DNA of 64,000 nt from Armatimonadota bacterium (GTDB lineage: Bacteria; Sysuimicrobiota; Sysuimicrobiia; Sysuimicrobiales; Humicultoraceae), in assembly GCA_031459715.1 (NCBI GenBank), contig JAVKIA010000013.1, positions 1 through 64,000 of the forward strand. Direction: 5' to 3'. Shown in pieces: positions 1 through 64,000 of the stretch. A program made the translations under genes and the position numbers. The stretch's first letter is position 1. Each line of letters starts with the position of its first letter. The notes under the pieces were generated by a model. The model saw only the letters and a program-made list of their open reading frames with translations, searched no databases and was not told the DNA's origin.

Positions 1-1
1 T

Positions 2-130
2 GATCCGGCCGCCCACGCTGGCGAGAGGCCGGAGGCGGGAATGGGAGGCACGGGCGAGCCCGGGGGCATGAGCGGGGCGGACGACTATACCGGGCCGCTC
101 TGGTCGAGTTCGGAGGAAGAGGAAGGCTAG
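2..130 (+). CDS. C-terminal end of an unidentified protein (partial)
   Basis: An open frame enters from the left edge and stops at the TAG at 128-130, giving about 42 residues. The peptide is rich in Gly, Pro and Glu and ends in a strongly acidic tail (SSSEEEEG), which looks like a disordered C-terminus. No domain is visible, so the parent protein cannot be named. About 157 bases separate it from the next gene on the same strand. Confidence 0.35.
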   Translation, partial: DPAAHAGERPEAGMGGTGEPGGMSGADDYTGPLWSSSEEEEG

Positions 131-287
131 AGCCCGCTGCGCCCGTGGGGAGGTCCGCCGGGCCATCCGGCCCCGGCGGCCTCCGCCCAAGGGGCACTGC
201 GCTTTGCTGGCAGGGTGCTCCCCAGGGCCACACGGGATCCGGGGGAGCAGTCCCCAAGCGGGTGCCGCAGCGACTGGAGGGATAGCG

Positions 288-701
288 ATGCCGGACAAGG
301 TCCGCACGGTGGACTATTACTACATCGACGTGCCCGACAGGCCGGGAGAGGGCGCGCGCATTCTTGCCCACCTGAAGAAGTCCCGGGTCAACCTGCTGGC
401 GGTGCACGCCTTCCCGCATGGCCGGCGCACGCAGGTGGACTTCGTCCCCGCCAACGCGGCGAGGTTCAGGGCCGCGGCCCGCGCCGCCGGCTGGAAGGTG
501 GTCGGTCCGAAGAAGGCCTTCGTCATCCAGGGCAACGATCGGGTCGGCGCCCTGGTGGACTACTTCACCCGCCTGGGGGCAGCGAAGATTAACGTCACCG
601 CCACCGACGCCCTGGCCGCCGGCGGCGGGCGGTTCGGCGCCATCCTCTGGGTGAAGGCCCGTGACGTGAACCGCGCGGGGAAGGTACTGGGCGTGCGCTG
701 A
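288..701 (+). CDS. tandem ACT-domain protein
   Basis: A 137-residue cytoplasmic protein built of two ACT-like ligand-binding halves. The first covers about residues 5-60 (YYIDVPDRPGEGARIL is the usual strand-helix opening); the second covers about 75-130 (FVIQGNDRVGALVDYF). Stand-alone ACT proteins bind amino acids or similar ligands and act as sensors, but the ligand is unknown here. The ATG at 288 is preferred over the upstream in-frame ATG-less extension starting near 204 because a GGAGGG sequence lies about 8 bases upstream and the domain begins at once. It converges on glpK with a 38-base gap and is probably unrelated to glycerol metabolism. Confidence 0.8.
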   Translation: MPDKVRTVDYYYIDVPDRPGEGARILAHLKKSRVNLLAVHAFPHGRRTQVDFVPANAARFRAAARAAGWKVVGPKKAFVIQGNDRVGALVDYFTRLGAAKINVTATDALAAGGGRFGAILWVKARDVNRAGKVLGVR

Positions 702-739
702 GGACGGGGATCGATGCAGTCGCCAGGGAGGGCTTGGGC

Positions 740-2266
740 TCACGGCGCCGAAGGTCGCTCCACCCACTCCCGGCTGCGCTGCACCGCCCTCCTCCACCCC
801 CGGTAGCCGGCTTCGCGCCGCTCCGTGGACCAGCGGGGCTCGAAGATGCGATCCCCGCGCCAGTTGGCGCGCAGGTCTTCCAGCCCGCCCCAGAACCCCG
901 TGGCCAGCCCCGCCATGTAGGCGGCGCCCAGGGCCGTGGTCTCGCTCACCGTGGGACGCACCACGGGCACCCCCAGGATGTCCGCCTGGAGCTGCATCAG
1001 GAAGTCGTTGCGCACGGCCCCGCCATCTACCTTGAGCGCAGCCAGCTTGAATCCGGCGTCCCGCTCCATAGCCTCCACCACCTCGCGGGTCTGGTAGCAG
1101 ATGGCTTCCAGGGTGGCGCGGACCAGGTGGCGCCGGTCGGTGTAGCGGGTCAGCCCCACGATCACCCCGCGGGCGTACATGTCCCAGTGCGGCGCGAACA
1201 GCCCGGAGAAGGCGGGCACGAAGTAGACGCCCCCGGTATCCTCCACCGACCCAGCAACAGCTTCGCTCTCCGCCGCCGTGGCGATCAGCCCCAGGTTGTC
1301 CCGCAGCCACTGCACCGCAGCCCCGGTGATGGCGATGGACCCCTCCAGGGCGTACGCCCGCTGCCTCCGGCCCAGGCTGTAGGCGGCGGTGGTCAGCAGG
1401 CCGCTCCCCGAGGGGACGATCCGCTGGCCGGTGTTCATCAGCAGGAAGTTGCCGGTACCGTAGGTGTTCTTGGTCTCTCCGGGGTCGTAGCAGGTCTGGC
1501 CGACCAGTGCCGCCTGCTGGTCGCCCAGGTCGCCACAGACCGCCACCTCCCCGCCGGCTGGCCCGTCGGAGCGCGTAGTCCCGTAGAGGTCGCTGGAGGG
1601 CCGGATGGCCGGGAGGCAGCTTCGGGAGATGCCCAGGTAGCGGAGGACTTCGTCGTCCCAGTCCAGGGCGGCCAGGTCCATGAGCATGGTCCGTGAGGCG
1701 TTGGTGCAGTCGGTGACATGCACGCCGCCCTTCGGACCGCCGGTGAGCCACCAGATCAGCCAGGTGTCCACGGTGCCGAACAGCGCCGCCCCGCGCTCCG
1801 CCAGGGTGCGCGCCCCCGGGACGTGCCCCAGGATCCAGGCCAGCTTGGGGCCGGAGAAGTACGTGGCGCTGACCAGGCCGGTGTGCTGCCGCAGGTAGGG
1901 CTCGAAGCCGTCGTCGATGATCCGCTGGCAGATCTCCCGCGTGCGCGTGTCCTGCCAGACGATGGCGTTGCAAAGGGGCGCGCCGCTTCGGCGGTCCCAC
2001 AGCAGCGTGGTCTCCCGCTGGTTGGTGATGCCCAGGCCGCAGAGCTGTGCGGGTCTGACGCCGCCCTGCGCCAGGGCCTGGCGCAGGACCGCACCGGCGT
2101 TCTCCCAGATCTCCAGCGGGTCGTGCTCCACCCAGCCTGGCTGGGGGTAGATCTGCCGGTGCTCGCGGTAGGCGGTGGCCCACACCCGCCCGTCGTGGGT
2201 GAAGAGGATGCAGCGGGTACCGGTCGTCCCCTGATCCAGTGCTGCTGCGTAGCTCTGCTCAGCCAC
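740..2266 (-). CDS. glpK: glycerol kinase
   Basis: Converts glycerol and ATP to G3P in the cytoplasm. The 508-residue protein has the full FGGY kinase layout: phosphate loop DQGTTGTR at 11-18, then [12 protein letters not shown], the AIVWQDTRT segment, [21 protein letters not shown], the YGTGNF adenosine region and the C-terminal [13 protein letters not shown]. The length matches the family. A GTG at 2266 lies 4 bases after AGGAGGT and is the preferred start; another GTG at 2272 overlaps that ribosome site. It is the second gene after glpD with a 50-base gap, so it should share the glpD leader and its GlpP control. No glycerol facilitator gene is in the window. Confidence 0.96.
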
Positions 2267-2316
2267 GTACACCTCCTGGTGCCTGCCTGAACGCGGACGT
2301 CATGCTGCCCCACCCC

Positions 2317-3963
2317 TCAGGCGAGCGCCGCGAGCCCTTCCCGCTCGCGGTACACCGTCGCCTCCCACTGTTCCCACTGGCGGCTGCGTTCGTCAGCACT
2401 CCACCCCAGCTCGGCAGCCATCAGTGCGCTGACCCGGTCCACCACACCTTTCCCGGCGTCTTCGGCCAGCACGCTCAGGCGGGTGCGCAGGAACATTACG
2501 TCGGCTAGCGTCACTGCCATCTCCTGGCGACAGGCGTAGGCCACCTCCGCCGCCAGGACGGGCAGGTCGTCGACCAGGGGGCGCAGCAGGGTGGGCTCTG
2601 CCCCGCCCAGGGCCAGGATCTCCGTCGACGTGCCGCCGTAGGAGCGCAGCAGATGCCGTTGCTGCTCCGCCGCCAGCCCGCTGCCTGCCAGAGCCTGGCG
2701 GGCCTCAGCCAGCCGCTCTGTCCCGGCAAGAGGGAGGGTGGCGGTGCGGCAGGGACGGCCTCCCCCGTCGCGACGTGCCAGCAGGTCCACGGTGTCCTCG
2801 GCCATCTGCCGGTAGGTGGTCAGCTTCCCGCCGATGATGCTCACCAGGCCGCGGGGAGACTCCACGACGGCATGCCGGCGGGAGAGGTCGGCGACGCGCC
2901 CGCCACCTGCTTCCACCAGCGGCCGCAGGCCTGCGCAGGCGCCGACCACATCTGCGCTCTCCACCCGGCGCAGGTACAGCCGGGCGTGGCGCAGGAGGTA
3001 GGCCACCTCCTCCCGGGAGGCCGCCGGCGCCTCCAGCGGTCCTGTGTACGGATCGTCGGTGGTCCCCAGCAGGGCGCGCCCTCCCCAGGGCACCACAAAG
3101 GCGATCCGCCCGTCCTCAGTCTCTGGCAGGATGAGGGCCACCTGGGCGCCGAGGACCTCCCGGCGCAGCACCAGGTGCACGCCCTTGCTGGGCCGGAGGC
3201 GAAAGGAGGGCCGGTCGTCCAGGGCGGCCACCTCCTTCGCCCACACGCCGGTGGCGTTAACCACGTGGCGGGCGCGGACCACCACGCTGCGCCCGGTGAG
3301 CCGGTCCTCGACCACTGCACCAGCCACCCGGCCCCGGTCGTGCAGTAGCGACACCGCACGGGCGTAGTTCACCGTCACGGCACCAAACCGTCGCGCCGTG
3401 GCCAGGACGGCGTGGGTCAGCCGCACGTCGTCGGCCGCAGCGTCGTATAGGAGGAAGGCGGTCTGCAGGCGGTCCGTCCGCAGGGCCGGCACCAGTGCGG
3501 CTGCCTCTGCGGCGGTCAGCCGGCGGTGACGCAGCCGGTCCGCCCGGGCAAGCCGGTCGTAGCCCCACAGGACCAGGCCGACGGCAGGCGCCGTCCAGCC
3601 GCGCAGGGGCGGCGGCAGATGCAGACCGACTGGCCGGGCCATGCGGCTGTACAGAGGCAGCAGGAAGGGCTGCGGCTGGACCAGGTGAGGGGCCAGCTGC
3701 AGCAGGCGCCCTCGTTCGCGCAGCGCCTCCGCCACCAGCCCCAGCTCGGCGCGGGCCAGGTAGCGCAGGCCGCCGTGGACCAGCTTGGTGGAACGGCTGC
3801 TGGTTCCGCTGGCGAAGTCAGCCTGCTCCACCAGCCCGACGCGGTACCCGCGGGTGGCCGCGTCCAGAGCCACCCCCGCGCCGGTGATGCCGCCCCCAAT
3901 CACCAGCACGTCCACTCCGGCAGCGAGCCTGACCAGATGGTCACCGCGAGCGGTGAGGGCCAT
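2317..3963 (-). CDS. glpD: FAD-dependent glycerol-3-phosphate dehydrogenase
   Basis: Oxidises G3P to dihydroxyacetone phosphate at the membrane, passing electrons to quinone. The 548-residue protein starts with a classic FAD fold (VLVIGGGITGAG near 19-30), followed by the family signature SRSTKLVHGGLRYL, a central DAO domain and the GlpD C-terminal domain. The start at ATG 3963 is favoured: the longer frame from 4005 would begin inside the U-tract of the leader terminator and has no ribosome site, while 3963 has GGGAGC about 11 bases upstream. It is first in a glpD-glpK operon and divergent from glpP. Expression is expected to depend on the leader element at 4006-4071. Confidence 0.96.
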   Translation of the reverse strand: MALTARGDHLVRLAAGVDVLVIGGGITGAGVALDAATRGYRVGLVEQADFASGTSSRSTKLVHGGLRYLARAELGLVAEALRERGRLLQLAPHLVQPQPFLLPLYSRMARPVGLHLPPPLRGWTAPAVGLVLWGYDRLARADRLRHRRLTAAEAAALVPALRTDRLQTAFLLYDAAADDVRLTHAVLATARRFGAVTVNYARAVSLLHDRGRVAGAVVEDRLTGRSVVVRARHVVNATGVWAKEVAALDDRPSFRLRPSKGVHLVLRREVLGAQVALILPETEDGRIAFVVPWGGRALLGTTDDPYTGPLEAPAASREEVAYLLRHARLYLRRVESADVVGACAGLRPLVEAGGGRVADLSRRHAVVESPRGLVSIIGGKLTTYRQMAEDTVDLLARRDGGGRPCRTATLPLAGTERLAEARQALAGSGLAAEQQRHLLRSYGGTSTEILALGGAEPTLLRPLVDDLPVLAAEVAYACRQEMAVTLADVMFLRTRLSVLAEDAGKGVVDRVSALMAAELGWSADERSRQWEQWEATVYREREGLAALA

Positions 3964-4005
3964 GGTCTGTGTGCGCTCCCATGCAGGTACCGACCAGGCG
4001 TGCAT

Positions 4006-4071
4006 GAAAAAGCCCTGCCGGCTGGACTGCCTGGCAGCCGGCAGGACTTTCTCCGCAGCTCCATCCTGCCA
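4006..4071 (-). promoter_or_regulatory. GlpP-type antiterminator/terminator leader of glpD-glpK
   Basis: Read on the minus strand, TGGCAGGAT (4071-4063) can pair with GTCCTGCCG (4047-4039), leaving a 15-nt loop GGAGCTGCGGAGAAA. The 3' arm of that hairpin is also the 5' arm of a perfect 11-bp terminator stem CCTGCCGGCTG / CAGCCGGCAGG (4045-4035 with 4024-4014), followed by GCTTTTTC. The two folds exclude each other. The same arrangement precedes both ugpB genes. B. subtilis GlpP is known to relieve termination in the glpD leader; that GlpP binds this loop is inference. Confidence 0.85.
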
Positions 4072-4175
4072 CGCCCGGGGCTACACGCTGCCGAATCCTT
4101 TCTACCCGGCGCGCGGCCTCTCCTGCCCGGCCGGGCACAGGAGCGTCCCACGCCGGCCGAGAACTCAGCTGTGCT

Positions 4176-4778
4176 GTGACCTCCCCTCAGGATCCCTGGA
4201 GCCCGCTGCGCACCCGCCCGATTATCGCGGCGATTCGCACCGACGCCGTCGTGCCCGCGGCCATGGCCGCGCCGGTGGCGACGGCCTTCCTCCTCACCGG
4301 AAGTGTCGTCTCCCTTCCCGGTTTGGTGGGGCGCCTGGTCCAGTCGGGCAAGCAGGTGCTGGTGCACCTGGACCTCACCGAAGGCCTATCGGCGGACCGC
4401 GCGGCCGTGCAGTTCGTCCGCTCCATCCCCGGGATCGCCGGCATCATCACCACCCGCGGCCACCTCATCCACGCCGCGCGTCAGGAGGGGCTGCTGGCGG
4501 TGCTGCGGGTCTTCATGCTGGATTCAGCCTCCCTGGACACCGCTGCGAAGATGATGCGCTCCTGCGCTCCGGATGCGGTGGAGATCCTGCCCGGCCTGAT
4601 ATACCCGGCGCTCTCCGCCCAAATCCGCACCTGGAACATCCCGGTAATCGCCGGGGGGTTCATCCGCACGCGGGAGGAAGTACAGGCCGTCCTGCGCGCG
4701 GGAGCGCTGGCCATCTCCACCAGCACCCGCAACCTGTGGGCCCTGGATCTGACCGCCGGGAAGGCAGCCCCCGGCTAG
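4176..4778 (+). CDS. glpP: glycerol-3-phosphate responsive antiterminator
   Basis: A 200-residue cytoplasmic TIM-barrel-like RNA-binding regulator. In B. subtilis GlpP binds G3P and the leader mRNA of glp genes to prevent early termination. Family landmarks are present: the PIIAAIRTDA opening, VLVHLDLTEGLSADRAAVQF, GIITTRGHLI, VEILPGLIYP and PVIAGGFIRTREEVQAVL followed by STSTRNLW. The start is a GTG at 4176 with a weak ribosome site. It is transcribed away from glpD, and three candidate target leaders lie within 5 kb (4006-4071, 4899-4965 and 9157-9222). It is the natural regulator of the whole G3P locus. Confidence 0.93.
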   Translation: MTSPQDPWSPLRTRPIIAAIRTDAVVPAAMAAPVATAFLLTGSVVSLPGLVGRLVQSGKQVLVHLDLTEGLSADRAAVQFVRSIPGIAGIITTRGHLIHAARQEGLLAVLRVFMLDSASLDTAAKMMRSCAPDAVEILPGLIYPALSAQIRTWNIPVIAGGFIRTREEVQAVLRAGALAISTSTRNLWALDLTAGKAAPG

Positions 4779-4871
4779 GGCCCCAAGAATCGAGCCCCTT
4801 TATCATCATCCCCTGCTGTGCGCTGCTGGGGCTGCGCTGGAGGCTGGCCAGAGCCCTCGCTCCGTGTTATT

Positions 4872-4877
4872 TATAAG
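4872..4877 (+). promoter_or_regulatory. probable -10 box of the first ugp operon
   Basis: TATAAG sits in a short AT-rich patch and aligns with the TATAAG at 9129-9134 upstream of the second ugp operon; in both, the shared leader begins within about 15 bases. No convincing -35 is seen at the correct spacing here, so the element may be activator-dependent or weak. Confidence 0.5.
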
Positions 4878-4898
4878 ACGGTAGACAATCTGCGGCTG

Positions 4899-4965
4899 TG
4901 GTGGGACAGAGATTCGGAGAGAGTCCTGCCGGCGTGGAGTTGGGCCGGCGGGATTTGTTCTTAAA
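4899..4965 (+). promoter_or_regulatory. GlpP-type antiterminator/terminator leader of ugp operon 1
   Basis: TGGTGGGAC (4899-4907) can pair with GTCCTGCCG (4923-4931) around a 15-nt loop AGAGATTCGGAGAGA. The competing terminator pairs CCTGCCGGC (4925-4933) with GCCGGCGGG (4944-4952), followed by ATTTGTTCTT. Loop and terminator arm match the glpD leader. Just downstream a good ribosome site precedes only a 4-codon reading frame, ATG GCG ATC GCA TGA (4973-4987), before the real ugpB start at 5062; in the second ugp copy the equivalent site starts ugpB itself. Confidence 0.82.
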
Positions 4966-5061
4966 GGGGGTGATGGCGATCGCATGACGGGCGTATGGGG
5001 CGTACGCACGGGCTGGACCTCTCTTGCCACACGCTTGCGACGCAAGAAAGGGGGTGGAACC

Positions 5062-6378
5062 GTGAAGTTGGGGCGTGCAGGACTAATGCTGATGGCGATG
5101 CTGGCACTGCTCTCCGCCGGCGGTGCGGCCTACGCCCAGGGCCCTGTAAAGATTACCCTCTGGCATGCCATGGGCGGGGCGCGATATGAAGCGATCACCA
5201 AGGGTATCGCCGAAGGGTTCAACCGGGCCTATCCCAACTACACGCTGGAGCCTCTCTTTACCGGTAGCTACGCGGAGACGCTGACGAAGGCCATCGCCGC
5301 TATCCGGGCAGGCAATCCGCCGCACATCGTCCAGGTCTATGAGGTGGGAACCCAGACGATGATCGACAGCGGTGCCATCATCCCGGTGACCGACCTCGTC
5401 CCGCCCGGGGAGATCAATTTCGCGGACTATATCGATCCGATCCTCAAGTATTACACCGTGCGAGGGAAACTGTACTCAATGCCGTTCAACTCCTCCACGG
5501 CCATCCTCTATTACAACAAGGATATCTTCCGCAAGGCTGGACTGGATCCAGAGCGACCGCCTCAGACCTTTGACGAGCTGGAGCAGATGGGTCGGCAGAT
5601 CCTGCGCAGTGGTGTGGCGCGCGGTGCCGTCACCTTCGGGTGGCCCGCCTGGATCTTCGAGCAAATGTTTGCCTACCACAACAAGTACTACGCCAACAAC
5701 GAGAACGGCCGAGCGGCGCGTGCGTCAAAGGTCCTCTTCGATCAACCCTTCGGCGTCTATCTGGCTTCTCGCTGGGCGACGTGGGCCAGGGAAGGACTGC
5801 TCGTGTACGGCGGCCGAGAGTACGCGCCCAATCGGGCGTTCCTCGCGGGCGAAGTGGCGATGCTGATGCAGTCGACCTCGCAGGTCAGCACCATCGAGCG
5901 CGGGGCCAAGTTTGCGGTGGGCACGGCCTTCCTACCACGCATTCCCGGACAGCCTCGCGGCAAGTCGGTGATCGGTGGAGCGTCGCTATGGGTGTTGAAA
6001 GGACGCGGGCGTTCCAGGAGCGAACTGGATGCCATCGTGGCCTTCTTCAAGTACCTGAACCAGCCGACCCAGACGGCGCAATGGCACCGCGATACGGGAT
6101 ACTTCCCGGCCACGCAATCTGCGGTCAGGCTGCTGGAGTCCGAGGGCTGGTTTGCCAAGAACCCCAACTTCCTGACTGCATTTAAGCAGATCCAGCTCGG
6201 CCCGGACACCGGAGCGACCCGGGGCGTGTTGCTGGGGAATTTCGTCCAGATCCGCGACATCACCGACACCATGCTGGAGCGAATCTTCAGCGGCCGGATG
6301 ACTCCGGCAGAAGCGGTGCGCCTGGCAGCAGATGAAGCCAACAAGGTGCTGGACGAGTACCTCAAGACCTACAAGTAG
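5062..6378 (+). CDS. ugpB: UgpB-type glycerol-3-phosphate binding protein, copy 1
   Basis: Extracytoplasmic solute-binding protein of a carbohydrate-family ABC importer. The GTG at 5062 follows AAGGGGGTGG and opens a signal peptide (KLGRAGLMLMAMLALL, cleavage near AYAQ). The mature part tracks UgpB closely: ITLWHAMGG, IVQVYEVGTQTM (the conserved Glu), PFNSSTAILYYNKD, the GWPAW tryptophan pair, IIGG-like VIGGASLW, WHRDTGYFPAT and LLGNFVQIR near the end. These segments correspond to G3P or glycerophosphodiester contacts in UgpB. The gene has visibly lower GC than copy 2 (9235). It heads a B-A-E operon behind the GlpP-type leader. The exact ligand could differ from copy 2. Confidence 0.88.
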   Translation: MKLGRAGLMLMAMLALLSAGGAAYAQGPVKITLWHAMGGARYEAITKGIAEGFNRAYPNYTLEPLFTGSYAETLTKAIAAIRAGNPPHIVQVYEVGTQTMIDSGAIIPVTDLVPPGEINFADYIDPILKYYTVRGKLYSMPFNSSTAILYYNKDIFRKAGLDPERPPQTFDELEQMGRQILRSGVARGAVTFGWPAWIFEQMFAYHNKYYANNENGRAARASKVLFDQPFGVYLASRWATWAREGLLVYGGREYAPNRAFLAGEVAMLMQSTSQVSTIERGAKFAVGTAFLPRIPGQPRGKSVIGGASLWVLKGRGRSRSELDAIVAFFKYLNQPTQTAQWHRDTGYFPATQSAVRLLESEGWFAKNPNFLTAFKQIQLGPDTGATRGVLLGNFVQIRDITDTMLERIFSGRMTPAEAVRLAADEANKVLDEYLKTYK

Positions 6379-6434
6379 CAGGGCCGTCGGCCCCATGGAC
6401 TGCGGCCAGCGGCCTGCTCCTGGCTGGTGAGAGC

Positions 6435-7316
6435 GTGGAAGGGCATTTCCCCGATCGCGGCTTGCCCTATCTGTTGGTGGCGCCGTCTGTGGCTATAGTT
6501 CTAATTTTCCTGCTGATCCCCTCGGGAGAGGCTCTCCTCCAGAGCCTCTCCCGCATCAACCCCTTCACCGGAGCGGGGAGATTCGTAGGCCTGGAGAACT
6601 TCACCAGCCTGCTGGCCTCGGAGGAGTACCGTCACAGCATCCGGGTTAGCGTCCTGTTCACGGCTGGCACGGTGCTGCTCAGCCTGAGCGCGTCACTGGC
6701 CATGGCGGCGCTGGTGAACCGGAGCCTGCGGGGAATTGGCATCTACCGGACAGCCCTCATCTGGCCGTATGCACTCTCCCCTGCCGTGGCTGGAACCATC
6801 TGGGCACTGCTCTTTGAGCCCTCCACGGGCCTCATCACTTTCGCGCTGCGCGAGATGACGGGCGCAGCGCCCAACTGGATGATGAGCGGTAGCCTGGCCC
6901 TCCTGGTCGTTATCCTGGCGGCGGCCTGGAAACTCCTCGGCTACAACATCATGTTCTTCTTGGCCGGCCTGCAGGCGGTGCCGGAAGAGCTGGCGGAGGC
7001 GGCCGCGGTTGATGGCGCCTCAGCCTGGCACCGCTTCTGGGCGGTGACATTTCCCTTGCTGTCGCCGGTGACATTCTTCCTGCTCATCACTAACTCCCTG
7101 TATGCCTTCTTTGAAGTCTTCGGGCTGATCGACGTGTTGACACAGGGCGGGCCGGCCCGTGCCACCGACGTCCTGGTGTACAAGCTCTACCGGGATGGGT
7201 TCGTCAGTATCAACTGGGGTCAGGCTTCAGCACAGTCGGTGCTCCTCTTTGTCCTGGTGGCTGCGCTCACTGTGCTCCAGTTCCGCTACGCCGGGCGGAG
7301 GGTCTTCTACACGTGA
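6435..7316 (+). CDS. ugpA: UgpA-type ABC permease, copy 1
   Basis: Inner-membrane permease of 293 residues with six predicted helices, beginning PYLLVAPSVAIVLIFLLIP. The cytoplasmic EAA loop (ELAEAAAVDGASAWHRFW) that docks the ATPase is intact. It starts with GTG at 6435 behind GGTGAG, 56 bases after ugpB. The pair partner ugpE follows with a GTGA overlap, so the two permease halves should be made together. No UgpC/MsmK-type ATPase gene lies in either ugp operon; the importer must use an ATPase encoded elsewhere, as several carbohydrate importers do. Confidence 0.9.
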   Translation: MEGHFPDRGLPYLLVAPSVAIVLIFLLIPSGEALLQSLSRINPFTGAGRFVGLENFTSLLASEEYRHSIRVSVLFTAGTVLLSLSASLAMAALVNRSLRGIGIYRTALIWPYALSPAVAGTIWALLFEPSTGLITFALREMTGAAPNWMMSGSLALLVVILAAAWKLLGYNIMFFLAGLQAVPEELAEAAAVDGASAWHRFWAVTFPLLSPVTFFLLITNSLYAFFEVFGLIDVLTQGGPARATDVLVYKLYRDGFVSINWGQASAQSVLLFVLVAALTVLQFRYAGRRVFYT

Positions 7317-8209
7317 GTGCAGTGGGAGACAAGGTGGCTACAGGTGCTCTGCCCCTGCGGAGAGCTGCTTACCACCCGCTGCGGCTCCTTCGGGTCGCAC
7401 GCCTGATCCTGCTGCACTTGCTGCTCATCATAGCGGCACTGGTTGTCATCTTCCCTGTTTACTACGCTATCGTGGTCAGTACCCATACCTTTCAGGAAGT
7501 GTTCAGCTACCCGCCGAAACTGCTTCCGGGGGATGCGCTGCTGGCGAACTACGCCGCCGCGTGGCGGAAAGTGGGCATGGGCAGGCTGCTTCTGAACAGC
7601 ACCGGCATTTCGCTCCTCGTCCCCCTGGGGAAGATCGTGTTTTCCGTGCTCGCGGCGTTTGCCTTCACCTATTTCCGCGGCTTTCGGGCCAGGGGCTTCT
7701 TCTTCGTGCTTATCCTGATCACCCACATGCTGCCCCTGCCGGTGCGCATCGTCCCTACCTACCAGCTCATGCAGCGACTGGGCTGGATCAACACCTATAC
7801 CGCCCTCACCGTCCCATTCTTCGCCAGCGCCACCGGCACCCTCCTATTTCGTCAGTTCTTCCTGACCGTTCCGGCCTCGCTGTCAGAGGCGGCACGCATT
7901 GATGGGGCTGGGCCGCTTCGCTTCCTGCTGCAGATCCTGCTGCCACTTTCCCGCAACAACCTGGCCGCGCTCTTCATGGTGGAGTTTGTGTACATGTGGA
8001 ACCAGTACCTGTGGCCTCTCATCGTCACCACTTCCCACGAGATGCGGGTGGTGCAGATTGGCATCAAGATGCTGGTGGCCACGGACGCCCAGGCGGAATG
8101 GAACGTGATCATGGCTGGCGTCATGATGGCCATGCTTCCCCCGCTGGTGGTGCTGCTGCTCCTGCAACGAAGCTTCGTGCAGAGTATCAGTCTGGGGCAG
8201 GAGAAGTAG
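7313..8209 (+). CDS. ugpE: UgpE-type ABC permease, copy 1
   Basis: Second inner-membrane permease, 298 residues, six helices. A cytoplasmic basic N-terminus leads into LILLHLLLIIAALVVIFPVYYAI; the EAA loop is SLSEAARIDGAGPLRFLLQI and the conserved WNQYLWPL segment is present, typical of MalG/UgpE proteins. The GTG at 7313 overlaps the ugpA stop, showing translational coupling. The gene ends 6 bases from the convergent HAD phosphatase, leaving no room for a classical terminator between them. Confidence 0.9.
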   Translation: MSAVGDKVATGALPLRRAAYHPLRLLRVARLILLHLLLIIAALVVIFPVYYAIVVSTHTFQEVFSYPPKLLPGDALLANYAAAWRKVGMGRLLLNSTGISLLVPLGKIVFSVLAAFAFTYFRGFRARGFFFVLILITHMLPLPVRIVPTYQLMQRLGWINTYTALTVPFFASATGTLLFRQFFLTVPASLSEAARIDGAGPLRFLLQILLPLSRNNLAALFMVEFVYMWNQYLWPLIVTTSHEMRVVQIGIKMLVATDAQAEWNVIMAGVMMAMLPPLVVLLLLQRSFVQSISLGQEK

Positions 8210-8215
8210 GTCGCC

Positions 8216-9022
8216 CTAGGGGGATGCCGGGAGCACCTGAGAGACGCATTCAAGGATGTAGTCCGGTCGCGGCTGTGCCGCCAGCGCGGCCTCGCGGGTG
8301 GTGACCCCCGTCAGCACCACCGCTGTGGCCATGCCCACGGCCAGGCCCAGGGCATGATCGGTCTCCAGGCGGTCTCCCACCAGCAGGGAGTCGGCAGGCG
8401 CGGTGCCCAGACGCTGCAGAAGGACACGCCCCATGATTGGTGATGGCTTGCCCACCACGGTCTCCACCTGCCGTCCGCTGCTGGCTTCAAGCGCTGCAAT
8501 GACCGCGCCACAGTCGGGGAGGCCTCCGTCCGGTGTGGGGCAGTAGGCATCCTGGTTAGTGGCGATGAAGCGAGCTCCGGCGCGCAGCGCGTCAAAACCG
8601 ATCTTCAGCTTGCGGTAGTCGAAGGTTCGGTCGAAGGAGGCGACTACGTAGTCCACCCGGTGGGGATCCTCTGTCAGGCTGAAGCCCGCCGCGCGCAACT
8701 CCCTTTTCACCGACTCTTCGCCTATGACGAAAAGAGACGCGCCAGGGGCGGTGGCTAGCAGGTAGTGCACCAGCACCAGCGAGGAGTTTATCACGTCATC
8801 GGGCGGCGTGGGGATTCCCAGGCGGGTCAACTTGTCCGCATACTCCGAGCGTGTCCGCAGCGGGTTGTTGGAGAGAAAGGCGACGCGCGCGCCGGCTTGG
8901 CGAAGCGCTGCCACGGTCTCCGCAGCTCCCGGCAACAGCGTGTCGCCCAGGTAGATGGTGCCGTCGAGGTCGAAGGCGTATCCTGAGTACAGACGGGCCG
9001 GCCGCAGTGGTGGTCTTCCCAT
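8216..9022 (-). CDS. HAD-IIA family phosphatase (NagD/AraL-like)
   Basis: A 268-residue cytoplasmic phosphatase. HAD motif I is FDLDGT with the nucleophile Asp (about residue 18), motif II LSNN near 51, motif III the Lys of VGKPSP, and motif IV GDRLETD. The cap is the C2 type seen in NagD, AraL and glycerol-phosphate phosphatases. Its position between two G3P importers suggests it dephosphorylates G3P or a related phosphate as overflow protection, as some mycobacterial and eukaryotic HAD-IIA enzymes do; the substrate is inference. It has its own 5' region shared with the divergent second ugp promoter and carries no GlpP-type element. Confidence 0.85.
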   Translation of the reverse strand: MGRPPLRPARLYSGYAFDLDGTIYLGDTLLPGAAETVAALRQAGARVAFLSNNPLRTRSEYADKLTRLGIPTPPDDVINSSLVLVHYLLATAPGASLFVIGEESVKRELRAAGFSLTEDPHRVDYVVASFDRTFDYRKLKIGFDALRAGARFIATNQDAYCPTPDGGLPDCGAVIAALEASSGRQVETVVGKPSPIMGRVLLQRLGTAPADSLLVGDRLETDHALGLAVGMATAVVLTGVTTREAALAAQPRPDYILECVSQVLPASP

Positions 9023-9105
9023 ATCAGTTACCTATCGCGCCAGGGCGCGCAGAGTTCAAGTTCCTTCCGCCGATGACGGGTTCCTGTCTACGCCTCTGAG
9101 GCTAC

Positions 9106-9134
9106 TGGTCACACCCCGCTTCCCGTGGTATAAG
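9106..9134 (+). promoter_or_regulatory. promoter of ugp operon 2
   Basis: TGGTCA (9106-9111, 4/6 match to the -35 consensus) and TATAAG (9129-9134, 5/6) are 17 bases apart, and TG one base before the -10 makes it an extended type. Transcription would begin near 9141, placing the whole antiterminator element in the 5' leader. Confidence 0.7.
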
Positions 9135-9156
9135 AGACATGGACAATTTGTGGCTG

Positions 9157-9222
9157 TGGTGGGACGGAGATTCGGAGAGAGTCCTGCCGGTGCAGCAGGG
9201 GGGCCCGGCGGGATTTTCTCTT
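9157..9222 (+). promoter_or_regulatory. GlpP-type antiterminator/terminator leader of ugp operon 2
   Basis: TGGTGGGAC (9157-9165) pairs with GTCCTGCCG (9181-9189) around the 15-nt loop GGAGATTCGGAGAGA. The terminator pairs CCTGCCGG (9183-9190) with CCGGCGGG (9205-9212) and is followed by ATTTTCTCTTT. From about 9140 to 9190 the leader is almost identical to the one at 4883-4932, whereas the genes behind them are only paralogous, showing selection on the RNA. The ugpB ribosome site follows about 10 bases later. Confidence 0.85.
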
Positions 9223-9234
9223 TGACGGGGGTGG

Positions 9235-10569
9235 ATGATGAAGGTCCGATGGGTAACTGCCGTATGCCTGACGGCGCTGCTGGCACTGGCCTCGCCGCCC
9301 GTGTACGCCCAGCGCGTCACTATCGAGTTCTGGCACGCCATGCGCGGCCCGCTGGGTGAGTCCCTGGAGGGGATCGCCTCCCGGTTCAACGCCGCGCAGA
9401 CCCGGTTCCGGGTCAACCCCACGTTCAAGGGGTCGTATCCGGAGACCATGGTGGCGGCCATCGCCGCGTTCCGCGCGGGCAATGCACCGCACATCGTGCA
9501 GATGTTCGAGGTCGGTACCGCCACCATGATGGCCGCCGGTCCGGCCATCAAGCCCGTCTACCAGCTCTTCAAGGAGGCGGGCCTGCCGTTTGACCCTACC
9601 ATCTACCTGCCGGCCGTCCGCGGGTACTACAGCGACGCCGCCGGTCGCATGGTGGCCATGCCCTTCAACAGCTCCACCCCGGTCCTCTGGTACAACAAGG
9701 ACGCCTTCCGCAAGGCCGGGCTGGACCCCAACGTCCCACCGCAGACCTGGGCTCAGGTGCGGGCGGCGGCGCAGCGCATCCGTGCGGCCAATGCCGCTCC
9801 CTGCGGCCTCTCCACGGCCTGGCCGACCTGGGTGCAGTTTGAGAACTTCGGCGCTATCCACGACGTGCCGTTTGCCACCAGGGCCAACGGCTTCGAGGGC
9901 TTCGACGCCGAGCTGACCATCAACGGTCCCCTCTACGTACGCCACCTGCAGTTCCTGGTGGACATGCTCAAAGAGGGCTCGTTCAAGTACGGCGGGCGGG
10001 ATGCGGCCGGCGATTCCCTCTTCCCGTCCGGGGAGTGCGCCATGCTCACCGCCTCTTCGGCGCTGTTTGGGCGGATTTCCCGCGAGGCCAAGTTCGACTG
10101 GGGGATCACCTTCCTCCCCTACTACGACGACGTCAAGGGCGCGCCCAAGAACTCCATCATCGGCGGCGCGGCCTTCTGGGTGATGACCTCGCCGCGGCGG
10201 ACGGCTGACGAGTACCGCGGGGTGGCCGAGTTCTTCCGGTTCCTGAGCTCCTCGGAGGAGACGGCCAAGTGGCACCAGGAGACCGGTTACGTGCCCATCA
10301 CCTACACGGGGATGCAGCTGGCCATGGCCACCGGCTACTACCAGCGGTTCCCCTGGGCGGAGTTGCCCATCAAGCAGCTCACCCGTACCCCACCCACCAA
10401 GAACTCCAAGGGGCTGCGCCTGGGGAACATGCCGGAGATCCGGGTGGTCATCTACGAGGAGGTGGAGAAGGCGTTCCAGGGGCAGCAGACTGCCAGGCAG
10501 GCGCTGGACAACGCGGTGCGCCGCGGCAACGAGATCCTGCGCCGCTTCCAGCAAACGGTGGGACAGTGA
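9235..10569 (+). CDS. ugpB: UgpB-type glycerol-3-phosphate binding protein, copy 2
   Basis: Secreted or lipid-free solute-binding protein, 444 residues, with a signal peptide ending PPVYAQ. It is closer to E. coli UgpB than copy 1: EFWHAMRGPLGESLEGIASR, QMFEVGTATMMAA, YYSDAAGRMVAMPFNSSTP, LWYNKDAFRKAGLDP, the AWPTW tryptophan pair, CAMLTASSA, KWHQETGYVPIT and LRLGNMPEIRVV near the C-terminus. ATG codons at 9235 and 9238 both fit the GGGGGTGG ribosome site; 9238 has better spacing. It leads a B-A-E-Q operon under the GlpP-type leader. Confidence 0.94.
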   Translation: MMKVRWVTAVCLTALLALASPPVYAQRVTIEFWHAMRGPLGESLEGIASRFNAAQTRFRVNPTFKGSYPETMVAAIAAFRAGNAPHIVQMFEVGTATMMAAGPAIKPVYQLFKEAGLPFDPTIYLPAVRGYYSDAAGRMVAMPFNSSTPVLWYNKDAFRKAGLDPNVPPQTWAQVRAAAQRIRAANAAPCGLSTAWPTWVQFENFGAIHDVPFATRANGFEGFDAELTINGPLYVRHLQFLVDMLKEGSFKYGGRDAAGDSLFPSGECAMLTASSALFGRISREAKFDWGITFLPYYDDVKGAPKNSIIGGAAFWVMTSPRRTADEYRGVAEFFRFLSSSEETAKWHQETGYVPITYTGMQLAMATGYYQRFPWAELPIKQLTRTPPTKNSKGLRLGNMPEIRVVIYEEVEKAFQGQQTARQALDNAVRRGNEILRRFQQTVGQ

Positions 10570-10596
10570 TCCCCGGTCCGCGGATCTGAGGGAGGT

Positions 10597-10641
10597 CCGG
10601 ACGGCCCCGCCTGCGAAAGGTTTGCCGGCGGGGCCGTCTGG
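10597..10641 (+). other. intercistronic stem-loop between ugpB and ugpA (copy 2)
   Basis: GACGGCCCCGCC (10600-10611) and GGCGGGGCCGTC (10627-10638) form a perfect 12-bp stem, extended by three outer pairs, with a 15-nt loop. No U-tract follows. Such hairpins after a binding-protein gene usually protect the upstream mRNA and lower permease expression relative to the binding protein. Confidence 0.7.
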
Positions 10642-10662
10642 CGTGGTGCCCCGCTCCGCACC

Positions 10663-11544
10663 ATGACCCGCCGCGCCATCTTCCCCGGCCGCCTGCTGCC
10701 CTACCTCCTGGTGGCGCCGCAGCTGGCGGTGGTACTGGTCTTCTTCTACTGGCCGGCCGTCCAGGCCGTCCTCCAGTCCACCCTGCGGCAGGACCCCTTC
10801 GGCCTGCGCACCGAGTTCGTCTGGTTCGACAACTTCCGGCGAATACTCGCTGACCCGTTCTACCTGGGGGCGCTGCGCACCACCTTCGTCTTCTCCACCG
10901 CCGTGGTCCTGCTGGCCATGTCCGCCGGGCTGCTCCTGGCGGCGACGGCAGACAGACAGATCCGCGGCGCCACCGTCTACAAGACCCTGCTCATCTGGCC
11001 GTACGCGGTGGCACCGGCGGTGGCCGCCGCGCTGTGGCTGTTCATCTTTCATCCGTCCATTGGATTGCTGGGGCGGGCGCTGGTGCGCGCGGGAATCCCC
11101 TGGGACTACACGTTGAAGGGGACGCACGCCCTGCTGCTGGTCATCCTGGCCTCGGCGTGGAGGCAGGTCTCCTACAACTTCATCTTCTTCCTGGCCGGGT
11201 TGCAGTCCATTCCCCCCTCGCTGCTGGAGGCGGCGGCGGTGGATGGGGCGGGCGGACGGCAGCGCTTCTGGAAGGTGACCTTCCCTATGCTCTCGCCGAC
11301 CACGTTCTTCCTCCTCATCGTCAACGTGATCTACGCCTTCTTCGACACATTCGGGGTCATCCACTCGCTGACCCGCGGCGGCCCGGGCAAGGCCACGGAG
11401 ACGCTAATTTACAAAGTCTACACCGACGGGGTGATCAACCTGGACCTGGGCGGCTCGTCCGCGCAGTCGGTGGTCCTGCTCCTGGTGGTGATCACCCTTA
11501 CGGCTCTCCAGTTCAAGTACATCGAGCGGCGGGTGTACTACTGA
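10663..11544 (+). CDS. ugpA: UgpA-type ABC permease, copy 2
   Basis: A 293-residue inner-membrane permease beginning LPYLLVAPQLAVVLVFFYWP, with six helices and an intact EAA loop (SLLEAAAVDGAGGRQRFWKV). It aligns along its whole length with the copy at 6435. The ATG at 10663 has only a weak ribosome site and lies 21 bases after the intercistronic hairpin, which fits lower expression than ugpB. Its stop overlaps the ugpE start (TGATG). Substrate assignment follows from the ugpB and ugpQ neighbours. Confidence 0.92.
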   Translation: MTRRAIFPGRLLPYLLVAPQLAVVLVFFYWPAVQAVLQSTLRQDPFGLRTEFVWFDNFRRILADPFYLGALRTTFVFSTAVVLLAMSAGLLLAATADRQIRGATVYKTLLIWPYAVAPAVAAALWLFIFHPSIGLLGRALVRAGIPWDYTLKGTHALLLVILASAWRQVSYNFIFFLAGLQSIPPSLLEAAAVDGAGGRQRFWKVTFPMLSPTTFFLLIVNVIYAFFDTFGVIHSLTRGGPGKATETLIYKVYTDGVINLDLGGSSAQSVVLLLVVITLTALQFKYIERRVYY

Positions 11545-12395
11545 TGGCGCGGCGCTGGCGGCGGAGCGACTGGGGGACCCACCTGATCCTGCTTTTGGGA
11601 GTGGCCGTCTTCGCCTTCCCCGTGTACCTGGCCTTCGTCGGCTCCACCCACGACCTGGGGACGGTGAGCCGGGGGGAGATGGGGCTGCTCCCCGGCCCCC
11701 GCCTGGCGCAGAACTACGTCCAGGCCTGGAGCACGGGCAGCGGGGAGCGCATCCGGGGGGCGCCGGTGCGACAGATGATGCGCAACAGCCTGATCATGGC
11801 CCTGACCATCTCTACGGGGAAGATCGCCATCTCTTTGCTCTCGGCCTTCGCCGTGGTCTTCTTCCAGTTTCCCCTGCGCATGTTCTTCTTCTGGATGATC
11901 TTCGTCACCCTGATGCTGCCGGTGGAGGTGCGCATCATCCCCACGTTTAAGGTGGTCTCTGACCTGGGCCTGATCAACACCTTTCCCGGGCTTACCGTCC
12001 CCCTCATCGCCTCTGCCACAGCCACCCTCATCTTCCGCCAGTTCTTCCTCACCGTGCCTGACGAGCTGGTGGACGCGGCCAAGGTGGACGGCGCCGGGCC
12101 CATGCGCTTCTTCTGGAGCATCCTCCTGCCGCTCTCCTCCACCACCATCGCCGCCCTCTTCGTCATCCTCTTCATCTACGGCTGGAACCAGTACCTCTGG
12201 CCCCTGCTTATTACCACCAGCCAGCGCATGGAGACGGTGGTCATCGGCATCACCAAGATGATCGGCACAGGGGAGGCCCTGGTGGACTGGCCCATCATCA
12301 TGGCCACGGCCCTGCTGGCCATGCTCCCCCCGGTGGCGGTGGTGGTGGTCATGCAGCGGTGGTTCGTCAAGGGGCTGACCGAGACGGAGAAATGA
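11544..12395 (+). CDS. ugpE: UgpE-type ABC permease, copy 2
   Basis: A 283-residue inner-membrane permease. The EAA loop is DELVDAAKVDGAGPMRFFW and the conserved YGWNQYLWPL segment is present. The start ATG at 11544 overlaps the ugpA stop, which excludes the much longer open frame that begins upstream near 11034. Its own stop overlaps the GDPD start by ATGA, so transport and glycerophosphodiester hydrolysis are translationally coupled. Confidence 0.92.
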   Translation: MARRWRRSDWGTHLILLLGVAVFAFPVYLAFVGSTHDLGTVSRGEMGLLPGPRLAQNYVQAWSTGSGERIRGAPVRQMMRNSLIMALTISTGKIAISLLSAFAVVFFQFPLRMFFFWMIFVTLMLPVEVRIIPTFKVVSDLGLINTFPGLTVPLIASATATLIFRQFFLTVPDELVDAAKVDGAGPMRFFWSILLPLSSTTIAALFVILFIYGWNQYLWPLLITTSQRMETVVIGITKMIGTGEALVDWPIIMATALLAMLPPVAVVVVMQRWFVKGLTETEK

Positions 12396-13159
12396 GCGGC
12401 GCCGCCCGGCGCCCCGTGCATATCATCGCCCACCGGGGTGCGTCCGCCGAGGCGCCGGAGAACACCGCGGTGGCATTTCGCCGGGCCCTGGCCACCGGCG
12501 TGGACGGCGTAGAGCTGGACGTGCACCTCTCCAGCGACGGGGTGCCGGTGGTCATCCACGACCATCTCCTGGAGCGGACCACGGACGGCCGGGGTCCGGT
12601 GGGTACGCTGCCGCTGGCGGCGCTGCGGCGGCTGGATGCGGGGCGGTGGTTCGCCGAAGAGTTTGCCGGCGAGCGCATCCCCACGCTGGCCGAGGCGCTG
12701 GCGCTCCTGCGCCCGGTGCGTGTGATCGTGGAGCTCAAACCCGGCCCGCTGCCCTCTGCGGAGATAGCCGGGCGGGTGGCTGCGGTCATCAGCGCATCCG
12801 GGCACCCTGCGGTCACGGTCTCCTCCTTCGATCACCCGCTGCTGCTGGAGGTGCGCGCCCACCTGCCGAAGGTGCCCAGGGCGGTTCTCTACGTAGCCCG
12901 GCCCGTGGATCCGCTGCGGCTGGCCCGGGATGCCGGTGCCGACCTGCTACACCCGCACTGGTCGCTGCTGTCCTCGGACGTGGTGGAGGCGGCGCATGCC
13001 GCCGGGCTGGGGGTGGAGACCTGGGTCGTCGACGATCCGGAGGAGATGGCCCGTGTGGTGGCCATGGGGGTCGACGGGGTGATGACCAACCACCCACAGC
13101 GGCTGCGGACGGTCCTGGCTGGTCTGCGTTTCCCCCTCCCGCCTCCGGCGAGAACCTGA
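12392..13159 (+). CDS. ugpQ: glycerophosphodiester phosphodiesterase
   Basis: Hydrolyses glycerophosphodiesters to G3P and the alcohol. The 255-residue TIM barrel shows the GDPD signature: IIAHRGASAEAPENT near 9-24 (catalytic His), GVDGVELDVHLSSDG (metal-binding Glu and Asp) and VVIHDHLLERTT (second catalytic His). C-terminal strands include VETWVVDD and GVDGVMTNHP. There is no signal peptide, so it acts after import, as UgpQ does in E. coli. The ATG at 12392 lies inside the ugpE stop. This makes the second ugp operon a B-A-E-Q unit feeding G3P to glpD. Confidence 0.94.
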   Translation: MSGAARRPVHIIAHRGASAEAPENTAVAFRRALATGVDGVELDVHLSSDGVPVVIHDHLLERTTDGRGPVGTLPLAALRRLDAGRWFAEEFAGERIPTLAEALALLRPVRVIVELKPGPLPSAEIAGRVAAVISASGHPAVTVSSFDHPLLLEVRAHLPKVPRAVLYVARPVDPLRLARDAGADLLHPHWSLLSSDVVEAAHAAGLGVETWVVDDPEEMARVVAMGVDGVMTNHPQRLRTVLAGLRFPLPPPART

Positions 13160-13326
13160 AAAGCCCGTCTTCCCGAGCAGCGGAGTCCATGCACCAGGCG
13201 GGCCGGGTCGGGCTTCCGCTGCGAGATGGCCATGTGTGCGTAGAATTGATACCAGCCGGGCGAGGAGTGCCGGTCAGTGTGCCGTCCGGATCGAAGAGGA
13301 CGGCGCGGAGGTGGAAAGGCAGGCAG

Positions 13327-14586
13327 ATGAGGGCGGAGACCCTGCGCGCCGCCGTGGGGCGGGCGCTGGTGTTGGGCCGTCTGCGGTATGTCGATCGCTG
13401 GCTCACTGCGCAGCCGGGGACCATCCGCGCCAACGCCCGCACCGACTTCATCTCCGCGGCGCTCTTCGGGGCCTTCGGGGGCCTGACCATCCCGTTCATC
13501 CCGGTGATGGGGCGCCGGCTGGGGGCCTCTCCTCTAGAGGTATCGCTGCTGGTCGCCGCCTCTGCCCTGGCCATGCTCCTCTCGCTGCTGTGGGTGCGCC
13601 TCCTGCGGGCGGCGGATCCGGTGCGCCTAGTGGTGTGGACGCAGTCGGTGGGCCGGGGGCTCTTCCTGCTCATGCCTTTCGTCCGCACCCCGGGCCTGTA
13701 TCTGGCGCTGGTCCTCCTCTACCACGGTGTGGCTTCGGCGGCCGCCCTGGGCTATGCCGAGGTGATGGGCGCGGTCTACCCGCAGGATCTGCGCGCCCGC
13801 ATCATGGCCATGGTGCGCACAGGCATGGCCGCGGCCTGGATCGGTGCCGCGCTGCTGGGTGGGCGGATCATGCAGGCGGTGCCCTTTCAAGTCGTCTTCG
13901 CCGGGGCCGCGGCCTTCGGCGTGGCCGGTGCCCAGGCGTTCGGCCGCATGCGCCTCCCGCTGCGGCGGGAGACGCTGGAGCGCCCGGCGGCCGGCGCGGC
14001 CTGGAGGGCACTGCGCCAGGACTGGCGCTTTCGCCGTTTCCTGGGGGCGTTCTTCGTGTTCGGCTTCGGTGCCTGGCTGATGGGGCCGGCGGTCCCGCTG
14101 CTTTTGGTAGACGTGCTGCACGCTTCCAACTTCCAGGTCGGTCTGCTGGGCGCCGTCACCTCGGGGGCCTGGCTCGTGGCCTACTACCGGTGGGGCCGAG
14201 TGATCGATCAGCGCAGCGCCCCAGGGGCCCTCGTCCTGGTCTTCCTCGTGGGCACCCTCACGCCGCTGGTCTACCTCCTGGCTACAAGCCCCTGGGTGGT
14301 AATGCTGGCCGGCGCCAGCGATGGGGTCGTCTCGGCCGGGGTGGACCTGGGATGGCTGACGGCGCTGCTGAGTTTCGCCCCGGCGGGCCAGGTGGTCCAC
14401 TACGTGGCCATCTTCAACACGCTGGTGGGCGTGCGCGGCTCCACGGCGCCGCTGCTCGCCGGCCTGCTCATCCCGCGCCTGGGTGTGCGCGCCATCTTCG
14501 CCCTGGCGGCGGCCTGCACCCTCTCCGGGGCGCTGCTGATGCGCCGGGCGGCACGGGAAGGCGCGCAGCCCGGCCCTTCCCGGTGA
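13327..14586 (+). CDS. major facilitator superfamily transporter
   Basis: A 419-residue polytopic membrane protein with about 12 hydrophobic segments arranged 6+6 around a basic central loop (near residues 200-235). The N-terminal half includes FGAFGGLTIPFIPVMGRRLGASPLEV, typical of MFS helix 1-2 and the A motif area. ATG 13327 follows GGAGGTGG at about 11 bases. It stands after a 167-base gap from ugpQ, with no sign of a shared operon. No substrate can be inferred; drug or sugar efflux are both possible. Confidence 0.82.
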   Translation: MRAETLRAAVGRALVLGRLRYVDRWLTAQPGTIRANARTDFISAALFGAFGGLTIPFIPVMGRRLGASPLEVSLLVAASALAMLLSLLWVRLLRAADPVRLVVWTQSVGRGLFLLMPFVRTPGLYLALVLLYHGVASAAALGYAEVMGAVYPQDLRARIMAMVRTGMAAAWIGAALLGGRIMQAVPFQVVFAGAAAFGVAGAQAFGRMRLPLRRETLERPAAGAAWRALRQDWRFRRFLGAFFVFGFGAWLMGPAVPLLLVDVLHASNFQVGLLGAVTSGAWLVAYYRWGRVIDQRSAPGALVLVFLVGTLTPLVYLLATSPWVVMLAGASDGVVSAGVDLGWLTALLSFAPAGQVVHYVAIFNTLVGVRGSTAPLLAGLLIPRLGVRAIFALAAACTLSGALLMRRAAREGAQPGPSR

Positions 14587-14686
14587 TGGGGTGAGGGCGG
14601 GGCAGCGGAGGCCACCCTGGCGCGGGCCCGTACCGTCCCTGCTTCCCCACAGCTCCGGCATGCGTGCGGGAGGCCGGGGAGGTACA

Positions 14687-15691
14687 ATGCACTTCGACGG
14701 AGTCCCTCGGCCCATGTGGCACCGACTGTCCGTCACCGCCTGCCTGGCCTGTGTCGTCGTCCTAGGCATGCTCCACCTGCCGGGAACCTCACCTCCGGTG
14801 TGGGCGGAGATGCCGGGGGTGGGCGGCTTTCGCGTGCTCTTCGAAGCGGACAGCGCCTACCACCACGTGGTCGTGGTGGAGGATGCCGTGGCCCGGTACC
14901 TGCGCTTCGACCGCTCCTTCCAGAGCGGGATGTACCTGCAGGACCCGTTCGACAGCCCCTTCCTCTACGCCGCCTACGCGCACCTCGGCCTGATCTTCCG
15001 CCCGCAGGCAGGGATAGTGCTGGTGGTGGGCCTGGGCGGTGGGTCCATTCCCAAGCGGTTCTGGCGCGACTACCGGGAGATGACGGTGGAGGTGGCCGAG
15101 CTGGACCCGATGGTGGTGGACGTGGCCAACAAGTTCTTCGGCCTGCCGGCGGACTTGCGCCTGCGGGTCGTGGTGCAGGATGGCCGCCGCTTCCTGAGGC
15201 AGAGTGCGCGGCGCTACGACATCATCATCCTGGACGCCTACTTCGCCGAGTCAATTCCCTTCCACCTGACCACGCGGGAGTTCATGCAGCTGGCGCGGGC
15301 GCGCCTGGCGTCGGGAGGAATCGTCCTCTCCAACCTGATCGGCGCGCTGCAGGGCCCCCGCAGCCGTCTCTTCCGCGCCATGTACCGGACCATGGGGGAG
15401 GTCTTTCCTGGCCTCTACCTCTTCCCCACCGCCTTCCGTCCCTACGAGGATGCAGACGTCATCCGCAACATCATCGTGGTGGCCTCGCAGGAGCGGGGGC
15501 TGGGCCGGGACGAGATCCTGCGGCGCGCGCGGGCCCTGGCCACCCGGGTGACGTACCGGGACTTTGTCAAGTACGCCGCCGACTACTACGCGGCCGCGAT
15601 CCCGGTGGCGGATGTCCCTGTGCTCACCGACGACTACGCGCCTGTGGATTCGCTGGTGCCGCTGTACCGCTGGTCCCCGCCCTGGCCATGA
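14687..15691 (+). CDS. membrane-anchored spermidine synthase-like protein
   Basis: A 334-residue protein with an N-terminal signal or anchor (RLSVTACLACVVVLGMLHLP, about 13-32) followed by a spermidine synthase fold: the SAM-binding loop VVGLGGGS (113-120), acidic EVAELDPMVVDVA after strand 2, the ILDAYF motif in place of the usual catalytic DxxD region, and the closing DDYAPVDSLVP. Many such exported or membrane-linked homologues are not true aminopropyltransferases, and the substrate is unknown. ATG 14687 has GGGGAGGT 3 bases upstream. Its stop overlaps the start of the M23 peptidase (ATGA), linking it to envelope work. Confidence 0.8.
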   Translation: MHFDGVPRPMWHRLSVTACLACVVVLGMLHLPGTSPPVWAEMPGVGGFRVLFEADSAYHHVVVVEDAVARYLRFDRSFQSGMYLQDPFDSPFLYAAYAHLGLIFRPQAGIVLVVGLGGGSIPKRFWRDYREMTVEVAELDPMVVDVANKFFGLPADLRLRVVVQDGRRFLRQSARRYDIIILDAYFAESIPFHLTTREFMQLARARLASGGIVLSNLIGALQGPRSRLFRAMYRTMGEVFPGLYLFPTAFRPYEDADVIRNIIVVASQERGLGRDEILRRARALATRVTYRDFVKYAADYYAAAIPVADVPVLTDDYAPVDSLVPLYRWSPPWP

Positions 15692-16557
15692 GGGCCGAGT
15701 TGTCTCCCGGGGTTCTGGTCGCAGCGCTGGCCGGGGTTCTGGTCGCAGCGCTGGCCGTTCCCCCGCCGCCTGCAGGCTGGGCGATGGTTCTGGAGATCGC
15801 CCCCGGCAGCATCGTGCAGGGACAGGCGGTACGCGTGCGGGTGCGTACCGCCGCGTCGCCAGCGGTCTTGCTGGTGGGAGACCGGAGGGTCCCCCTGCAT
15901 CGCGTAGCCGGCAGGTACCAGGCCTTCGTGGGCACGAGCCCGCTGACCAGGCCGGGCAGGGTCAGGGTGGAGGTCGTGCTGTCCGGTCCGGGCAGGGCTG
16001 CCGCCCGGGCGCACTTCGTCGTTCGGGCAGGCACCTTTGGCGTGCGCCGGCTGCAGGTGCTGCCCGGCCTGCTGGACCCCGCGCTGGCGGAGCGAGAGCG
16101 GCGGCGGGTCGCGGCGGCCACCAGCCGGCCGCTGTCGGCGCCGCTGTGGCGCGGCGTCTTCCGCAGGCCCGTGGTCGGGCCGGTCACTTCCGCCTACGGA
16201 GTGCGCAGCGTCTACAACGGTCTCCCCCGGGGCCACCACCTGGGCGTGGACTTACGGGCGGCCGCGGGGACGCCCGTGCGTGCGGCGCACGACGGCCTGG
16301 TCACTCTGGCGGAGGCGCTGCCGCTCAGCGGCCACACCGTCATCCTCGACCACGGTGCCGGGATCTTCACCACCTACCAGCACCTCGCCGCCGTGACCGT
16401 GCGCCCCGGTCAGCGGGTGCGGCAGGGACATGTGCTGGGGCGGGTGGGCTCGACAGGGTTGAGTACGGCGCCCCACCTGCACTGGGGGATGCGCGTCCAC
16501 GGAGTCCGGGTGGATCCGCTCCCCTGGACGATGGCGGGTCCACTGACGGAGCCGTAG
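15688..16557 (+). CDS. M23 (LytM-type) metallopeptidase
   Basis: An exported 289-residue cell-wall peptidase. After a signal sequence comes a beta-rich domain (about 35-115) and then the LytM domain (about 160-280) with zinc ligands H184 and D188 (HHLGVDLR) and H263/H265 (PHLHWG). All core catalytic residues are present, so it is likely an active peptidoglycan endopeptidase. It is translationally coupled to the spermidine-synthase-like gene. The signal sequence contains a perfect duplicated octapeptide (GVLVAALA twice), caused by the DNA repeat at 15709-15756. Confidence 0.9.
   Translation: MRAELSPGVLVAALAGVLVAALAVPPPPAGWAMVLEIAPGSIVQGQAVRVRVRTAASPAVLLVGDRRVPLHRVAGRYQAFVGTSPLTRPGRVRVEVVLSGPGRAAARAHFVVRAGTFGVRRLQVLPGLLDPALAERERRRVAAATSRPLSAPLWRGVFRRPVVGPVTSAYGVRSVYNGLPRGHHLGVDLRAAAGTPVRAAHDGLVTLAEALPLSGHTVILDHGAGIFTTYQHLAAVTVRPGQRVRQGHVLGRVGSTGLSTAPHLHWGMRVHGVRVDPLPWTMAGPLTEP
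15709..15756 (+). repeat. perfect 24-bp tandem duplication
   Basis: A 24-base unit beginning GGGGTTCTGGTC is repeated exactly twice (15709-15732 and 15733-15756) inside the signal peptide of the M23 peptidase, lengthening its hydrophobic core by eight residues. The identity suggests a recent slip-strand event. Confidence 0.95.
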
Positions 16558-16574
16558 AACCATGGAGGGAGGTT

Positions 16575-17249
16575 ATGAGTGAGGCGGCGGACCGGCCCCA
16601 CCTGGATGAGCAGCTGGTCAGGGTTCCCGCGGGGCCGGTGACCCTGGAAGGGAACCTGGCCGTTCCCCCCAAGGCGCAGGCCCTGGTGCTCTTCGCCCAC
16701 GGCAGCGGGAGCAGCCGGCACAGCCCGCGTAACCGCTTCGTCGCCCGCGTGCTCACCGAGGCCGGGCTGGCCACGCTGCTTACCGACCTCCTTACGGCCG
16801 CCGAGGAGGAGGTGGACACCGTGACGCGGCACCTGCGCTTCGACATCCCCCTGCTGGCGCAGCGCCTGGTGGCCATCACCGACTGGCTGGCCGCCCAGCC
16901 CCAGATCCAGTCCATGCGGATCGGCTACTTCGGCGCCAGCACCGGAGCGGCCGCCGCCCTGATCGCAGCCGCGGACCGCCCGCAGGCCATTGGGGCCATC
17001 GTCTCCCGCGGCGGACGCCCCGACCTGGCCGGTGCCGCTCTGGGCCGCGTGCGTGCTCCCACCCTCTTCATCGTGGGCGGCCAGGACCTTCCGGTGTTGG
17101 AGCTGAACCGGGAGGCCTTGCGCCAGCTACGGGCGGAGGCGCAACTGGTGGTGGTGCCCGGAGCCACGCACCTCTTTTCCGAGCCGGGAGCGCTGGAGGA
17201 GGTGGCGCGGCTCTCCGCTGCGTGGTTCACCCGGTACCTGGCGGGCTGA
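16575..17249 (+). CDS. alpha/beta hydrolase (dienelactone hydrolase-like)
   Basis: A 224-residue cytoplasmic hydrolase. The nucleophile elbow is GASTG with S122, followed by D171 (GGQDLP) and H199 (GATHLF), completing the triad; FAHGSGSSRHSPRN near 40-53 forms the oxyanion side. This subgroup is usually annotated as dienelactone-hydrolase-family proteins of unknown substrate. The ATG at 16575 follows GGAGGGAGG. It lies 17 bases after the M23 gene on the same strand and may be co-transcribed. Confidence 0.88.
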   Translation: MSEAADRPHLDEQLVRVPAGPVTLEGNLAVPPKAQALVLFAHGSGSSRHSPRNRFVARVLTEAGLATLLTDLLTAAEEEVDTVTRHLRFDIPLLAQRLVAITDWLAAQPQIQSMRIGYFGASTGAAAALIAAADRPQAIGAIVSRGGRPDLAGAALGRVRAPTLFIVGGQDLPVLELNREALRQLRAEAQLVVVPGATHLFSEPGALEEVARLSAAWFTRYLAG

Positions 17250-17339
17250 GGGTGCAGCGGGCGTCCCGGTGTGGTGGGCACGGTGTGGGCGCGCTGCCGG
17301 CCCGCTGCGGATGGTAGGCTGGTGAAGGAGGGGTGGCTG

Positions 17340-18485
17340 ATGGGCGGCGGGTTTCGACTGGGGCGGCTGGTGGGAATTCCCATCTTCATCCACTCCTCCT
17401 GGTTCATTGCGCTTTGGGTGCTCTCCTGGTCCCTGGCCGTAGCCTACTACCCGCAGGAGTTCCCAGGCCTGCTCTCCCCCACCTACTGGGCCATGGGCAT
17501 CATCTCCGCGCTTTTACTCTTTGGCTCGGTGCTGGTGCACGAGCTCGGCCACGCCCTCATCGCCCGTCGCCACGGGGTGCGCACCCGCAACATCACCCTC
17601 TTCATGTTCGGCGGCGTAGCCCAGATCGCTGCGGAGCCGCCCACCGCTGAGGCGGAGCTGGCCATCGCTGCGGCCGGACCGCTGACCAGCTATGGGCTGG
17701 CGGGGTTGCTCTGGGTGGGGGGCCGCCTGGCCGCGGGCACAGCCCTGGGGGCGATGGTGAGCTACCTGGCCTTCATCAACCTGTTGCTGGCCACCTTCAA
17801 CCTGATCCCGGGGTTTCCCCTGGATGGGGGGCGGATGCTGCGGGCGTGGCTGTGGCGGCGTGGCGGCGACCTGGAGCGAGCCACCCGCACCGCTGCCCAG
17901 GGAGGTCAGGTGGTGGCCGTGCTCTTCATCGGGCTGGGCCTGGTGCAGATCTTCCGCGGGGCGTTCGTGGGCGGGCTCTGGCTGGTGTTGATCGGGTGGT
18001 TCCTGCAGGCAGCGGCCCAGGCGGGTTACCAGCAGGTCCTGCTGCGGCGCGCCCTGGGCGGTGTGCGGGTGGGGGAGATCATGACCCGGGACCTGCACAC
18101 CATCGACCCCAACCTCACCGTGGAGGAGGCCATCGCCGAGTACTTCATCCCCCTGAAGCACGGCGGGTTCCCCGTGGTGTACGGGGAGCGGCTCCTTGGC
18201 GTGGTCACCCTGCAGGACGTGCGGGCGGTGCCACGGGAGGCGCGGGGGGAGCGGCGGGTGCGCGATGTGATGACGCCTTCCGCCAGCCTGAAGACGGTCC
18301 GCCCTTCCACGTCCGCCTACCAGGCATTCACCTGCATGGGGCAGGAGCAGATCGGGCGCCTGCTGGTGACCGACGAGGCCGGGTCGCTGGTAGGCATCAT
18401 TACGCGCAGCGACCTGCTGCACGTCATCCGGGTCTACACGGAGTTCGGGGACTTAGGCGAGGAGAAGCCGGCCAGACCGCGCTGA
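17340..18485 (+). CDS. site-2 protease family membrane metalloprotease with two CBS domains
   Basis: A 381-residue intramembrane zinc protease. HELGH (67-71) supplies two His and the catalytic Glu; NLIPGFPLDGGR (154-165) supplies the third ligand D162. About six helices form the S2P core, and two CBS domains follow (about 245-300 and 310-365, MTRDLHTIDPNLT and VMTPSASLKTVR), a common bacterial arrangement thought to sense nucleotides. ATG 17340 has GAAGGAGGGG upstream; a longer frame from 17271 lacks a ribosome site. Targets are unknown; no sigma/anti-sigma pair is near. Confidence 0.92.
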   Translation: MGGGFRLGRLVGIPIFIHSSWFIALWVLSWSLAVAYYPQEFPGLLSPTYWAMGIISALLLFGSVLVHELGHALIARRHGVRTRNITLFMFGGVAQIAAEPPTAEAELAIAAAGPLTSYGLAGLLWVGGRLAAGTALGAMVSYLAFINLLLATFNLIPGFPLDGGRMLRAWLWRRGGDLERATRTAAQGGQVVAVLFIGLGLVQIFRGAFVGGLWLVLIGWFLQAAAQAGYQQVLLRRALGGVRVGEIMTRDLHTIDPNLTVEEAIAEYFIPLKHGGFPVVYGERLLGVVTLQDVRAVPREARGERRVRDVMTPSASLKTVRPSTSAYQAFTCMGQEQIGRLLVTDEAGSLVGIITRSDLLHVIRVYTEFGDLGEEKPARPR

Positions 18486-18558
18486 ACCCTGCCGGCGGGG
18501 CGCGCTGCATCCCGTCGGCTCCACAGAGCTGCTGCGGATCGCCGGACGGTGCCGGCTA

Positions 18559-18587
18559 TTGACGCCTGGCTTCAGACCTGCTACGGT
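18559..18587 (+). promoter_or_regulatory. candidate promoter of the DEAD-box helicase
   Basis: TTGACG (18559-18564) and TACGGT (18582-18587) are 17 bases apart; the -35 matches 5/6 but the -10 only 3/6. It would give a 5' leader of about 170 bases containing the hairpin at 18611-18640. Confidence 0.45.
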
Positions 18588-18610
18588 ACGTTTGTCGTCA
18601 TAGTGCGTTT

Positions 18611-18640
18611 CGCGGGGGACGCCCGGGCGCGTCCCCCGCG
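18611..18640 (+). other. 12-bp GC hairpin in the helicase leader
   Basis: CGCGGGGGACGC and GCGTCCCCCGCG form a perfect 12-bp stem with a 6-nt loop. The tail is only weakly U-rich (GGTCTTCTTC some way downstream), so it is either a poor terminator for the upstream protease gene or, more likely, a structured 5' UTR of the RNA helicase. Confidence 0.65.
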
Positions 18641-18761
18641 GTGCTTCGCGGGTCTTCTTCGTGGTGGGTTGGTCCGGCGAGACACGCGCAGATGCCGGCA
18701 CCAATTCATGCGGCACATGCCGCATCCGGCCAGCGACCGGAGTACGAAGGAGGCGTTTCTC

Positions 18762-19904
18762 ATTTCTACAGTTGTTCACCCCAGGGCCGCAGAGCAGTTC
18801 GGCGGCCTCACCCTGCGACCGGAGACCCTGCGTGCCATTGAGCGTCTGGGCTGGCGCCAGCCCACCCCCATTCAGGCCCGGGTCATCCCGCTGCTGACGG
18901 CGGGACGAGACCTGGTAGGGCAAGCTCAGACCGGCTCGGGGAAGACCGGCGCCTACGGGATTCCCCTGGTGGAGAGGCTATCCCCGGCGCGCGAGGCGGT
19001 GCAGGCGCTGGTGCTGGTACCCACCCGCGAGCTCGCCCTGCAGGTGGCGGAGGACCTGCGCGCGCTGGGCAGCGCCCGTGACCTCACCGCCGTCGCCCTC
19101 TTCGGCGGCCAGCCGATCGAGCGTCAGATGGCCGCGCTGCGCCGCCGCCCGCCCATCGCCGTGGCCACGCCCGGCCGCCTGCTCGATCACCTGCAGCGCC
19201 GCACCGTGACGCTCCAGACGGTGGCGGTGGCGGTGCTCGACGAGGCCGACCGTATGCTGGACATGGGTTTCCTGCCGGACGTCACCCGAATCCTCCAGCA
19301 GACCCCGGGGGCACGCCAGACCGCGCTCTTCTCGGCGACCATGCCGGCTCCGATCCGGCTCCTGGCCGAGAGGTTCATGCGCCAGCCGGTGTGGGTGTGC
19401 ATCGACGCACCCAGGCCCACGGTAGAGACGGTGGAGCAGTACTACCTGGAGGTCATGGAGGAAGACAAGGTGCGGGCGCTGCGCCGCCTGCTGGTCAGGG
19501 AGTCGATCCCCTCCGCCGTGATCTTCCGACGCACCAAGCACCGCGCGGAGGGGCTGGCCAGAGTCCTGGGCCGGGAGCGTGCCGTCGGCCTGCTACACGG
19601 CGGGATGCGCCAGGAAGCGCGGCTGCAGGCGCTGCGAGCCTTCGCCCAGGGATGCACGCCGCTTCTGGTCACTACCAACGTGGCCTCGCGCGGCCTGGAC
19701 CTGCCGCAGGTGTCGCACGTCATCAACTTCGACATGCCGGAGGACGTGGAGACCTACATCCACCGTGTCGGCCGCACGGCCCGGATGGGCCGGCACGGCA
19801 CGGCCATCACCTTCGTGGGCCAGCACGACCTGGAGATGTTCGACCAGCTGCGGCGCCGCCTGGGGGACGCGCTGCGGCGCCATCCCCTGAACCTCTACGC
19901 CTGA
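18762..19904 (+). CDS. DEAD-box ATP-dependent RNA helicase
   Basis: A compact 380-residue helicase core that unwinds RNA: Q motif PTPIQ, Walker A AQTGSGKT (55-62), PTRELA, the DEAD box LDEADRMLDMGF, SAT in FSATMP, then domain 2 with ASRGLD and HRVGRTARMGR. No C-terminal RNA-binding tail is present. The start is unusual: a perfect AAGGAGG (18747-18753) lies 8 bases before an in-frame ATT at 18762 and no ATG, GTG or TTG is well placed. ATG codons at 18708 and 18717 lack ribosome sites. ATT starts are rare but known (infC). The long structured leader resembles cold-shock helicase genes. Confidence 0.9.
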   Translation: MSTVVHPRAAEQFGGLTLRPETLRAIERLGWRQPTPIQARVIPLLTAGRDLVGQAQTGSGKTGAYGIPLVERLSPAREAVQALVLVPTRELALQVAEDLRALGSARDLTAVALFGGQPIERQMAALRRRPPIAVATPGRLLDHLQRRTVTLQTVAVAVLDEADRMLDMGFLPDVTRILQQTPGARQTALFSATMPAPIRLLAERFMRQPVWVCIDAPRPTVETVEQYYLEVMEEDKVRALRRLLVRESIPSAVIFRRTKHRAEGLARVLGRERAVGLLHGGMRQEARLQALRAFAQGCTPLLVTTNVASRGLDLPQVSHVINFDMPEDVETYIHRVGRTARMGRHGTAITFVGQHDLEMFDQLRRRLGDALRRHPLNLYA

Positions 19905-19960
19905 GGTCGAGCGCACCCGGGGAAAGGCCCCAGGCAGGATCGTCCCCTCTGTTGAACGGG

Positions 19961-20008
19961 TCGTCTGCTGTGTCCGCGCCGGCGATGCCCAAGTATCGTC
20001 TGCTGTGT
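19961..20008 (+). repeat. 13-bp direct repeat before the sugar dehydrogenase
   Basis: TCGTCTGCTGTGT occurs at 19961-19973 and again at 19996-20008, 35 bases apart, immediately upstream of the next start codon. It could be a pair of regulator sites or a chance duplication. Confidence 0.5.
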
Positions 20009-20012
20009 TAGG

Positions 20013-21185
20013 ATGGGTGGCGATTTGAGCTGCCTGATGCGCGCATGGCTCCGCCGGACCATCCGGCACGCGTTGGGGCCGGCCCTCTTCCTGGTGCTGG
20101 CTTCAGTCTTCCCCCTGATTGCTGCCGCTCCCGGGGTGGTCATCCGCCTGCAGCCCCTCGTCGCCGGGCTCAGCGCACCGGTGCACCTGACCCACTCCGG
20201 GGACGGGTCGGGCCGCCTCTTTGTCGTCGAACAGGCCGGCGTAATCCGCCTCATCCGCGACGGGCGGCTGCTGCCGCGCCCCTTCCTGGACATCCGCCGC
20301 CGCGTGGTCTCTGGGGGGGAGATGGGATTACTCAGCGTGGCCTTCCACCCGCAGTACGCCCGCACCGGCCGTCTCTTCGTCAACTACACCGCCGACGGCG
20401 GCAGCCTGCGCACGGTGATCGCAGAGTACCGCGTCTCGGCCGGCGACCCCGACCTGGCCGATCCCGCGGAGCGGGTCCTGCTGGAGATCTCGCAGCCCTT
20501 TCGCAACCACAACGGGGGGCTGAACATCTTCGGCCCCGACGGGATGCTCTACATCGGCATGGGGGACGGCGGTTCCGCCGGGGATCCTCTGAACAACGGA
20601 CAGCGGCTGGACACCCTGCTGGGCAAGCTGCTGCGCATCGATGTGGACGGGGGGACACCATACCGTGTGCCCCCGGACAATCCCTTCGTCGACCGCGGTG
20701 GCGCCCGCCCCGAGATCTGGGCCTACGGCCTGCGCAACCCCTGGCGCTTCTCCTTTGACCGGGGCAGCGGGCGGCTGTTCCTGGCCGACGTGGGTCAGAA
20801 CCGCTGGGAGGAGATCGACCTGATTGAGAAGGGCGGGAACTACGGCTGGCGGATCATGGAGGGCGCCCATTGCTTCGACCCGCCCGAAGGCTGCTCCCGG
20901 GCCGGGCTGATCCTCCCCATCGCCGAGTACCGTACCTCTCTGGGCTGCGCGGTCACAGGCGGCCACGTCTACCGGGGCAGCCGCATCCCCGACCTCATGG
21001 GGCGCTATCTGTTCGCCGACTACTGCGGCGGGCAGCTCTGGTCCCTGCGGGAGAGTGGCGGGCGGTGGGTGATGGAGACGTTGCTGGCCACGGAGCTGCA
21101 GATCAGCTCCTTCGGGGAAGATCAGGCAGGCGAACTCTACGTCGTGGACCACCGGGGCGCAGTCTACCGGATCGTGCCCCGCTAG
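20013..21185 (+). CDS. PQQ-dependent sugar dehydrogenase-like protein (GSDH family)
   Basis: An exported beta-propeller oxidoreductase of 390 residues. A long N-terminal signal or anchor ends near PLIAAA; the propeller has family marks such as GSGRLFVVEQAGVIRLI, GEMGLLSVAFHPQY, RNHNGGLNIFGPDGMLYIGMGDGG, GLRNPWRFSFD and DVGQNRWEEIDLI. These are typical of soluble aldose dehydrogenases that use PQQ and calcium. No PQQ synthesis genes are in the window, so cofactor supply is uncertain. The ribosome site is weak; an in-frame ATG at 20037 is an alternative start. Confidence 0.88.
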   Translation: MGGDLSCLMRAWLRRTIRHALGPALFLVLASVFPLIAAAPGVVIRLQPLVAGLSAPVHLTHSGDGSGRLFVVEQAGVIRLIRDGRLLPRPFLDIRRRVVSGGEMGLLSVAFHPQYARTGRLFVNYTADGGSLRTVIAEYRVSAGDPDLADPAERVLLEISQPFRNHNGGLNIFGPDGMLYIGMGDGGSAGDPLNNGQRLDTLLGKLLRIDVDGGTPYRVPPDNPFVDRGGARPEIWAYGLRNPWRFSFDRGSGRLFLADVGQNRWEEIDLIEKGGNYGWRIMEGAHCFDPPEGCSRAGLILPIAEYRTSLGCAVTGGHVYRGSRIPDLMGRYLFADYCGGQLWSLRESGGRWVMETLLATELQISSFGEDQAGELYVVDHRGAVYRIVPR

Positions 21186-21464
21186 TCAGTGTGCGGGCGC
21201 GATTCCCATGCCCCGTCCGGGGCGGGGTTACCTGGGTCGGCGGGCTTGCCCCTGTTTCCCCCTCTATCACGCTGCCATCTCCTACCCTGCCCTCTTCGGT
21301 CCGGCGCTCCGGTCAGGGGAGGGAACTCGGCCAGGGCCGAGCTGACGAAACGGGTCGCACCGAGTTGACGGATGGAGCCGGAGTCTGGGCCGCTGGCACG
21401 GCGGCGTTGCGCGCAGGCTTCGCTGCAGGGAGCGGAGAATCGCTCTCTTGTCGCAGGAGGATCC

Positions 21465-22856
21465 ATGCGCACGCTGTTCAGAGGCGGCACAGTCGTCACC
21501 GCTGAGCGGACCTTCGCGGCAGACGTTCTCGTAGACGGTGAGCGCATAGCCGCCATCGCCCCCGAGCTGTCGGCCGACGGCGCCCCGGTGGTGGACGCCT
21601 CCGGCCTGTACCTCCTCCCTGGCGGCATCGACGTGCACACCCATCTGGACATGCCCCTGGAGGTGGGCGGACGGGAGATCACCACCGCCGATGACTTCTA
21701 CAGCGGGCAGGTGGCTGCCGCATTCGGCGGCACCACCGCCCATATCGACTTTGTCATCCAGCCCAAGGGGGCGAGCCTGCGCCAGGCCCTGGACCTCTGG
21801 CACGCCAAGGCCGCCGGCAAGGCGGTCATCGACTACGGCTTCCACATGACCATCGCCGACCCCACGCCGCAGGTGCTGCAGGAGATTGCCCTCCTGCCGC
21901 AGTGGGGGGTGACCTCGGTCAAGGTCCTGCTGGCCTACAAGGGGCGGCTGCAGGTAGACGACACCACACTCTTGCTGGTGCTGCGCCAGGCAGGGCGGAA
22001 TGGCCTGCTCACCCTGGTGCACTGCGAAAACGGGGACGTCATCGACCTGTTGATCAGGGAAGCGGTGGCCGCCGGCCACCTGGAGCCCCGCTTCCACCCG
22101 CTGACGCGACCGGCGCAACTTGAGGGCGAGGCCACCGGGCGGGCCCTGGCCCTGGCGGCGGTAGCCGACGCGCCCGTCTACGTCGTTCACCTCACCTGCG
22201 CAGCCGCCCTGGAGCAGGTGCGGCTGGCCCGCGCCCGCGGCCAGCGCGCCTGGGCGGAGACGTGTATCCAGTATCTCTTCTTCACGGCGGAGGATCTGGA
22301 CCGGCCGGGCTTCGAGGGGGCCAAGTTCGTCTGCTCGCCTCCCTTCCGCAGCCGCGACGACCAGGAGGCGCTGTGGGGCGGCCTCGGCGACGGAACCCTG
22401 GCGGTGGTCTCCACAGACCATGCGCCCTTCAGCTTCGAGGGCCAGAAGACACTGGGTCGCAGCGACTTCACCCGAATTCCCAACGGCGTGCCGGCCATCG
22501 AGGACCGCCTGCTGATGCTGTACCATGCCGGAGTGGGCGGCGGGCGGATCTCCCTGAACCGCTTCGTCGAGCTTGTCGCCACCAACCCTGCCCGCCTCTT
22601 TGGCCTCTACCCCCGCAAGGGGACCCTGGCCGTGGGTGCGGACGCGGACATCGTCCTGTGGGACCCGCAGCGGCAACGCGTCCTCAGCGCGCGAACCCAC
22701 CACATGCGGGTGGACTACAACCTCTTTGAGGGGACGGAGGTGCGCGGCGCCCCGGCGGGGGTGTGGCTGCGCGGGCAGCAGGTGGTGGACGGCGAGCAGT
22801 TCCTGGGCAGCCCCGGCTCCGGCCGCTACCTCCAGCGGGCGCGTTTCTTCGGGTGA
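21465..22856 (+). CDS. hyuA: dihydropyrimidinase / D-hydantoinase
   Basis: A 463-residue cyclic amidohydrolase that opens dihydropyrimidine or hydantoin rings. Binuclear metal ligands are visible: H58 and H60 (DVHTH), the carboxylated Lys K153 (TSVKVLLAYKG), His in LVHCENGD, His in VVHLTC and Asp in STDHAPFSFE. ATG 21465 follows AGGAGG at 4 bases; the open frame from 21372 has no support. It is the first gene of the plus-strand island that goes on to an importer, two PLP enzymes, two carbamoyltransferases, xanthine dehydrogenase and SsnA, which points to a ring-opening step on a purine-derived ureide rather than pyrimidine salvage. Confidence 0.93.
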   Translation: MRTLFRGGTVVTAERTFAADVLVDGERIAAIAPELSADGAPVVDASGLYLLPGGIDVHTHLDMPLEVGGREITTADDFYSGQVAAAFGGTTAHIDFVIQPKGASLRQALDLWHAKAAGKAVIDYGFHMTIADPTPQVLQEIALLPQWGVTSVKVLLAYKGRLQVDDTTLLLVLRQAGRNGLLTLVHCENGDVIDLLIREAVAAGHLEPRFHPLTRPAQLEGEATGRALALAAVADAPVYVVHLTCAAALEQVRLARARGQRAWAETCIQYLFFTAEDLDRPGFEGAKFVCSPPFRSRDDQEALWGGLGDGTLAVVSTDHAPFSFEGQKTLGRSDFTRIPNGVPAIEDRLLMLYHAGVGGGRISLNRFVELVATNPARLFGLYPRKGTLAVGADADIVLWDPQRQRVLSARTHHMRVDYNLFEGTEVRGAPAGVWLRGQQVVDGEQFLGSPGSGRYLQRARFFG

Positions 22857-22965
22857 CCGCGGCGGCCGGGTCCGCCTACTGCGGTCACCCGATGCCTCTG
22901 GTCAGCCCCTCAAGTATATTTGTGGTGTTTGCCCATACTGACGGGTACGTCGAGGAGGTCGAGAG

Positions 22966-24537
22966 ATGAGGTACAGGCGTCTGTGCGTTATGTCGGTCCT
23001 GGCCGCCCTCCTGGCCGCCACCCTTGGCGGCTGGGCGCAGGCGGCGCCGCCGGTCCGCGGGGGCACCCTGACCGTGGCCCTCAGCGCCGACCCGCCCGCG
23101 CTGGACATCCATTCCACCACGGCCTACCTGACGGAGATCGTCAGCTGGCACGTCTTCGAGCCCCTGTTCACTTACGACCGCAACTTCCGCATCATCCCCA
23201 TGCTGGCCGAGGGCTACACGGTGGGCCAAGGGGGGCGCGAGTACACCATCACCCTGCGCTCCGGGGTGCGCTTCCACAACGGTAAGGAGATGACGGCACA
23301 GGATGTGGTGGCCTCGCTGCAGCGGTGGATGAAGCTGGCCGTGGTGGCGGTGCCCTTCTTCCGCGACGACGTGGAGGCGGTGGAAGCCCGCGGGCCCCGG
23401 ACGGTGGTGGTGCGTCTGCGGCAGCCTTCGGGCATCCTCATCGCCGCCCTGGCCCAGCCCATCCAGCTGGCCGGGATCTATCCGGAGGCCGTGGTCACCG
23501 CTGCGGGCACCAACCGCATCACCCAGCTCTCCGAACTGATCGGCACGGGACCGTTCCGCTTCGTCCGCTGGCAGCCCGGGCAGGTGATCGAGCTGGAGCG
23601 GTTCGAGGGGTACGCGGCGCGCCCCGGAGGGCCCGACGGCTACGGCGGGCAGAAGGTGGCCTACGTGGACCGGCTGCGCTTCGTCATCGTCCCCGACGTG
23701 CAGACGCGGATCAACGGCGTGCTCACCGGGCAGTACGACTACGCGGAGAGCATCACCGCCGACGCCTACGCCGACCTGCGCAATAACCCCCGGGTGCGCA
23801 CGCTCATTCTCAAACCCTACGGGCAGCCCATGGCGGTGTTCAACAAGCGCAAGGGGCTCTTCACCGACCGGCGGATGCGTCAGGCCTTCCTGGCCGCGCT
23901 GGACATGAGCAAGATCATGGCCGGCACCTTCGGCAACCCCCTGATGTTTCGGGTGGACGGCAGCCTGATGTTCCGCGAGTCGCCATGGTACTCGCGGGCA
24001 GGTCTCGGGCCCTACAACGCGCGCAACGTGGCCGAGGCCCGCCGCCTGCTGGCGGAGGCCGGCTACCGTGGCCAGCCCGTGCGCTGGATCACCAGCGCCG
24101 CCTTCGACTGGGCCTACAAGCCCGCCCTGATTGCCAGCCAGCAACTGGCGGAGGCCGGGTTCACCATCGACCTGCAGGTGCTGGACTGGGCCACCGTCCT
24201 CTCGCGCCGCGCCAACCCCGACCTCTATGAAGTCTTCAGCACTTCCTTCATTTTCAGCCCGGGCATCGACCCGCCCATCCAGCCGGTGATCATCAGCCCC
24301 ACCTGGCCCGGGTGGTGGACCACCGAAGAGAAGGACCGGCTGATCGGCCGACTGATCCGGGAGCCCGACATCCAGGCGCGAAAGCAGATCTGGGAGCAGG
24401 TGCAGCGTCTGTACTGGGAGGATGTGCCGGGGATTAAGTTCGGCGACTTCTTCAACCTGGCCATCGCTCGCCCCGGGGTGCAGGGACTGTCTACCCGCCC
24501 CGACCTGTTCTTCTGGAATGTCTGGGTGACGCCTTAG
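22966..24537 (+). CDS. family 5 extracellular solute-binding protein (DppA/OppA type)
   Basis: A 523-residue exported binding protein with a clear signal peptide (cleavage near WAQAA). Typical SBP-5 segments are present: GGTLTVALSADPPALDIH, YTITLRSGVRFHNGKEMTAQDVVASLQRW, GTGPFRFVRWQPG, and VKAAFLAALDM-like RQAFLAALD. The ATG follows GAGGAGGT. It is the first gene of a binding protein-permease-permease set; given its place between hyuA and the purine enzymes the ligand may be a purine breakdown product or nucleoside rather than a peptide, but that is inference. An AT-rich TATATT at 22915 may be part of its promoter. Confidence 0.92.
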   Translation: MRYRRLCVMSVLAALLAATLGGWAQAAPPVRGGTLTVALSADPPALDIHSTTAYLTEIVSWHVFEPLFTYDRNFRIIPMLAEGYTVGQGGREYTITLRSGVRFHNGKEMTAQDVVASLQRWMKLAVVAVPFFRDDVEAVEARGPRTVVVRLRQPSGILIAALAQPIQLAGIYPEAVVTAAGTNRITQLSELIGTGPFRFVRWQPGQVIELERFEGYAARPGGPDGYGGQKVAYVDRLRFVIVPDVQTRINGVLTGQYDYAESITADAYADLRNNPRVRTLILKPYGQPMAVFNKRKGLFTDRRMRQAFLAALDMSKIMAGTFGNPLMFRVDGSLMFRESPWYSRAGLGPYNARNVAEARRLLAEAGYRGQPVRWITSAAFDWAYKPALIASQQLAEAGFTIDLQVLDWATVLSRRANPDLYEVFSTSFIFSPGIDPPIQPVIISPTWPGWWTTEEKDRLIGRLIREPDIQARKQIWEQVQRLYWEDVPGIKFGDFFNLAIARPGVQGLSTRPDLFFWNVWVTP

Positions 24538-24552
24538 CCTGCCCAGTGAGGC

Positions 24553-25494
24553 GTGCAGGCCTACATCGCCCGCCGCCTGGTGACCACGGTGCCGATCGTT
24601 GCCCTGGTCGGCACCGTGGTCTTCCTGCTGGTGCACCTCACCCCGGGTGATCCGGCAGTGATCATGCTGGGACCGGACGCGCCCGCTGAGGCGGTGGTCC
24701 GCCTGCGCCATGACCTGGGGCTGGACCAGCCCCTGGCCGCCCAGTGGCTGCACTGGTTCCGCCGCATCATCACCGGCGACCTGGGGCGGTCCATCTTCTT
24801 CGGCCTTCCCGTCACTGCGGTGATCCGGCAGCACCTGGTGCCTACGGTACTGCTCAGCCTGCTGGCCATCCTCTTCGCCGTGGGCATCGGCCTGCCCGCG
24901 GGGATCGTCTCCGCCGTGCGCCGGGGATCGGCCCTGGACCAGGCGGTTACCCTGGTGGCCTTCCTGGGGGTCTCCGTCCCCGAGTTCTGGCTGGCGTTGA
25001 ACCTGGTTCTTCTCTTCGCCGTGCGCTTGGCACTGCTGCCCGTGGCCGGCTACGTCCCCCCTACCCAAGGGCTGGGGACCACTCTGCGGTATCTGCTCCT
25101 TCCCGCGTTTACCATGGGCTTTGTCCAGTCGGCCCTCATCGCCCGGATGACACGCGCAGCCATGCTGGAGGTGGTGGCGCAGGACTACATCCGTACGGCG
25201 CACGCCAAGGGCCTGGCCTTCCGGCAGGTCACCCTGCGGCACGCCTTTCCTAACGCCCTGATCGCAGTGGTCACGGTGGTGGGCATCGTCTTCTCGGTGA
25301 TGATGGGCGGCAACGTGGTGGCCGAGACCATCTTCACCATCCCCGGGATCGGCCAGCTGCTCATGAGCTCGGTGCTGCGGCGGGACTACCCGCTGATCCA
25401 GGGGATCGTCCTGCTGGTGGCTCTGGCCTACGTGCTGATCAACCTGCTGGTGGACGTGGTCTACGCCCTGGTGGACCCGAGGATCCGCTATTGA
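24553..25494 (+). CDS. dppB: DppB-type ABC permease
   Basis: A 313-residue inner-membrane permease with six helices. It starts with the family's YIARRLVTTVPIVALVGTVVF, then LTPGDPA, and has the cytoplasmic EAA-like loop DYIRTAHAKGLAFRQVTLRHAFPNAL and ETIFTIPGIGQLL near the end. GTG 24553 lies 15 bases after the binding-protein stop. It overlaps dppC by 4 bases. No DppD/F ATPases follow, so those must be shared from elsewhere. Confidence 0.94.
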   Translation: MQAYIARRLVTTVPIVALVGTVVFLLVHLTPGDPAVIMLGPDAPAEAVVRLRHDLGLDQPLAAQWLHWFRRIITGDLGRSIFFGLPVTAVIRQHLVPTVLLSLLAILFAVGIGLPAGIVSAVRRGSALDQAVTLVAFLGVSVPEFWLALNLVLLFAVRLALLPVAGYVPPTQGLGTTLRYLLLPAFTMGFVQSALIARMTRAAMLEVVAQDYIRTAHAKGLAFRQVTLRHAFPNALIAVVTVVGIVFSVMMGGNVVAETIFTIPGIGQLLMSSVLRRDYPLIQGIVLLVALAYVLINLLVDVVYALVDPRIRY

Positions 25495-26384
25495 GCGGCC
25501 GCGCCGTCGCCTCCACCCAGCGCCCCGCAGTGGCGCCCTCCCCCTGGCGGTTGCGCTGGCGCGTGCTGCGCAAACGCCCGGTGGTGCTCCTGGGCGGGGT
25601 CCTCATCCTGCTGCTGGCCGCGGCCGGTCTCCTGGCAGGGGTGCTGGCACCCGCCGACCCGCAGGCCATGAACATCGGCGAGCGCCTGCGCGGGCCGTCG
25701 CCGCTCCACCTCTTCGGCACCGACGACTTCGGGCGGGACGTCTTCAGCCGGGTGCTCTACGGCATCCGCCTTTCCCTGACCATAGGGGCGGCGGTGCTGC
25801 TGCTCAGTACGTCCATCGGCCTGCCGGTGGGGCTGGTGGCGGGCTACGTGCGCCGGCTAGACAATCCCCTGATGCGGGTTATGGATGCCCTGATGGCCTT
25901 TCCCGCCGTGATTCTGGCCATCGCCCTCATGGCCGCCCTGGGGCCCAGCGCCGTCAACGTGGCCGTGGCCCTGGGGGTGGTCTACTCGCCGCGGATGGCC
26001 CGGGTGGTGCGGGGCGGCGTGCTGGTGGTGCGCGAGTTCGAGTACGTCACCGCGGCGCAGGCGCTGGGACTCCCGGAGGGGTTGATCATGGTGCGGCACG
26101 TCCTGCCCAACTGTCTCTCTCCGGCCGTTGTGCAGGGTACCTTTATCTTTGCTTATGCTGTTCTGGGTGAGGCCCTGCTGAGCTTCCTGGGGGCTGGCGT
26201 CCCGCCGCACGTGCCCAGTCTGGGCACCATCCTCAGCGGGGGGCGGGTCTACATGGGCCAGGCACCGTGGATTACCATTTTCCCGGGGCTGGCCATCATG
26301 CTGCTGGTGATCGGGCTGAACCTGTTCGGGGACGGGCTGCGGGACATCCTGGACCCGCGGCTGGTGCGCGCCGGCGGCGCGTAG
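25491..26384 (+). CDS. dppC: DppC-type ABC permease
   Basis: A 297-residue partner permease. The N-terminal [22 protein letters not shown] and the loop [25 protein letters not shown] are diagnostic for DppC/OppC proteins, and [23 protein letters not shown] closes the family pattern. It starts with TTG at 25491 inside the dppB stop, so the permease pair is translationally coupled. The next gene (PLP enzyme) begins 23 bases later behind GGAGGAGGAGAAGGAG, so importer and catabolic enzymes form one operon. Confidence 0.94.
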
Positions 26385-26407
26385 CGGAGGAGGAGAAGGA
26401 GAGGCCG

Positions 26408-27904
26408 ATGCGCAGGCTGGGACTGGAACGGGAGATCGTGGATCCGCAGGTCTACGCCCATGCGGTGGAGCGGTTCCGGGAGGCGAAGATCCTGCTGCCC
26501 ACCTTCGCCCAGCTGGCCGACCCCGCGCGAATTCCGGCCGGCATCCGCACTGCCCTGGCGGATGTGGACCCCGACGCACCCCACCCGCTGAACCTCTTCC
26601 GCGTCCACTGGTACAACGGGGCCGACCGCCGCCAGTCGGTCTCCCTGCCCGACCACCTGATCCTCCCCCCGGTGCTCACCGGGGTGGAGGCGCGCATCGT
26701 CATAGCCCTGGGCGACCGTTTTCCCATGATCCGGGCGCACAAGGTGCTGGCGGCCTATGGCTGCCTGGCGCCGCGGATCATCACCGGGCAGTTCGACCCC
26801 ACAGCACACCGGGCGGTCTGGCCCTCCACCGGCAACTACGCCCGCGGCGGGGTGGCCATCTCCCGCATCATGGGCTGCCGCGGTATCGCTGTGCTCCCCG
26901 AGGGGATGAGCCGGGAGCGCTTCACCTGGCTGGAACGGTGGGTGGCCGACCCCGCGGACATCATCCGTACCCCGGGCACGGAGAGCAACGTCAAGGAGAT
27001 CTACGACAAGTGCCACGAACTGTCGCGCGACCCGCAAAACATCATCTTCAATCAGTTCTCCGAGTTCGGCAACCATCTCATCCACTACCTGGTAACCGGG
27101 CGGGCCCTGGGCCACCTCTTCGAGAGCCTGCAGCGCCGGTCACCGGCACTGCGCCTGCAGGCCTTCGTGGCTGCCTCGGGCTCGGCGGGCACCCTGGGGG
27201 CGGGAGATTACCTCAAGGAGCACTACGGCGCGCGCATCGTGGCGGCGGAGGCTCTGGAGTGTCCCACAATGCTGTACAACGGCTTCGGCGAGCACAACAT
27301 CCAGGGGATCGGCGACAAGCACATCCCCCTGATCCACAACGTGCTGAACACCGACGTGGTGCTGGCGGTCTCCGACCGCAGCACCGACCGCCTGGACGTG
27401 CTGTTCAATACCCCGGTGGGACAGGAGTACCTGGCCACCCGCGGCGTGCCGCAGGAGGTCCTGCAGCATCTGTCGGCTCTGGGGTTGTCCAGCATCTGCA
27501 ACGTAGTGGCGGCCATCAAGACGGCCAAGCACTTCCGCCTGGGTCCGGACGATGTCATCGTCACCGTGGCCACCGACGGTGCAGCCATGTACGGCAGCGA
27601 GCGGGAGAAGGCCCTACGCCGTTACTTCCCCCGCGGCTTCGACATGGTGGCGGCCGGGGAGACGTTTGGGGAGTGCCTGCTTGGCGTCGGTGTGGACCAC
27701 CTGCGGGAGTGTGATCAGACCGAGCGCAACCGTATCTTCAACCTGGGCTACTTCACCTGGGTGGAGCAGCAGGGCGTCTCTCTGGAGGAGTTCGAAGCCC
27801 GCCGGGAGCAGCGCTTCTGGCAGCAGATGCGGCAGATTCTCCCTATCTGGGACGGGATGATTGAGGAGTTCAACGGCCGCACCCGGGCCGCGGAGGCGCT
27901 GTGA
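26408..27904 (+). CDS. PLP-dependent fold-type II enzyme, cysteine-synthase-like
   Basis: A 498-residue cytoplasmic enzyme. The likely Schiff-base Lys is K112 in [12 protein letters not shown], followed by the substrate/phosphate segment [13 protein letters not shown] and the glycine loop [12 protein letters not shown]. It is longer than ordinary cysteine synthases, mainly through an N-terminal extension (1-90) and an acidic, aromatic C-terminus. ATG 26408 has a purine-rich ribosome site; the open frame from 26267 runs inside dppC. It overlaps the next PLP gene by GTGA, suggesting the two proteins work together, perhaps as a lyase releasing ammonia from a diamino or ureido acid. The reaction is not known. 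Confidence 0.82.
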
Positions 27905-29322
27905 GCACACTGCCCTCCGCCGTGGTCTGTGCGGGCTGCGGCTACCAGGCCCGGGGGGACGAGCCCTATCCCTTCCGCTGCCCCAACGCCGTCCCCGGCG
28001 ACGACACCGACCACGTGATGACGGTACGGCTGGACTGGCCGCGCCTGCGCTGGCCGGAAGGTGGGGAGGCCAACCCTTTCCTCCGCTTCCGCACCCTGCT
28101 GCACTCCTACCACCTTGCGGCCGCCCGTGGTATGGACGATGCGGCCTACGTGGCCCTGGTGCAGGAGCTGGACGGGGCCGTGGCCGCCGTGAACGGACGA
28201 GGATTTGTGGTCACGCCGTTCGGGCGGCAGGACGACCTCTCCCGGCGCCTCGGGTTCGCCTCCGGCGGGGGGGTGTGGGTGAAGGACGAGACGGGCAATG
28301 TCTCCGGCTCGCACAAGGCCCGTCACCTCATGGGGCTGCTGCTGTACCTGGAGGTGGTGGAGCGGGTCGGTCCGGCACCGGCGGGGCGGGGGGCGCACCT
28401 GGCCATCGCCAGTTGCGGCAACGCCGCCCTGGCGGCGGCGGTGGTGGCCCGGGCCGCGGGGAGACCGCTGCGGGTCTTCATTCCCACGGTGGCCGACCCC
28501 AAAGTGGTGGCCCGCCTACGCGCCCTGGAGGCGGAGCTCACCATCTGCCCGCGGGAAGCGGGTACCCCGGGGGACCCCACCTACCACCGGCTGCGGCAGG
28601 CGGTACGCGAGGGCGCGCTACCGTTCACCTGCCAGGGCAGCGACAACGGACTGACCATCGAAGGGGGCAAGACCCTGGGCTACGAGATGGTTGCCGCGCT
28701 GGCGGGGGGCCAGGGGCTGGACCGGGTCTTCGTGCAGGTGGGGGGCGGCGCGCTGGCCAGCGCGGTCGTTCAGGCCCTGGAGGACGCCCGGGAGCTGGGG
28801 GTGCTGGCGCACCTGCCGCGCATCCACGCCGTGCAGGCCCGGGCCGTCCAGCCTCTGGTGCGCGCCTACGACGGGGTGGCTGGCCGTATCCTGGAACGCA
28901 TCGGACGGGAGGAGGGCCGCGGGCCCGCTCCCCCGGGAGGAGCGCGGGAGCGGGCCGACCTTATCCGGGACCACGCCACATCGCCTCAGGTGGCGGAGGA
29001 GCTGAACTACGCCGTCACCCACCGCTCGCAGTTCATGTGGCCGTGGGAGGCGGAGCCGCGCAGCGTCGCCGGGGGGATCATCGACGACGAGACCTACGAC
29101 TGGGCGGCGGTGGTGCGGGGGATGGTGGTCAGCGGAGGCTATCCCCTGGCGGTGAGTGAGGAGGAGCTGCTGGAGGCCCACGCCCTGGCGCGCTCTGCCA
29201 CCGGGATCGCTGTGGACCCCACCGGCTCCGCGGGCCTGGCCGGGCTGCTGCAGCTGGTGCGCGGTGGTCAGGTGGACCCGCAGGAGCGGGTGGCCGTGCT
29301 CTTTACGGGAGTGCAACGCTAG
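27901..29322 (+). CDS. PLP-dependent fold-type II enzyme, threonine-synthase-like
   Basis: A 473-residue enzyme with an N-terminal zinc-ribbon-like stretch (C10, C13 and C27) as in threonine synthases. The PLP Lys is K139 in [24 protein letters not shown] binds the phosphate and [16 protein letters not shown] is the glycine loop. It is not a close match to YgeX (diaminopropionate ammonia-lyase) but belongs to the same fold and occupies the matching place in the cluster. It overlaps the preceding PLP gene by four bases. Likely roles are a beta-elimination lyase or isomerase on a diamino/ureido acid; true threonine synthase is possible but poorly fits the context. Confidence 0.82.
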
Positions 29323-29350
29323 GAGGGACACAGACAAGGAGGCAGGAACG

Positions 29351-30304
29351 ATGAGGAGCTTTCTCGGTCGGGACATCCTCTCGCTGAAGGACTTCGAGCG
29401 GATGGAGTACTTCCGGGTCTTCCAGGTATGCGAGGAGCTGAAGCCCTACGCCCGGGATCGGCGCAACGGCGACCTGTTGAAGGAGAAGATCCTGGTGACC
29501 GCCTTCTACCAGCCCAGCACCCGCACCCGGCTGGCCACCGAGGCGGCCATGCACCGGCTGGGGGGACGGGTGGTCGGCTTCTCCGACGTAAAGATGACCC
29601 GCGCCGGCGACTTCTACCAGGAGTCCATCAAGGACACGGTGCACATGCTGGAGTACTACGGCGACGTGATCGCCATGCGCCACTTCCAGCAGGGCGCTCC
29701 GGCGGAGGCGGCCCGCTGGGCCTCCGTCCCCGTGATCAACTGCGGCGACGGCTGGGGGGAGCACCCCACCCAGGTGCTCACCGACCTCTACACCATCTGG
29801 GGGGAGCGGGGCACCCTGGACGGGCTGAAGGTGCTCTGCGTGGGCGACATGCGCATGCGCACCATGCACTCCCTGCTGTACGCCGCCTCCCAGTTCGACA
29901 TGGAGGCGTTCATCGTCTCCCCCCCGGAGATGAGCCTCCAGCCCCAGTTCAAAGCGGAGCTGGATGAGCGCAACGTCCGCTACACCGAGGTCCCCGCGGT
30001 GGAGGACGTCATTGCCGAGGCGGACGTGATCTACATGGAGCCGGTGGTGCAGGCGGACTACACCCAGTCGCGGGTGGAGGCCACCGCGGAGCGGGGGACC
30101 ACGCCCGCCGCCTACAGGGTGACGCGGGAGATGCTGCGTCACCGGGCCAAGAAGGACGCCATTGTCCTGCACTCCCTGCCCCGGATGGACGAGCTGCCCA
30201 CAGACGTTGACGCCACCCGCCACGCCCGCTACTGGATCGAGGCTTTCAACGGAGTGGTCATGCGCATGGCCCTGCTGGCCCTGGTGCTGGGAGCGGTGGA
30301 GTAG
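29351..30304 (+). CDS. aspartate carbamoyltransferase-like transcarbamoylase
   Basis: A 317-residue transcarbamoylase most like PyrB. Carbamoyl-phosphate residues are kept: STRTR (56-60), HPTQ (138-141) and the SLPR turn (275-278), with DELPTDVDATRHARYW as in PyrB. The aspartate side differs: the loop that carries the two Lys of E. coli PyrB (residues 83-84) reads RAGDFYQES, and the Arg229 position is Pro231 in YMEPVV. So it probably does not make carbamoyl-aspartate; it may carbamoylate or decarbamoylate another amine. ATG 29351 follows AAGGAGG. The next gene, 4 bases later, is a second carbamoyltransferase. Confidence 0.85.
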   Translation: MRSFLGRDILSLKDFERMEYFRVFQVCEELKPYARDRRNGDLLKEKILVTAFYQPSTRTRLATEAAMHRLGGRVVGFSDVKMTRAGDFYQESIKDTVHMLEYYGDVIAMRHFQQGAPAEAARWASVPVINCGDGWGEHPTQVLTDLYTIWGERGTLDGLKVLCVGDMRMRTMHSLLYAASQFDMEAFIVSPPEMSLQPQFKAELDERNVRYTEVPAVEDVIAEADVIYMEPVVQADYTQSRVEATAERGTTPAAYRVTREMLRHRAKKDAIVLHSLPRMDELPTDVDATRHARYWIEAFNGVVMRMALLALVLGAVE

Positions 30305-30308
30305 GCCG

Positions 30309-31286
30309 ATGCAGACGCAGCTGCGCGGACGGGACCTGATCACGCTGCAGGAGTGGACCAAGGAGGAGATCGACACCGTCCTTTCCGTGGCCCTGGACCT
30401 GAAGCGGCAGCGGGCGCTGGGGCAGCCGCACCCCCTGCTGCGGGACAAGGTTCTGGCCATGCTCTTCTTCTACGCCAGCACCCGCACCCGGGCGTCCTTC
30501 GAGGCGGGGATGGCCCAGCTGGGCGGGCACGCCCAGTTCATCGAGAGCCGCACCACCCAGATCGCCCATGGGGACACCCCCAAGGAGATCGGTGAGATCC
30601 TGGGCCGGTACAACGACGGCATCGCCATCCGCCACGTGGACTGGGGGCAGGGCAACCGCTACATCCGCGAAGTTGCCGCGGCCAGCCGGGTGCCCGTGCT
30701 GAACATGCAGTGCGACATCTACCACCCGTTCCAGATTCTGGCGGACATCCTCACTATCATCGAAAAGCAGGGAGACCCCCGCGGCAGGACCATTACCGTG
30801 AGCTGGGCCTACGCCGCCAGCTACCAGAAGCCCATCAGCGTCCCCCAGAGCCTGATCCTGCTGGCGCCGCGCTTCGGCATGAACGTACGCCTGGTGCACC
30901 CCCCGGGCTTCCAGCTCATGCCGGAGATCGTGGCCCAGGCGCAGGAGAACGCCCGCCGCGCCCGCGCCGGCTTCGAGATCCTGGACGACTTCGACGCAGG
31001 CTTCCGGGACAGCGACGTCATCTACGCCAAGAGCTGGGGGCCGCTGCTCACCGTGCAGAGCGATGCCGAGGGGGCGGCGCTGGCCGCCCGCTACCAGGAC
31101 TGGATCACCGACGCGCGGCGGATACGGCTGGCCCGCGACGACGCCATCTACATGCACCCCCTGCCGGCCGACCGGAACATCGAGGTGACCGACGAGGTGA
31201 TCGACGGGCCGCAGTCGGTGGTCTACGACCAGGCGGAGAACCGCCTGCACGTGCAGAAGGCGGTTATGGCGCTAACCATGTCATAG
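30309..31286 (+). CDS. ygeW: YgeW-family carbamoyltransferase
   Basis: A 325-residue carbamoyltransferase of the knotted YgeW/ornithine-transcarbamoylase branch. STRTR (57-61), the YgeW-type TTQIAHGDT (82-90), NMQCDIYHPFQ (132-142), VSWAYAASYQKPISVPQ (164-180), YAKSWGP and MHPLPAD (282-288) match E. coli YgeW, including the long knot segment. HPTQ reads HPFQ here. In enteric purine/urate clusters YgeW is proposed to transfer a carbamoyl group from a ureido acid to phosphate, giving carbamoyl phosphate for ATP formation. No carbamate kinase is in the window. It directly follows the PyrB-like gene, so two carbamoyl groups could be handled by two enzymes. Confidence 0.88.
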   Translation: MQTQLRGRDLITLQEWTKEEIDTVLSVALDLKRQRALGQPHPLLRDKVLAMLFFYASTRTRASFEAGMAQLGGHAQFIESRTTQIAHGDTPKEIGEILGRYNDGIAIRHVDWGQGNRYIREVAAASRVPVLNMQCDIYHPFQILADILTIIEKQGDPRGRTITVSWAYAASYQKPISVPQSLILLAPRFGMNVRLVHPPGFQLMPEIVAQAQENARRARAGFEILDDFDAGFRDSDVIYAKSWGPLLTVQSDAEGAALAARYQDWITDARRIRLARDDAIYMHPLPADRNIEVTDEVIDGPQSVVYDQAENRLHVQKAVMALTMS

Positions 31287-31366
31287 CCTGCGGCTGCTAT
31301 CCTGGGAGGGAGGGCGGTAGGGAAGAAGTCGGAGCACACCCGCAGGGCTGGAGGGGGTGCAGGGCT

Positions 31367-33964
31367 ATGGAGTTCATCCTGAACGGCCGGCCGGTCTCTG
31401 TGGAGGCGCGCGAGGGGGAGAGCCTCCTGGAGGTGCTGCGGGAGCGCTGCGGGCTCACCTCCATGAAGGACGGCTGCGCCCCGGAGGGCTCCTGCGGCGC
31501 GTGCACAGTGCTGGTGGACGGCAGGGCGGCGGTCTCCTGCGCCCAGCCGGCGGCGCGCGTGGCCGGCCGGCGGGTGACCACCCTGGAGGGCCTGCCCCAG
31601 GAGCGCCGGGCCCAGTGGGCCGAGTGCTTCGTCGTCGCCGGAGCCTCCCAGTGCGGCTTCTGCTCGCCGGGGATCGTGATGAAGGCGGAGGCGTTGCTGC
31701 AGCGCAACCCCGCTCCCTCACGGGAGGAGATCCTCCGCGCCCTGGCCGGCAACCTCTGCCGCTGCACCGGCTACATCAAGATCGTCGAGGCCATCCGCCT
31801 TGCCGCCGCCGCGCGACGCGGTGAGCCCATCCCTGCCCCCGACTGGAGCGGGCGGGTGGGGTCGCGCACCGGAAGGTATCAGGGGCGCGAGCTGGCCCTG
31901 GGCACGAAACCTTACGTCAACGACATGCGTCTGCCGGGGATGCTCTACGGGGCGGTCCGCTGGTCCGACCATCCCCGGGCCAGGGTGCTGCGGATCGACA
32001 CCAGCAGGGCCGCCGCCTGTCCCGGAGTCGTCGCCGTGGCCACCTGGCGGGATGTACCCGGGCAGCGCCGGCAGGGGCTGATCACCAGGGACTGGCGGCA
32101 GTTCGTCGCCGAGGGGGAGGTCACCAGCTACGTGGGTGACGTGCTGGCCGTGGTGGCGGCGACAAGCCGGGCGGCCGCGCGGGAGGCCGCGGCGCTGGTG
32201 GAGGTGGACTACGAGGTCTTAGAGCCGGTGACCGACCCCTTCGCCGCCCTGGCCCCGGGGGCCCCGCAGCTCCACGAGGGCGGCAACGTCCTCTCCGTCT
32301 CCCGGGTCAGGCGGGGAGATGTGGACGCCGCGCTGGCTACGGCAGCGCACGTGGCCACCGAGACATTTCAGACTCAGTTCGTGGAGCACGCCTTCCTGGA
32401 GCCGGAGGCCGCGCTGGCGGTCCCCCTGGAGGACGGGGGCGTGCACGTCTACTCCCAGGGGCAGGGGCCCTGGGATGACCGGCGGCAGGTGGCCTCCTTC
32501 CTCGCCCTCCCCGAAGAGCGGGTGCGGGTCACCCAGGTGAGCAACGGGGGGGCGTTCGGGGCCAAGGAGGACCTCAACGTCCAGTGCCACGCCGCACTCC
32601 TTGCCCGGCTCACCGGCCGGCCGGTGCTGGTGGCGCTCTCCCGCCGGGAGAGCATCCGCTTCCACACCAAGCGCCACCCCCTGACCATGACCTACACGGT
32701 GGGCTGCGACGCCGAAGGGCACCTGCTGGCTGTCCGCGCCCGCATCGTCGGCGACACCGGCGCCTACGCCAGCGTCGGTGACAAGGTGCTGGAGCGCGCC
32801 GCCGGCCACGCCTGCGGTCCGTACAAGGTGCCCCACGTGGACGTGGAGGCCACTGCGGTCTACACCAACAACCCGCCGGCGGGCGCCATGCGCGGCTTCG
32901 GTGTCCCCCAGGTCAACTTCGCCATGGAGGGGATGATGGACATCCTGGCGGAGCGGGTGGGCATCGACGGATGGGAGATGCGCTGGCGCAACGCCCTGGA
33001 GACCGGAGAGGTCTTCGCCACGGGGCAGAAGCTTGGCCCCGGGGTGGGGCTGAAGAAGACACTGCTGGCAGTGCGGGACATCTACCGCTCCGCCCGCTAC
33101 GCCGGGATCGCCTGCGGCCTGAAAAACACCGGGGTGGGCAACGGGCTGAAAGAGTACGGTAAGGCCATCCTGCGGGTGGAACCAGACGGCGCCGTCACCC
33201 TCTTTCATTCCTGGACGGAGATGGGGCAGGGGGTGCACACGGCGCTGCAGCAGATCGCCTGCCAGGAGCTGGGGCTGCCGGCCGACCGTGTGCGCGTGGT
33301 GGTAGACACCATCCGCGAACTGGACACCGGGCAGTGCACCGCCTCCCGCTCCACGGCCCTGGGCGGCCGCGCCGTGATCGAGGCGGCGCGCAGGCTCAAG
33401 GCTGCGCTAGGCGGCAGGCGCCTGGAGGACCTGGCCGGGCAGGAGTTCTACGGGGAGTTCCTCGTGGACTGGACCACCAAGCTTGGGGTGGAGAACCCTA
33501 TCACCCACTTCGCCTACGGCTGGGCGACCCAGGTGGTCATTCTGGACGAGCGGGGCCGGGTGGCCAGGGTGGTGGCCGCGCACGACGTGGGCCGGGTGAT
33601 CAACCCCACCCTGCTGGAGGGGCAGATCCAGGGGGCGATCCACATGGGGCTGGGCTTTGCGCTCTCAGAGGAACTGGTGGTGCAAGGCGGGGTGCCCGTC
33701 ACCGACACCCTCAAGTCCCTGGGCATCATCCCTCCCGCGGCCATGCCGGAGGTGGAATGCATATTCATCGAGGAGCCCCAGCCCGAGGGGCCCTACGGGG
33801 CCAAGGGGGTGGGGGAGGCGGGAATGGTGCCCACAGCCTCCGCGGTGGCGGCGGCCCTGTACGCCTTCGACGGCGTACGCCGCACCCGCCTGCCCATGCG
33901 GGACTCCGCTGCCGCGCGTGTGGTGGCTCCAAAGCGCGTGCCGGCGCGGGTGGCCTCATCGTGA
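31367..33964 (+). CDS. xdh: fused 2Fe-2S / molybdopterin xanthine dehydrogenase
   Basis: An 865-residue molybdenum hydroxylase joining the iron-sulfur and molybdenum subunits. Cluster I Cys are C37, C43, C46 and C58; cluster II Cys are C96, C99, C131 and C133. After a linker (about 150-175) the Mo domain shows GGAFGAKED, MRGFGVPQ, TEMGQGVHTALQQ and GAKGVGEAG with the catalytic Glu. This fused layout is that of the XdhD / selenium-dependent hydroxylase group; no in-frame UGA is needed here. It likely oxidises hypoxanthine, xanthine or a related purine. No FAD domain is present; an orphan FAD subunit lies at 52210-53094. ATG 31367 is preferred over a long upstream frame. Confidence 0.92.
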   Translation: MEFILNGRPVSVEAREGESLLEVLRERCGLTSMKDGCAPEGSCGACTVLVDGRAAVSCAQPAARVAGRRVTTLEGLPQERRAQWAECFVVAGASQCGFCSPGIVMKAEALLQRNPAPSREEILRALAGNLCRCTGYIKIVEAIRLAAAARRGEPIPAPDWSGRVGSRTGRYQGRELALGTKPYVNDMRLPGMLYGAVRWSDHPRARVLRIDTSRAAACPGVVAVATWRDVPGQRRQGLITRDWRQFVAEGEVTSYVGDVLAVVAATSRAAAREAAALVEVDYEVLEPVTDPFAALAPGAPQLHEGGNVLSVSRVRRGDVDAALATAAHVATETFQTQFVEHAFLEPEAALAVPLEDGGVHVYSQGQGPWDDRRQVASFLALPEERVRVTQVSNGGAFGAKEDLNVQCHAALLARLTGRPVLVALSRRESIRFHTKRHPLTMTYTVGCDAEGHLLAVRARIVGDTGAYASVGDKVLERAAGHACGPYKVPHVDVEATAVYTNNPPAGAMRGFGVPQVNFAMEGMMDILAERVGIDGWEMRWRNALETGEVFATGQKLGPGVGLKKTLLAVRDIYRSARYAGIACGLKNTGVGNGLKEYGKAILRVEPDGAVTLFHSWTEMGQGVHTALQQIACQELGLPADRVRVVVDTIRELDTGQCTASRSTALGGRAVIEAARRLKAALGGRRLEDLAGQEFYGEFLVDWTTKLGVENPITHFAYGWATQVVILDERGRVARVVAAHDVGRVINPTLLEGQIQGAIHMGLGFALSEELVVQGGVPVTDTLKSLGIIPPAAMPEVECIFIEEPQPEGPYGAKGVGEAGMVPTASAVAAALYAFDGVRRTRLPMRDSAAARVVAPKRVPARVASS

Positions 33965-33997
33965 GGCGGGCGAGCCTGCGACCCCGGTGAGTCCGCC

Positions 33998-35326
33998 GTG
34001 AGCCTGGCGCTGTGCGGGGGGACCGTGCTGACCGCGCTGCACCCGGCGCGGCTGGCCACAGTGGATGTGCTGATCGAAGAGGGCCGCGTGGCGGCGTTGG
34101 GCGCGGTTCCCACAGGCGTTCCGCGGCGCGACTGCTCCGGGTGCTTGGTCGTCCCCGGCAACGTCAACGCGCACACGCACCTCTACTCCGCCCTGGCCAG
34201 GGGCATGCCCTATCGCCTGCCTCCCCCGGCGAACTTCCTGCAGATCCTGCAGCGGGTGTGGTGGCGGCTGGACCGTGCCCTGGATGAGGAGAGCATCAGG
34301 GCCTCGGCTCTGGTGGCGGGGATGGAGGCGCTGCTGGCCGGCACCACCACCGTGATCGACCACCACGCCTCCCCCAACGCCATCGACGGCTCCCTGGACG
34401 TGATCGCCGAGGCCCTGGAGGAACTGGGCCTGCGCTCGGTCCTCTGCTACGAGGTCACCGACCGCGACGGCCCGGAGCGGGCGGGCGCCGGCCTGCGGGA
34501 GAACGCCCGCTTCCTCCGGGAGCAGCGGCCGCTGGCCCGCGGCCTGGTGGGCGCCCACGCCTCCTTCACCCTCTCCCGGGAGACGCTGGCCGCCTGCGTG
34601 GCCCTGGCCCGGGAAGCCTCACGCGGTGTGCACATCCACGTCGCGGAGGATCCCGTAGACGAGCGGGACGCCGAGGCCCGCTTCCGCCGGCGAGTGGTGC
34701 ACCGCCTGGCGGAGGCCGGGGCCCTGGACGGAGGCGCCGTCCTGGCGCACTGTGTGCACGTGGATGGGGCCGAGGCCGCCCTCATCGGGGAGCGCGGGGC
34801 GACCGTGGCTCACAATGCCCGCTCCAACATGCACAACGCCGTGGGGCACGCGCCGCTCCACCGACTGGGCCCGCGGGTGGTGCTGGGGACGGACGGGATC
34901 GGCTCCGACATGTTCGCTGAGTCGCAGGCCGCCTACTGGCGGGGGAGGGAAGAGGAGATCTTCCTCTCCCCGACCTGGCCGCTGCAGCGCCTGGCCGCCG
35001 GCGCCGACCTGGCCGGGCAGATCTTCGCCGAGCCGCTGCTGGGGCGCATCACCCCCGGCGCGCCCGCCGACCTGGCGGTGCTGCAGTACACGCCGCCCAC
35101 GCCCCTGCAGGAAGAGAATGTGGCCGGGCACTGGCTGTTTGGCCTGTCCGCCCGCTTGGTGCGCGACGTGCTGGTGGCGGGTGAGCTGGTGGTGGCCGAC
35201 CGACGCCTTGTGCGGGTGGACCAGGAGGCGGTCGCCGCCACAGCCGCACGGCAGGCCCGGCGCCTGTGGGGCCGGCTGGAGGAAATCGGTCCGCACGACT
35301 TCGTACCTGCGGGAGGTCCGGGATGA
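33998..35326 (+). CDS. ssnA: SsnA-family aminohydrolase
   Basis: A 442-residue amidohydrolase. Metal ligands are H59 and H61 (NAHTHLYS), His in GVHIHVAED, and Asp in [11 protein letters not shown]. Segments [24 protein letters not shown] and [15 protein letters not shown] are nearly those of E. coli SsnA, so the assignment to this subfamily is firm. SsnA is a constant member of ygfK-ssnA-hyuA-xdh clusters, where it is thought to hydrolyse a purine-derived ring or amidine. The start is a GTG at 33998, 33 bases after xdh. Its stop overlaps the next gene by ATGA. Confidence 0.93.
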
Positions 35327-36336
35327 TCAGCAGCGAGGGGCGGGTGGCCCTCTACCTGCAGGACAAGCACCCCATCCGCGACGGGATGGAGTACGTGCGC
35401 TACGCGGAGCGGCGAGGCTTCGAGGCCGTCTGGCAGGCGGAGAGCCGGCTGGTGCGCGAGGCCACCATCCCCCTGGCGGCCTTCGCCGCGGTGACCGAGC
35501 GGATCAAGGTGGGCAGCGGGGTGATCAACCTCTGGACGCGCAACGTCGCCCTGATGGCAGCCACCTTCGTCACCCTGGACGACCTGGCCCCGGGGCGGGT
35601 GATGCTGGGCATTGGCGCCTGGTGGGAGCCGCTGGCCTCCAAGGTGGGGGTAGACCGGCGGCGGCCTCTGCAGGCCATGCGCGAGGTGGTGGAGGTGGTG
35701 CGCCGGCTGATGCGCATGGAGCGGGTGACCTTCCACGGCGAGTTCGTCCACGTCAGCGACATCGAGATCGACATCGTGCACGGGAACCGCGCCCCGCGGC
35801 AGATCCCCATCTACATCGGGGCCACGGGGATGAAGATGATGGAGCTGGCCGGGGAGATCGCCGATGGCGTGCTGTTGAACTACCTGGTCAGCCCCGCGTA
35901 CAACGCCCAGGCCCTGGTCGCCCTGGCTGCCGGCGCCGCCCGCGCCCGGCGGCGGGTGGAGGAGATCGACCGGCCGCAGCTGGTGGTCTGCTCCCTGGAC
36001 CCCAACCGCGAGGCCGCCCTGGACCGGGCGCGGGAGCTGGTCACCCAGTACCTGGGGCAGCAGCCGCACATCATGAAGGCCAGCGGGGTGGACGAAGCGC
36101 TGCTGGAAGAGATCGGCAGGGTGCTCACCTGGCCGGCGGGCCCGGAGGAGATCCGCAGGGCCATGCGGCTTGTGCCCGACGAGGTGGTGCAGATGATCAC
36201 CGCCTCGGGCACTCCGGAGGAGTGCCGGGCCAAGGTCCGGGAGTACGTGGCCGCAGGGTGCACCTGCCCCATCCTCTACCCGCTGGGCGACGACGTCTGG
36301 GCCATGATCGACGCCTTCGCCGGCGGACAGTTCTAA
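35323..36336 (+). CDS. LLM-class flavin (F420 or FMN)-dependent oxidoreductase
   Basis: A 337-residue luciferase-like TIM-barrel enzyme. Family segments include [80 protein letters not shown] and the C-terminal [19 protein letters not shown]. These resemble methylenetetrahydromethanopterin-reductase-like proteins, many of which use F420. It is translationally coupled to ssnA, so it probably works on an intermediate of the same pathway, perhaps reducing or oxygenating a purine-derived ring. No F420 synthesis gene is in the window, so the cofactor is open. Confidence 0.87.
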
Positions 36337-36353
36337 GCTGCACACGGACGCAC

Positions 36354-37115
36354 GTGGGAGTGATTGACGACCTCCTGGCCGGGCTGCCCGAGGGGGTCCT
36401 GGAGGATGTCCTGGTGGCGGCCTTCTGGACGGCGGTGGTGGCGAGAAGCGGCGGGCGCAGGCGGTGCGGCCTGGCCTCCACGCCGCACGAGGACGACCAC
36501 CACTACGGGCGGGGACCGGCCATCCGGGATGCGGGCGCCCTGGCCGAGCGCAGCCCCCGGGAGCTGGCCGGGCTGGCCCGATCGGCGAGTCCCATGGAGG
36601 CGGCGGTGGGGATGGCCGCCATCAACGCCCTGCTGCCGCCCTCCGAGCAGTGGTGGGAGCCGCTGAATGCCGAGGAGATTATCGCCGCGCAGGGAGCGGG
36701 AAATCGCGTGGTCCTGGTGGGCCACTTCCCCTTTGTCCCGCGGCTGAAGGAGCGCGTGGGCGCGCTGTGGGTCCTGGAGCAGCACCCGCGGGAGGAGGAC
36801 CTGCCTGTGGCGGCCGCCCCGGAGATCATCCCGCAGGCCGACGTCCTGGCCCTCAGCGGGACCACGCTGATCAACCACACTTTTGAGGGGCTGGTGGCGC
36901 TGCGCCGCCCGGGCGCGCTGGTGGTGGTCCTGGGCCCGAGCACGCCGCTGTCACCGGTGCTGTTCGCCCACGGGGTGGACGTCATCTCGGGTGCCTCCGT
37001 GGAGAACGTGGACGCGGTGGTGCGGGTCGTCCGCCAGGGGGGCAACTTCCTCCAGATCCGACCCCACGGCGTGCGGCTGGTGACCATGCGGAAACCCTCA
37101 CTAGCCCTGCAGTGA
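36354..37115 (+). CDS. DUF4213/DUF364 family protein
   Basis: A 253-residue protein of the DUF364 family, which has an enolase-like N-terminal piece and a Rossmann-like C-terminal domain suggested to bind metal or chelates. AAINALLPP, VLVGHFPFVPRLKE, LSGTTLINHTFEGLVALRR and VVLGPSTPLSPVLFAHGVDVISG are typical. Start is uncertain between GTG 36354 and GTG 36360. It is the last gene of the plus-strand island and converges on the kinase gene with a 4-base gap. A role in molybdenum or iron delivery to the dehydrogenase is possible but is guesswork. Confidence 0.8.
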   Translation: MGVIDDLLAGLPEGVLEDVLVAAFWTAVVARSGGRRRCGLASTPHEDDHHYGRGPAIRDAGALAERSPRELAGLARSASPMEAAVGMAAINALLPPSEQWWEPLNAEEIIAAQGAGNRVVLVGHFPFVPRLKERVGALWVLEQHPREEDLPVAAAPEIIPQADVLALSGTTLINHTFEGLVALRRPGALVVVLGPSTPLSPVLFAHGVDVISGASVENVDAVVRVVRQGGNFLQIRPHGVRLVTMRKPSLALQ

Positions 37116-37119
37116 GGAG

Positions 37120-38058
37120 CTACTGCGGCAGGGTCTCCAGGAATGCGTCAAGCTCAGCACGCCAGGGGAATGACACCTGGGTTCCCACCCGCGTCACCGA
37201 GATGGCGGCCGCCGCATTGGCCAGATGCACCCCCCGCCGTAGCGGCGCTCCCTGAGCCAGAAAATACGCCAGGGTGCCGATGAAGGCATCGCCCGCGCCC
37301 GTGGAATCCACGGCCTTGACGGGAATTGCAGGCGCCAGCGTGACGCCGGCCGGATCTGCCACCAGGGCGCCTCGCTCCCCCAGCGTGATGATTGCAGCCC
37401 CAGCACCGGTAGCCAGCAGTTGCCGGGCGGCACTCTCGGCGTGGGGAAGGTCCCGGATGGGGAGGCCCGTAATGGCCTCGGCCTCTGTCTCGTTGGGGGC
37501 GATCACGTCACTCAGCCTGACCAGTTCCTGGGGAAGAGGTTGTCCCGGCGCGGGATTGAATATGGTCAGCGCTCGTCCGTCCTGCTTGGCCAGCCGCAGT
37601 GCCTCGGCGGTCACCTCCAGCGGCACCTCGAGTTGGCAGACGACCACATCCGCCCTGGTAATGGCCTCTCGGGCCCGGTGGACATCCTCGGGGGTGAGGC
37701 CGAAGTTGGCGCCGGGGACGATTACGATCATATTGCGCCCCTCGTCGTCGACGAAAATGGGGGCCACGCCGGAGAAGCGTTGTTCATCCCACAGCACGTA
37801 TGTGGTGTCGATGCCCTGCTGCTGGTAGTTCCTGAAGATGTATTCCCCGAACATATCCCGGCCGAGCTTGGTAATCATCGTTACCCTGGCCCCGAGCTTG
37901 CGGGCCATCACCGCCTGATTGGCGCCCTTCCCTCCGCAGCCCAGGTGGAAGAACCGGCCGATCAGGGTCTCTCCCAGCTTGGGTAACCGGGGCACCTTCG
38001 TCAACAGGTCCATATTGGAAGCCCCAAGCACACAGACCCACGGCTCCGTGGCCTGCAT
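37120..38058 (-). CDS. PfkB-family sugar kinase, ribokinase-like
   Basis: A 312-residue cytoplasmic kinase. Signature 1 is GCGGKGANQAVMARKLG, signature 2 is DSTGAGDAFIG with the catalytic Asp, and NPAPG plus PNETEAEAITG are ribokinase marks. ATG 38058 follows GAGGTGA, which decides against a longer frame from 38133. It lies 5 bases after the DUF89 gene and the two form an operon. In the setting of purine catabolism it could phosphorylate ribose or a nucleoside, but the sugar is not proven. Base composition is somewhat lower in GC than the purine genes. Confidence 0.88.
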   Translation of the reverse strand: MQATEPWVCVLGASNMDLLTKVPRLPKLGETLIGRFFHLGCGGKGANQAVMARKLGARVTMITKLGRDMFGEYIFRNYQQQGIDTTYVLWDEQRFSGVAPIFVDDEGRNMIVIVPGANFGLTPEDVHRAREAITRADVVVCQLEVPLEVTAEALRLAKQDGRALTIFNPAPGQPLPQELVRLSDVIAPNETEAEAITGLPIRDLPHAESAARQLLATGAGAAIITLGERGALVADPAGVTLAPAIPVKAVDSTGAGDAFIGTLAYFLAQGAPLRRGVHLANAAAAISVTRVGTQVSFPWRAELDAFLETLPQ

Positions 38059-38063
38059 GGATT

Positions 38064-39299
38064 TCACCTCACGAGTATTGTCTGCGGGTATCCACCGGTC
38101 TGGATCGCCCCCCACCGGCCGTCGATGAGCCACAACGGGTCCATGCTCTGCTGGACTTCCGCTTGGCCTTCCCGCAGCCCGGTGATCAATTCCGATTTCA
38201 ATGTCCTCAGGGTCACGAATGCCGTGGGGAAGTAGGAGGTGGCGTGTCGGAACGATGCGGTGGGAGGCCAGTGGGCATCCCCCAGCAGCCGGCGGTAGTT
38301 CAGATCGCCCTTCAGGATGGCGAGATCTGCGCCGGCGAGTTCCTGGCGGAGATCCGCAGGCAGCTGGAAATAGAACAGGCAGCTGGTGTAAAACCAGTGC
38401 GTCTGCAGTGTCAGGCGGCCGGCACGCAGGTGGGCGACGATGCGGTCGTGCAGTCCCTGGGCTGCGTCACCGGCCGGGGGCAGGGCCGCCAGCGCGGCAT
38501 GCAGGTCGGCCGGGGTAGCGTCAGAGACGAAGAAGGGGTGCATCTTGAGGTGCAGGACCACGGTGCGGGCCAGGCCCCCCGCCAGCAGGAAATCTGCCAG
38601 GGCCACATCCATGAGTAGTTCCGTGCCGGCATTGTCGACGAGGATGGCGACGCGCTGTAATTGCTGTGACGCCAAACGCTCCCACACCCACGCAGACTCA
38701 TCGACGATCAGCCTGGCCTGGTCGTGCCTGACTCCAACTTCGCGCCCGCAGGCCACCGTCGCGGGGAAACTCAGGTCCATGCGGTTTCCCCACAAACTGG
38801 CATGGAGCAGTCGCCAGAAGCGTTGAAGCGTATCATCAGGGAGCTCCCGGCACAGCGAGTCTACCAGTCGGGGAGCCCGCTCCAGCTCCAGTTCAGCTCG
38901 TTTCATCACCGCAAAGGGGTCAAACGCATACCAGGGGCCAGGCTGGAAATAGCGGGTGGCCTCCAGCACGCGACGGTAGAAGAACGCCTCTGCCCAATAC
39001 CAGGGAACCTCAAACCAGCTTCGCCTCAGGTACGGTTGTGATACCGTGTCCCAGAACGCCCTATCCCGCGCTCGCTCCCCCAGGGAGCGGATGACGCTGC
39101 CTGCAATTTCGTTGCCCAGCTCCTCCAGCGCCCTCCTGATCTCCGGCGGAAACGGATTCAGCTCCATGACCTGCTGGATGATGTTCGGCACTCGCACCCT
39201 GAACGTATACTGTGCGAAGGAGTTGGGCTCAGAGGTCAGGATGGGAGGCGGAAGGAGGTGCGGGTCGATAGCCGGGGCCGGGATGTCGGACACGCTCAC
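38064..39299 (-). CDS. DUF89 / ARMT1-like metal-dependent phosphatase
   Basis: A 411-residue protein of the DUF89 family. The metal and phosphate site is recognisable in VAILVDNAGTELLMDVALADFLL and ADLAILKGDLNYRRLLGD, with VLHLKMHPFFVSDAT between. Family members are damage-control phosphatases that hydrolyse sugar phosphates such as fructose-1-phosphate. Here it is the first gene of a two-gene operon with a PfkB kinase, a pairing that suggests clean-up of an unwanted phosphorylated product made by the kinase. The start is a GTG at 39299 with a weak ribosome site. Confidence 0.82.
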   Translation of the reverse strand: MSVSDIPAPAIDPHLLPPPILTSEPNSFAQYTFRVRVPNIIQQVMELNPFPPEIRRALEELGNEIAGSVIRSLGERARDRAFWDTVSQPYLRRSWFEVPWYWAEAFFYRRVLEATRYFQPGPWYAFDPFAVMKRAELELERAPRLVDSLCRELPDDTLQRFWRLLHASLWGNRMDLSFPATVACGREVGVRHDQARLIVDESAWVWERLASQQLQRVAILVDNAGTELLMDVALADFLLAGGLARTVVLHLKMHPFFVSDATPADLHAALAALPPAGDAAQGLHDRIVAHLRAGRLTLQTHWFYTSCLFYFQLPADLRQELAGADLAILKGDLNYRRLLGDAHWPPTASFRHATSYFPTAFVTLRTLKSELITGLREGQAEVQQSMDPLWLIDGRWGAIQTGGYPQTILVR

Positions 39300-39347
39300 G
39301 TCACTGCGCCCCCGGGTGCAGCGGCGACCTGCCGGCTGTCCTCAGGG

Positions 39348-40118
39348 TCACAGGGCCTGCCCGCGGTAGGCCCAGCCGGTGAGCTGCCGCTCGATGACGG
39401 CGAAAAGGACGAACAGCGCCACCCCCATCGCTGCCACCACCACCAGACCGGCGAAGACCAGGGGCACCTCGAAGCGGGAGCTGGCGGCGATCATCAGGTA
39501 GCCGATCCCCCGGTTGGCCGCCACCGTCTCCGAGATCACCGCGCCCACGAAGGCCAGGGTCGCCGCCACCTTCAGTGAGGCGAAGAAGTAGGGGAGGGAG
39601 CGGGGGATGCCGATCTTCAAGAAGATCTCCCGCTTGCTCGCTCCCAGCGACCGCAGCACGTCCTGCAGCTCAGGTTCCAGGGTGGCCAGGCCCGTGGCCA
39701 CGTTGACGACGATGGGAAAGAAGGAGATGAGGAACGCCGTGAGGATGGCCGGGATGGTGCCGATGCCGAACCAGATGACCAGCACCGGGACGATGGCTAC
39801 CTTAGGGATGCTGTTGAAGGCGACCAGCAGGGGGTAGAGCGCGCGGTAGACCAGGGTGGAATAGCCGATGGCCAGCCCCAGCCCCATCCCCCCGGCCAGC
39901 GCCAGCCCGAAACCCACCAGCGTGGTGTAGAGGGTCTGTGCCGCGTTGAACCAGATGGCCTCCTGCCACTTCAGGTACGCGGTCCACACAGCGGTCGGCC
40001 CGGGCAGGATGAAGACCGGGATGCGCAATAGAGTCACCAGCCCCTCCCAGAGGACAAAGGCCCCCAGGATCACCAGCCCCGGCGGCACCCACTCCCGCCA
40101 GCGCAGCCGGCGCATCAA
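39348..40118 (-). CDS. ABC transporter permease (SsuC/ThiX type)
   Basis: A 256-residue inner-membrane permease with six helices. The EAA loop is LQDVLRSLGASKREIFLKIGIPRSLPYF, and the early VFILPGPTAVW and SIPKVAIVPVLVIWFGIG are usual in NitT/TauT importers. Its start overlaps the ATPase stop. It is the last gene of the minus-strand operon SBP-ATPase-permease. Confidence 0.92.
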   Translation of the reverse strand: MMRRLRWREWVPPGLVILGAFVLWEGLVTLLRIPVFILPGPTAVWTAYLKWQEAIWFNAAQTLYTTLVGFGLALAGGMGLGLAIGYSTLVYRALYPLLVAFNSIPKVAIVPVLVIWFGIGTIPAILTAFLISFFPIVVNVATGLATLEPELQDVLRSLGASKREIFLKIGIPRSLPYFFASLKVAATLAFVGAVISETVAANRGIGYLMIAASSRFEVPLVFAGLVVVAAMGVALFVLFAVIERQLTGWAYRGQAL

Positions 40119-40939
40119 CGTCCTCCCCCCTCGCCGATGTGTCGGCGGACGGCGTGGTAGGTCTCGGTGAATGCCGGGGTGAACGTGTCCTCCAGGGAGC
40201 GCGGTCGACCCAGGGGTACGGCGGTCTCGTAGACCAACCGGCCGGGGCGGGGGCTCATCACGTAGACCACGTCCGCCAGGAAGATGGCTTCACGCAGGTC
40301 GTGCGTCACCAGGAAGACGGTGAACCGTCGCTCCAGCCACAGCCCCTGCAGTACCAGCCACAGCTCCTCGCGGGTGAAGGCGTCCAGGGCGCCGAAGGGC
40401 TCATCCAGCAGGAGCAGCTCCGGCTGGTGGATGAGGGCGCGGCACAGGCTCACCCGCTGCTGCTGCCCGCCCGACATCTCCCAGGGGTGGCGCTGGCCGA
40501 ACCCGTCCATGCCCACCGAGGCCAGCAGCATCCGGGCCCGCTCTGCGTACTCCGCCCGGTGCTGCCGGAAGCGCCGCTTGTGGGGTTCAACGATTTCCAG
40601 CGGTAGCAGCACGTTGTCCAAGGTGCGCCGCCAGGGCAGGAGGATGGGGTTCTGAAAGGCCATCCCCACGTTCTTCTGCGGCCCGCGCACCGGCACGCCG
40701 CCCACCCAGACCTCTCCGCGGGTGGGGCGGAGCAGCCCGGCCAGCAGTTTCAGCAGCGTGGTCTTCCCGCACCCGCTGGGCCCGGTGACGGCGACGAAGG
40801 CGCCCCGGGGGACGCCCAGAGTCACATCTTCCACCGCGGCGATGGTCTGCCCCTCGTGCTGGTAACTGGCGCTGACGTGCTCCAGGCGCACGAAGAACCC
40901 GGTCACCGCGGTGACAGTCACGCGTTGATGCGTCTGCAC
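40115..40939 (-). CDS. ABC transporter ATPase (SsuB/ThiZ type)
   Basis: A 274-residue ATPase: Walker A GPSGCGKTT, Q-loop FQNPILLPWR, signature MSGGQQQRVSLCRAL, Walker B LLLLDEPFGALD and the switch His in VTHDLREA. It powers the NMT1-type importer encoded by its neighbours. The GTG at 40939 has AAGGCGAG 4 bases upstream; the longer frame from 41113 overlaps the binding-protein gene and is rejected. Confidence 0.94.
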   Translation of the reverse strand: MQTHQRVTVTAVTGFFVRLEHVSASYQHEGQTIAAVEDVTLGVPRGAFVAVTGPSGCGKTTLLKLLAGLLRPTRGEVWVGGVPVRGPQKNVGMAFQNPILLPWRRTLDNVLLPLEIVEPHKRRFRQHRAEYAERARMLLASVGMDGFGQRHPWEMSGGQQQRVSLCRALIHQPELLLLDEPFGALDAFTREELWLVLQGLWLERRFTVFLVTHDLREAIFLADVVYVMSPRPGRLVYETAVPLGRPRSLEDTFTPAFTETYHAVRRHIGEGGGR

Positions 40940-41000
40940 ATCGCTCGCCTTGTCTCGGTCGGCGTGGGCGGAGAGGCCGGCGGCGTCTCCGCCCACGGAT

Positions 41001-42050
41001 TCACGGTCGCAGTGCGGGCAACATGCGGTCCTTCTTCGGCGGAAGGAACTTGCCGTTGAACACCTCGTACCACTTGGGTCTGGTCGGCAGGCCGAAGGCC
41101 TCGGCCACCGCATCGATGGCCCGGGCCAGCCGCTCGGTGCGCACCCCGCCGAAGCCGTCAGCGGCCACCTCCCGGGTGAGGACGTTAGTGCGCAACGCCA
41201 GCAGCAGGCGCTCCAGCTCCACGCTCTCGTTGACCAGGGGGTCGCGCTTCTTGATGGCAGCGATGGCCTCCTGCGGGTTGGTGACGGAGTCCTTCACCCC
41301 GGCGATGAAGGCACGCACGAACCCGCGCAGCGCTTCCGGCTCGCGGTCCGCCAGCGCCTTGGGCACCATGACCGCATTGCCGTACAGCGGCAGGCCGTAG
41401 TCGCTGTACAGGAAGGCGACGATGTCCTCGGGCCTGACGCCGGCGACCTTCAAGTTGATGAACGCCGTGAAGTAGAAGCCCGTGATGGCGTTAACGGTTC
41501 CGCGGATCAACGAGGGCTCACGCAGCGGAGCGTCCATGCTCACCCACTCCACGGACTCGGGGTGGATTCCCACCGCCCGGGCGAAGACCGGGAAGAGACG
41601 GCGCGGCGCGTCCCCCACCGGCGCGCCCAGCTTCTTGCCTACCAGGTCCTGCGGCGTGCGGATACCTTCCCGGCGCAGTGTGAGGATGGAAAAGGGTGGG
41701 GAATTGAGCAGGATGGCGATGGCCACCAGCTCCTTGCCGGGATTGCGGGCGTTGAACTCGATCATGGAGTTGATGTCCGCGTACCCAAGGTCGTAGGCTC
41801 CACCCGCGATCTTGGTCACCGCGTCCGCCGAGCCGAAGCCGCGGTCGACGGTCAGGGTGATCCCCTCCCGGGCGTAGTAGCCCTTCTCCAGGGCCACCAG
41901 GAAGGGGGCCTGCGGCCCCTGCATAAGCCAGTCCAGGGTGAACTTCCAGGTCACCGGCCTGCGCTGCGCCGGCGACGGGGCAGGCAGCAGCATTGCCACC
42001 AGCAGGATGGTGCACAGCGCCAGCATCGGCAGATTCCATCGCCCTCTCAT
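41001..42050 (-). CDS. NMT1/THI5-like ABC substrate-binding protein
   Basis: A 349-residue exported binding protein with signal peptide ending near PAPSPAQ. Fold type II segments include FTLDWLMQGPQAPFLVALEKGYY, GFGSADAVTKIAGGAYDLGYADINSM and LVGKKLGAPVGDAPRRLFPVFA, typical of NMT1/SsuA-like proteins that bind pyrimidines, thiamine precursors, sulfonates or purine-like compounds. Placed beside the purine island, a nucleobase or a related ring is the most likely ligand. It starts at ATG 42050 behind GGGAGGGGG and leads the minus-strand importer operon, divergent from the TetR operon. Confidence 0.9.
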   Translation of the reverse strand: MRGRWNLPMLALCTILLVAMLLPAPSPAQRRPVTWKFTLDWLMQGPQAPFLVALEKGYYAREGITLTVDRGFGSADAVTKIAGGAYDLGYADINSMIEFNARNPGKELVAIAILLNSPPFSILTLRREGIRTPQDLVGKKLGAPVGDAPRRLFPVFARAVGIHPESVEWVSMDAPLREPSLIRGTVNAITGFYFTAFINLKVAGVRPEDIVAFLYSDYGLPLYGNAVMVPKALADREPEALRGFVRAFIAGVKDSVTNPQEAIAAIKKRDPLVNESVELERLLLALRTNVLTREVAADGFGGVRTERLARAIDAVAEAFGLPTRPKWYEVFNGKFLPPKKDRMLPALRP

Positions 42051-42169
42051 GGGACCCCCTCCCGTTCGGGTGTGCTCTCGGTGGACACTGGAGTACTTCC
42101 CTGGCTGCCTGAGGGATTCCTTGAGGAGGAGGGGCCGTGCTGCCGCGGCCTCCGCGTCCTGCGGGCGGG

Positions 42170-42198
42170 TTGACAGCGGGGGCCGGGCCAGCTAGAGT
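42170..42198 (+). promoter_or_regulatory. promoter of the TetR efflux operon
   Basis: TTGACA (42170-42175, perfect -35) and TAGAGT (42193-42198, 4/6) are 17 bases apart. Transcription would start near 42205, just before the palindrome at 42208-42239. Confidence 0.8.
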
Positions 42199-42207
42199 AC
42201 GGCGGGA

Positions 42208-42239
42208 GGATAAATGAGTGAGCGCCCACTCATTTATCC
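42208..42239. promoter_or_regulatory. TetR-family operator palindrome
   Basis: GGATAAATGAGTG and CACTCATTTATCC are perfect 13-bp inverted arms around AGCGCC. The site covers the expected transcription start and lies 15 bases before the tetR start codon. ATGAGTG..CACTCAT cores are typical of TetR/AcrR operators, so autorepression of the efflux operon is expected. Confidence 0.85.
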
Positions 42240-42254
42240 CTTGGTTGGCTGGAG

Positions 42255-42968
42255 ATGCCCCGCGTCACCCCTGAGGCCAAGGCCCGCCTGGAGGAGGCCC
42301 GCCGCGCCCAGATCCTGGCAGCGGCGGCCCGCGTCTTTGCCCGCCGTGGCTACCACCGGGCCACCGTGGCTGAGGTCGCCCGGGCGGCGCGGCTCTCCGA
42401 GGGCAGCATCTACAACTATTTCCGGGGCAAGGAAGACCTCCTGGTGCACATCCCCACCCGTCTCATCCAGCCCATCCTCCTGCCACTGCTGCAGCGGGGG
42501 CCGGAACTGGGTGATGCGGACGACCTGGAGCGGCTCCTGCTGGCTTTTGCCTCCGGGATCGTGCGGGAGGTGCCGGCGCGGGCCCGCTTCCTCAAGGTGT
42601 TCCTCTCGGCGCTCCCCTCCCTCAGCCCTGCGGCCAGGAAGAAGTACATGGAGGTGCTGCCGATCTACGCGGCAGGCGTCCTGGAGGAGGTGTTCCGCCA
42701 GGGAGTACGCCGCGGCCTGCTGCGCCGCGACCTCAATCCGGTCATTGCCTCCCGGATCTTTCCCGGGATGCTCCTGGTCTTCGTGTTGATGCAGGAGGTG
42801 TTGCTGGAGCGCCGCCTGGTCCCCTACCCCTACGATGACATCGTCAGGGAGGCGGTACGGATCTTCCTGTATGGCGCCGCAGCCGCAGCGCCGGAGAGCA
42901 ATGGGCTGCACCCCCGCCCCGGAGGAACCGGGGGGCGGAGGGGAGCTGTGCGGAGAGGATCCCTGTAG
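42255..42968 (+). CDS. TetR/AcrR-family transcriptional repressor
   Basis: A 237-residue repressor. The N-terminal helix-turn-helix (about 15-60) is textbook: RRAQILAAAARVFARRGYHRATVAEVARAARLSEGSIYNYFRGKEDLL. The C-terminal ligand domain is about 150 residues, and a Gly/Pro/Arg-rich tail of about 25 residues may be disordered. It is the first gene of an operon with an HlyD adaptor, two ATPases and a permease and should repress that operon through the palindrome just upstream until a toxic ligand is bound. Confidence 0.94.
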   Translation: MPRVTPEAKARLEEARRAQILAAAARVFARRGYHRATVAEVARAARLSEGSIYNYFRGKEDLLVHIPTRLIQPILLPLLQRGPELGDADDLERLLLAFASGIVREVPARARFLKVFLSALPSLSPAARKKYMEVLPIYAAGVLEEVFRQGVRRGLLRRDLNPVIASRIFPGMLLVFVLMQEVLLERRLVPYPYDDIVREAVRIFLYGAAAAAPESNGLHPRPGGTGGRRGAVRRGSL

Positions 42969-43010
42969 AGCAGCCCTTTAGAGGAGCTGGCGAAGGGGAG
43001 CCCTGCGAAG

Positions 43011-44333
43011 ATGAGCCCTGCACACATGACTCCTGAGAGCCCGCGCCACTCGCCGGAGTGGATTCTGCGTCTCCTTCTGGTGCTGCTCCTGGCGGGAGGG
43101 GCCTGGGCGGGCGTTGTCTCCCTGCGCAATACCCGCGGGGAGAGTGATGTTCTCACCGCCTCCGGGACCGTTGAGGCCTCCCAGGTCAGCGTGGCCAGCA
43201 AGGTCCCCGGACGGATCCTCCGGCTGCACGCCGCCGAGGGGGAGACGGTGCGCGCCGGGGTGCCGCTGGTGACCATCGAGGGTCGCGAGCTGCAGGCGCA
43301 GCTGGCCCAGGCGCGGGCCGCCGTGGCCGCCTCCCGCGCCCGGCTGGCACTGGCCCAGGCGGCGGTGACGCTGCAGGAGCGGCTGCTGGAGGCGGCGGTG
43401 GCCCAGGCGGAGGCCACCCTGGAGGCCGCACGGACGCGGCTGCAGCAGGCGCGGGAGGCGCGGGACCTGACGGCGGCGCAGGTGGCCGAGGCGGTGCGTC
43501 AGGCGGAGGCGGCGCTGGCGGCGGCGCGCGCCAGCAGCGAGGTGGCCCGGGTCAGCCATGAGAAGGCCGCGAGGGATCTGGCCCGCCTGCAGGCCCTCTA
43601 CCGCGACGGCGCCGTCAGCGCGCAGCAGGTGGACGCGGCGCAGGCCGCCGTGGACACCGCCAGGGCCCAGGCAGTTGCGGCCCGGGAGGTCGTCCGCCAG
43701 GCGGAGGCGGCGCTGCAGCTGGCGCGGGCCAACCTGCGACAGGTAGAGATCCGCCAGCGTGATGTGGCCGCGGCGCAGGCGCAGGTGCGTCAGGCGGAGG
43801 CGGCCACGCGCTCCGCCCGTGCGGGGGAGGTGACGCTGAGCCAGCGCCGTGCCGATGTGGCCGCAGCGGCCGCCCAGGTGGCGCAGGCTGAGGCCGGTGT
43901 CCAGCTCCTCCTCAGCCAGCAGGAGAACCTCGTGCTGACCTCGCCCATCGACGGCGTGGTCGTGGCCAGGCACGCCAGGGAGGGGGAGGTAGTCGCCGCA
44001 GGGGCGCCCGTGCTCACCGTGGCGGACCTGGAGGAGGTCTGGGTGCGCCTGTTTGTCCCCCTGCCGCACCTGGGAAGGGTTGTTCTGGGGCAGCCGGTGG
44101 AGGTCAGGACTGATGCCTTGCCTCAGCGGACGTTCCACGGCAGCGTCACCGAGATCGCCCAGCAGGCGGAGTTCACCCCGAAGAACGTGCAGACTCAGGA
44201 GGAGCGGGTCAAGCTGGTCTTTGCGGTCAAGGTAACCATCCCCAATCCTGACCATCTGCTCAAACCGGGGATGCCGGCCGACGCCACCATCCGCCTCGCC
44301 CCCCGCCGGGAGCCCGCGCAGGGCCGGCGATGA
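43011..44333 (+). CDS. HlyD/YbhG-type efflux adaptor (membrane fusion protein)
   Basis: A 440-residue adaptor with one N-terminal transmembrane helix (ILRLLLVLLLAGGAWAGVV), a lipoyl half (SKVPGRILRLHAAEGETVRAG), then a very long Ala/Gln-rich coiled coil (about 95-300), the second lipoyl half (LTSPIDGVVVARHAREGEVVAAG) and beta-barrel. The hairpin is unusually long (about 200 residues). It connects the permease to the outer envelope layers or substrate. ATG 43011 is 42 bases after tetR; its stop overlaps the first ATPase start. Confidence 0.92.
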   Translation: MSPAHMTPESPRHSPEWILRLLLVLLLAGGAWAGVVSLRNTRGESDVLTASGTVEASQVSVASKVPGRILRLHAAEGETVRAGVPLVTIEGRELQAQLAQARAAVAASRARLALAQAAVTLQERLLEAAVAQAEATLEAARTRLQQAREARDLTAAQVAEAVRQAEAALAAARASSEVARVSHEKAARDLARLQALYRDGAVSAQQVDAAQAAVDTARAQAVAAREVVRQAEAALQLARANLRQVEIRQRDVAAAQAQVRQAEAATRSARAGEVTLSQRRADVAAAAAQVAQAEAGVQLLLSQQENLVLTSPIDGVVVARHAREGEVVAAGAPVLTVADLEEVWVRLFVPLPHLGRVVLGQPVEVRTDALPQRTFHGSVTEIAQQAEFTPKNVQTQEERVKLVFAVKVTIPNPDHLLKPGMPADATIRLAPRREPAQGRR

Positions 44334-45241
44334 TCGTCGTCACCGAGCTGACCAGGCGCTTCGGCGAGACGGTGGCTGTGGACCGCGTCTCCCTGGAGGT
44401 CGGTCGCGGCGAGCTCTTCGGCCTCCTGGGGCCGGACGGCGCGGGAAAGACCACCCTGTTGCGCATGCTCTGCGGCATCCTGGCGCCCAGCGAGGGCACC
44501 GCGCGCGTCGGTGGCGCCGACGTCCGCGCGGCGCCGGATGAGGTGAAGGCGGTAGTGGGCTACGTGCCCCAGGCCTTCGCCCTGTGGCGCGACCTGACCG
44601 TGCTGGAGAACCTGCAGTTCATCGCCGAGACCTATGCCCTGGCCCGTCCGGTCATGGCCGAGCGCATGCAGCGCCTGCTGGCCTTCAGCCGTCTGTCGCC
44701 CTTCGCCCGTCGCCAGGCCGAGCACCTCTCCGGGGGGATGCGGCAGAAGCTGGCGCTGGCCGCGGCGCTGATCCACGAGCCGGAAGTCCTGTTGCTGGAC
44801 GAGCCCACTACCGGCGTGGACCCGGTCTCGCGCCGCGAGTTCTGGCAGATCCTCTACGAGCTCAACCGGCAGGGGAAGACCGTGATCCTGGCCACCCCAT
44901 ACATGGACGAGGCGGAGCGCTGCACGCGGGTGGCGCTGATGCATCGCGGGCGCATCCTCAGCGTGGGGTCCCCGGGGGAGATGAAGGAGCGCCTTCCGGG
45001 AGTCCTGCTGGAGGTGGTGGCCGAGCCGAGGCGAGCGGCCCTGGCCGTGGCCCGCCGCATGCCCCAGGTGCGGCAGAGCACGCTCTTCGGGGAGAGCCTG
45101 CACCTGCTGGTGTCTGACGCGGGCGCAGCCGGGCCCATCCGGTTGCGGCTGGCCGCGGAGGGGATCACCGTGCAGGAGATCCGGCCTCTGGAGCCTTCCC
45201 TGGAAGACGTCTTCGTGGCGCTGCTTGCGCCGGGAGTCTGA
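44330..45241 (+). CDS. ABC-2 type exporter ATPase, first copy
   Basis: A 303-residue ATPase with Walker A GPDGAGKTT (Asp replaces the usual Asn), signature LSGGMRQKLALAAAL, Walker B VLLLDEPTTGVDP and a switch-region Pro in place of His (TPYMDEAERC), a variation seen in the N-terminal ATPase of YbhF. It is followed by a DUF4162-like C-terminal part (about 225-300). The missing switch His suggests a degenerate ATP site that pairs with the next ATPase. The start ATG overlaps the hlyD-like gene by 4 bases. Confidence 0.93.
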   Translation: MIVVTELTRRFGETVAVDRVSLEVGRGELFGLLGPDGAGKTTLLRMLCGILAPSEGTARVGGADVRAAPDEVKAVVGYVPQAFALWRDLTVLENLQFIAETYALARPVMAERMQRLLAFSRLSPFARRQAEHLSGGMRQKLALAAALIHEPEVLLLDEPTTGVDPVSRREFWQILYELNRQGKTVILATPYMDEAERCTRVALMHRGRILSVGSPGEMKERLPGVLLEVVAEPRRAALAVARRMPQVRQSTLFGESLHLLVSDAGAAGPIRLRLAAEGITVQEIRPLEPSLEDVFVALLAPGV

Positions 45242-46245
45242 TGACGCAGGCCGTGGCGGGGGAGCCGGCCGTGGAGGCCCGGGGCCTGACCAAACGCTTC
45301 GGCGAGTTCGTCGCCGTGGACCACATCGACCTCACCATCGCCCGCGGCGAGGTCTTTGGCTTTCTCGGGCCCAACGGCGCCGGCAAAACCACCACTATTC
45401 GCATGCTATGCGGCCTGTTGCCGCCCACCGCGGGGACGGCGTACGTGCTGGGCGTCGACGTCCGCCGCGATCCCGAAGCGGTCAAGGCGCGCGTGGGCTA
45501 CATGGGGCAGCGCGCCAGCATGTACGATGACCTCAGCGTGGGCGAGCTGCTGCACTTCTACGGCCGCATCTACGGCCTGCCGCCCCGGGAGCGGGCGCGG
45601 AAGGTCCGGGCCTGGCTGGAGGAGGCGGGACTGGCCGGCAGGGAGCGGCAGCTGGTGGGCACCCTCCCCAGCGGGTGGCGGCAGCGCGTGGCTCTGGGCT
45701 GCGCCGTCCTGCACCGCCCCGAGCTTCTGCTGCTGGACGAGCCCACGTCGGGGATCGACCCCCTGCAGCGGCGCGGGTTCTGGGAGCTGATCTACCGCTT
45801 CGCCGACGAGGGGACCACCGTGCTGGTGACCACCCACTACATGGATGAGGCGGAGCACTGCACCACCCTGGCCTTCATCCACGGAGGGCGCATCGTCGCC
45901 CAGGGCAGCCCCGCGTGGATCAAGCACACCGCCATCCGCGGGGGGCTGCTGGAGGTCCTGGCCGACCCCTGGGCGGAGGCGCTGGCTGTGCTGGGCGACC
46001 TGCCCGTGGTGCGGGACGCAGCGCTGCACGGGGTGGCCATCCGCGCCCTGGTGGACGACCCCCATGGGGCGGTGCCTCAGGTGGCCGATGCCCTGCGGAC
46101 CCGAGGGGTGCTGGTGCGGCGCATCGCCCCCCGCGGCCCCTCTCTGGAGGAGGTCTTCATCTCCCTGGTGGAGCCCGCGGAGACGCCCGCCGCAGCGCAG
46201 TCCCCACCGGCCACCACCCCCAATAGAGGACCGAGTGGTGGGTAG
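45241..46245 (+). CDS. ABC-2 type exporter ATPase, second copy
   Basis: A 334-residue ATPase: Walker A GPNGAGKTTT, signature region LPSGWRQRVALGCAV (with PSGW instead of LSGG), Walker B LLLLDEPTSGIDP and the switch His in VTTHYMDEAEHC. The two consecutive ATPases thus have complementary defects (switch His lost in the first, signature altered in the second), as in the two halves of YbhF. It begins at ATG 45241, sharing one base with the previous stop, and ends inside the permease start. Confidence 0.92.
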   Translation: MTQAVAGEPAVEARGLTKRFGEFVAVDHIDLTIARGEVFGFLGPNGAGKTTTIRMLCGLLPPTAGTAYVLGVDVRRDPEAVKARVGYMGQRASMYDDLSVGELLHFYGRIYGLPPRERARKVRAWLEEAGLAGRERQLVGTLPSGWRQRVALGCAVLHRPELLLLDEPTSGIDPLQRRGFWELIYRFADEGTTVLVTTHYMDEAEHCTTLAFIHGGRIVAQGSPAWIKHTAIRGGLLEVLADPWAEALAVLGDLPVVRDAALHGVAIRALVDDPHGAVPQVADALRTRGVLVRRIAPRGPSLEEVFISLVEPAETPAAAQSPPATTPNRGPSGG

Positions 46246-47365
46246 GCGCCTGGCCGCCATTATCATCAAGGAGTTCGTGCAGCTGGCGCGCGACCGGCGC
46301 ACCCTGGCCATGGCGTTGCTCATGCCGGTGATCCAGCTCCTGCTCTTCGGCTACGCCATCACCACGGAGGTGGAGCACCTGCCCACGGTGGTATTCGATC
46401 AGTCACAGAGCCAGGAGAGCCGGGCGCTGCTGCAGCGCTTCGTCAACTCCCGCTTCTTCCACATCACGGCGTATGCCGCCAACCTGCAGGAGGTGCAGGC
46501 CCGCATCGATGGCGGGTCTGCCCGCGTGGGAATCGTCATTCCTCCGGACCTGGCCCAGGCGCTGCAGGCCGGCCGCCCCGCCCGGGTGCAGGTGATCGTA
46601 GACGCGTCCGACCCGCTGGTGGCCCGGAGCGCCCTCTCCACGGCGGAGGCCATCGGGCAGGTGGCGTCGCTGGAGATCGCCACCCGCCTGCTGAGCAGGG
46701 CCGGTGTGCCCGTGCGCGGCACGCCGCTGGAGGTGCGCACCCGCGCCTGGTACAACCCCGACCTGCGCAGCGTGAACTTCATGGTGCCGGGCCTGCTGGC
46801 GGTGATCCTGAGCATGCTCACGCTAATGCTCACGGCCATCGCCATCGTCCGGGAGCGCGAGCTGGGGACGCTGGAGCAACTCGTGGCCACCCCCATCCGC
46901 CGCGCGGAGCTCATGCTGGGGAAGATCCTCCCGTACGTGGTGCTGGGCTACCTGGACATCACCCTGGCCCTCCTGATTGGAGCCTACTGGTTCCGCGTCC
47001 CCATCCGCGGCAGTCTCCTGCTGCTCTACGCGCTGGCGCTGGTCTTCTACCTGACCACGCTGGGACAGGGCATCCTGGTTTCCACTGTCTCCCGCACGCA
47101 GCGCCAGGCCATGCAGGCGGCCTTCTTCGTCTTCCTGCCCACGGTGTTGCTCTCAGGCTTCATGTTTCCCCGGGAAGGCATGCCGCCGGTCATCCAGTGG
47201 ATCGGTTACGCCATCCCCCTGACCTACTTCCTGATCATCGTCCGCGGTATCATCCTGAAAGGGATCGGCCTGGCGGAGCTGGGCAGTCAGATCGTCCCCC
47301 TGGCCATTCTGGGCATGGTCTTCTTCACCGCAAGCGTCCTGCGCTTTCAGAAGCGGCTGGAATAG
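46235..47365 (+). CDS. ABC-2 type multidrug exporter permease
   Basis: A 376-residue permease with the ABC-2 plan: one N-terminal helix, a large extracytoplasmic domain (about 45-175) and five C-terminal helices (VPGLLAVILSMLTLMLTAIAIV onward, with the FMFPREGMPP re-entrant region). It is like YbhR/YbhS. GTG codons at 46235 and 46238 both follow AGAGGA. Only one permease gene is present for two ATPases, so it probably works as a homodimer. It is the last gene of the TetR operon. Confidence 0.92.
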   Translation: MVGRRLAAIIIKEFVQLARDRRTLAMALLMPVIQLLLFGYAITTEVEHLPTVVFDQSQSQESRALLQRFVNSRFFHITAYAANLQEVQARIDGGSARVGIVIPPDLAQALQAGRPARVQVIVDASDPLVARSALSTAEAIGQVASLEIATRLLSRAGVPVRGTPLEVRTRAWYNPDLRSVNFMVPGLLAVILSMLTLMLTAIAIVRERELGTLEQLVATPIRRAELMLGKILPYVVLGYLDITLALLIGAYWFRVPIRGSLLLLYALALVFYLTTLGQGILVSTVSRTQRQAMQAAFFVFLPTVLLSGFMFPREGMPPVIQWIGYAIPLTYFLIIVRGIILKGIGLAELGSQIVPLAILGMVFFTASVLRFQKRLE

Positions 47366-47377
47366 GCCCAAGAAGCT

Positions 47378-47905
47378 CCTTCCATCCTCTTGTCATTGTC
47401 ATCACAGCACTGGTGGTTTCACCTCTCCGCGCGCAAGAGGCGACATTCCTTGTCGTGCCCGGCAAGTCGCTGGGGTCCTATGAGTTGACGTGGAGCATCG
47501 ATCGCTTCAGGCAAGAACTTGGAGATCCCCTACAGGTGCTTGACTACAATACTGACCGCATTGGCGCAACCGGGGTCGGGTTCCCGAACGTACCTCTGCG
47601 AGGTCACTTATGGATTGGGTGGGAGATAGTCACGCGGCCTGACCTGAACAATCGTGTCATCTCGATCCATGTCCACATGGTGCGTGATCCAGCAAGAAAC
47701 GCGCATAATCTCCGATACCGGACTGCGGAGGGGCTCGGTTTGGGTTCCACGCGGACAGAAATCGAGAATGTGTATGGCAAGGCAAACTGGGAGTTCCAAA
47801 CACGGGACAGGATTTTCCGCTGGTATGCAAGCGGTATTAGCTTCATGGCCTCGATTATCTCCATGCCGACGCCGATTCCCCCAGCGATCTTGTACCGTTG
47901 GCAGG
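47378..47905 (+). pseudogene. relic of a secreted protein without a start codon
   Basis: An open frame reads like the body of a small exported protein: a hydrophobic stretch LVIVITALVVSPLRAQEA, then about 150 residues with the pattern GLGLGSTRTEIENVYGKANW reminiscent of SmpA/BamE-like folds. No ATG, GTG or TTG precedes it in frame after the permease stop, and after about 47905 the frame continues as unrelated Pro/Arg-rich shadow sequence without a stop. Base composition is much lower in GC than its neighbours. I read it as a 5'-truncated, decayed gene of foreign origin, with both ends uncertain. Confidence 0.45.
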
Positions 47906-48034
47906 CGTGGCCAGGCGCCATCGGGCGCCGACCCGAGGGGAACTCGGGCGCCTACCTGAGGAGAAATTCGGGCTCCCGGCGGATTTCGGCCAGTGCCAGT
48001 GGGCGGGTAGCCTGGGCCAGGAGGGGCTACCCGT

Positions 48035-48301
48035 ATGGATCCGCGCCGCGGATTTCTCTTCACCCGCGCCAGCGTACCTGGGAGCGGGCATCACGCGCTG
48101 CACCGGGAGATCCTGCGCCGTACCTTCCGGGAGCAGCGTCAGACGTTGCAGCAGGCGCGGGAGACCCTCCGCCGGGAGCGGGAGCAGCGGTCCCGGCTGC
48201 TGAGGGAACACCGCCAGGCCTTCCTCCGTGCCCGCGCGCAGGCCAAGCGCGAGGGACGCACCCTGCTGAAGATCCTCGACAACCTCCCCCGCCTAGTCTA
48301 A
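48035..48301 (+). CDS. small basic coiled-coil protein, hypothetical
   Basis: An 88-residue ORF from ATG 48035 to TAA 48301. From residue 21 on it is one highly charged helix (RTFREQRQTLQQARETLRRE and on) ending LLKILDNLPRLV. No domain is recognised. A GAGGGG lies about 9 bases upstream. It stands alone in a 670-base stretch after the efflux operon. Such Arg/Gln/Glu-rich frames can arise by chance in GC-rich DNA, so it is tentative. Confidence 0.45.
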   Translation: MDPRRGFLFTRASVPGSGHHALHREILRRTFREQRQTLQQARETLRREREQRSRLLREHRQAFLRARAQAKREGRTLLKILDNLPRLV

Positions 48302-48364
48302 CGTTTCCTTCTGGGTTGCACTCCGGCGCGGGGTGGCTCGCCGCCACGGGATGGAGGAGCGGTG

Positions 48365-48772
48365 ATGGACGAGCCCCGAGGGGCCAATCGGTTCCTGGGA
48401 GGTCTGCTGTTGCTGGGGTTGGGAGTGCTCTTCCTCCTCAGCAACTTCGGTTACTTCTCCTGGGCAGCTCTGGGCCGCTGGTGGCCGCTGGTCCTCATCG
48501 CCATCGGCCTGATCATCCTGCTGCGGCGGTCTTCCACGGAGCCTGCCGCCGGGCCGCCGCTTTCTCCCGCTGAGCCCCCTTCCCCCGCACCAGCTGGACC
48601 GTGGGTGGTCCGGCCACGACGGAGCTTTCCCACCAACGCCGTCATCCTCATCGGGCTCGGCTTGGCCTTCCTCATCGACGAGGCCCTGGGCGGGCGGGCC
48701 CTCCCCGCGCTCATCCTCATCGTCCTCGGGGGAGCGTTGCTGCTGCGCGACTGGTACGGGCGCAGCCGCTGA
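48365..48772 (+). CDS. LiaI/LiaF-like small membrane protein
   Basis: A 135-residue membrane protein with four hydrophobic segments in two pairs: FLGGLLLLGLGVLFLLSNFG and WWPLVLIAIGLIILLRR, then a Pro-rich linker and NAVILIGLGLAFLI with ALILIVLGGALLLRDW. This paired pattern is that of LiaI-LiaF-like/DUF5668 proteins linked to envelope stress. ATG 48365 follows GGAGGAGC. No two-component genes are nearby. Confidence 0.75.
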   Translation: MDEPRGANRFLGGLLLLGLGVLFLLSNFGYFSWAALGRWWPLVLIAIGLIILLRRSSTEPAAGPPLSPAEPPSPAPAGPWVVRPRRSFPTNAVILIGLGLAFLIDEALGGRALPALILIVLGGALLLRDWYGRSR

Positions 48773-48868
48773 CCGGGGCGCAGGGCGCACCACCGGAGAC
48801 CACCGGAGGGTCGCGATTTCCTCCTTGATCTGCTTGAGGCTGCAGACCTTGCACGTGTTGGGGTTCCT

Positions 48869-48887
48869 GGGGGTGCGCCGCACCCCC
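48869..48887. other. 9-bp inverted repeat in an intergenic region
   Basis: GGGGGTGCG and CGCACCCCC are perfect arms separated by a single base. No U-tract follows on either strand, so it is not a standard terminator; it may be a protein-binding palindrome or chance. Confidence 0.5.
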
Positions 48888-48976
48888 GCAGCACGCGCGG
48901 GGGATGGCACAGATCCCTGCCGCCAGGAGTCCTCTCCGGCGGCGTCAAAAGGAGCGCGCAGCACTCGGGGGGTGTC

Positions 48977-49885
48977 GTGGCCGACTCTTCGCTGACCGTG
49001 GTGGTGGCCGGGGCGAGCGGGCACCTGGGCTCTGCGCTCGTCGCCCTGCTGCAGCACCAGGGGCACCGCGTCCGCCGGCTCGTGCGCAGCCCCCGCCCCA
49101 GTACCCTTGAGGCGGTGCCCTGGAATCCGGAGGCCGGGACCATCGACGCGGCGGCGCTGGAAGGGGTCGACGCCGTGATCAATCTGGCCGGGGAGCGCAT
49201 CGCCGCCGTGCGCTGGACACAGGCGAAGAAGGCGCGCATCGCCGGCAGCCGGGTGGGCGGGACGCGGCTGCTGGCGGAGACGCTGGCCGCGCTGGCGCGG
49301 CGTCCCCGCGTCTTCCTCTCCGCCTCGGCCGTGGGCTATTACGGGGACCGGGGAGCGGAGGTACTCACCGAGGAGAGCCCCCCGGGCGACACCTACCTGG
49401 CACGCCTCTGCCGCGAGTGGGAGGCCGCGGCGGAGCCAGCGCGGCGCGCCGGTATCCGCGTGGTGCACCTGCGGACCGCCAACGTCCTGGACGCGCGGCG
49501 GGGCTTCCTGGTACCCCTGCTGCCGCTGTTTCGCCTGGGCCTGGGCGGGCGTCTGGGCAGCGGCAGGCAGTACATGCCCTGGATCACCATCGACGACTGG
49601 GTGCAGGCGGTCGGTCACCTGCTGACTGCGGAGACCGTGGATGGGCCGGTGAACCTGGCCGCCCCTCAGCCGGTGACCAACGCGGAGTTCACCCGCACGC
49701 TGGCTCGAGTGCTCGGTCGTCCGGCGTTCTTTGTGGTGCCGGCCTTCGTCCTGCGCCTGGTCATGGGGGAGCTCGGCCGGGAAATCCTGGCCAGCCAGCG
49801 GGTCTACCCGGCGCGGCTGCTGGCCTCCGGTTTCACCTTCCGTTACCCCTCGCTGGAAGAGGCACTGCACCACCTGCTGCGGTGA
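48977..49885 (+). CDS. TIGR01777-family NAD-dependent epimerase (YfcH-like)
   Basis: A 302-residue Rossmann protein. The nucleotide loop is VVAGASGHLGSALV (9-22), and family marks GVDAVINLAGERIA, RIAGSRVGGTRLL, FLSASAVGYYGDRG and MPWITIDDWVQAVGHLL are present; the C-terminus is DUF1731-like (ASQRVYPARLLASGFTFRYPSLEEAL). The substrate of this family is not established. It starts with GTG at 48977 behind GGGGGGTG. A set of imperfect 20-base repeats begins inside its last codons. Confidence 0.92.
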   Translation: MADSSLTVVVAGASGHLGSALVALLQHQGHRVRRLVRSPRPSTLEAVPWNPEAGTIDAAALEGVDAVINLAGERIAAVRWTQAKKARIAGSRVGGTRLLAETLAALARRPRVFLSASAVGYYGDRGAEVLTEESPPGDTYLARLCREWEAAAEPARRAGIRVVHLRTANVLDARRGFLVPLLPLFRLGLGGRLGSGRQYMPWITIDDWVQAVGHLLTAETVDGPVNLAAPQPVTNAEFTRTLARVLGRPAFFVVPAFVLRLVMGELGREILASQRVYPARLLASGFTFRYPSLEEALHHLLR

Positions 49886-49956
49886 GACGGCTCTCGCTAC
49901 GGTGAGAGAGGCCCTTGCTGCGGTGGGCCGCTCTTACTGCGTTGAGGCCGCTCCAC
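49877..49956 (+). repeat. four imperfect ~20-bp tandem repeats
   Basis: Units at 49877-49896, 49897-49917, 49918-49936 and 49937-49956 each begin CTGCGGTGA or a close variant and continue with GGC(C)CT-rich sequence. They start within the last codons of the epimerase gene and end just before the glycosyltransferase gene. Confidence 0.7.
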
Positions 49957-49960
49957 CCGC

Positions 49961-52213
49961 TTGTGGATGGTTGGGACGGCACGCGCGGGGATCCCCCTGT
50001 GGGTACGGGCGGAGACTGGGGGAGGTAGGGGTTGGGCAAAACTACCGCTGGTGGAACCGCAGCCCGACCGGCTTCCCTCCCGGATCCGCCAGGCCGCCAT
50101 GCTCCTGGCGCTGGCAGCGGGGGTCGTCTACCTGGTCTGGCGGCTTTTCTTCACCCTGAACACGCAGGCCCTCTGGCTGGCCCTCCCCGTCTGGGCGGCC
50201 GAGCTCTACGGGGTCGCGGCCGCCGGCCTGCTCTTCTTCACGGCGTGGCGCCCCACGCGGCGGTCCGCCCCGCCGGCCCTCCCCGGACGCAGCGTTGACG
50301 TCCTGATAGTGGTCAGGGACGAGCCCCCCTGGATGGTGCGTCGTGCCGTGCTGGGAGCCCTCGCCCTGCGCTACCCGCACGCCACCTGGGTGCTCGATGC
50401 CGGCGGCAGGCCGGAGGTGGCGCAGATGGCCGGGGAGTTCGGCTGCCGCTACCTGGCGGCGGCAGGCGGCAGCAGGGCGGAGACGCTGAACCGGGCGCTG
50501 GCCGACAGCCACGCCGAGTTCGTCGCCGTCTTCGACGCCGACCAGGTCTCTGCTCCCGAGTTCCTCGACCGCACCTTGGGCTACTTCGCCGACCCCCGGG
50601 TGGCTTTCGTCCAGACCTCGCAGGACTTCTACAACGTTGACTCCTACCAGCACCGGTTCGATGTGGAGTCCCGGCGTACGTGGCACGACCAGGTCCTCTT
50701 CTTCCGCGTGATCCAGCCGGGGAAGGACCGCTGGAACGCCGCACTCTACACCGGCACCTGCGCGGTCTTGCGGCGCAGCGCTCTGGAGGATGCGGGCGGC
50801 TTCGCCCCGGAGGTGGTGGCGGAAGGTCTCCATACCTCCCTGCGCCTGCACGGACGCGGGTGGAGGTCGGTCTACCACAACGAGGTTCTGGCCTACGGCC
50901 TGGCCGCGGTGGCCGCCGGCCCCTACCACGCGCAGCGCCTGCGCTGGGACCGAGGGGCGATGCAGCTCCTGCGCTGCGCCAACCCCCTCACCGTCCGTGG
51001 CCTCTCCCTGCCCCAGCGCCTCAGCTACCTGGCCACGCTGACCGCCCCCCTGGAAGGCTGGCAGAAGCTCGTCTTCTATCTGACGCCGCCCGTCTACCTG
51101 TTCACGGGGATCCTACCGGTGCGTGCGCTGGAGGCGGCCCTCCTCGCCCGCCTCGGCCTGGTCTACGGCTTGCTGCTGCTGGCCTACAAGCTGGCCTGCC
51201 GCGGCCACGGCATGGCCCTGCTCAACGCGCACTACAGCATGGTGCGCTTCTACACCTCAATCAAGAGCACAGCCGCCCTGCTCCGGAGGGCCCGCGGCCA
51301 AGAAGAGTTCCGCCCTCCCGTGGCTTCAGACCGCCCGCCCTGGCCGGTGCTCCTGCCCGTGCTCTTTGTCTTCACCACCAACGACCTGGCCGTCTACGCG
51401 GGCACCACGCGCTTCGTCCTGGGCGTGGATCCGGACCCGCTGGGATATGCGGGCAACCTCCTGTGGGCCTCCTGGCACGTCTGGCTGACCATCTGGGCCG
51501 TGTGGTTCGCCCTGAAGAAGGTAGAGCGGCGAGCGCGGTACCGCCTTCCCGTGGCCGTGCCCGTGCGCTACGCGGGCGAGCAAGGAGACACCGGCATTGG
51601 TGTCCTGGTGGACATCCACGAGGAGGGAGCGGGCCTGCTGGTGCCGCAGGTCCCCTTCGAGGCCAAGCAAGTCTGGGTGCAGTTCCTCTGGTTCGACCAG
51701 CGCGTCGGCCTGGACGGTGAGGTGGTCTTCCAGCGGGAGACGCCTAACGGGCTGCACGTGGGACTGCGCCTGCGGGGGCTGCGCCCCGAGACGCGGGACT
51801 TCCTCACCTCGTTTGTCATCCTCTTTGCCCAGCGGAAGTTTGTGGCGGAGGTGAGCCGCCCCATGGACCGGCTGGGAGCCGCTGCCTGGCGGCGGGAACG
51901 GCGGCGCACCCCGCGACGGCGCTGGCATCTTCCTGTGCGCGTCGAGGTGGACGGAGACGAGGTCTGGGGGGTCACCCAGGACGTGAGCGAGCGCGGCGCC
52001 CTGGTCCTCTTCCCACAGCCGCTGGCCGTGGGCTCCACCTTCCGTCTCGCCGCCTGGACCAGCCGCGTGGCTCACACCGCCACGGTGGTGCACAGCGAGG
52101 TCATCGAACTGCCGCCGTACACCCTCTACCGCGCCGGTCTGCGCATCACGCCGGCGCCGCTGGGCGCGCCGGTGCGGCGGGCCAGCCCTCCACAGGTCCG
52201 GACCCGCGCCTAG
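49961..52213 (+). CDS. BcsA-like family 2 glycosyltransferase with two PilZ domains
   Basis: A 750-residue membrane glycosyltransferase. Two N-terminal helices (about 44-96) precede the GT2 domain (110-340) with DAD at 192-194 and QRLRW at 325-329; about four more helices follow, then PilZ 1 (about 520-610, RARYR, degenerate DIHEEG) and PilZ 2 (about 645-740, RTPRR and canonical DVSERG). It would make an extracellular glucan under cyclic-di-GMP control. However, the TED motif with the catalytic base reads AEG (287-289), so activity is doubtful. The start is unsettled: TTG 49961, ATG 49967 or GTG 50051. No BcsB or cellulase gene is adjacent. Confidence 0.85.
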   Translation: MWMVGTARAGIPLWVRAETGGGRGWAKLPLVEPQPDRLPSRIRQAAMLLALAAGVVYLVWRLFFTLNTQALWLALPVWAAELYGVAAAGLLFFTAWRPTRRSAPPALPGRSVDVLIVVRDEPPWMVRRAVLGALALRYPHATWVLDAGGRPEVAQMAGEFGCRYLAAAGGSRAETLNRALADSHAEFVAVFDADQVSAPEFLDRTLGYFADPRVAFVQTSQDFYNVDSYQHRFDVESRRTWHDQVLFFRVIQPGKDRWNAALYTGTCAVLRRSALEDAGGFAPEVVAEGLHTSLRLHGRGWRSVYHNEVLAYGLAAVAAGPYHAQRLRWDRGAMQLLRCANPLTVRGLSLPQRLSYLATLTAPLEGWQKLVFYLTPPVYLFTGILPVRALEAALLARLGLVYGLLLLAYKLACRGHGMALLNAHYSMVRFYTSIKSTAALLRRARGQEEFRPPVASDRPPWPVLLPVLFVFTTNDLAVYAGTTRFVLGVDPDPLGYAGNLLWASWHVWLTIWAVWFALKKVERRARYRLPVAVPVRYAGEQGDTGIGVLVDIHEEGAGLLVPQVPFEAKQVWVQFLWFDQRVGLDGEVVFQRETPNGLHVGLRLRGLRPETRDFLTSFVILFAQRKFVAEVSRPMDRLGAAAWRRERRRTPRRRWHLPVRVEVDGDEVWGVTQDVSERGALVLFPQPLAVGSTFRLAAWTSRVAHTATVVHSEVIELPPYTLYRAGLRITPAPLGAPVRRASPPQVRTRA

Positions 52214-53094
52214 CCTGCGCCCCCGAAGGCCTGCGGGTACTGGAGCGCGGCCTGCAGCGCCCGCCTGGTGAATACGGTGGCCAGGTGACGCCGGTAGTCG
52301 GCGGAGGCGAAGATATCAGCGTTGACCTCCACACCCTCCGCCGCCTTCGCCGCCGCCGCCGCCAGCGCCTCCGCTGTCGGAGCAATCCCCTGCAACGCCT
52401 CCTCCACCGCCACTGCCCGGTAGGGGACCGGCGCCACGCCGGTGACACCCACCCGCACCTGAGTGCAGCGGCCCCCGCGGTCTGTGGTCACCAGGGCGGC
52501 TACGCCCACCACGGCGAAGCCTGAGGCGGGGTGGGGAAACTTCAGGTAGGCGCTCCCCGAGCCCGGCGGTGGCAGCGGCAGGCGCACCTCCACCAGGATC
52601 TCCCCCGGGCGCAGCGCCGTGGCATACAGGCCAGTGAAGAACTCGCCCGCGGCGATCCTGCGCCGTCCCTCCATCCCCTCCGCCACCACCTCCGCCTCCA
52701 GGGCCAGCACAGCGGCCGGATAGTCAGCGGCAGGGTCGGCGTGGGCCAGGCTACCGCCGATCGTCCCCATGTTCCGCACCTGGAGGTCGCCGATGCACGC
52801 CGCAGTCTGCGGCAGCAGGGGGATATGCTGCCGCAGCAGGTCCGAGGACTCGATCATCCAGTGGGTGGTCATCGCCCCCACCACCACACGGCCATCTTCC
52901 AGGCGGATGCCGCGCAGGTCGTCGATCCGCCTCAGGTCGATGAGGTGCGCGGGGGTGGCCAGGCGCAGCTTCATCAGCGGCAGGAGGCTGTGGCCGCCCG
53001 CCAGCAGCCTGGCCTTGTCGCCGTGAGTGGCCAGCAGCTGCAGGGCTTCCCTCAGCGATGCGGGCGCGTGGTAGGCAAACGGCGCCGGAATCAC
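52210..53094 (-). CDS. FAD-binding subunit of a molybdenum hydroxylase (CoxM/XdhB type)
   Basis: A 294-residue FAD protein. Both FAD loops are clear: LLAGGHSLLPLMKLRLA (29-45) and MGTIGGSLAHADPAAD (about 108-123); the C-terminal CO-dehydrogenase flavoprotein domain follows. No iron-sulfur or Mo subunit gene is adjacent. The fused xanthine dehydrogenase at 31367-33964 lacks exactly this subunit, so the two may assemble despite the 18-kb distance. It starts at GTG 53094 and its end overlaps the glycosyltransferase stop on the other strand. Confidence 0.9.
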   Translation of the reverse strand: MIPAPFAYHAPASLREALQLLATHGDKARLLAGGHSLLPLMKLRLATPAHLIDLRRIDDLRGIRLEDGRVVVGAMTTHWMIESSDLLRQHIPLLPQTAACIGDLQVRNMGTIGGSLAHADPAADYPAAVLALEAEVVAEGMEGRRRIAAGEFFTGLYATALRPGEILVEVRLPLPPPGSGSAYLKFPHPASGFAVVGVAALVTTDRGGRCTQVRVGVTGVAPVPYRAVAVEEALQGIAPTAEALAAAAAKAAEGVEVNADIFASADYRRHLATVFTRRALQAALQYPQAFGGAG

Positions 53095-53189
53095 ACCCCA
53101 CTGTTACGCGGGCAGCTGGCGTCTTCCCTGCCGGCGACAAGGGGCCCCGGGGCGGCGGCGAATGTAGGAGAGTTCCTGGAAGAGGCTGG

Positions 53190-53295
53190 TATGGACGACC
53201 GGACCATCGAGGTCCTGGACGACGTGATCAACGTGGCGGGGCACCGCATCGGCACCTACGGAGACCTTGAAGGAGAAGAGGGTCAGGGGGGATGA
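53190..53295 (+). pseudogene. possible relic of an acetyl-CoA synthetase
   Basis: The 34-residue frame contains DDVINVAGHRIGT, which matches the strongly conserved hinge motif of acetyl-CoA synthetases (DDVxNVSGHRxGT). It is followed by an unrelated acidic end and a stop, and no other part of the ~650-residue enzyme is present in the 321-base gap between the FAD subunit and lhr. The rest of the gap (53095-53189 and 53296-53416) shows nothing I can name. Confidence 0.4.
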
Positions 53296-53416
53296 AGCGC
53301 AAGCCGACAGTCACCAGGATGGCCATCACGATCAGTCCCGCTATCCGTCAGCGGCCGGTTGCGGCCTGTGTGGTCGGGGGAGTTGGAGGCCCGGGTATCG
53401 AAGACGTGTGACAGGT

Positions 53417-56400
53417 ATGATGAGGTCCACGCTGCTCGGTCTACCCTTTCATCCACTGGTCGCCGGGTGGTTCACTGACCGCTTCGGTGGACCCACCGCC
53501 CCACAACGGGCGGGGTGGCGGGAGATCGCCTCGGGCCGGCACACCCTCATCGCCGCGCCCACCGGCTCAGGGAAGACCCTGGCTGCCTTCCTCTGGGCGA
53601 TCAACCGGCTGGTGGAACAGGGGCTGGCGGGGGCGCTACCCGACCGCACCCAGGTGGTCTACGTCTCTCCCCTCAAGGCGCTGGGCAACGACATCGAGAA
53701 AAACCTGCAGGAGCCGCTGCGCGGGATTCGCCAGCGGGCTACATCTGCGGGGCTGGCGCTCCCCGAGCTCCGTATCGCCGTGCGCAGCGGAGACACCCCG
53801 GCGCGCGAGCGCGAGCGGATGCGGCGCCGGCCGCCGCACGTCCTCATCACCACCCCGGAGTCGCTCTTCATCCTGCTCACCGCCGCCGGCAGTCGGGCGT
53901 TCCTGCGCACGGCGGAGACGGTGATCGTCGACGAGATCCACGCTGTGGCCGGCGACAAGCGCGGCGCCCACCTGGCCCTGTCGCTGGAGCGGCTGGACGC
54001 CCTGGCTGGCCACCCCCTGCAGCGGATCGGGCTGTCCGCCACCCAGAAGCCCATTGGGGAGATCGCCGCGCTGCTGGTGGGCGCCGCCAACCTGCGTCCT
54101 GACGGCACCGTGGACTGCGCCGTGGTGGACGTGGGCCACCGGAGGCCCCTGGATCTGGCCATCGAGGTGCCCGACCAGCCGCTTGGCCCCATCACCACCA
54201 ACGAGCTCTGGCAGGAGGTCTACGACCGCATCGCGGCTCAGGTGCGGGCGCACCGCACCACCCTGGTCTTCGTGCACACGCGCCGCCAGGTGGAGCGGGT
54301 GGCCCACCAGCTCAGCGGTCGGCTGGGCCGGGAGAAGGTGGCGGCGCACCACGGGTCGCTTTCCCGCGAGACCCGCCTGGGGACGGAGCAGCGGTTGAAG
54401 GCCGCAGAGGTGCCGGTGGTGGTGGCCACCGCCTCCCTGGAGCTGGGCATCGACATCGGGCACGTGGACCTGGTCTGCCACGTGGGCGCGCCGCGTCTCC
54501 TGTCCACCTTGCTGCAGCGGGTGGGCCGGTCGGGCCACGGCCTGGAGGCCACGCCCAAAGGCATCCTTTATCCGCTCACCCGCGACGAGCTGGTGCAGTG
54601 CGCGGCGGCGGTGCGGGCCGTCCGCGCGGGGGAGCTGGACCGCGTCACCATCCCTCACAAGCCCCTTGATATCCTGGCCCAGCAGGTGGTGGCTATCGCC
54701 GCCAGCGGAGAGATGGCCGAAGAGGATCTCTGGGGACTTGTGCGTCGCGCCGCGCCCTACCGCGACCTCACCCGCGGTGAGTTCGAGGCGGTCCTGCAGA
54801 TGCTCGCTGAGGGGATGGCCACCGGGCGGGGGCGGCGTTCCGCCTACCTGCACCGCGACCGGGTGCACGGCGTGGTGCGTGCTCGCCGCGGCGCTGGTAT
54901 TGCCGCCATCACCTCGGGAGGGGCCATTCCCGACGTGGCCGACTACGACGTGGTGGAGGAGCCCAGTGGTGCGCTCCTGGGCAAAGTGAACGAGGAGTTC
55001 GCTCAGGAGGCCATGGGCGGCGACGTCTTCCTCCTGGGCAACCGGGCCTGGCGCATCAAGCGGGTGGAACGGGGGAGGGTGCGTGTGGAGGACGCGCACG
55101 GGGCGAAGCCCACCATTCCTTTCTGGATCGGCGAGGCGCCGGCCCGCTCCGCCGAGCTGTCGCGGGCGGTTGCCGAGCTGCGGGCGGAGGTGGAAACGCG
55201 GCTCTTGGACCCGCAGGCCGCCGTCGCCTGGCTGCAGGTGGAGACAGGGGTGTCCCGGGCCGGGGCGGAGCAGATCGTAGCCTACCTGGCGGAGACCGCG
55301 CAGGTGCTGGGCGCCGTGCCCACACAGCGCATCGTGATCGCCGAGCGCTTCTTCGACGAGGCCGGCGGGATGCAGCTGGTGCTGCACCTGCCCTTTGGCG
55401 GGCGGATCACCCGCGCCTGGGGGTTCGCCCTGCGCAAGCGTTTCTGCCTCACCTTCGACTTTGAGCTCCAGGCCGCGGCCACCGACGACGGAATCGTCCT
55501 GTCGCTGGGGGAGCAGCACGCGTTCCCTCTGGACAGCATCTGGAGCTTCGTGCACCCGGCCACCCTGGAGGATGACCTGGTCCAAGCCGTGCTCCCTTCG
55601 CCCCTGTTCGCCAACCGCTGGCGGTGGAACGCGTCGCGCGCCCTGGCCGTGCTGAGATTCGAGCGCGGCCGCCGGGTGCCCATGCCCCTGCAGCGGATGC
55701 GGGCCGACGACCTGCTGGCCGCCGTCTTTCCCGCACAGGTGGCCTGCCAGGACAACCATGCCGGCCCCATCGTCCCCCCGGACCACCCGCTGGTGCGCGA
55801 GACCATCCGCAACTGTCTGCAGGAAGCCATGGATGTGGACGGGCTGCGGGCAGTGCTCCAGGCCATCGAGCGCGGGGAGATCCGCACGCTCTCCGTGGAG
55901 ACGGCGGCGCCGTCGCTGATGTCCCACGAGATCCTGCACGCCAACCCCTACGCATTCCTTGACGACGCCCCGCTGGAGGAGCGCCGGGCCCGGGCCGTCG
56001 CCCTGCGGCGGACCGCTCCGGACCTGGCCTCAGGGTGGGGGGCGCTGGATCCGGAGGCCATCGCCCTCGTCCGGGCGCAAGCCTGGCCGGACGTGCGCGA
56101 TGCGGACGAGCTGCACGACCTCCTGCTCTCCCTGGGCCTGCTGCCGCTGCCGGATGCCGCGGCGTGGGAGGCGTGGAGCGATGCGCTGCGGACGGCGGGA
56201 CGCGCAGCGCTGGCCTCCTGGGAGGGCCCCGACGGCCTGCGCCGGGGCCTGGTGGCGGCGGAGCGCCTGCCCCTGGTCCGGGCCCTGTTGGGGCCGGTTA
56301 CCCTCGATCCGCCCGTCACCGATCCGCCGGGGGTGCGCGCCTTTACGGAGGAGGAGGCTGCGGAGGCGGTCGTACAGGGCTGGCTGGAGATCCTCGGCCC

Positions 56401-57724
56401 GGTCACGGCGCATGCGCTCGCCTCCCGCCTCGGACTGCCTGGGTCCGTCGTGCAGAGGGCCCTGGCCGGCCTGGAAGGGCGCGGAGTGGCCCTGCGCGGC
56501 CGCTTCACCCCCGAGGCTGCGCCCGATCAGGTGGAGTGGTGCGAGCGGCACCTCCTGGCGCGGATCCACCGGCTGACCCTGGGCCGGCTGCGGAGGGAGA
56601 TCGAGCCGGTGACCACGGCCGACTTCGTCCGCTTCCTCCTGCGCTGGCAGCACCTGGCCCCGGGGACGCAACTGCACGGTCGCGAAGGGCTGGTGGCGGT
56701 CATCGGGCAGTTGCAGGGGCTGGAACTCCCCGCGCCCGCCTGGGAGCAGTGGGTGCTCCCCGGGCGGGTCGCCCGCTACGACCCGGCGGACCTGGAGGGC
56801 CTCTGCCTCAGCGGTGTCGTGGCCTGGGGCCGGCTCGCCCGCAGAGAGCCTCCCGACAACGGCGAGGGAGAGGATCACCGGCCGCGACGGGCCTGGCAGG
56901 CACCCTCCCGGCAGGCACCTCTGGCCCTGCTGTTGCGGGAGGACCTGCCCTATCTGCTCCCCGTGCGGCCGCGGTGGTCGGAAACAGAGGGCCTCTCCCA
57001 GGAGGCGCGCGATGTGGCGGCCTACCTGGAGCAGCGCGGCGCATCGTTCCTCACCGACATCGCCCGCGGCACTGGCTATGTTCCCGCTGCGGTGGAGGAC
57101 GCGCTGTGGGAGCTGGTGGCGCGCGGCCTGGTCACCGGGGACGGAATCGCCGGGCTGCGGGTGCTGCTGCAGCCGGAGGTGAAGCGCCGCGGCCTGCGCC
57201 GCCGCCTGCGCGTCCTGCGCGGCGGCCGCATTCCTCCCCGGCTGATGCCGGTGGGACGCTGGTCGCTGTGGGGGGGGGAGGATGAAGTTCCCCCGTCCGC
57301 CGCGCGCACGGAGTTTGTGGCCCGGCAGCTCCTGCGCCGATATGGCGTGGTCTTCCGCGACCTGCTGGCGCGGGAGAGCGCCGTCCCGCCCTGGCGGGCG
57401 CTGCTGGAGGTCTACCGGCGCCTGGAGGCCCGCGGCGAGGTGCGCGCCGGGCGGTTCGTCGGCGCGTTCCTGGGGGAGCAATTCTCCCTGCCCGAAGCCG
57501 TGGACGCGCTGCGCACGATTCGCCGCCAGTCTCCCTCCGCTGAGCTGGTGCTGGTCAGCAGCGCCGATCCTCTGAACCTCGTCGGCATCCTTCTGCCCGG
57601 CGGACGGGTGTCAGCCTTTGCCAACCAGTTCATCGCCTACCGGGACGGCGTCCCGGTGGAGGTCGGATCGCTGGGAGCCCTCAGAAGCCGCCTGCAATCC
57701 CTGCAGGTAACCGAGGGCCGGTAA
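53417..57724 (+). CDS. lhr: Lhr-family large DEAD/DEAH helicase
   Basis: A 1435-residue superfamily 2 helicase. Walker A is APTGSGKT (47-54), the DExH box DEIH (172-175), motif III LSATQKP, and motifs IV-VI VFVHTRRQVERVAHQL, TASLELGIDIG and LQRVGRSGHG. The winged-helix and Lhr core domains follow, and the long C-terminal part (about 860-1430) matches the Lhr-CTD class, so the protein is full length. Lhr proteins are 3'-5' DNA or DNA:RNA helicases implicated in repair. ATG 53417 or 53420 are the plausible starts; the open frame from 53267 is not supported. Confidence 0.95.
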   Translation: MMRSTLLGLPFHPLVAGWFTDRFGGPTAPQRAGWREIASGRHTLIAAPTGSGKTLAAFLWAINRLVEQGLAGALPDRTQVVYVSPLKALGNDIEKNLQEPLRGIRQRATSAGLALPELRIAVRSGDTPARERERMRRRPPHVLITTPESLFILLTAAGSRAFLRTAETVIVDEIHAVAGDKRGAHLALSLERLDALAGHPLQRIGLSATQKPIGEIAALLVGAANLRPDGTVDCAVVDVGHRRPLDLAIEVPDQPLGPITTNELWQEVYDRIAAQVRAHRTTLVFVHTRRQVERVAHQLSGRLGREKVAAHHGSLSRETRLGTEQRLKAAEVPVVVATASLELGIDIGHVDLVCHVGAPRLLSTLLQRVGRSGHGLEATPKGILYPLTRDELVQCAAAVRAVRAGELDRVTIPHKPLDILAQQVVAIAASGEMAEEDLWGLVRRAAPYRDLTRGEFEAVLQMLAEGMATGRGRRSAYLHRDRVHGVVRARRGAGIAAITSGGAIPDVADYDVVEEPSGALLGKVNEEFAQEAMGGDVFLLGNRAWRIKRVERGRVRVEDAHGAKPTIPFWIGEAPARSAELSRAVAELRAEVETRLLDPQAAVAWLQVETGVSRAGAEQIVAYLAETAQVLGAVPTQRIVIAERFFDEAGGMQLVLHLPFGGRITRAWGFALRKRFCLTFDFELQAAATDDGIVLSLGEQHAFPLDSIWSFVHPATLEDDLVQAVLPSPLFANRWRWNASRALAVLRFERGRRVPMPLQRMRADDLLAAVFPAQVACQDNHAGPIVPPDHPLVRETIRNCLQEAMDVDGLRAVLQAIERGEIRTLSVETAAPSLMSHEILHANPYAFLDDAPLEERRARAVALRRTAPDLASGWGALDPEAIALVRAQAWPDVRDADELHDLLLSLGLLPLPDAAAWEAWSDALRTAGRAALASWEGPDGLRRGLVAAERLPLVRALLGPVTLDPPVTDPPGVRAFTEEEAAEAVVQGWLEILGPVTAHALASRLGLPGSVVQRALAGLEGRGVALRGRFTPEAAPDQVEWCERHLLARIHRLTLGRLRREIEPVTTADFVRFLLRWQHLAPGTQLHGREGLVAVIGQLQGLELPAPAWEQWVLPGRVARYDPADLEGLCLSGVVAWGRLARREPPDNGEGEDHRPRRAWQAPSRQAPLALLLREDLPYLLPVRPRWSETEGLSQEARDVAAYLEQRGASFLTDIARGTGYVPAAVEDALWELVARGLVTGDGIAGLRVLLQPEVKRRGLRRRLRVLRGGRIPPRLMPVGRWSLWGGEDEVPPSAARTEFVARQLLRRYGVVFRDLLARESAVPPWRALLEVYRRLEARGEVRAGRFVGAFLGEQFSLPEAVDALRTIRRQSPSAELVLVSSADPLNLVGILLPGGRVSAFANQFIAYRDGVPVEVGSLGALRSRLQSLQVTEGR

Positions 57725-57745
57725 CTGAGACGGAGGGGTGCAGCT

Positions 57746-58693
57746 ATGCGCAGGAGACTCCTTCTGGTACTGGGCTTCACTCTCTTGTCATTCTTTCCGG
57801 AGGACGTCTCCCAGGCTCAAGAGGTACGAGGAGTTGAAGTGGTGAGGGCCCGGTTCGGTGCAGGTCCCGATGCCCTGGGAGTAATCACACCCAGGGAGGG
57901 CAATCCTGAGGGCCCCATGAGCTTTGATTTAGGCAGGAATGGCGAGATCTTCGTTCTGGATCAGGTAAACTCCCGGGTGCAGGTCTTCAGAGCAGGAGAA
58001 AGAAGAAGGACGATCCGCATCCCGGGCCAGACGTTTGTCGACGTTGCTATTGCGTCCGCCAACAGAATTGTTTTATTGGACAATTTGGTAAAGAAGGCGG
58101 TCTACGTTCTTACCTCCGAGGGCAGGGTCCTGAACATTGTTCCTCTGGAAGGAAGGAGCATTTCCTATGCTCCGGCCGTGGAGGGAGTCTATAGCCGCGA
58201 GGATGGGAAATGGGCCGGTGTGTGGGTGGAGGTGGAAGAGAGGTCAGTGAGGATCGCCGCCCCCCACGGTGCACCCATGGTCAATCGCATATCTGTTCCG
58301 GGGCGCTTCACCCTCGACGGACGGAGGCTCATGCGGGCCGGCAAGATCGGCGACACTACGGCAGTTGTTTACCTTTCCAAGGAGGACAGTCTTGCGCAGT
58401 GGAGTGAATACACCGTCTCTTTCCCGATGTTCATAGCCCATCTCCTCGGACTCTGGGACGACCGGAAGGGAAGGATATACCTGGGCGCATTTCTTGAGGA
58501 GGGCTCCGCAGCCTCGAATGTGGTTGTTATCCTTGGTCCGCAGGGCAGGGAACTGGGGCGAGTCAGGCTCTTCGTACAGCGAATGCCCCACGAGGTCTAC
58601 CGCTCAGTGCGGGTCTCCCCGGAGGGGAAGATCTTCCAGATGGCCCTGGGTGCTCGGGGCGTCTTCGTGAAGGTCTTCGACCCGGGGTACTGA
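57746..58693 (+). CDS. secreted beta-propeller-like protein, hypothetical
   Basis: A 315-residue exported protein (signal LLLVLGFTLLSFFPE, cleavage near SQAQ). Repeated segments such as GRNGEIFVLDQVNSRVQVF, IVLLDNLVKKAVYVL and GRIYLGAFL resemble NHL/6-bladed propellers, but no enzyme site is visible. Codon use and GC (close to half over long stretches) differ sharply from lhr and the M16 genes on either side, suggesting transfer. ATG 57746 follows GGAGGGG. No function is assigned. Confidence 0.7.
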   Translation: MRRRLLLVLGFTLLSFFPEDVSQAQEVRGVEVVRARFGAGPDALGVITPREGNPEGPMSFDLGRNGEIFVLDQVNSRVQVFRAGERRRTIRIPGQTFVDVAIASANRIVLLDNLVKKAVYVLTSEGRVLNIVPLEGRSISYAPAVEGVYSREDGKWAGVWVEVEERSVRIAAPHGAPMVNRISVPGRFTLDGRRLMRAGKIGDTTAVVYLSKEDSLAQWSEYTVSFPMFIAHLLGLWDDRKGRIYLGAFLEEGSAASNVVVILGPQGRELGRVRLFVQRMPHEVYRSVRVSPEGKIFQMALGARGVFVKVFDPGY

Positions 58694-58745
58694 GATCTGC
58701 AACGCAGGGAACCCCGGTCGGCTGGCAGAACACTCACGGCGGTTT

Positions 58746-60077
58746 ATGCGCCGTACCGCGTCCATCCTCCTGATCTTCCTGACGGCTCTGGTTCCGGCGG
58801 CGGTCGCCCAGCGTGGAGCGGCCGCCACCCCCGGGACGGCCGCTCCGCTGCGGCTCGTGCTGGACAACGGCCTCACCCTCATTGTCCAGGAGAACCACGC
58901 CACCGAGATCGTCACCCTGCAGGCCTGGGTGAAGGCGGGCTCGCGCGACGAGAGCGATGAGATCAATGGCGCCGCCCACTTTGTAGAACACATGCTGTTC
59001 AAGGGGACCCGCCGCCGCCGGGTGGGGCAGATCGACCGGGAGGTGGAGGCGCTGGGAGGAATCCTCAACGCCTCCACCTCGTTCGACTACACCCAGTACT
59101 ACATCGTTGCTGCCAGCCGCTACTTCGACCGCGTCCTGGATATCCAGGCCGATGCGCTGATGCACTCCACCTTCGACCCTCAGGAGGTGGAGCGGGAGCG
59201 GTTGGTGGTCCTGGAGGAGCTCAGGCGGCGCGACGACTCTCCCTCCGCCCGCACCTTCGACGCCCTCTACGCCACCGCCTATACGGTGCACCCGTACCGC
59301 CGGCCCATCGCCGGGACGCTGGCGGTGATTCAGGAGATGACCCGTGACCAGCTCTTCGCCTTCTACACCACCCACTACGCCCCGGCCAGGACCACCGTGG
59401 TGGTGGTGGGCGACATTACCGCAGAGGACGTGGCGCGCCGGGTGCGGCAGGCCTACGGCTCCTGGCGCAGGCAGGCGGCCCCGCGGCCGCCCGCCCCGCC
59501 CGAGCCCGCCCTGCCCTCAGTGCGCCGGGCGACGGTGGAGGCCGACCTGCGCGCCGCCTACCTGCACATGGGCTGGCTGGGCCCCTCCGCCCGTGACCCG
59601 GACGTCTACGCCACCGACATTCTGCTGTACGTGCTCGGCCGCGGCCGCGGCTCGCGGCTGGTGCGCAGCGTTCAGCAGGAGCAGCGCCTGGTGCAGCAGA
59701 TCAGCGCGGGCTTCCCCACCGCCCTCGATCCCACCCTTTTCACTGTCTTTGCCGTCACGGAGCCCGAGAACCTGGCCCGGGCGGAAGAGGCCATCCTGGC
59801 GGAGGTCCGCGCCGTCCGTGACCAGGGGGTTAGCCAGGAGGAGCTGCGCCGGGCGAAGACCCTGCTGGAGGGCGAGGACATCGTGGCCAACCACACCACC
59901 CGAGGCCTGGCCACCACGCTCGGCTTCTACGCCACCGTCGCCGACCTGGAGTTCGCCCTCGCCTACCGCGATCGCATCCGCCGGGTCAGCGCCGAGGACG
60001 TGCAGCACGCCGCCAGACGGTTCCTCGATCCACAGCGCTACGCTGTGGTGCTGCTGCAACCGCGGAGACAGCCGTGA
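58746..60077 (+). CDS. M16 family zinc peptidase, active subunit
   Basis: A 443-residue exported peptidase (signal peptide ending PAAVAQ). The inverted zinc motif HFVEH is at 78-82 (HxxEH) and the third ligand Glu follows in ERERLVVLEELRRR. Two M16 half-domains are present, with RGRGSRLVRSVQQEQRL in the second. It forms a pair with the next gene, overlapping it by TGATG, like the two-subunit M16B peptidases that work as heterodimers on peptides in the envelope. Confidence 0.92.
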   Translation: MRRTASILLIFLTALVPAAVAQRGAAATPGTAAPLRLVLDNGLTLIVQENHATEIVTLQAWVKAGSRDESDEINGAAHFVEHMLFKGTRRRRVGQIDREVEALGGILNASTSFDYTQYYIVAASRYFDRVLDIQADALMHSTFDPQEVERERLVVLEELRRRDDSPSARTFDALYATAYTVHPYRRPIAGTLAVIQEMTRDQLFAFYTTHYAPARTTVVVVGDITAEDVARRVRQAYGSWRRQAAPRPPAPPEPALPSVRRATVEADLRAAYLHMGWLGPSARDPDVYATDILLYVLGRGRGSRLVRSVQQEQRLVQQISAGFPTALDPTLFTVFAVTEPENLARAEEAILAEVRAVRDQGVSQEELRRAKTLLEGEDIVANHTTRGLATTLGFYATVADLEFALAYRDRIRRVSAEDVQHAARRFLDPQRYAVVLLQPRRQP

Positions 60078-61474
60078 TGCCGCGGCATGGTGGCAGGGCT
60101 AGCCGCCCGGGCCTGAGCCGAAGGCTGGCGTCGCTTCTGACGCTGACAGCGCTGGCCATACCGGTACTGACGGCAGGGGGCGCGCCGGTTGCAGCGGCTC
60201 AGGCGCCGCCGCAGGGGGCGGCTCCCCTCTCCCGCCACGTCCTGCCCAGCGGACTGGTCGTTCTGATCCGGGAGAACCGTACCGCCGACCTGGTGGCGGT
60301 GGACGTGCTGGTACGGGCCGCGCCGCGGGTGGAAGAGGCCGACGAGGGCGGGGCCGCTTTCTTCGTGCGGGAGGTGCTGTTTCGGGGCACGGCCCGGCGC
60401 AGCGCCGCCGACATCGCCACCGGGCTGGAGGCGGTGGGCGGGTCGCTGAGCGCCCTGACCTCCTTCGACTACACCGAGCTGGCCGCGGTGGCCCCCACGG
60501 CGGCCACGGATGCCGCCCTTGACCTCCTGGCCGACCTGGTGACCGACGCGCGCTTCGACCCGGCGGACGTTGAAGCCCAGCGCCGGATCAGTCTGGCCCG
60601 CCTGCGGGCGCGGGCCGACCAGCCGGCTGCCCGAGCCTTCGACCTGGCCCTGGCTGCTCTTTACCCTCTGCACCCCTACGGCAAGGGGCTGCTGGGCAGC
60701 GCGGAGACGGTCTCCGCCCTCAGCCGCGATCGGCTGACGGCCTTCTACCGGACGTTCTACACCGCGCCCAACATGGTGGTCTCGCTCGCCGGCAACCTCC
60801 CGGCGGAGGTGGCCCTGCGCAAGGTCGAGCAGGCCTTCGCCCGACTGCGCCGCCAGCCTCCTCCCCACAGGGTCCGCCTGCTGCGGGTGGTGGAGGGCGC
60901 GCTCGCCCCCCGCCCCGCGCAGCGCCGGGAGGTGCGGGAGGTGCGGCAGACCGCACAGGCCTCCATCGTCGTCGCCTACCTGGGAGTGCCGGCCGGGCAC
61001 CGCGACTGGGCCGCGCTGCGCGCATTGAGCGCCATCCTGGGCGAGGGGCTCTCTTCCCGCCTGTTCGTGGAGATCCGGGAGAAGCGGGGGCTGGCCTACG
61101 CGGTGGGTTCCTCCTTCTCCACCCTGGCCGGGCCTGCGCCCATCCTCCTCTCCGCAGGGACGGACCCGGCAAACGAGACCAGGGTGGTGGAGGCGCTGCT
61201 GGGCGAGGCCGCCCGGCTGGGGGAGGCGGCCGCTGCGCCGGGGGAGATGGACCGCGCCAGGCAGCGGATCATTGGGGTACATGCCATCGACCACGAGGAC
61301 CTGCGCCGCCAGGCCTTCCTGCCCGGCTTCTACGAATTGCTGGGGGTGGGGTACGCCTTCGACGGGCGCATCCCCGACCTGGTCTCCCGGGTGAGGGCGG
61401 AGGACGTGCAGCGCGCAGCCCGCCTCTACCTGCAACACCCTGTGGTGGCTGTCGTGGCGCCGCCGGCACGGTAG
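60077..61474 (+). CDS. M16 family peptidase, catalytically degenerate partner
   Basis: A 465-residue exported homologue of the preceding gene. Where the active subunit has HxxEH this one reads FFVRE, so zinc cannot be bound; the C-terminal half is well kept, with SSRLFVEIREKRGLAYAVGS, the substrate-binding Arg-Tyr segment typical of the non-catalytic subunit. The pair is the usual alpha/beta M16B organisation. The start is ATG 60077 (overlapping the previous stop) or GTG 60074. Confidence 0.9.
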   Translation: MPRHGGRASRPGLSRRLASLLTLTALAIPVLTAGGAPVAAAQAPPQGAAPLSRHVLPSGLVVLIRENRTADLVAVDVLVRAAPRVEEADEGGAAFFVREVLFRGTARRSAADIATGLEAVGGSLSALTSFDYTELAAVAPTAATDAALDLLADLVTDARFDPADVEAQRRISLARLRARADQPAARAFDLALAALYPLHPYGKGLLGSAETVSALSRDRLTAFYRTFYTAPNMVVSLAGNLPAEVALRKVEQAFARLRRQPPPHRVRLLRVVEGALAPRPAQRREVREVRQTAQASIVVAYLGVPAGHRDWAALRALSAILGEGLSSRLFVEIREKRGLAYAVGSSFSTLAGPAPILLSAGTDPANETRVVEALLGEAARLGEAAAAPGEMDRARQRIIGVHAIDHEDLRRQAFLPGFYELLGVGYAFDGRIPDLVSRVRAEDVQRAARLYLQHPVVAVVAPPAR

Positions 61475-61508
61475 GGCACCTCCAAAGGTGTAGGGCACCA
61501 CAAAGGGT
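61472..61508 (+). repeat. imperfect ~18-bp tandem repeat after the M16 pair
   Basis: GTAGGGCACCTCCAAAGGT is followed at once by GTAGGGCACCACAAAGGGT. It lies just downstream of the M16 stop; no terminator-like U-tract follows. Confidence 0.5.
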
Positions 61509-61563
61509 GGGAGGCTATTCCCGGGGCCCCGCCGCGCCGGCAGCGGAGGGCCACGGACGGGTT

Positions 61564-61579
61564 TGCAGGATTTCCTGCA
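61564..61579. promoter_or_regulatory. putative RpiR operator 1
   Basis: TGCAGGATTTCCTGCA is a near-perfect palindrome (7-bp arms, 2-base centre) in the promoter region of the rpiR-type gene. A -10-like CCTAAT follows at 61586. The second, related site is centred 39 bases downstream, almost four helical turns. Confidence 0.7.
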
Positions 61580-61602
61580 AAAATCCCTAATGTCCCTATT
61601 GT

Positions 61603-61618
61603 GGCAGGAAATCCTGTG
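61603..61618. promoter_or_regulatory. putative RpiR operator 2
   Basis: GGCAGGAAATCCTGTG matches the first site in its core (CAGGAAATCCTG is the reverse complement of CAGGATTTCCTG). It covers the AGGA ribosome site and the GTG start of the regulator, so binding could block both transcription and expression of the operon. Confidence 0.65.
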
Positions 61619-62557
61619 AACCCCGGTTTGCTGCAGCGGATTGACCAGCACTACCAGCACCTCTCCCCTGCCCACCGCCGTGTAGCGGAGTTCCTCCTCA
61701 GCTCCTACGACCAGGCTGCACTGCTGACCTCGGCGCAGCTGGGACAGCGCGCAGGCGTCAGTGAGTCCGCCGTCATCCGTTTTGCCCAGCAGTTGGGCTA
61801 TCCCGGGTACCCGGAACTGCGCGATTCCCTGGCCGACCTGCTGCGGAGCCGCACGGCGCACGTGGCCCGGATGGAACAGGCCCTGGGGACCCTGCGCCGC
61901 GTTCAGGACCCGCTGCAGCGGGTCCTGGAGCAGGATCGGGTTGCCCTTGACGAGTTGTGCCGCACCTGCTCTCCTCGCCTGATCGAGTCCGTGGCCCGGC
62001 GGATCCGCCGCGCCCGCACCGTTTACGTGATGGGTCTGGGAATATCCCGGTCCCTGGCCTCCTTCCTGGAGTTCCGCCTCCGCCGCATGGGTATCGACGT
62101 CCGCCCGATCCTGTACGGTGGCTCGGAAGCCTGGGAGCGGCTTCCCTCCATCGGACGCGGCGACCTGCTGGTGGCCATTGGGTTCTTCCGGGGATACCGG
62201 GACATCGTGCTGGGGATGCGGTATGCCCGGGCCCGCGGCGCGCGGACCGTGGTCATCACCGATACGGCCGATTCTCCCCTGGTGCCCGAAGCCGATGTGA
62301 TGCTCGTCGCCCGAAGAGGCGATCTGGCCGTGATCAACTCCCTGGTGGTGCCCATGGCACTGCTCAACCTGCTGACCATAGCGGTGGCGCTGCAGGATGT
62401 GGGCCGATCGATGGCATCACTGCAGGAGTGGGACCGGCTGCGGCAGCAGCTGGAGGGACCGCTGGAGCGGCCGCGCCTGGCACCCCGGCACGGCCGCACC
62501 ACGAAGAGCGGGAAGGGTAGAAGCACACTGAAGATGCTGGGAGGGGGAGGGGAATGA
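61616..62557 (+). CDS. RpiR/MurR-family transcriptional regulator
   Basis: A 313-residue regulator: N-terminal RpiR helix-turn-helix (about 1-75, LSPAHRRVAEFLLSS and RAGVSESAVIRFAQQLGYPGYPELR) and a C-terminal SIS sugar-phosphate domain (about 115-250, TVYVMGLGISRSLASFLEFRL and GDLLVAIGFFRGYRDIVLGM). The GTG at 61616 has AGGA 6 bases upstream; an alternative GTG at 61601 has no ribosome site. SIS regulators sense phosphosugars. It overlaps the binding-protein start by ATGA, so the importer should be under its control. Confidence 0.9.
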   Translation: MNPGLLQRIDQHYQHLSPAHRRVAEFLLSSYDQAALLTSAQLGQRAGVSESAVIRFAQQLGYPGYPELRDSLADLLRSRTAHVARMEQALGTLRRVQDPLQRVLEQDRVALDELCRTCSPRLIESVARRIRRARTVYVMGLGISRSLASFLEFRLRRMGIDVRPILYGGSEAWERLPSIGRGDLLVAIGFFRGYRDIVLGMRYARARGARTVVITDTADSPLVPEADVMLVARRGDLAVINSLVVPMALLNLLTIAVALQDVGRSMASLQEWDRLRQQLEGPLERPRLAPRHGRTTKSGKGRSTLKMLGGGGE

Positions 62558-63540
62558 ACATCGTCAGAGTCTGGGCCATGGTGCTGGCACTGCTGGGCGG
62601 GTTGGGATCGACCACCTCGGCCGCCCCCCCGGGGGGCACGGTGGTGCTGTACACCTCGCTGCCGCAGGAAATCGCCACGAATTTCGCCAGGGCCTTCATG
62701 GCCAAGGTCCCGCAGGTGAAGCTGGAGGTCCTGCGCTCGGGCAGTACCGAGCTGGAGCGCCGCATCTTCGCGGAGATGGAGACCGGTGGCATCCGGGCGG
62801 ATGTCCTGTGGCTTGCCGACGCGCCTGTGTTCATCACCCTGCGGGAGAAGGGCCAGCTGCTGCCCTACCGGTCGCCGGAGGCGCGGATGATCCCGGCGGC
62901 GTGGAAGGACCCCCAGGGATTCTTCACTGCAGGGCGGCTGATCAACATGATCATCGCCGCCAATACCACGCTGATTCCCGAGCGCGTCGCGCCCAAACGC
63001 TGGGCCGACTTCCCCCGGTACGGGAAGACCGCCGCCATGCCCAATCCGTTCTTCTCGGGTTCGGTGTTTGTGGTGGTAGCGACCTTTGTCAAGGAGTACG
63101 GATGGGACTGGTTCGAGCGGGCTCGCCGGGAAGGCGTTCAGGTCTTGCGTGGCAACTCCGAAGTGGCTCGGGCGCTGGCCGCCCGCGAGTTTGGCGTGGG
63201 CATGACCCTGGACTTCATCGCCTACGGGATGATCCGGGACGGGGCGCCGCTGGCCATCATCTGGCCCGAAGAGGGCGCGGTGAGCGTCCCCAGTCCTCTG
63301 GCCATCACCAGAAGCGCCAAGAACCCGGAGGGTGCCAAGCAGTTCATCGACTTCGTGCTCTCCAGGGACGGCCAGCGGGCGCTGGTGGAACTGGGGATTA
63401 TCCCTGTGCGCGCCGACGTGGAGCCGCCAAGAGGATTGCCCAGGGCGGCGGAGATCAAGACGCTGCCGGTACCGTTTGAGTGGGCGGCGGCCAACGCGGC
63501 GGAGATCCGGAAGAAGTTTGAGGAAATCATGCTGAAGTAG
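62554..63540 (+). CDS. ABC substrate-binding protein, ferric iron / 2-aminoethylphosphonate type
   Basis: A 328-residue exported binding protein with a signal peptide ending near TTSAAP. It belongs to the AfuA/FutA/PhnS class (VVLYTSLPQEIATNFARAFMAKVP, SGSTELERRIFAEMETGGIRADVLWLAD, SGSVFVVVATFVKEYGWDWFE). Ferric-binding proteins of this class use Tyr pairs near the C-terminal half; none is obvious here, so a phosphonate, sugar phosphate or other anion fits better, in line with the SIS-domain regulator next to it. The ATG follows GGGAGGGGGAGGGG. Confidence 0.87.
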   Translation: MNIVRVWAMVLALLGGLGSTTSAAPPGGTVVLYTSLPQEIATNFARAFMAKVPQVKLEVLRSGSTELERRIFAEMETGGIRADVLWLADAPVFITLREKGQLLPYRSPEARMIPAAWKDPQGFFTAGRLINMIIAANTTLIPERVAPKRWADFPRYGKTAAMPNPFFSGSVFVVVATFVKEYGWDWFERARREGVQVLRGNSEVARALAAREFGVGMTLDFIAYGMIRDGAPLAIIWPEEGAVSVPSPLAITRSAKNPEGAKQFIDFVLSRDGQRALVELGIIPVRADVEPPRGLPRAAEIKTLPVPFEWAAANAAEIRKKFEEIMLK

Positions 63541-63564
63541 CAGTTGCGGTCAGAGGGCGCAGAG

Positions 63565-64000
63565 GTGACCGTCCCCGGGCAGGTGGCCGCGCCGCTGGCT
63601 GCGCGGGTGCGGCTTTGGAGTGACCCCCGCGTGCCGGGTGTTGTGGCCGCGGCGGTGCTTCTGGCTGCCATCGTCGTCTACCCGCTGGCGCTGGTGCTCG
63701 TCCGCAGCCTGAAAGTCGATGGGGCCTGGAGCCTGGCTACGTACGCCCGCGCCGTGTCCCCCGACAACCTGCGGCCGCTGTGGAACACGATCTGGACAGC
63801 GGCGCTCACCAGCCTGCTGGCCATGGTTGCGGGCACCATCCTGGCCTTTCTCTTGGTCCGCACCGACCTTCCGGGCCGCCGGGGGATTCGCACGCTGCTT
63901 ACCCTGCCCTACGCCATTCCGCCCTTCTTCGGGGCCATCGCCTGGGCTCAGTTGCTGGGCCCTCAGGGCTACCTGTTGCGCCCCCTGCTCAACCTGTTGG
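63565..64000 (+). CDS. ABC permease of the ferric/phosphonate type (partial)
   Basis: The first 145 residues of a permease that runs past the right edge. Helix 1 is PGVVAAAVLLAAIVVYPLALVLVRSL; helices 2 and 3 follow (LWNTIWTAALTSLLAMVAGTILAFLLVRTDLPGRRGI and LLTLPYAIPPFFGAIAWAQLLG), as in AfuB/FbpB/PhnU proteins, which are double-length with two such halves. The GTG at 63565 follows GAGGGCGCAGAG; TTG 63544 is an in-frame alternative. It is the third gene of the RpiR operon. Confidence 0.88.
   Translation, partial: MTVPGQVAAPLAARVRLWSDPRVPGVVAAAVLLAAIVVYPLALVLVRSLKVDGAWSLATYARAVSPDNLRPLWNTIWTAALTSLLAMVAGTILAFLLVRTDLPGRRGIRTLLTLPYAIPPFFGAIAWAQLLGPQGYLLRPLLNLL

Follow-up and report, generated by a model that had tools for sequence, protein, structure and literature searches.

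A short hairpin recurs in the leaders of three glycerol-3-phosphate genes in the window (the whole stretch of 64,000 nucleotides of bacterial DNA that was analysed), in each case overlapping an intrinsic terminator. The question raised by this arrangement is whether the hairpin is a functional RNA fold and, if so, how it might control the genes that lie downstream.

Leaders and genes in the window

The features involved, in order of position, are the following.

740..2272, minus strand: glpK, glycerol kinase, downstream of glpD (TIGR01311, 708 bits, cut-off 590)
2317..4005, minus strand: glpD, glycerol-3-phosphate dehydrogenase (domains DAO and DAO_C)
4007..4049, minus strand: intrinsic terminator of the glpD leader (U run 4011-4007), whose 5' arm includes the 3' arm of the hairpin
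4039..4071, minus strand: putative antiterminator hairpin of the glpD leader, with the 5' arm at 4071-4063 (TGGCAGGAT), the 15-nt loop at 4062-4048 (ggagctgcggagaaa), and the 3' arm at 4047-4039 (GTCCTGCCG)
4176..4778, plus strand: glpP, glycerol-3-phosphate-responsive antiterminator protein (PF04309, E 2.9e-55)
4899..4931, plus strand: putative antiterminator hairpin of the first ugpB-type leader (TGGTGGGAC-agagattcggagaga-GTCCTGCCG)
4921..4962, plus strand: intrinsic terminator of the first ugpB-type leader, from folding, with a U-rich tail
4984..6378, plus strand: ugpB-like substrate-binding protein (UgpB model, 321 bits, under the cut-off of 411)
6435-7316 and 7313-8209, plus strand: ugpA-like and ugpE-like permeases (both under the equivalog cut-offs)
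9157..9189, plus strand: putative antiterminator hairpin of the second ugpB leader, ugpB2 (TGGTGGGAC-ggagattcggagaga-GTCCTGCCG)
9174..9221, plus strand: intrinsic terminator of the second ugpB leader, from folding
9235..10569, plus strand: ugpB, sn-glycerol-3-phosphate-binding protein (NF008211, 548.7 bits, cut-off 411)

The GlpP protein matches two solved relatives, 3kts (E 2e-30), a Listeria protein, and 1vkf (E 4e-20), and its gene is the single PF04309 gene found in the genome; a search for viral relatives of GlpP found none. Roughly 100 nt separate the start of glpP from the hairpin in the glpD leader, which is divergent from this gene, and the two plus-strand leaders stand before the ugpB-like gene, with its ugpA-like and ugpE-like permeases, and before the second ugpB. 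The top NCBIfam model for glpD is also glycerol-3-phosphate dehydrogenase, at 316 bits, under the cut-off of 360. The true start of this gene is more likely the ATG at 3963, behind GGGAG, than the first in-frame start codon, and that of the first ugpB-like gene is more likely the GTG at 5062 than the first in-frame start, given the signal-peptide-like N terminus and the good ribosome-binding sequence. A consensus search for the promoters of the three leaders found none.

The original prediction described nine pairs and a 15-nt loop in all three leaders, and both its sequences and its coordinates are correct: standard pairs occupy all nine stem positions, and the loop has 15 nt, in each hairpin. 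With up to three mismatches allowed, the pattern occurs three times in the window, against an expectation of 0.25, and that many sites were obtained in none of 100 shuffles; the mismatch-free pattern of stem and spacing is restricted to these three sites in the whole 2.76-Mb genome. Folded alone, the glpD hairpin reaches -15.9 kcal/mol, a stability found in 0 of 200 shuffles. The second ugpB hairpin reaches -12.4 kcal/mol, and the first -11.6 kcal/mol in a slightly different fold, the nine-pair stem being its centroid, at -11.1 kcal/mol.

Between glpD and ugpB2, the 5' arm differs at three of its nine positions, the loop at three of 15, and the 3' arm at none of nine. With almost the same sequence in both ugp leaders, they provide one independent comparison with glpD, rather than two. 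All nine pairs are indeed kept through these differences, in glpD and both ugp leaders, as had been noted, but to call this strong evidence for a functional fold was an overstatement, as the three changes are confined to the 5' arm, and none is compensatory. Under uniform substitution, the probability of pairing being kept by chance is 1/3 per change, or 1/27 for three, and rises above 1/27 if transitions are favoured; all three changes are transitions. When two leaders of the same order (L018 and L021) are included, the five leaders of the lineage show 100% pairing, with three pairs varying on one side only and no two-sided change, which means that the lineage alone contains no covariation.

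Three one-sided changes, with a chance of about 1/27 or better, and the absence of two-sided changes from the lineage would both be compatible with a 5' arm that is a mere partial copy of the 3' arm of the terminator, forming a functionless hairpin in genes regulated at the level of the promoter. The covariation found in the wider family, and the conservation of the loop, both described below, argue against this interpretation, which we regard as very improbable.

Exclusive folds and the proposed antitermination

In each leader of the window, GTCCTGCCG closes the hairpin as its 3' arm and opens the terminator, which ends in a U-rich run, as its 5' arm. This double role accounts for the constancy of the arm in the window, and makes the two folds mutually exclusive. 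The minimum-energy fold of the whole leaders is the terminator, not the hairpin. In all 55 of the leaders scored, the terminator is the more stable of the two structures, and the minimum-energy fold draws the 3' arm of the hairpin into it. The second GGAGA of the loop also lies within the terminator stem in most of the Bacillota leaders.

The three hairpins are very probably GlpP-dependent antiterminators, with termination as the default, and readthrough where GlpP, together with glycerol-3-phosphate, holds the hairpin by its loop. When no inducer is present, the leader RNA would adopt the stronger terminator, and transcription would end before glpD (and glpK) or the ugp genes. In the presence of glycerol-3-phosphate, GlpP would bind the nascent hairpin, mainly through the GGAGA-N3-GGAGA loop, and hold its short stem, which would prevent the common arm, GTCCTGCC, from pairing into the terminator, and allow the RNA polymerase to read on. 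The exclusive folds, the stabler terminator, the conserved loop, the covariation of the wider family, the adjoining glpP, and the co-occurrence of this gene with the element are all computed, and we infer the binding of the loop by GlpP, the role of glycerol-3-phosphate as the signal in this genome, and the kinetic sequence of the steps.

The model for this mechanism is the known GlpP system of Bacillus subtilis (PMC9604022, PMC7430163), in which GlpP and glycerol-3-phosphate activate glpD, glpFK, and glpTQ through the disruption of a leader terminator, and the glpD 5' UTR confers GlpP control on other promoters (PMC9604022). The leaders of the window share with these B. subtilis leaders a nearby gene of the GlpP family, a leader terminator, and glycerol-3-phosphate genes as targets. 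They differ from the GlpP leaders of the Bacillota in that their lineage belongs to another phylum, and their targets include the ugpB transporters. The stems of the lineage have 8-9 pairs, compared with mostly 3-5 in the Bacillota loci examined, and two extra nucleotides separate the loop core from the 3' arm, relative to the Bacillota leaders.

The LicT, SacY, and BglG systems also involve a hairpin that is stabilised by a protein and overlaps a terminator, but the protein is unrelated, given that GlpP belongs to PF04309, and no PRD domains were found. The RNA site of these systems is likewise unrelated to the GlpP-type site. The ANTAR, HutP, and TRAP systems are similar in their repeated short leader sites and the protein-mediated choice of fold, and differ in their protein families and the arrangement of the repeats.

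Covariation and the conserved loop in the wider family

The original prediction named a lack of covariation in an enlarged alignment among the grounds for its rejection; covariation was looked for, and is present in the wide family. GlpP loci were collected through the protein, not the RNA, and 51 leaders were chosen by their loop core, T run, and upstream position, with pairing disregarded. This set comprises 38 leaders of glpD, five of glpF, five of glpP (one of which, L036, looks spurious), and three of ugpB. In the Bacillota, the same element is found before glpD, glpF, and glpP with different arms (GGTT/AACC, TGTGT/ACACA, and TATTCAT/ATGAATA), and bacilli such as Alkalicoccus (L070) have one leader before glpF and another before glpD.

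Pairing is stronger with a leader's own 3' flank than with swapped flanks, both in the 51 leaders (9.67 vs. 7.88, z 6.2; 0 of 20,000 permutations) and in the 16 with unique flanks (9.88 vs. 5.73, z 4.9; 0 of 20,000), and the same test of the eight unique leaders from Bacillota that do not belong to the GGTT/GGTC class gave 75 of 20,000 permutations, these figures, like those of the shuffles that follow, being indicative, rather than exact probabilities, because relatedness remains in both nulls. In alignment A3, in the GGTT/AACC register, two-sided changes occur at all four pairs. They fill 16 cells, compared with 6.6 +/- 2.2 in the shuffled alignments (0/500 shuffles), and the covariation is 0.252, compared with 0.143 +/- 0.026 (0/500 shuffles). 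As a functional glp (GlpP) antiterminator, the hairpin is well supported, although the three copies from which this role was proposed did not themselves show it. The matches of another model, R1, in the Bacillota were driven by the loop and the flanking sequence, not the stem, and most of its weak matches in relatives are unlike leaders, with no terminator downstream.

The most conserved part of the element, which had been overlooked, is the GGAGA-N3-GGAGA loop, which is nearly invariant across lineages whose arms are wholly different. This loop is likely the recognition site of GlpP. The length of exactly 15 nt is not general, given that loops of 13 nt occur in many of the relatives, among them L021, from the order of the window. 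The stems also vary, from 9 bp and about -12 to -16 kcal/mol in the window to mostly 3-5 bp and 0 to -7 kcal/mol in the Bacillota.

It is conceivable that GlpP binds the single-stranded GGAGA-N3-GGAGA, and occupies the left side of the terminator, with the pairing of the 5' arm being incidental. The pre-eminent conservation of the loop, the weakness of most Bacillota stems on their own (about -1 to -5 kcal/mol), and the position of the second GGAGA inside the terminator stem are all consistent with such an arrangement, whereas the covariation of the arms across genes and genera would not result from selection on the loop alone, and we consider this alternative improbable. A point against the preferred explanation is that the stronger stems of the window may need GlpP less than those of the Bacillota. 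The longer, stronger stems of the lineage could fit an organism that is thermophilic or rich in G+C.

The loop core of ugpB2, GGAGATTCGGAGA, is identical in several Paenibacillus glpD leaders (L027, L045, L053, L065, and L066). A hold-out model based only on the Bacillota (R2) had one match in the window, at the ugpB2 leader, which was not significant (E 1.6), because the arms and the upstream sequence differ from those of the Bacillota; a search of the whole genome with this model found no match. The link between the phyla would thus rest jointly on the identity of the loop, its position, and the gene context.

Two further sequence features were observed. A second form of the loop, GAGAGAC..GAGAGGA, with arms of the CGGG/CCCG type, precedes genes for substrate-binding proteins in family f4 of the order to which the window belongs, at L015 1381-1422 and near 10.4 and 13.6 kb in L132. 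Many Bacillota leaders, such as that at L027 12097-12137, share the motif GTTAATA or GTTCATA, which lies upstream of the hairpin by a few bases, and is probably close to the start of transcription.

Co-occurrence with GlpP and further leaders

In a sample of 201 genomes from the order of Paenibacillus sp. J5C2022, with a threshold of E 1e-3 for the element, the element was found in 58, all of which have GlpP, compared with 158 of the 201 overall (P 5e-8, by a statistic that ignores kinship). Against the preferred explanation, a further 100 GlpP-positive genomes of this sample had no element match at the same threshold, and no match was found at the GlpP loci of Listeria. GlpP is sparse in the phylum of the window (8 of 43 genomes), where the recognised leaders with both hairpin and terminator are all in GlpP-bearing genomes, which is where the search mostly looked.

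The position in a leader, the two exclusive folds, and the conserved loop would also be features of a riboswitch that senses a metabolite directly, with no protein. In such a case, however, a loop of 13-15 nt on a short stem would represent a very small aptamer, and glpP accompanies the element in 58 of 58 genomes. In addition, no family of Rfam release 15 scores above its gathering threshold in the window, and the only match at three Bacillota loci (L084, L027, and L070) is an unrelated sRNA, Bacillaceae-1. A riboswitch is thus scarcely plausible here. In L084, recorded as Bacillus subtilis DE0224, the Bacillaceae-1 RNA lies between glpD and glpP. The gene order of this record differs from that of B. 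subtilis 168, and its family is represented by only 35 genomes; the record may be mislabelled, and was not taken to stand for the laboratory strain.

Leaders of this type were also observed before other genes. In another genome from the order of the window (G011, L129), a leader with the hairpin and a terminator-like stem, divergent from glpP (approximately 9820-9870, minus strand), precedes a GH31 glycosidase gene (7259-9922, minus strand) in place of glpD; this gene possibly encodes a glycerol-glycoside hydrolase of the GlpP regulon. In one Cohnella and one Paenibacillus genome, the element and a terminator are found before large alpha/beta-hydrolase-like proteins (L166 328-368 and L094 7458-7498). 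Other leaders precede a substrate-binding protein in one Paenibacillaceae genome (L173, near 3180-3219, minus strand), an MFS transporter (L175 343-382), and an MgtC-like gene with a glycerophosphodiesterase-like gene downstream of it (L182 313-354).

Antitermination by GlpP is already known, and very probably operates here in a lineage whose stems are longer and whose targets include ugp genes. The literature on GlpP and ugpB, going by titles and abstracts, contains no apparent report of such regulation. As far as the literature examined and Rfam show, the lineage, the ugp targets, and the consensus RNA element are new, and part of the consensus may already have been published in the original work on the B. 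subtilis leaders.

On balance, we favour the view that the GGAGA-N3-GGAGA hairpin is a general, uncatalogued element of the GlpP family, common to the Bacillota and the candidate lineage, and placed before further genes, such as those of an MFS transporter and the ugp ABC transporters, and perhaps those of the GH31 glycosidase and the alpha/beta hydrolases. Rfam has no family for the RNA target of GlpP, an antiterminator that binds RNA in response to a metabolite, and the consensus, in which the loop is fixed and the stem covaries, represents a testable recognition site for this protein. If this view is true, the GlpP regulon would extend to ugp transporters outside the Bacillota, and the leader would assign unknown genes to glycerol-phosphate metabolism.
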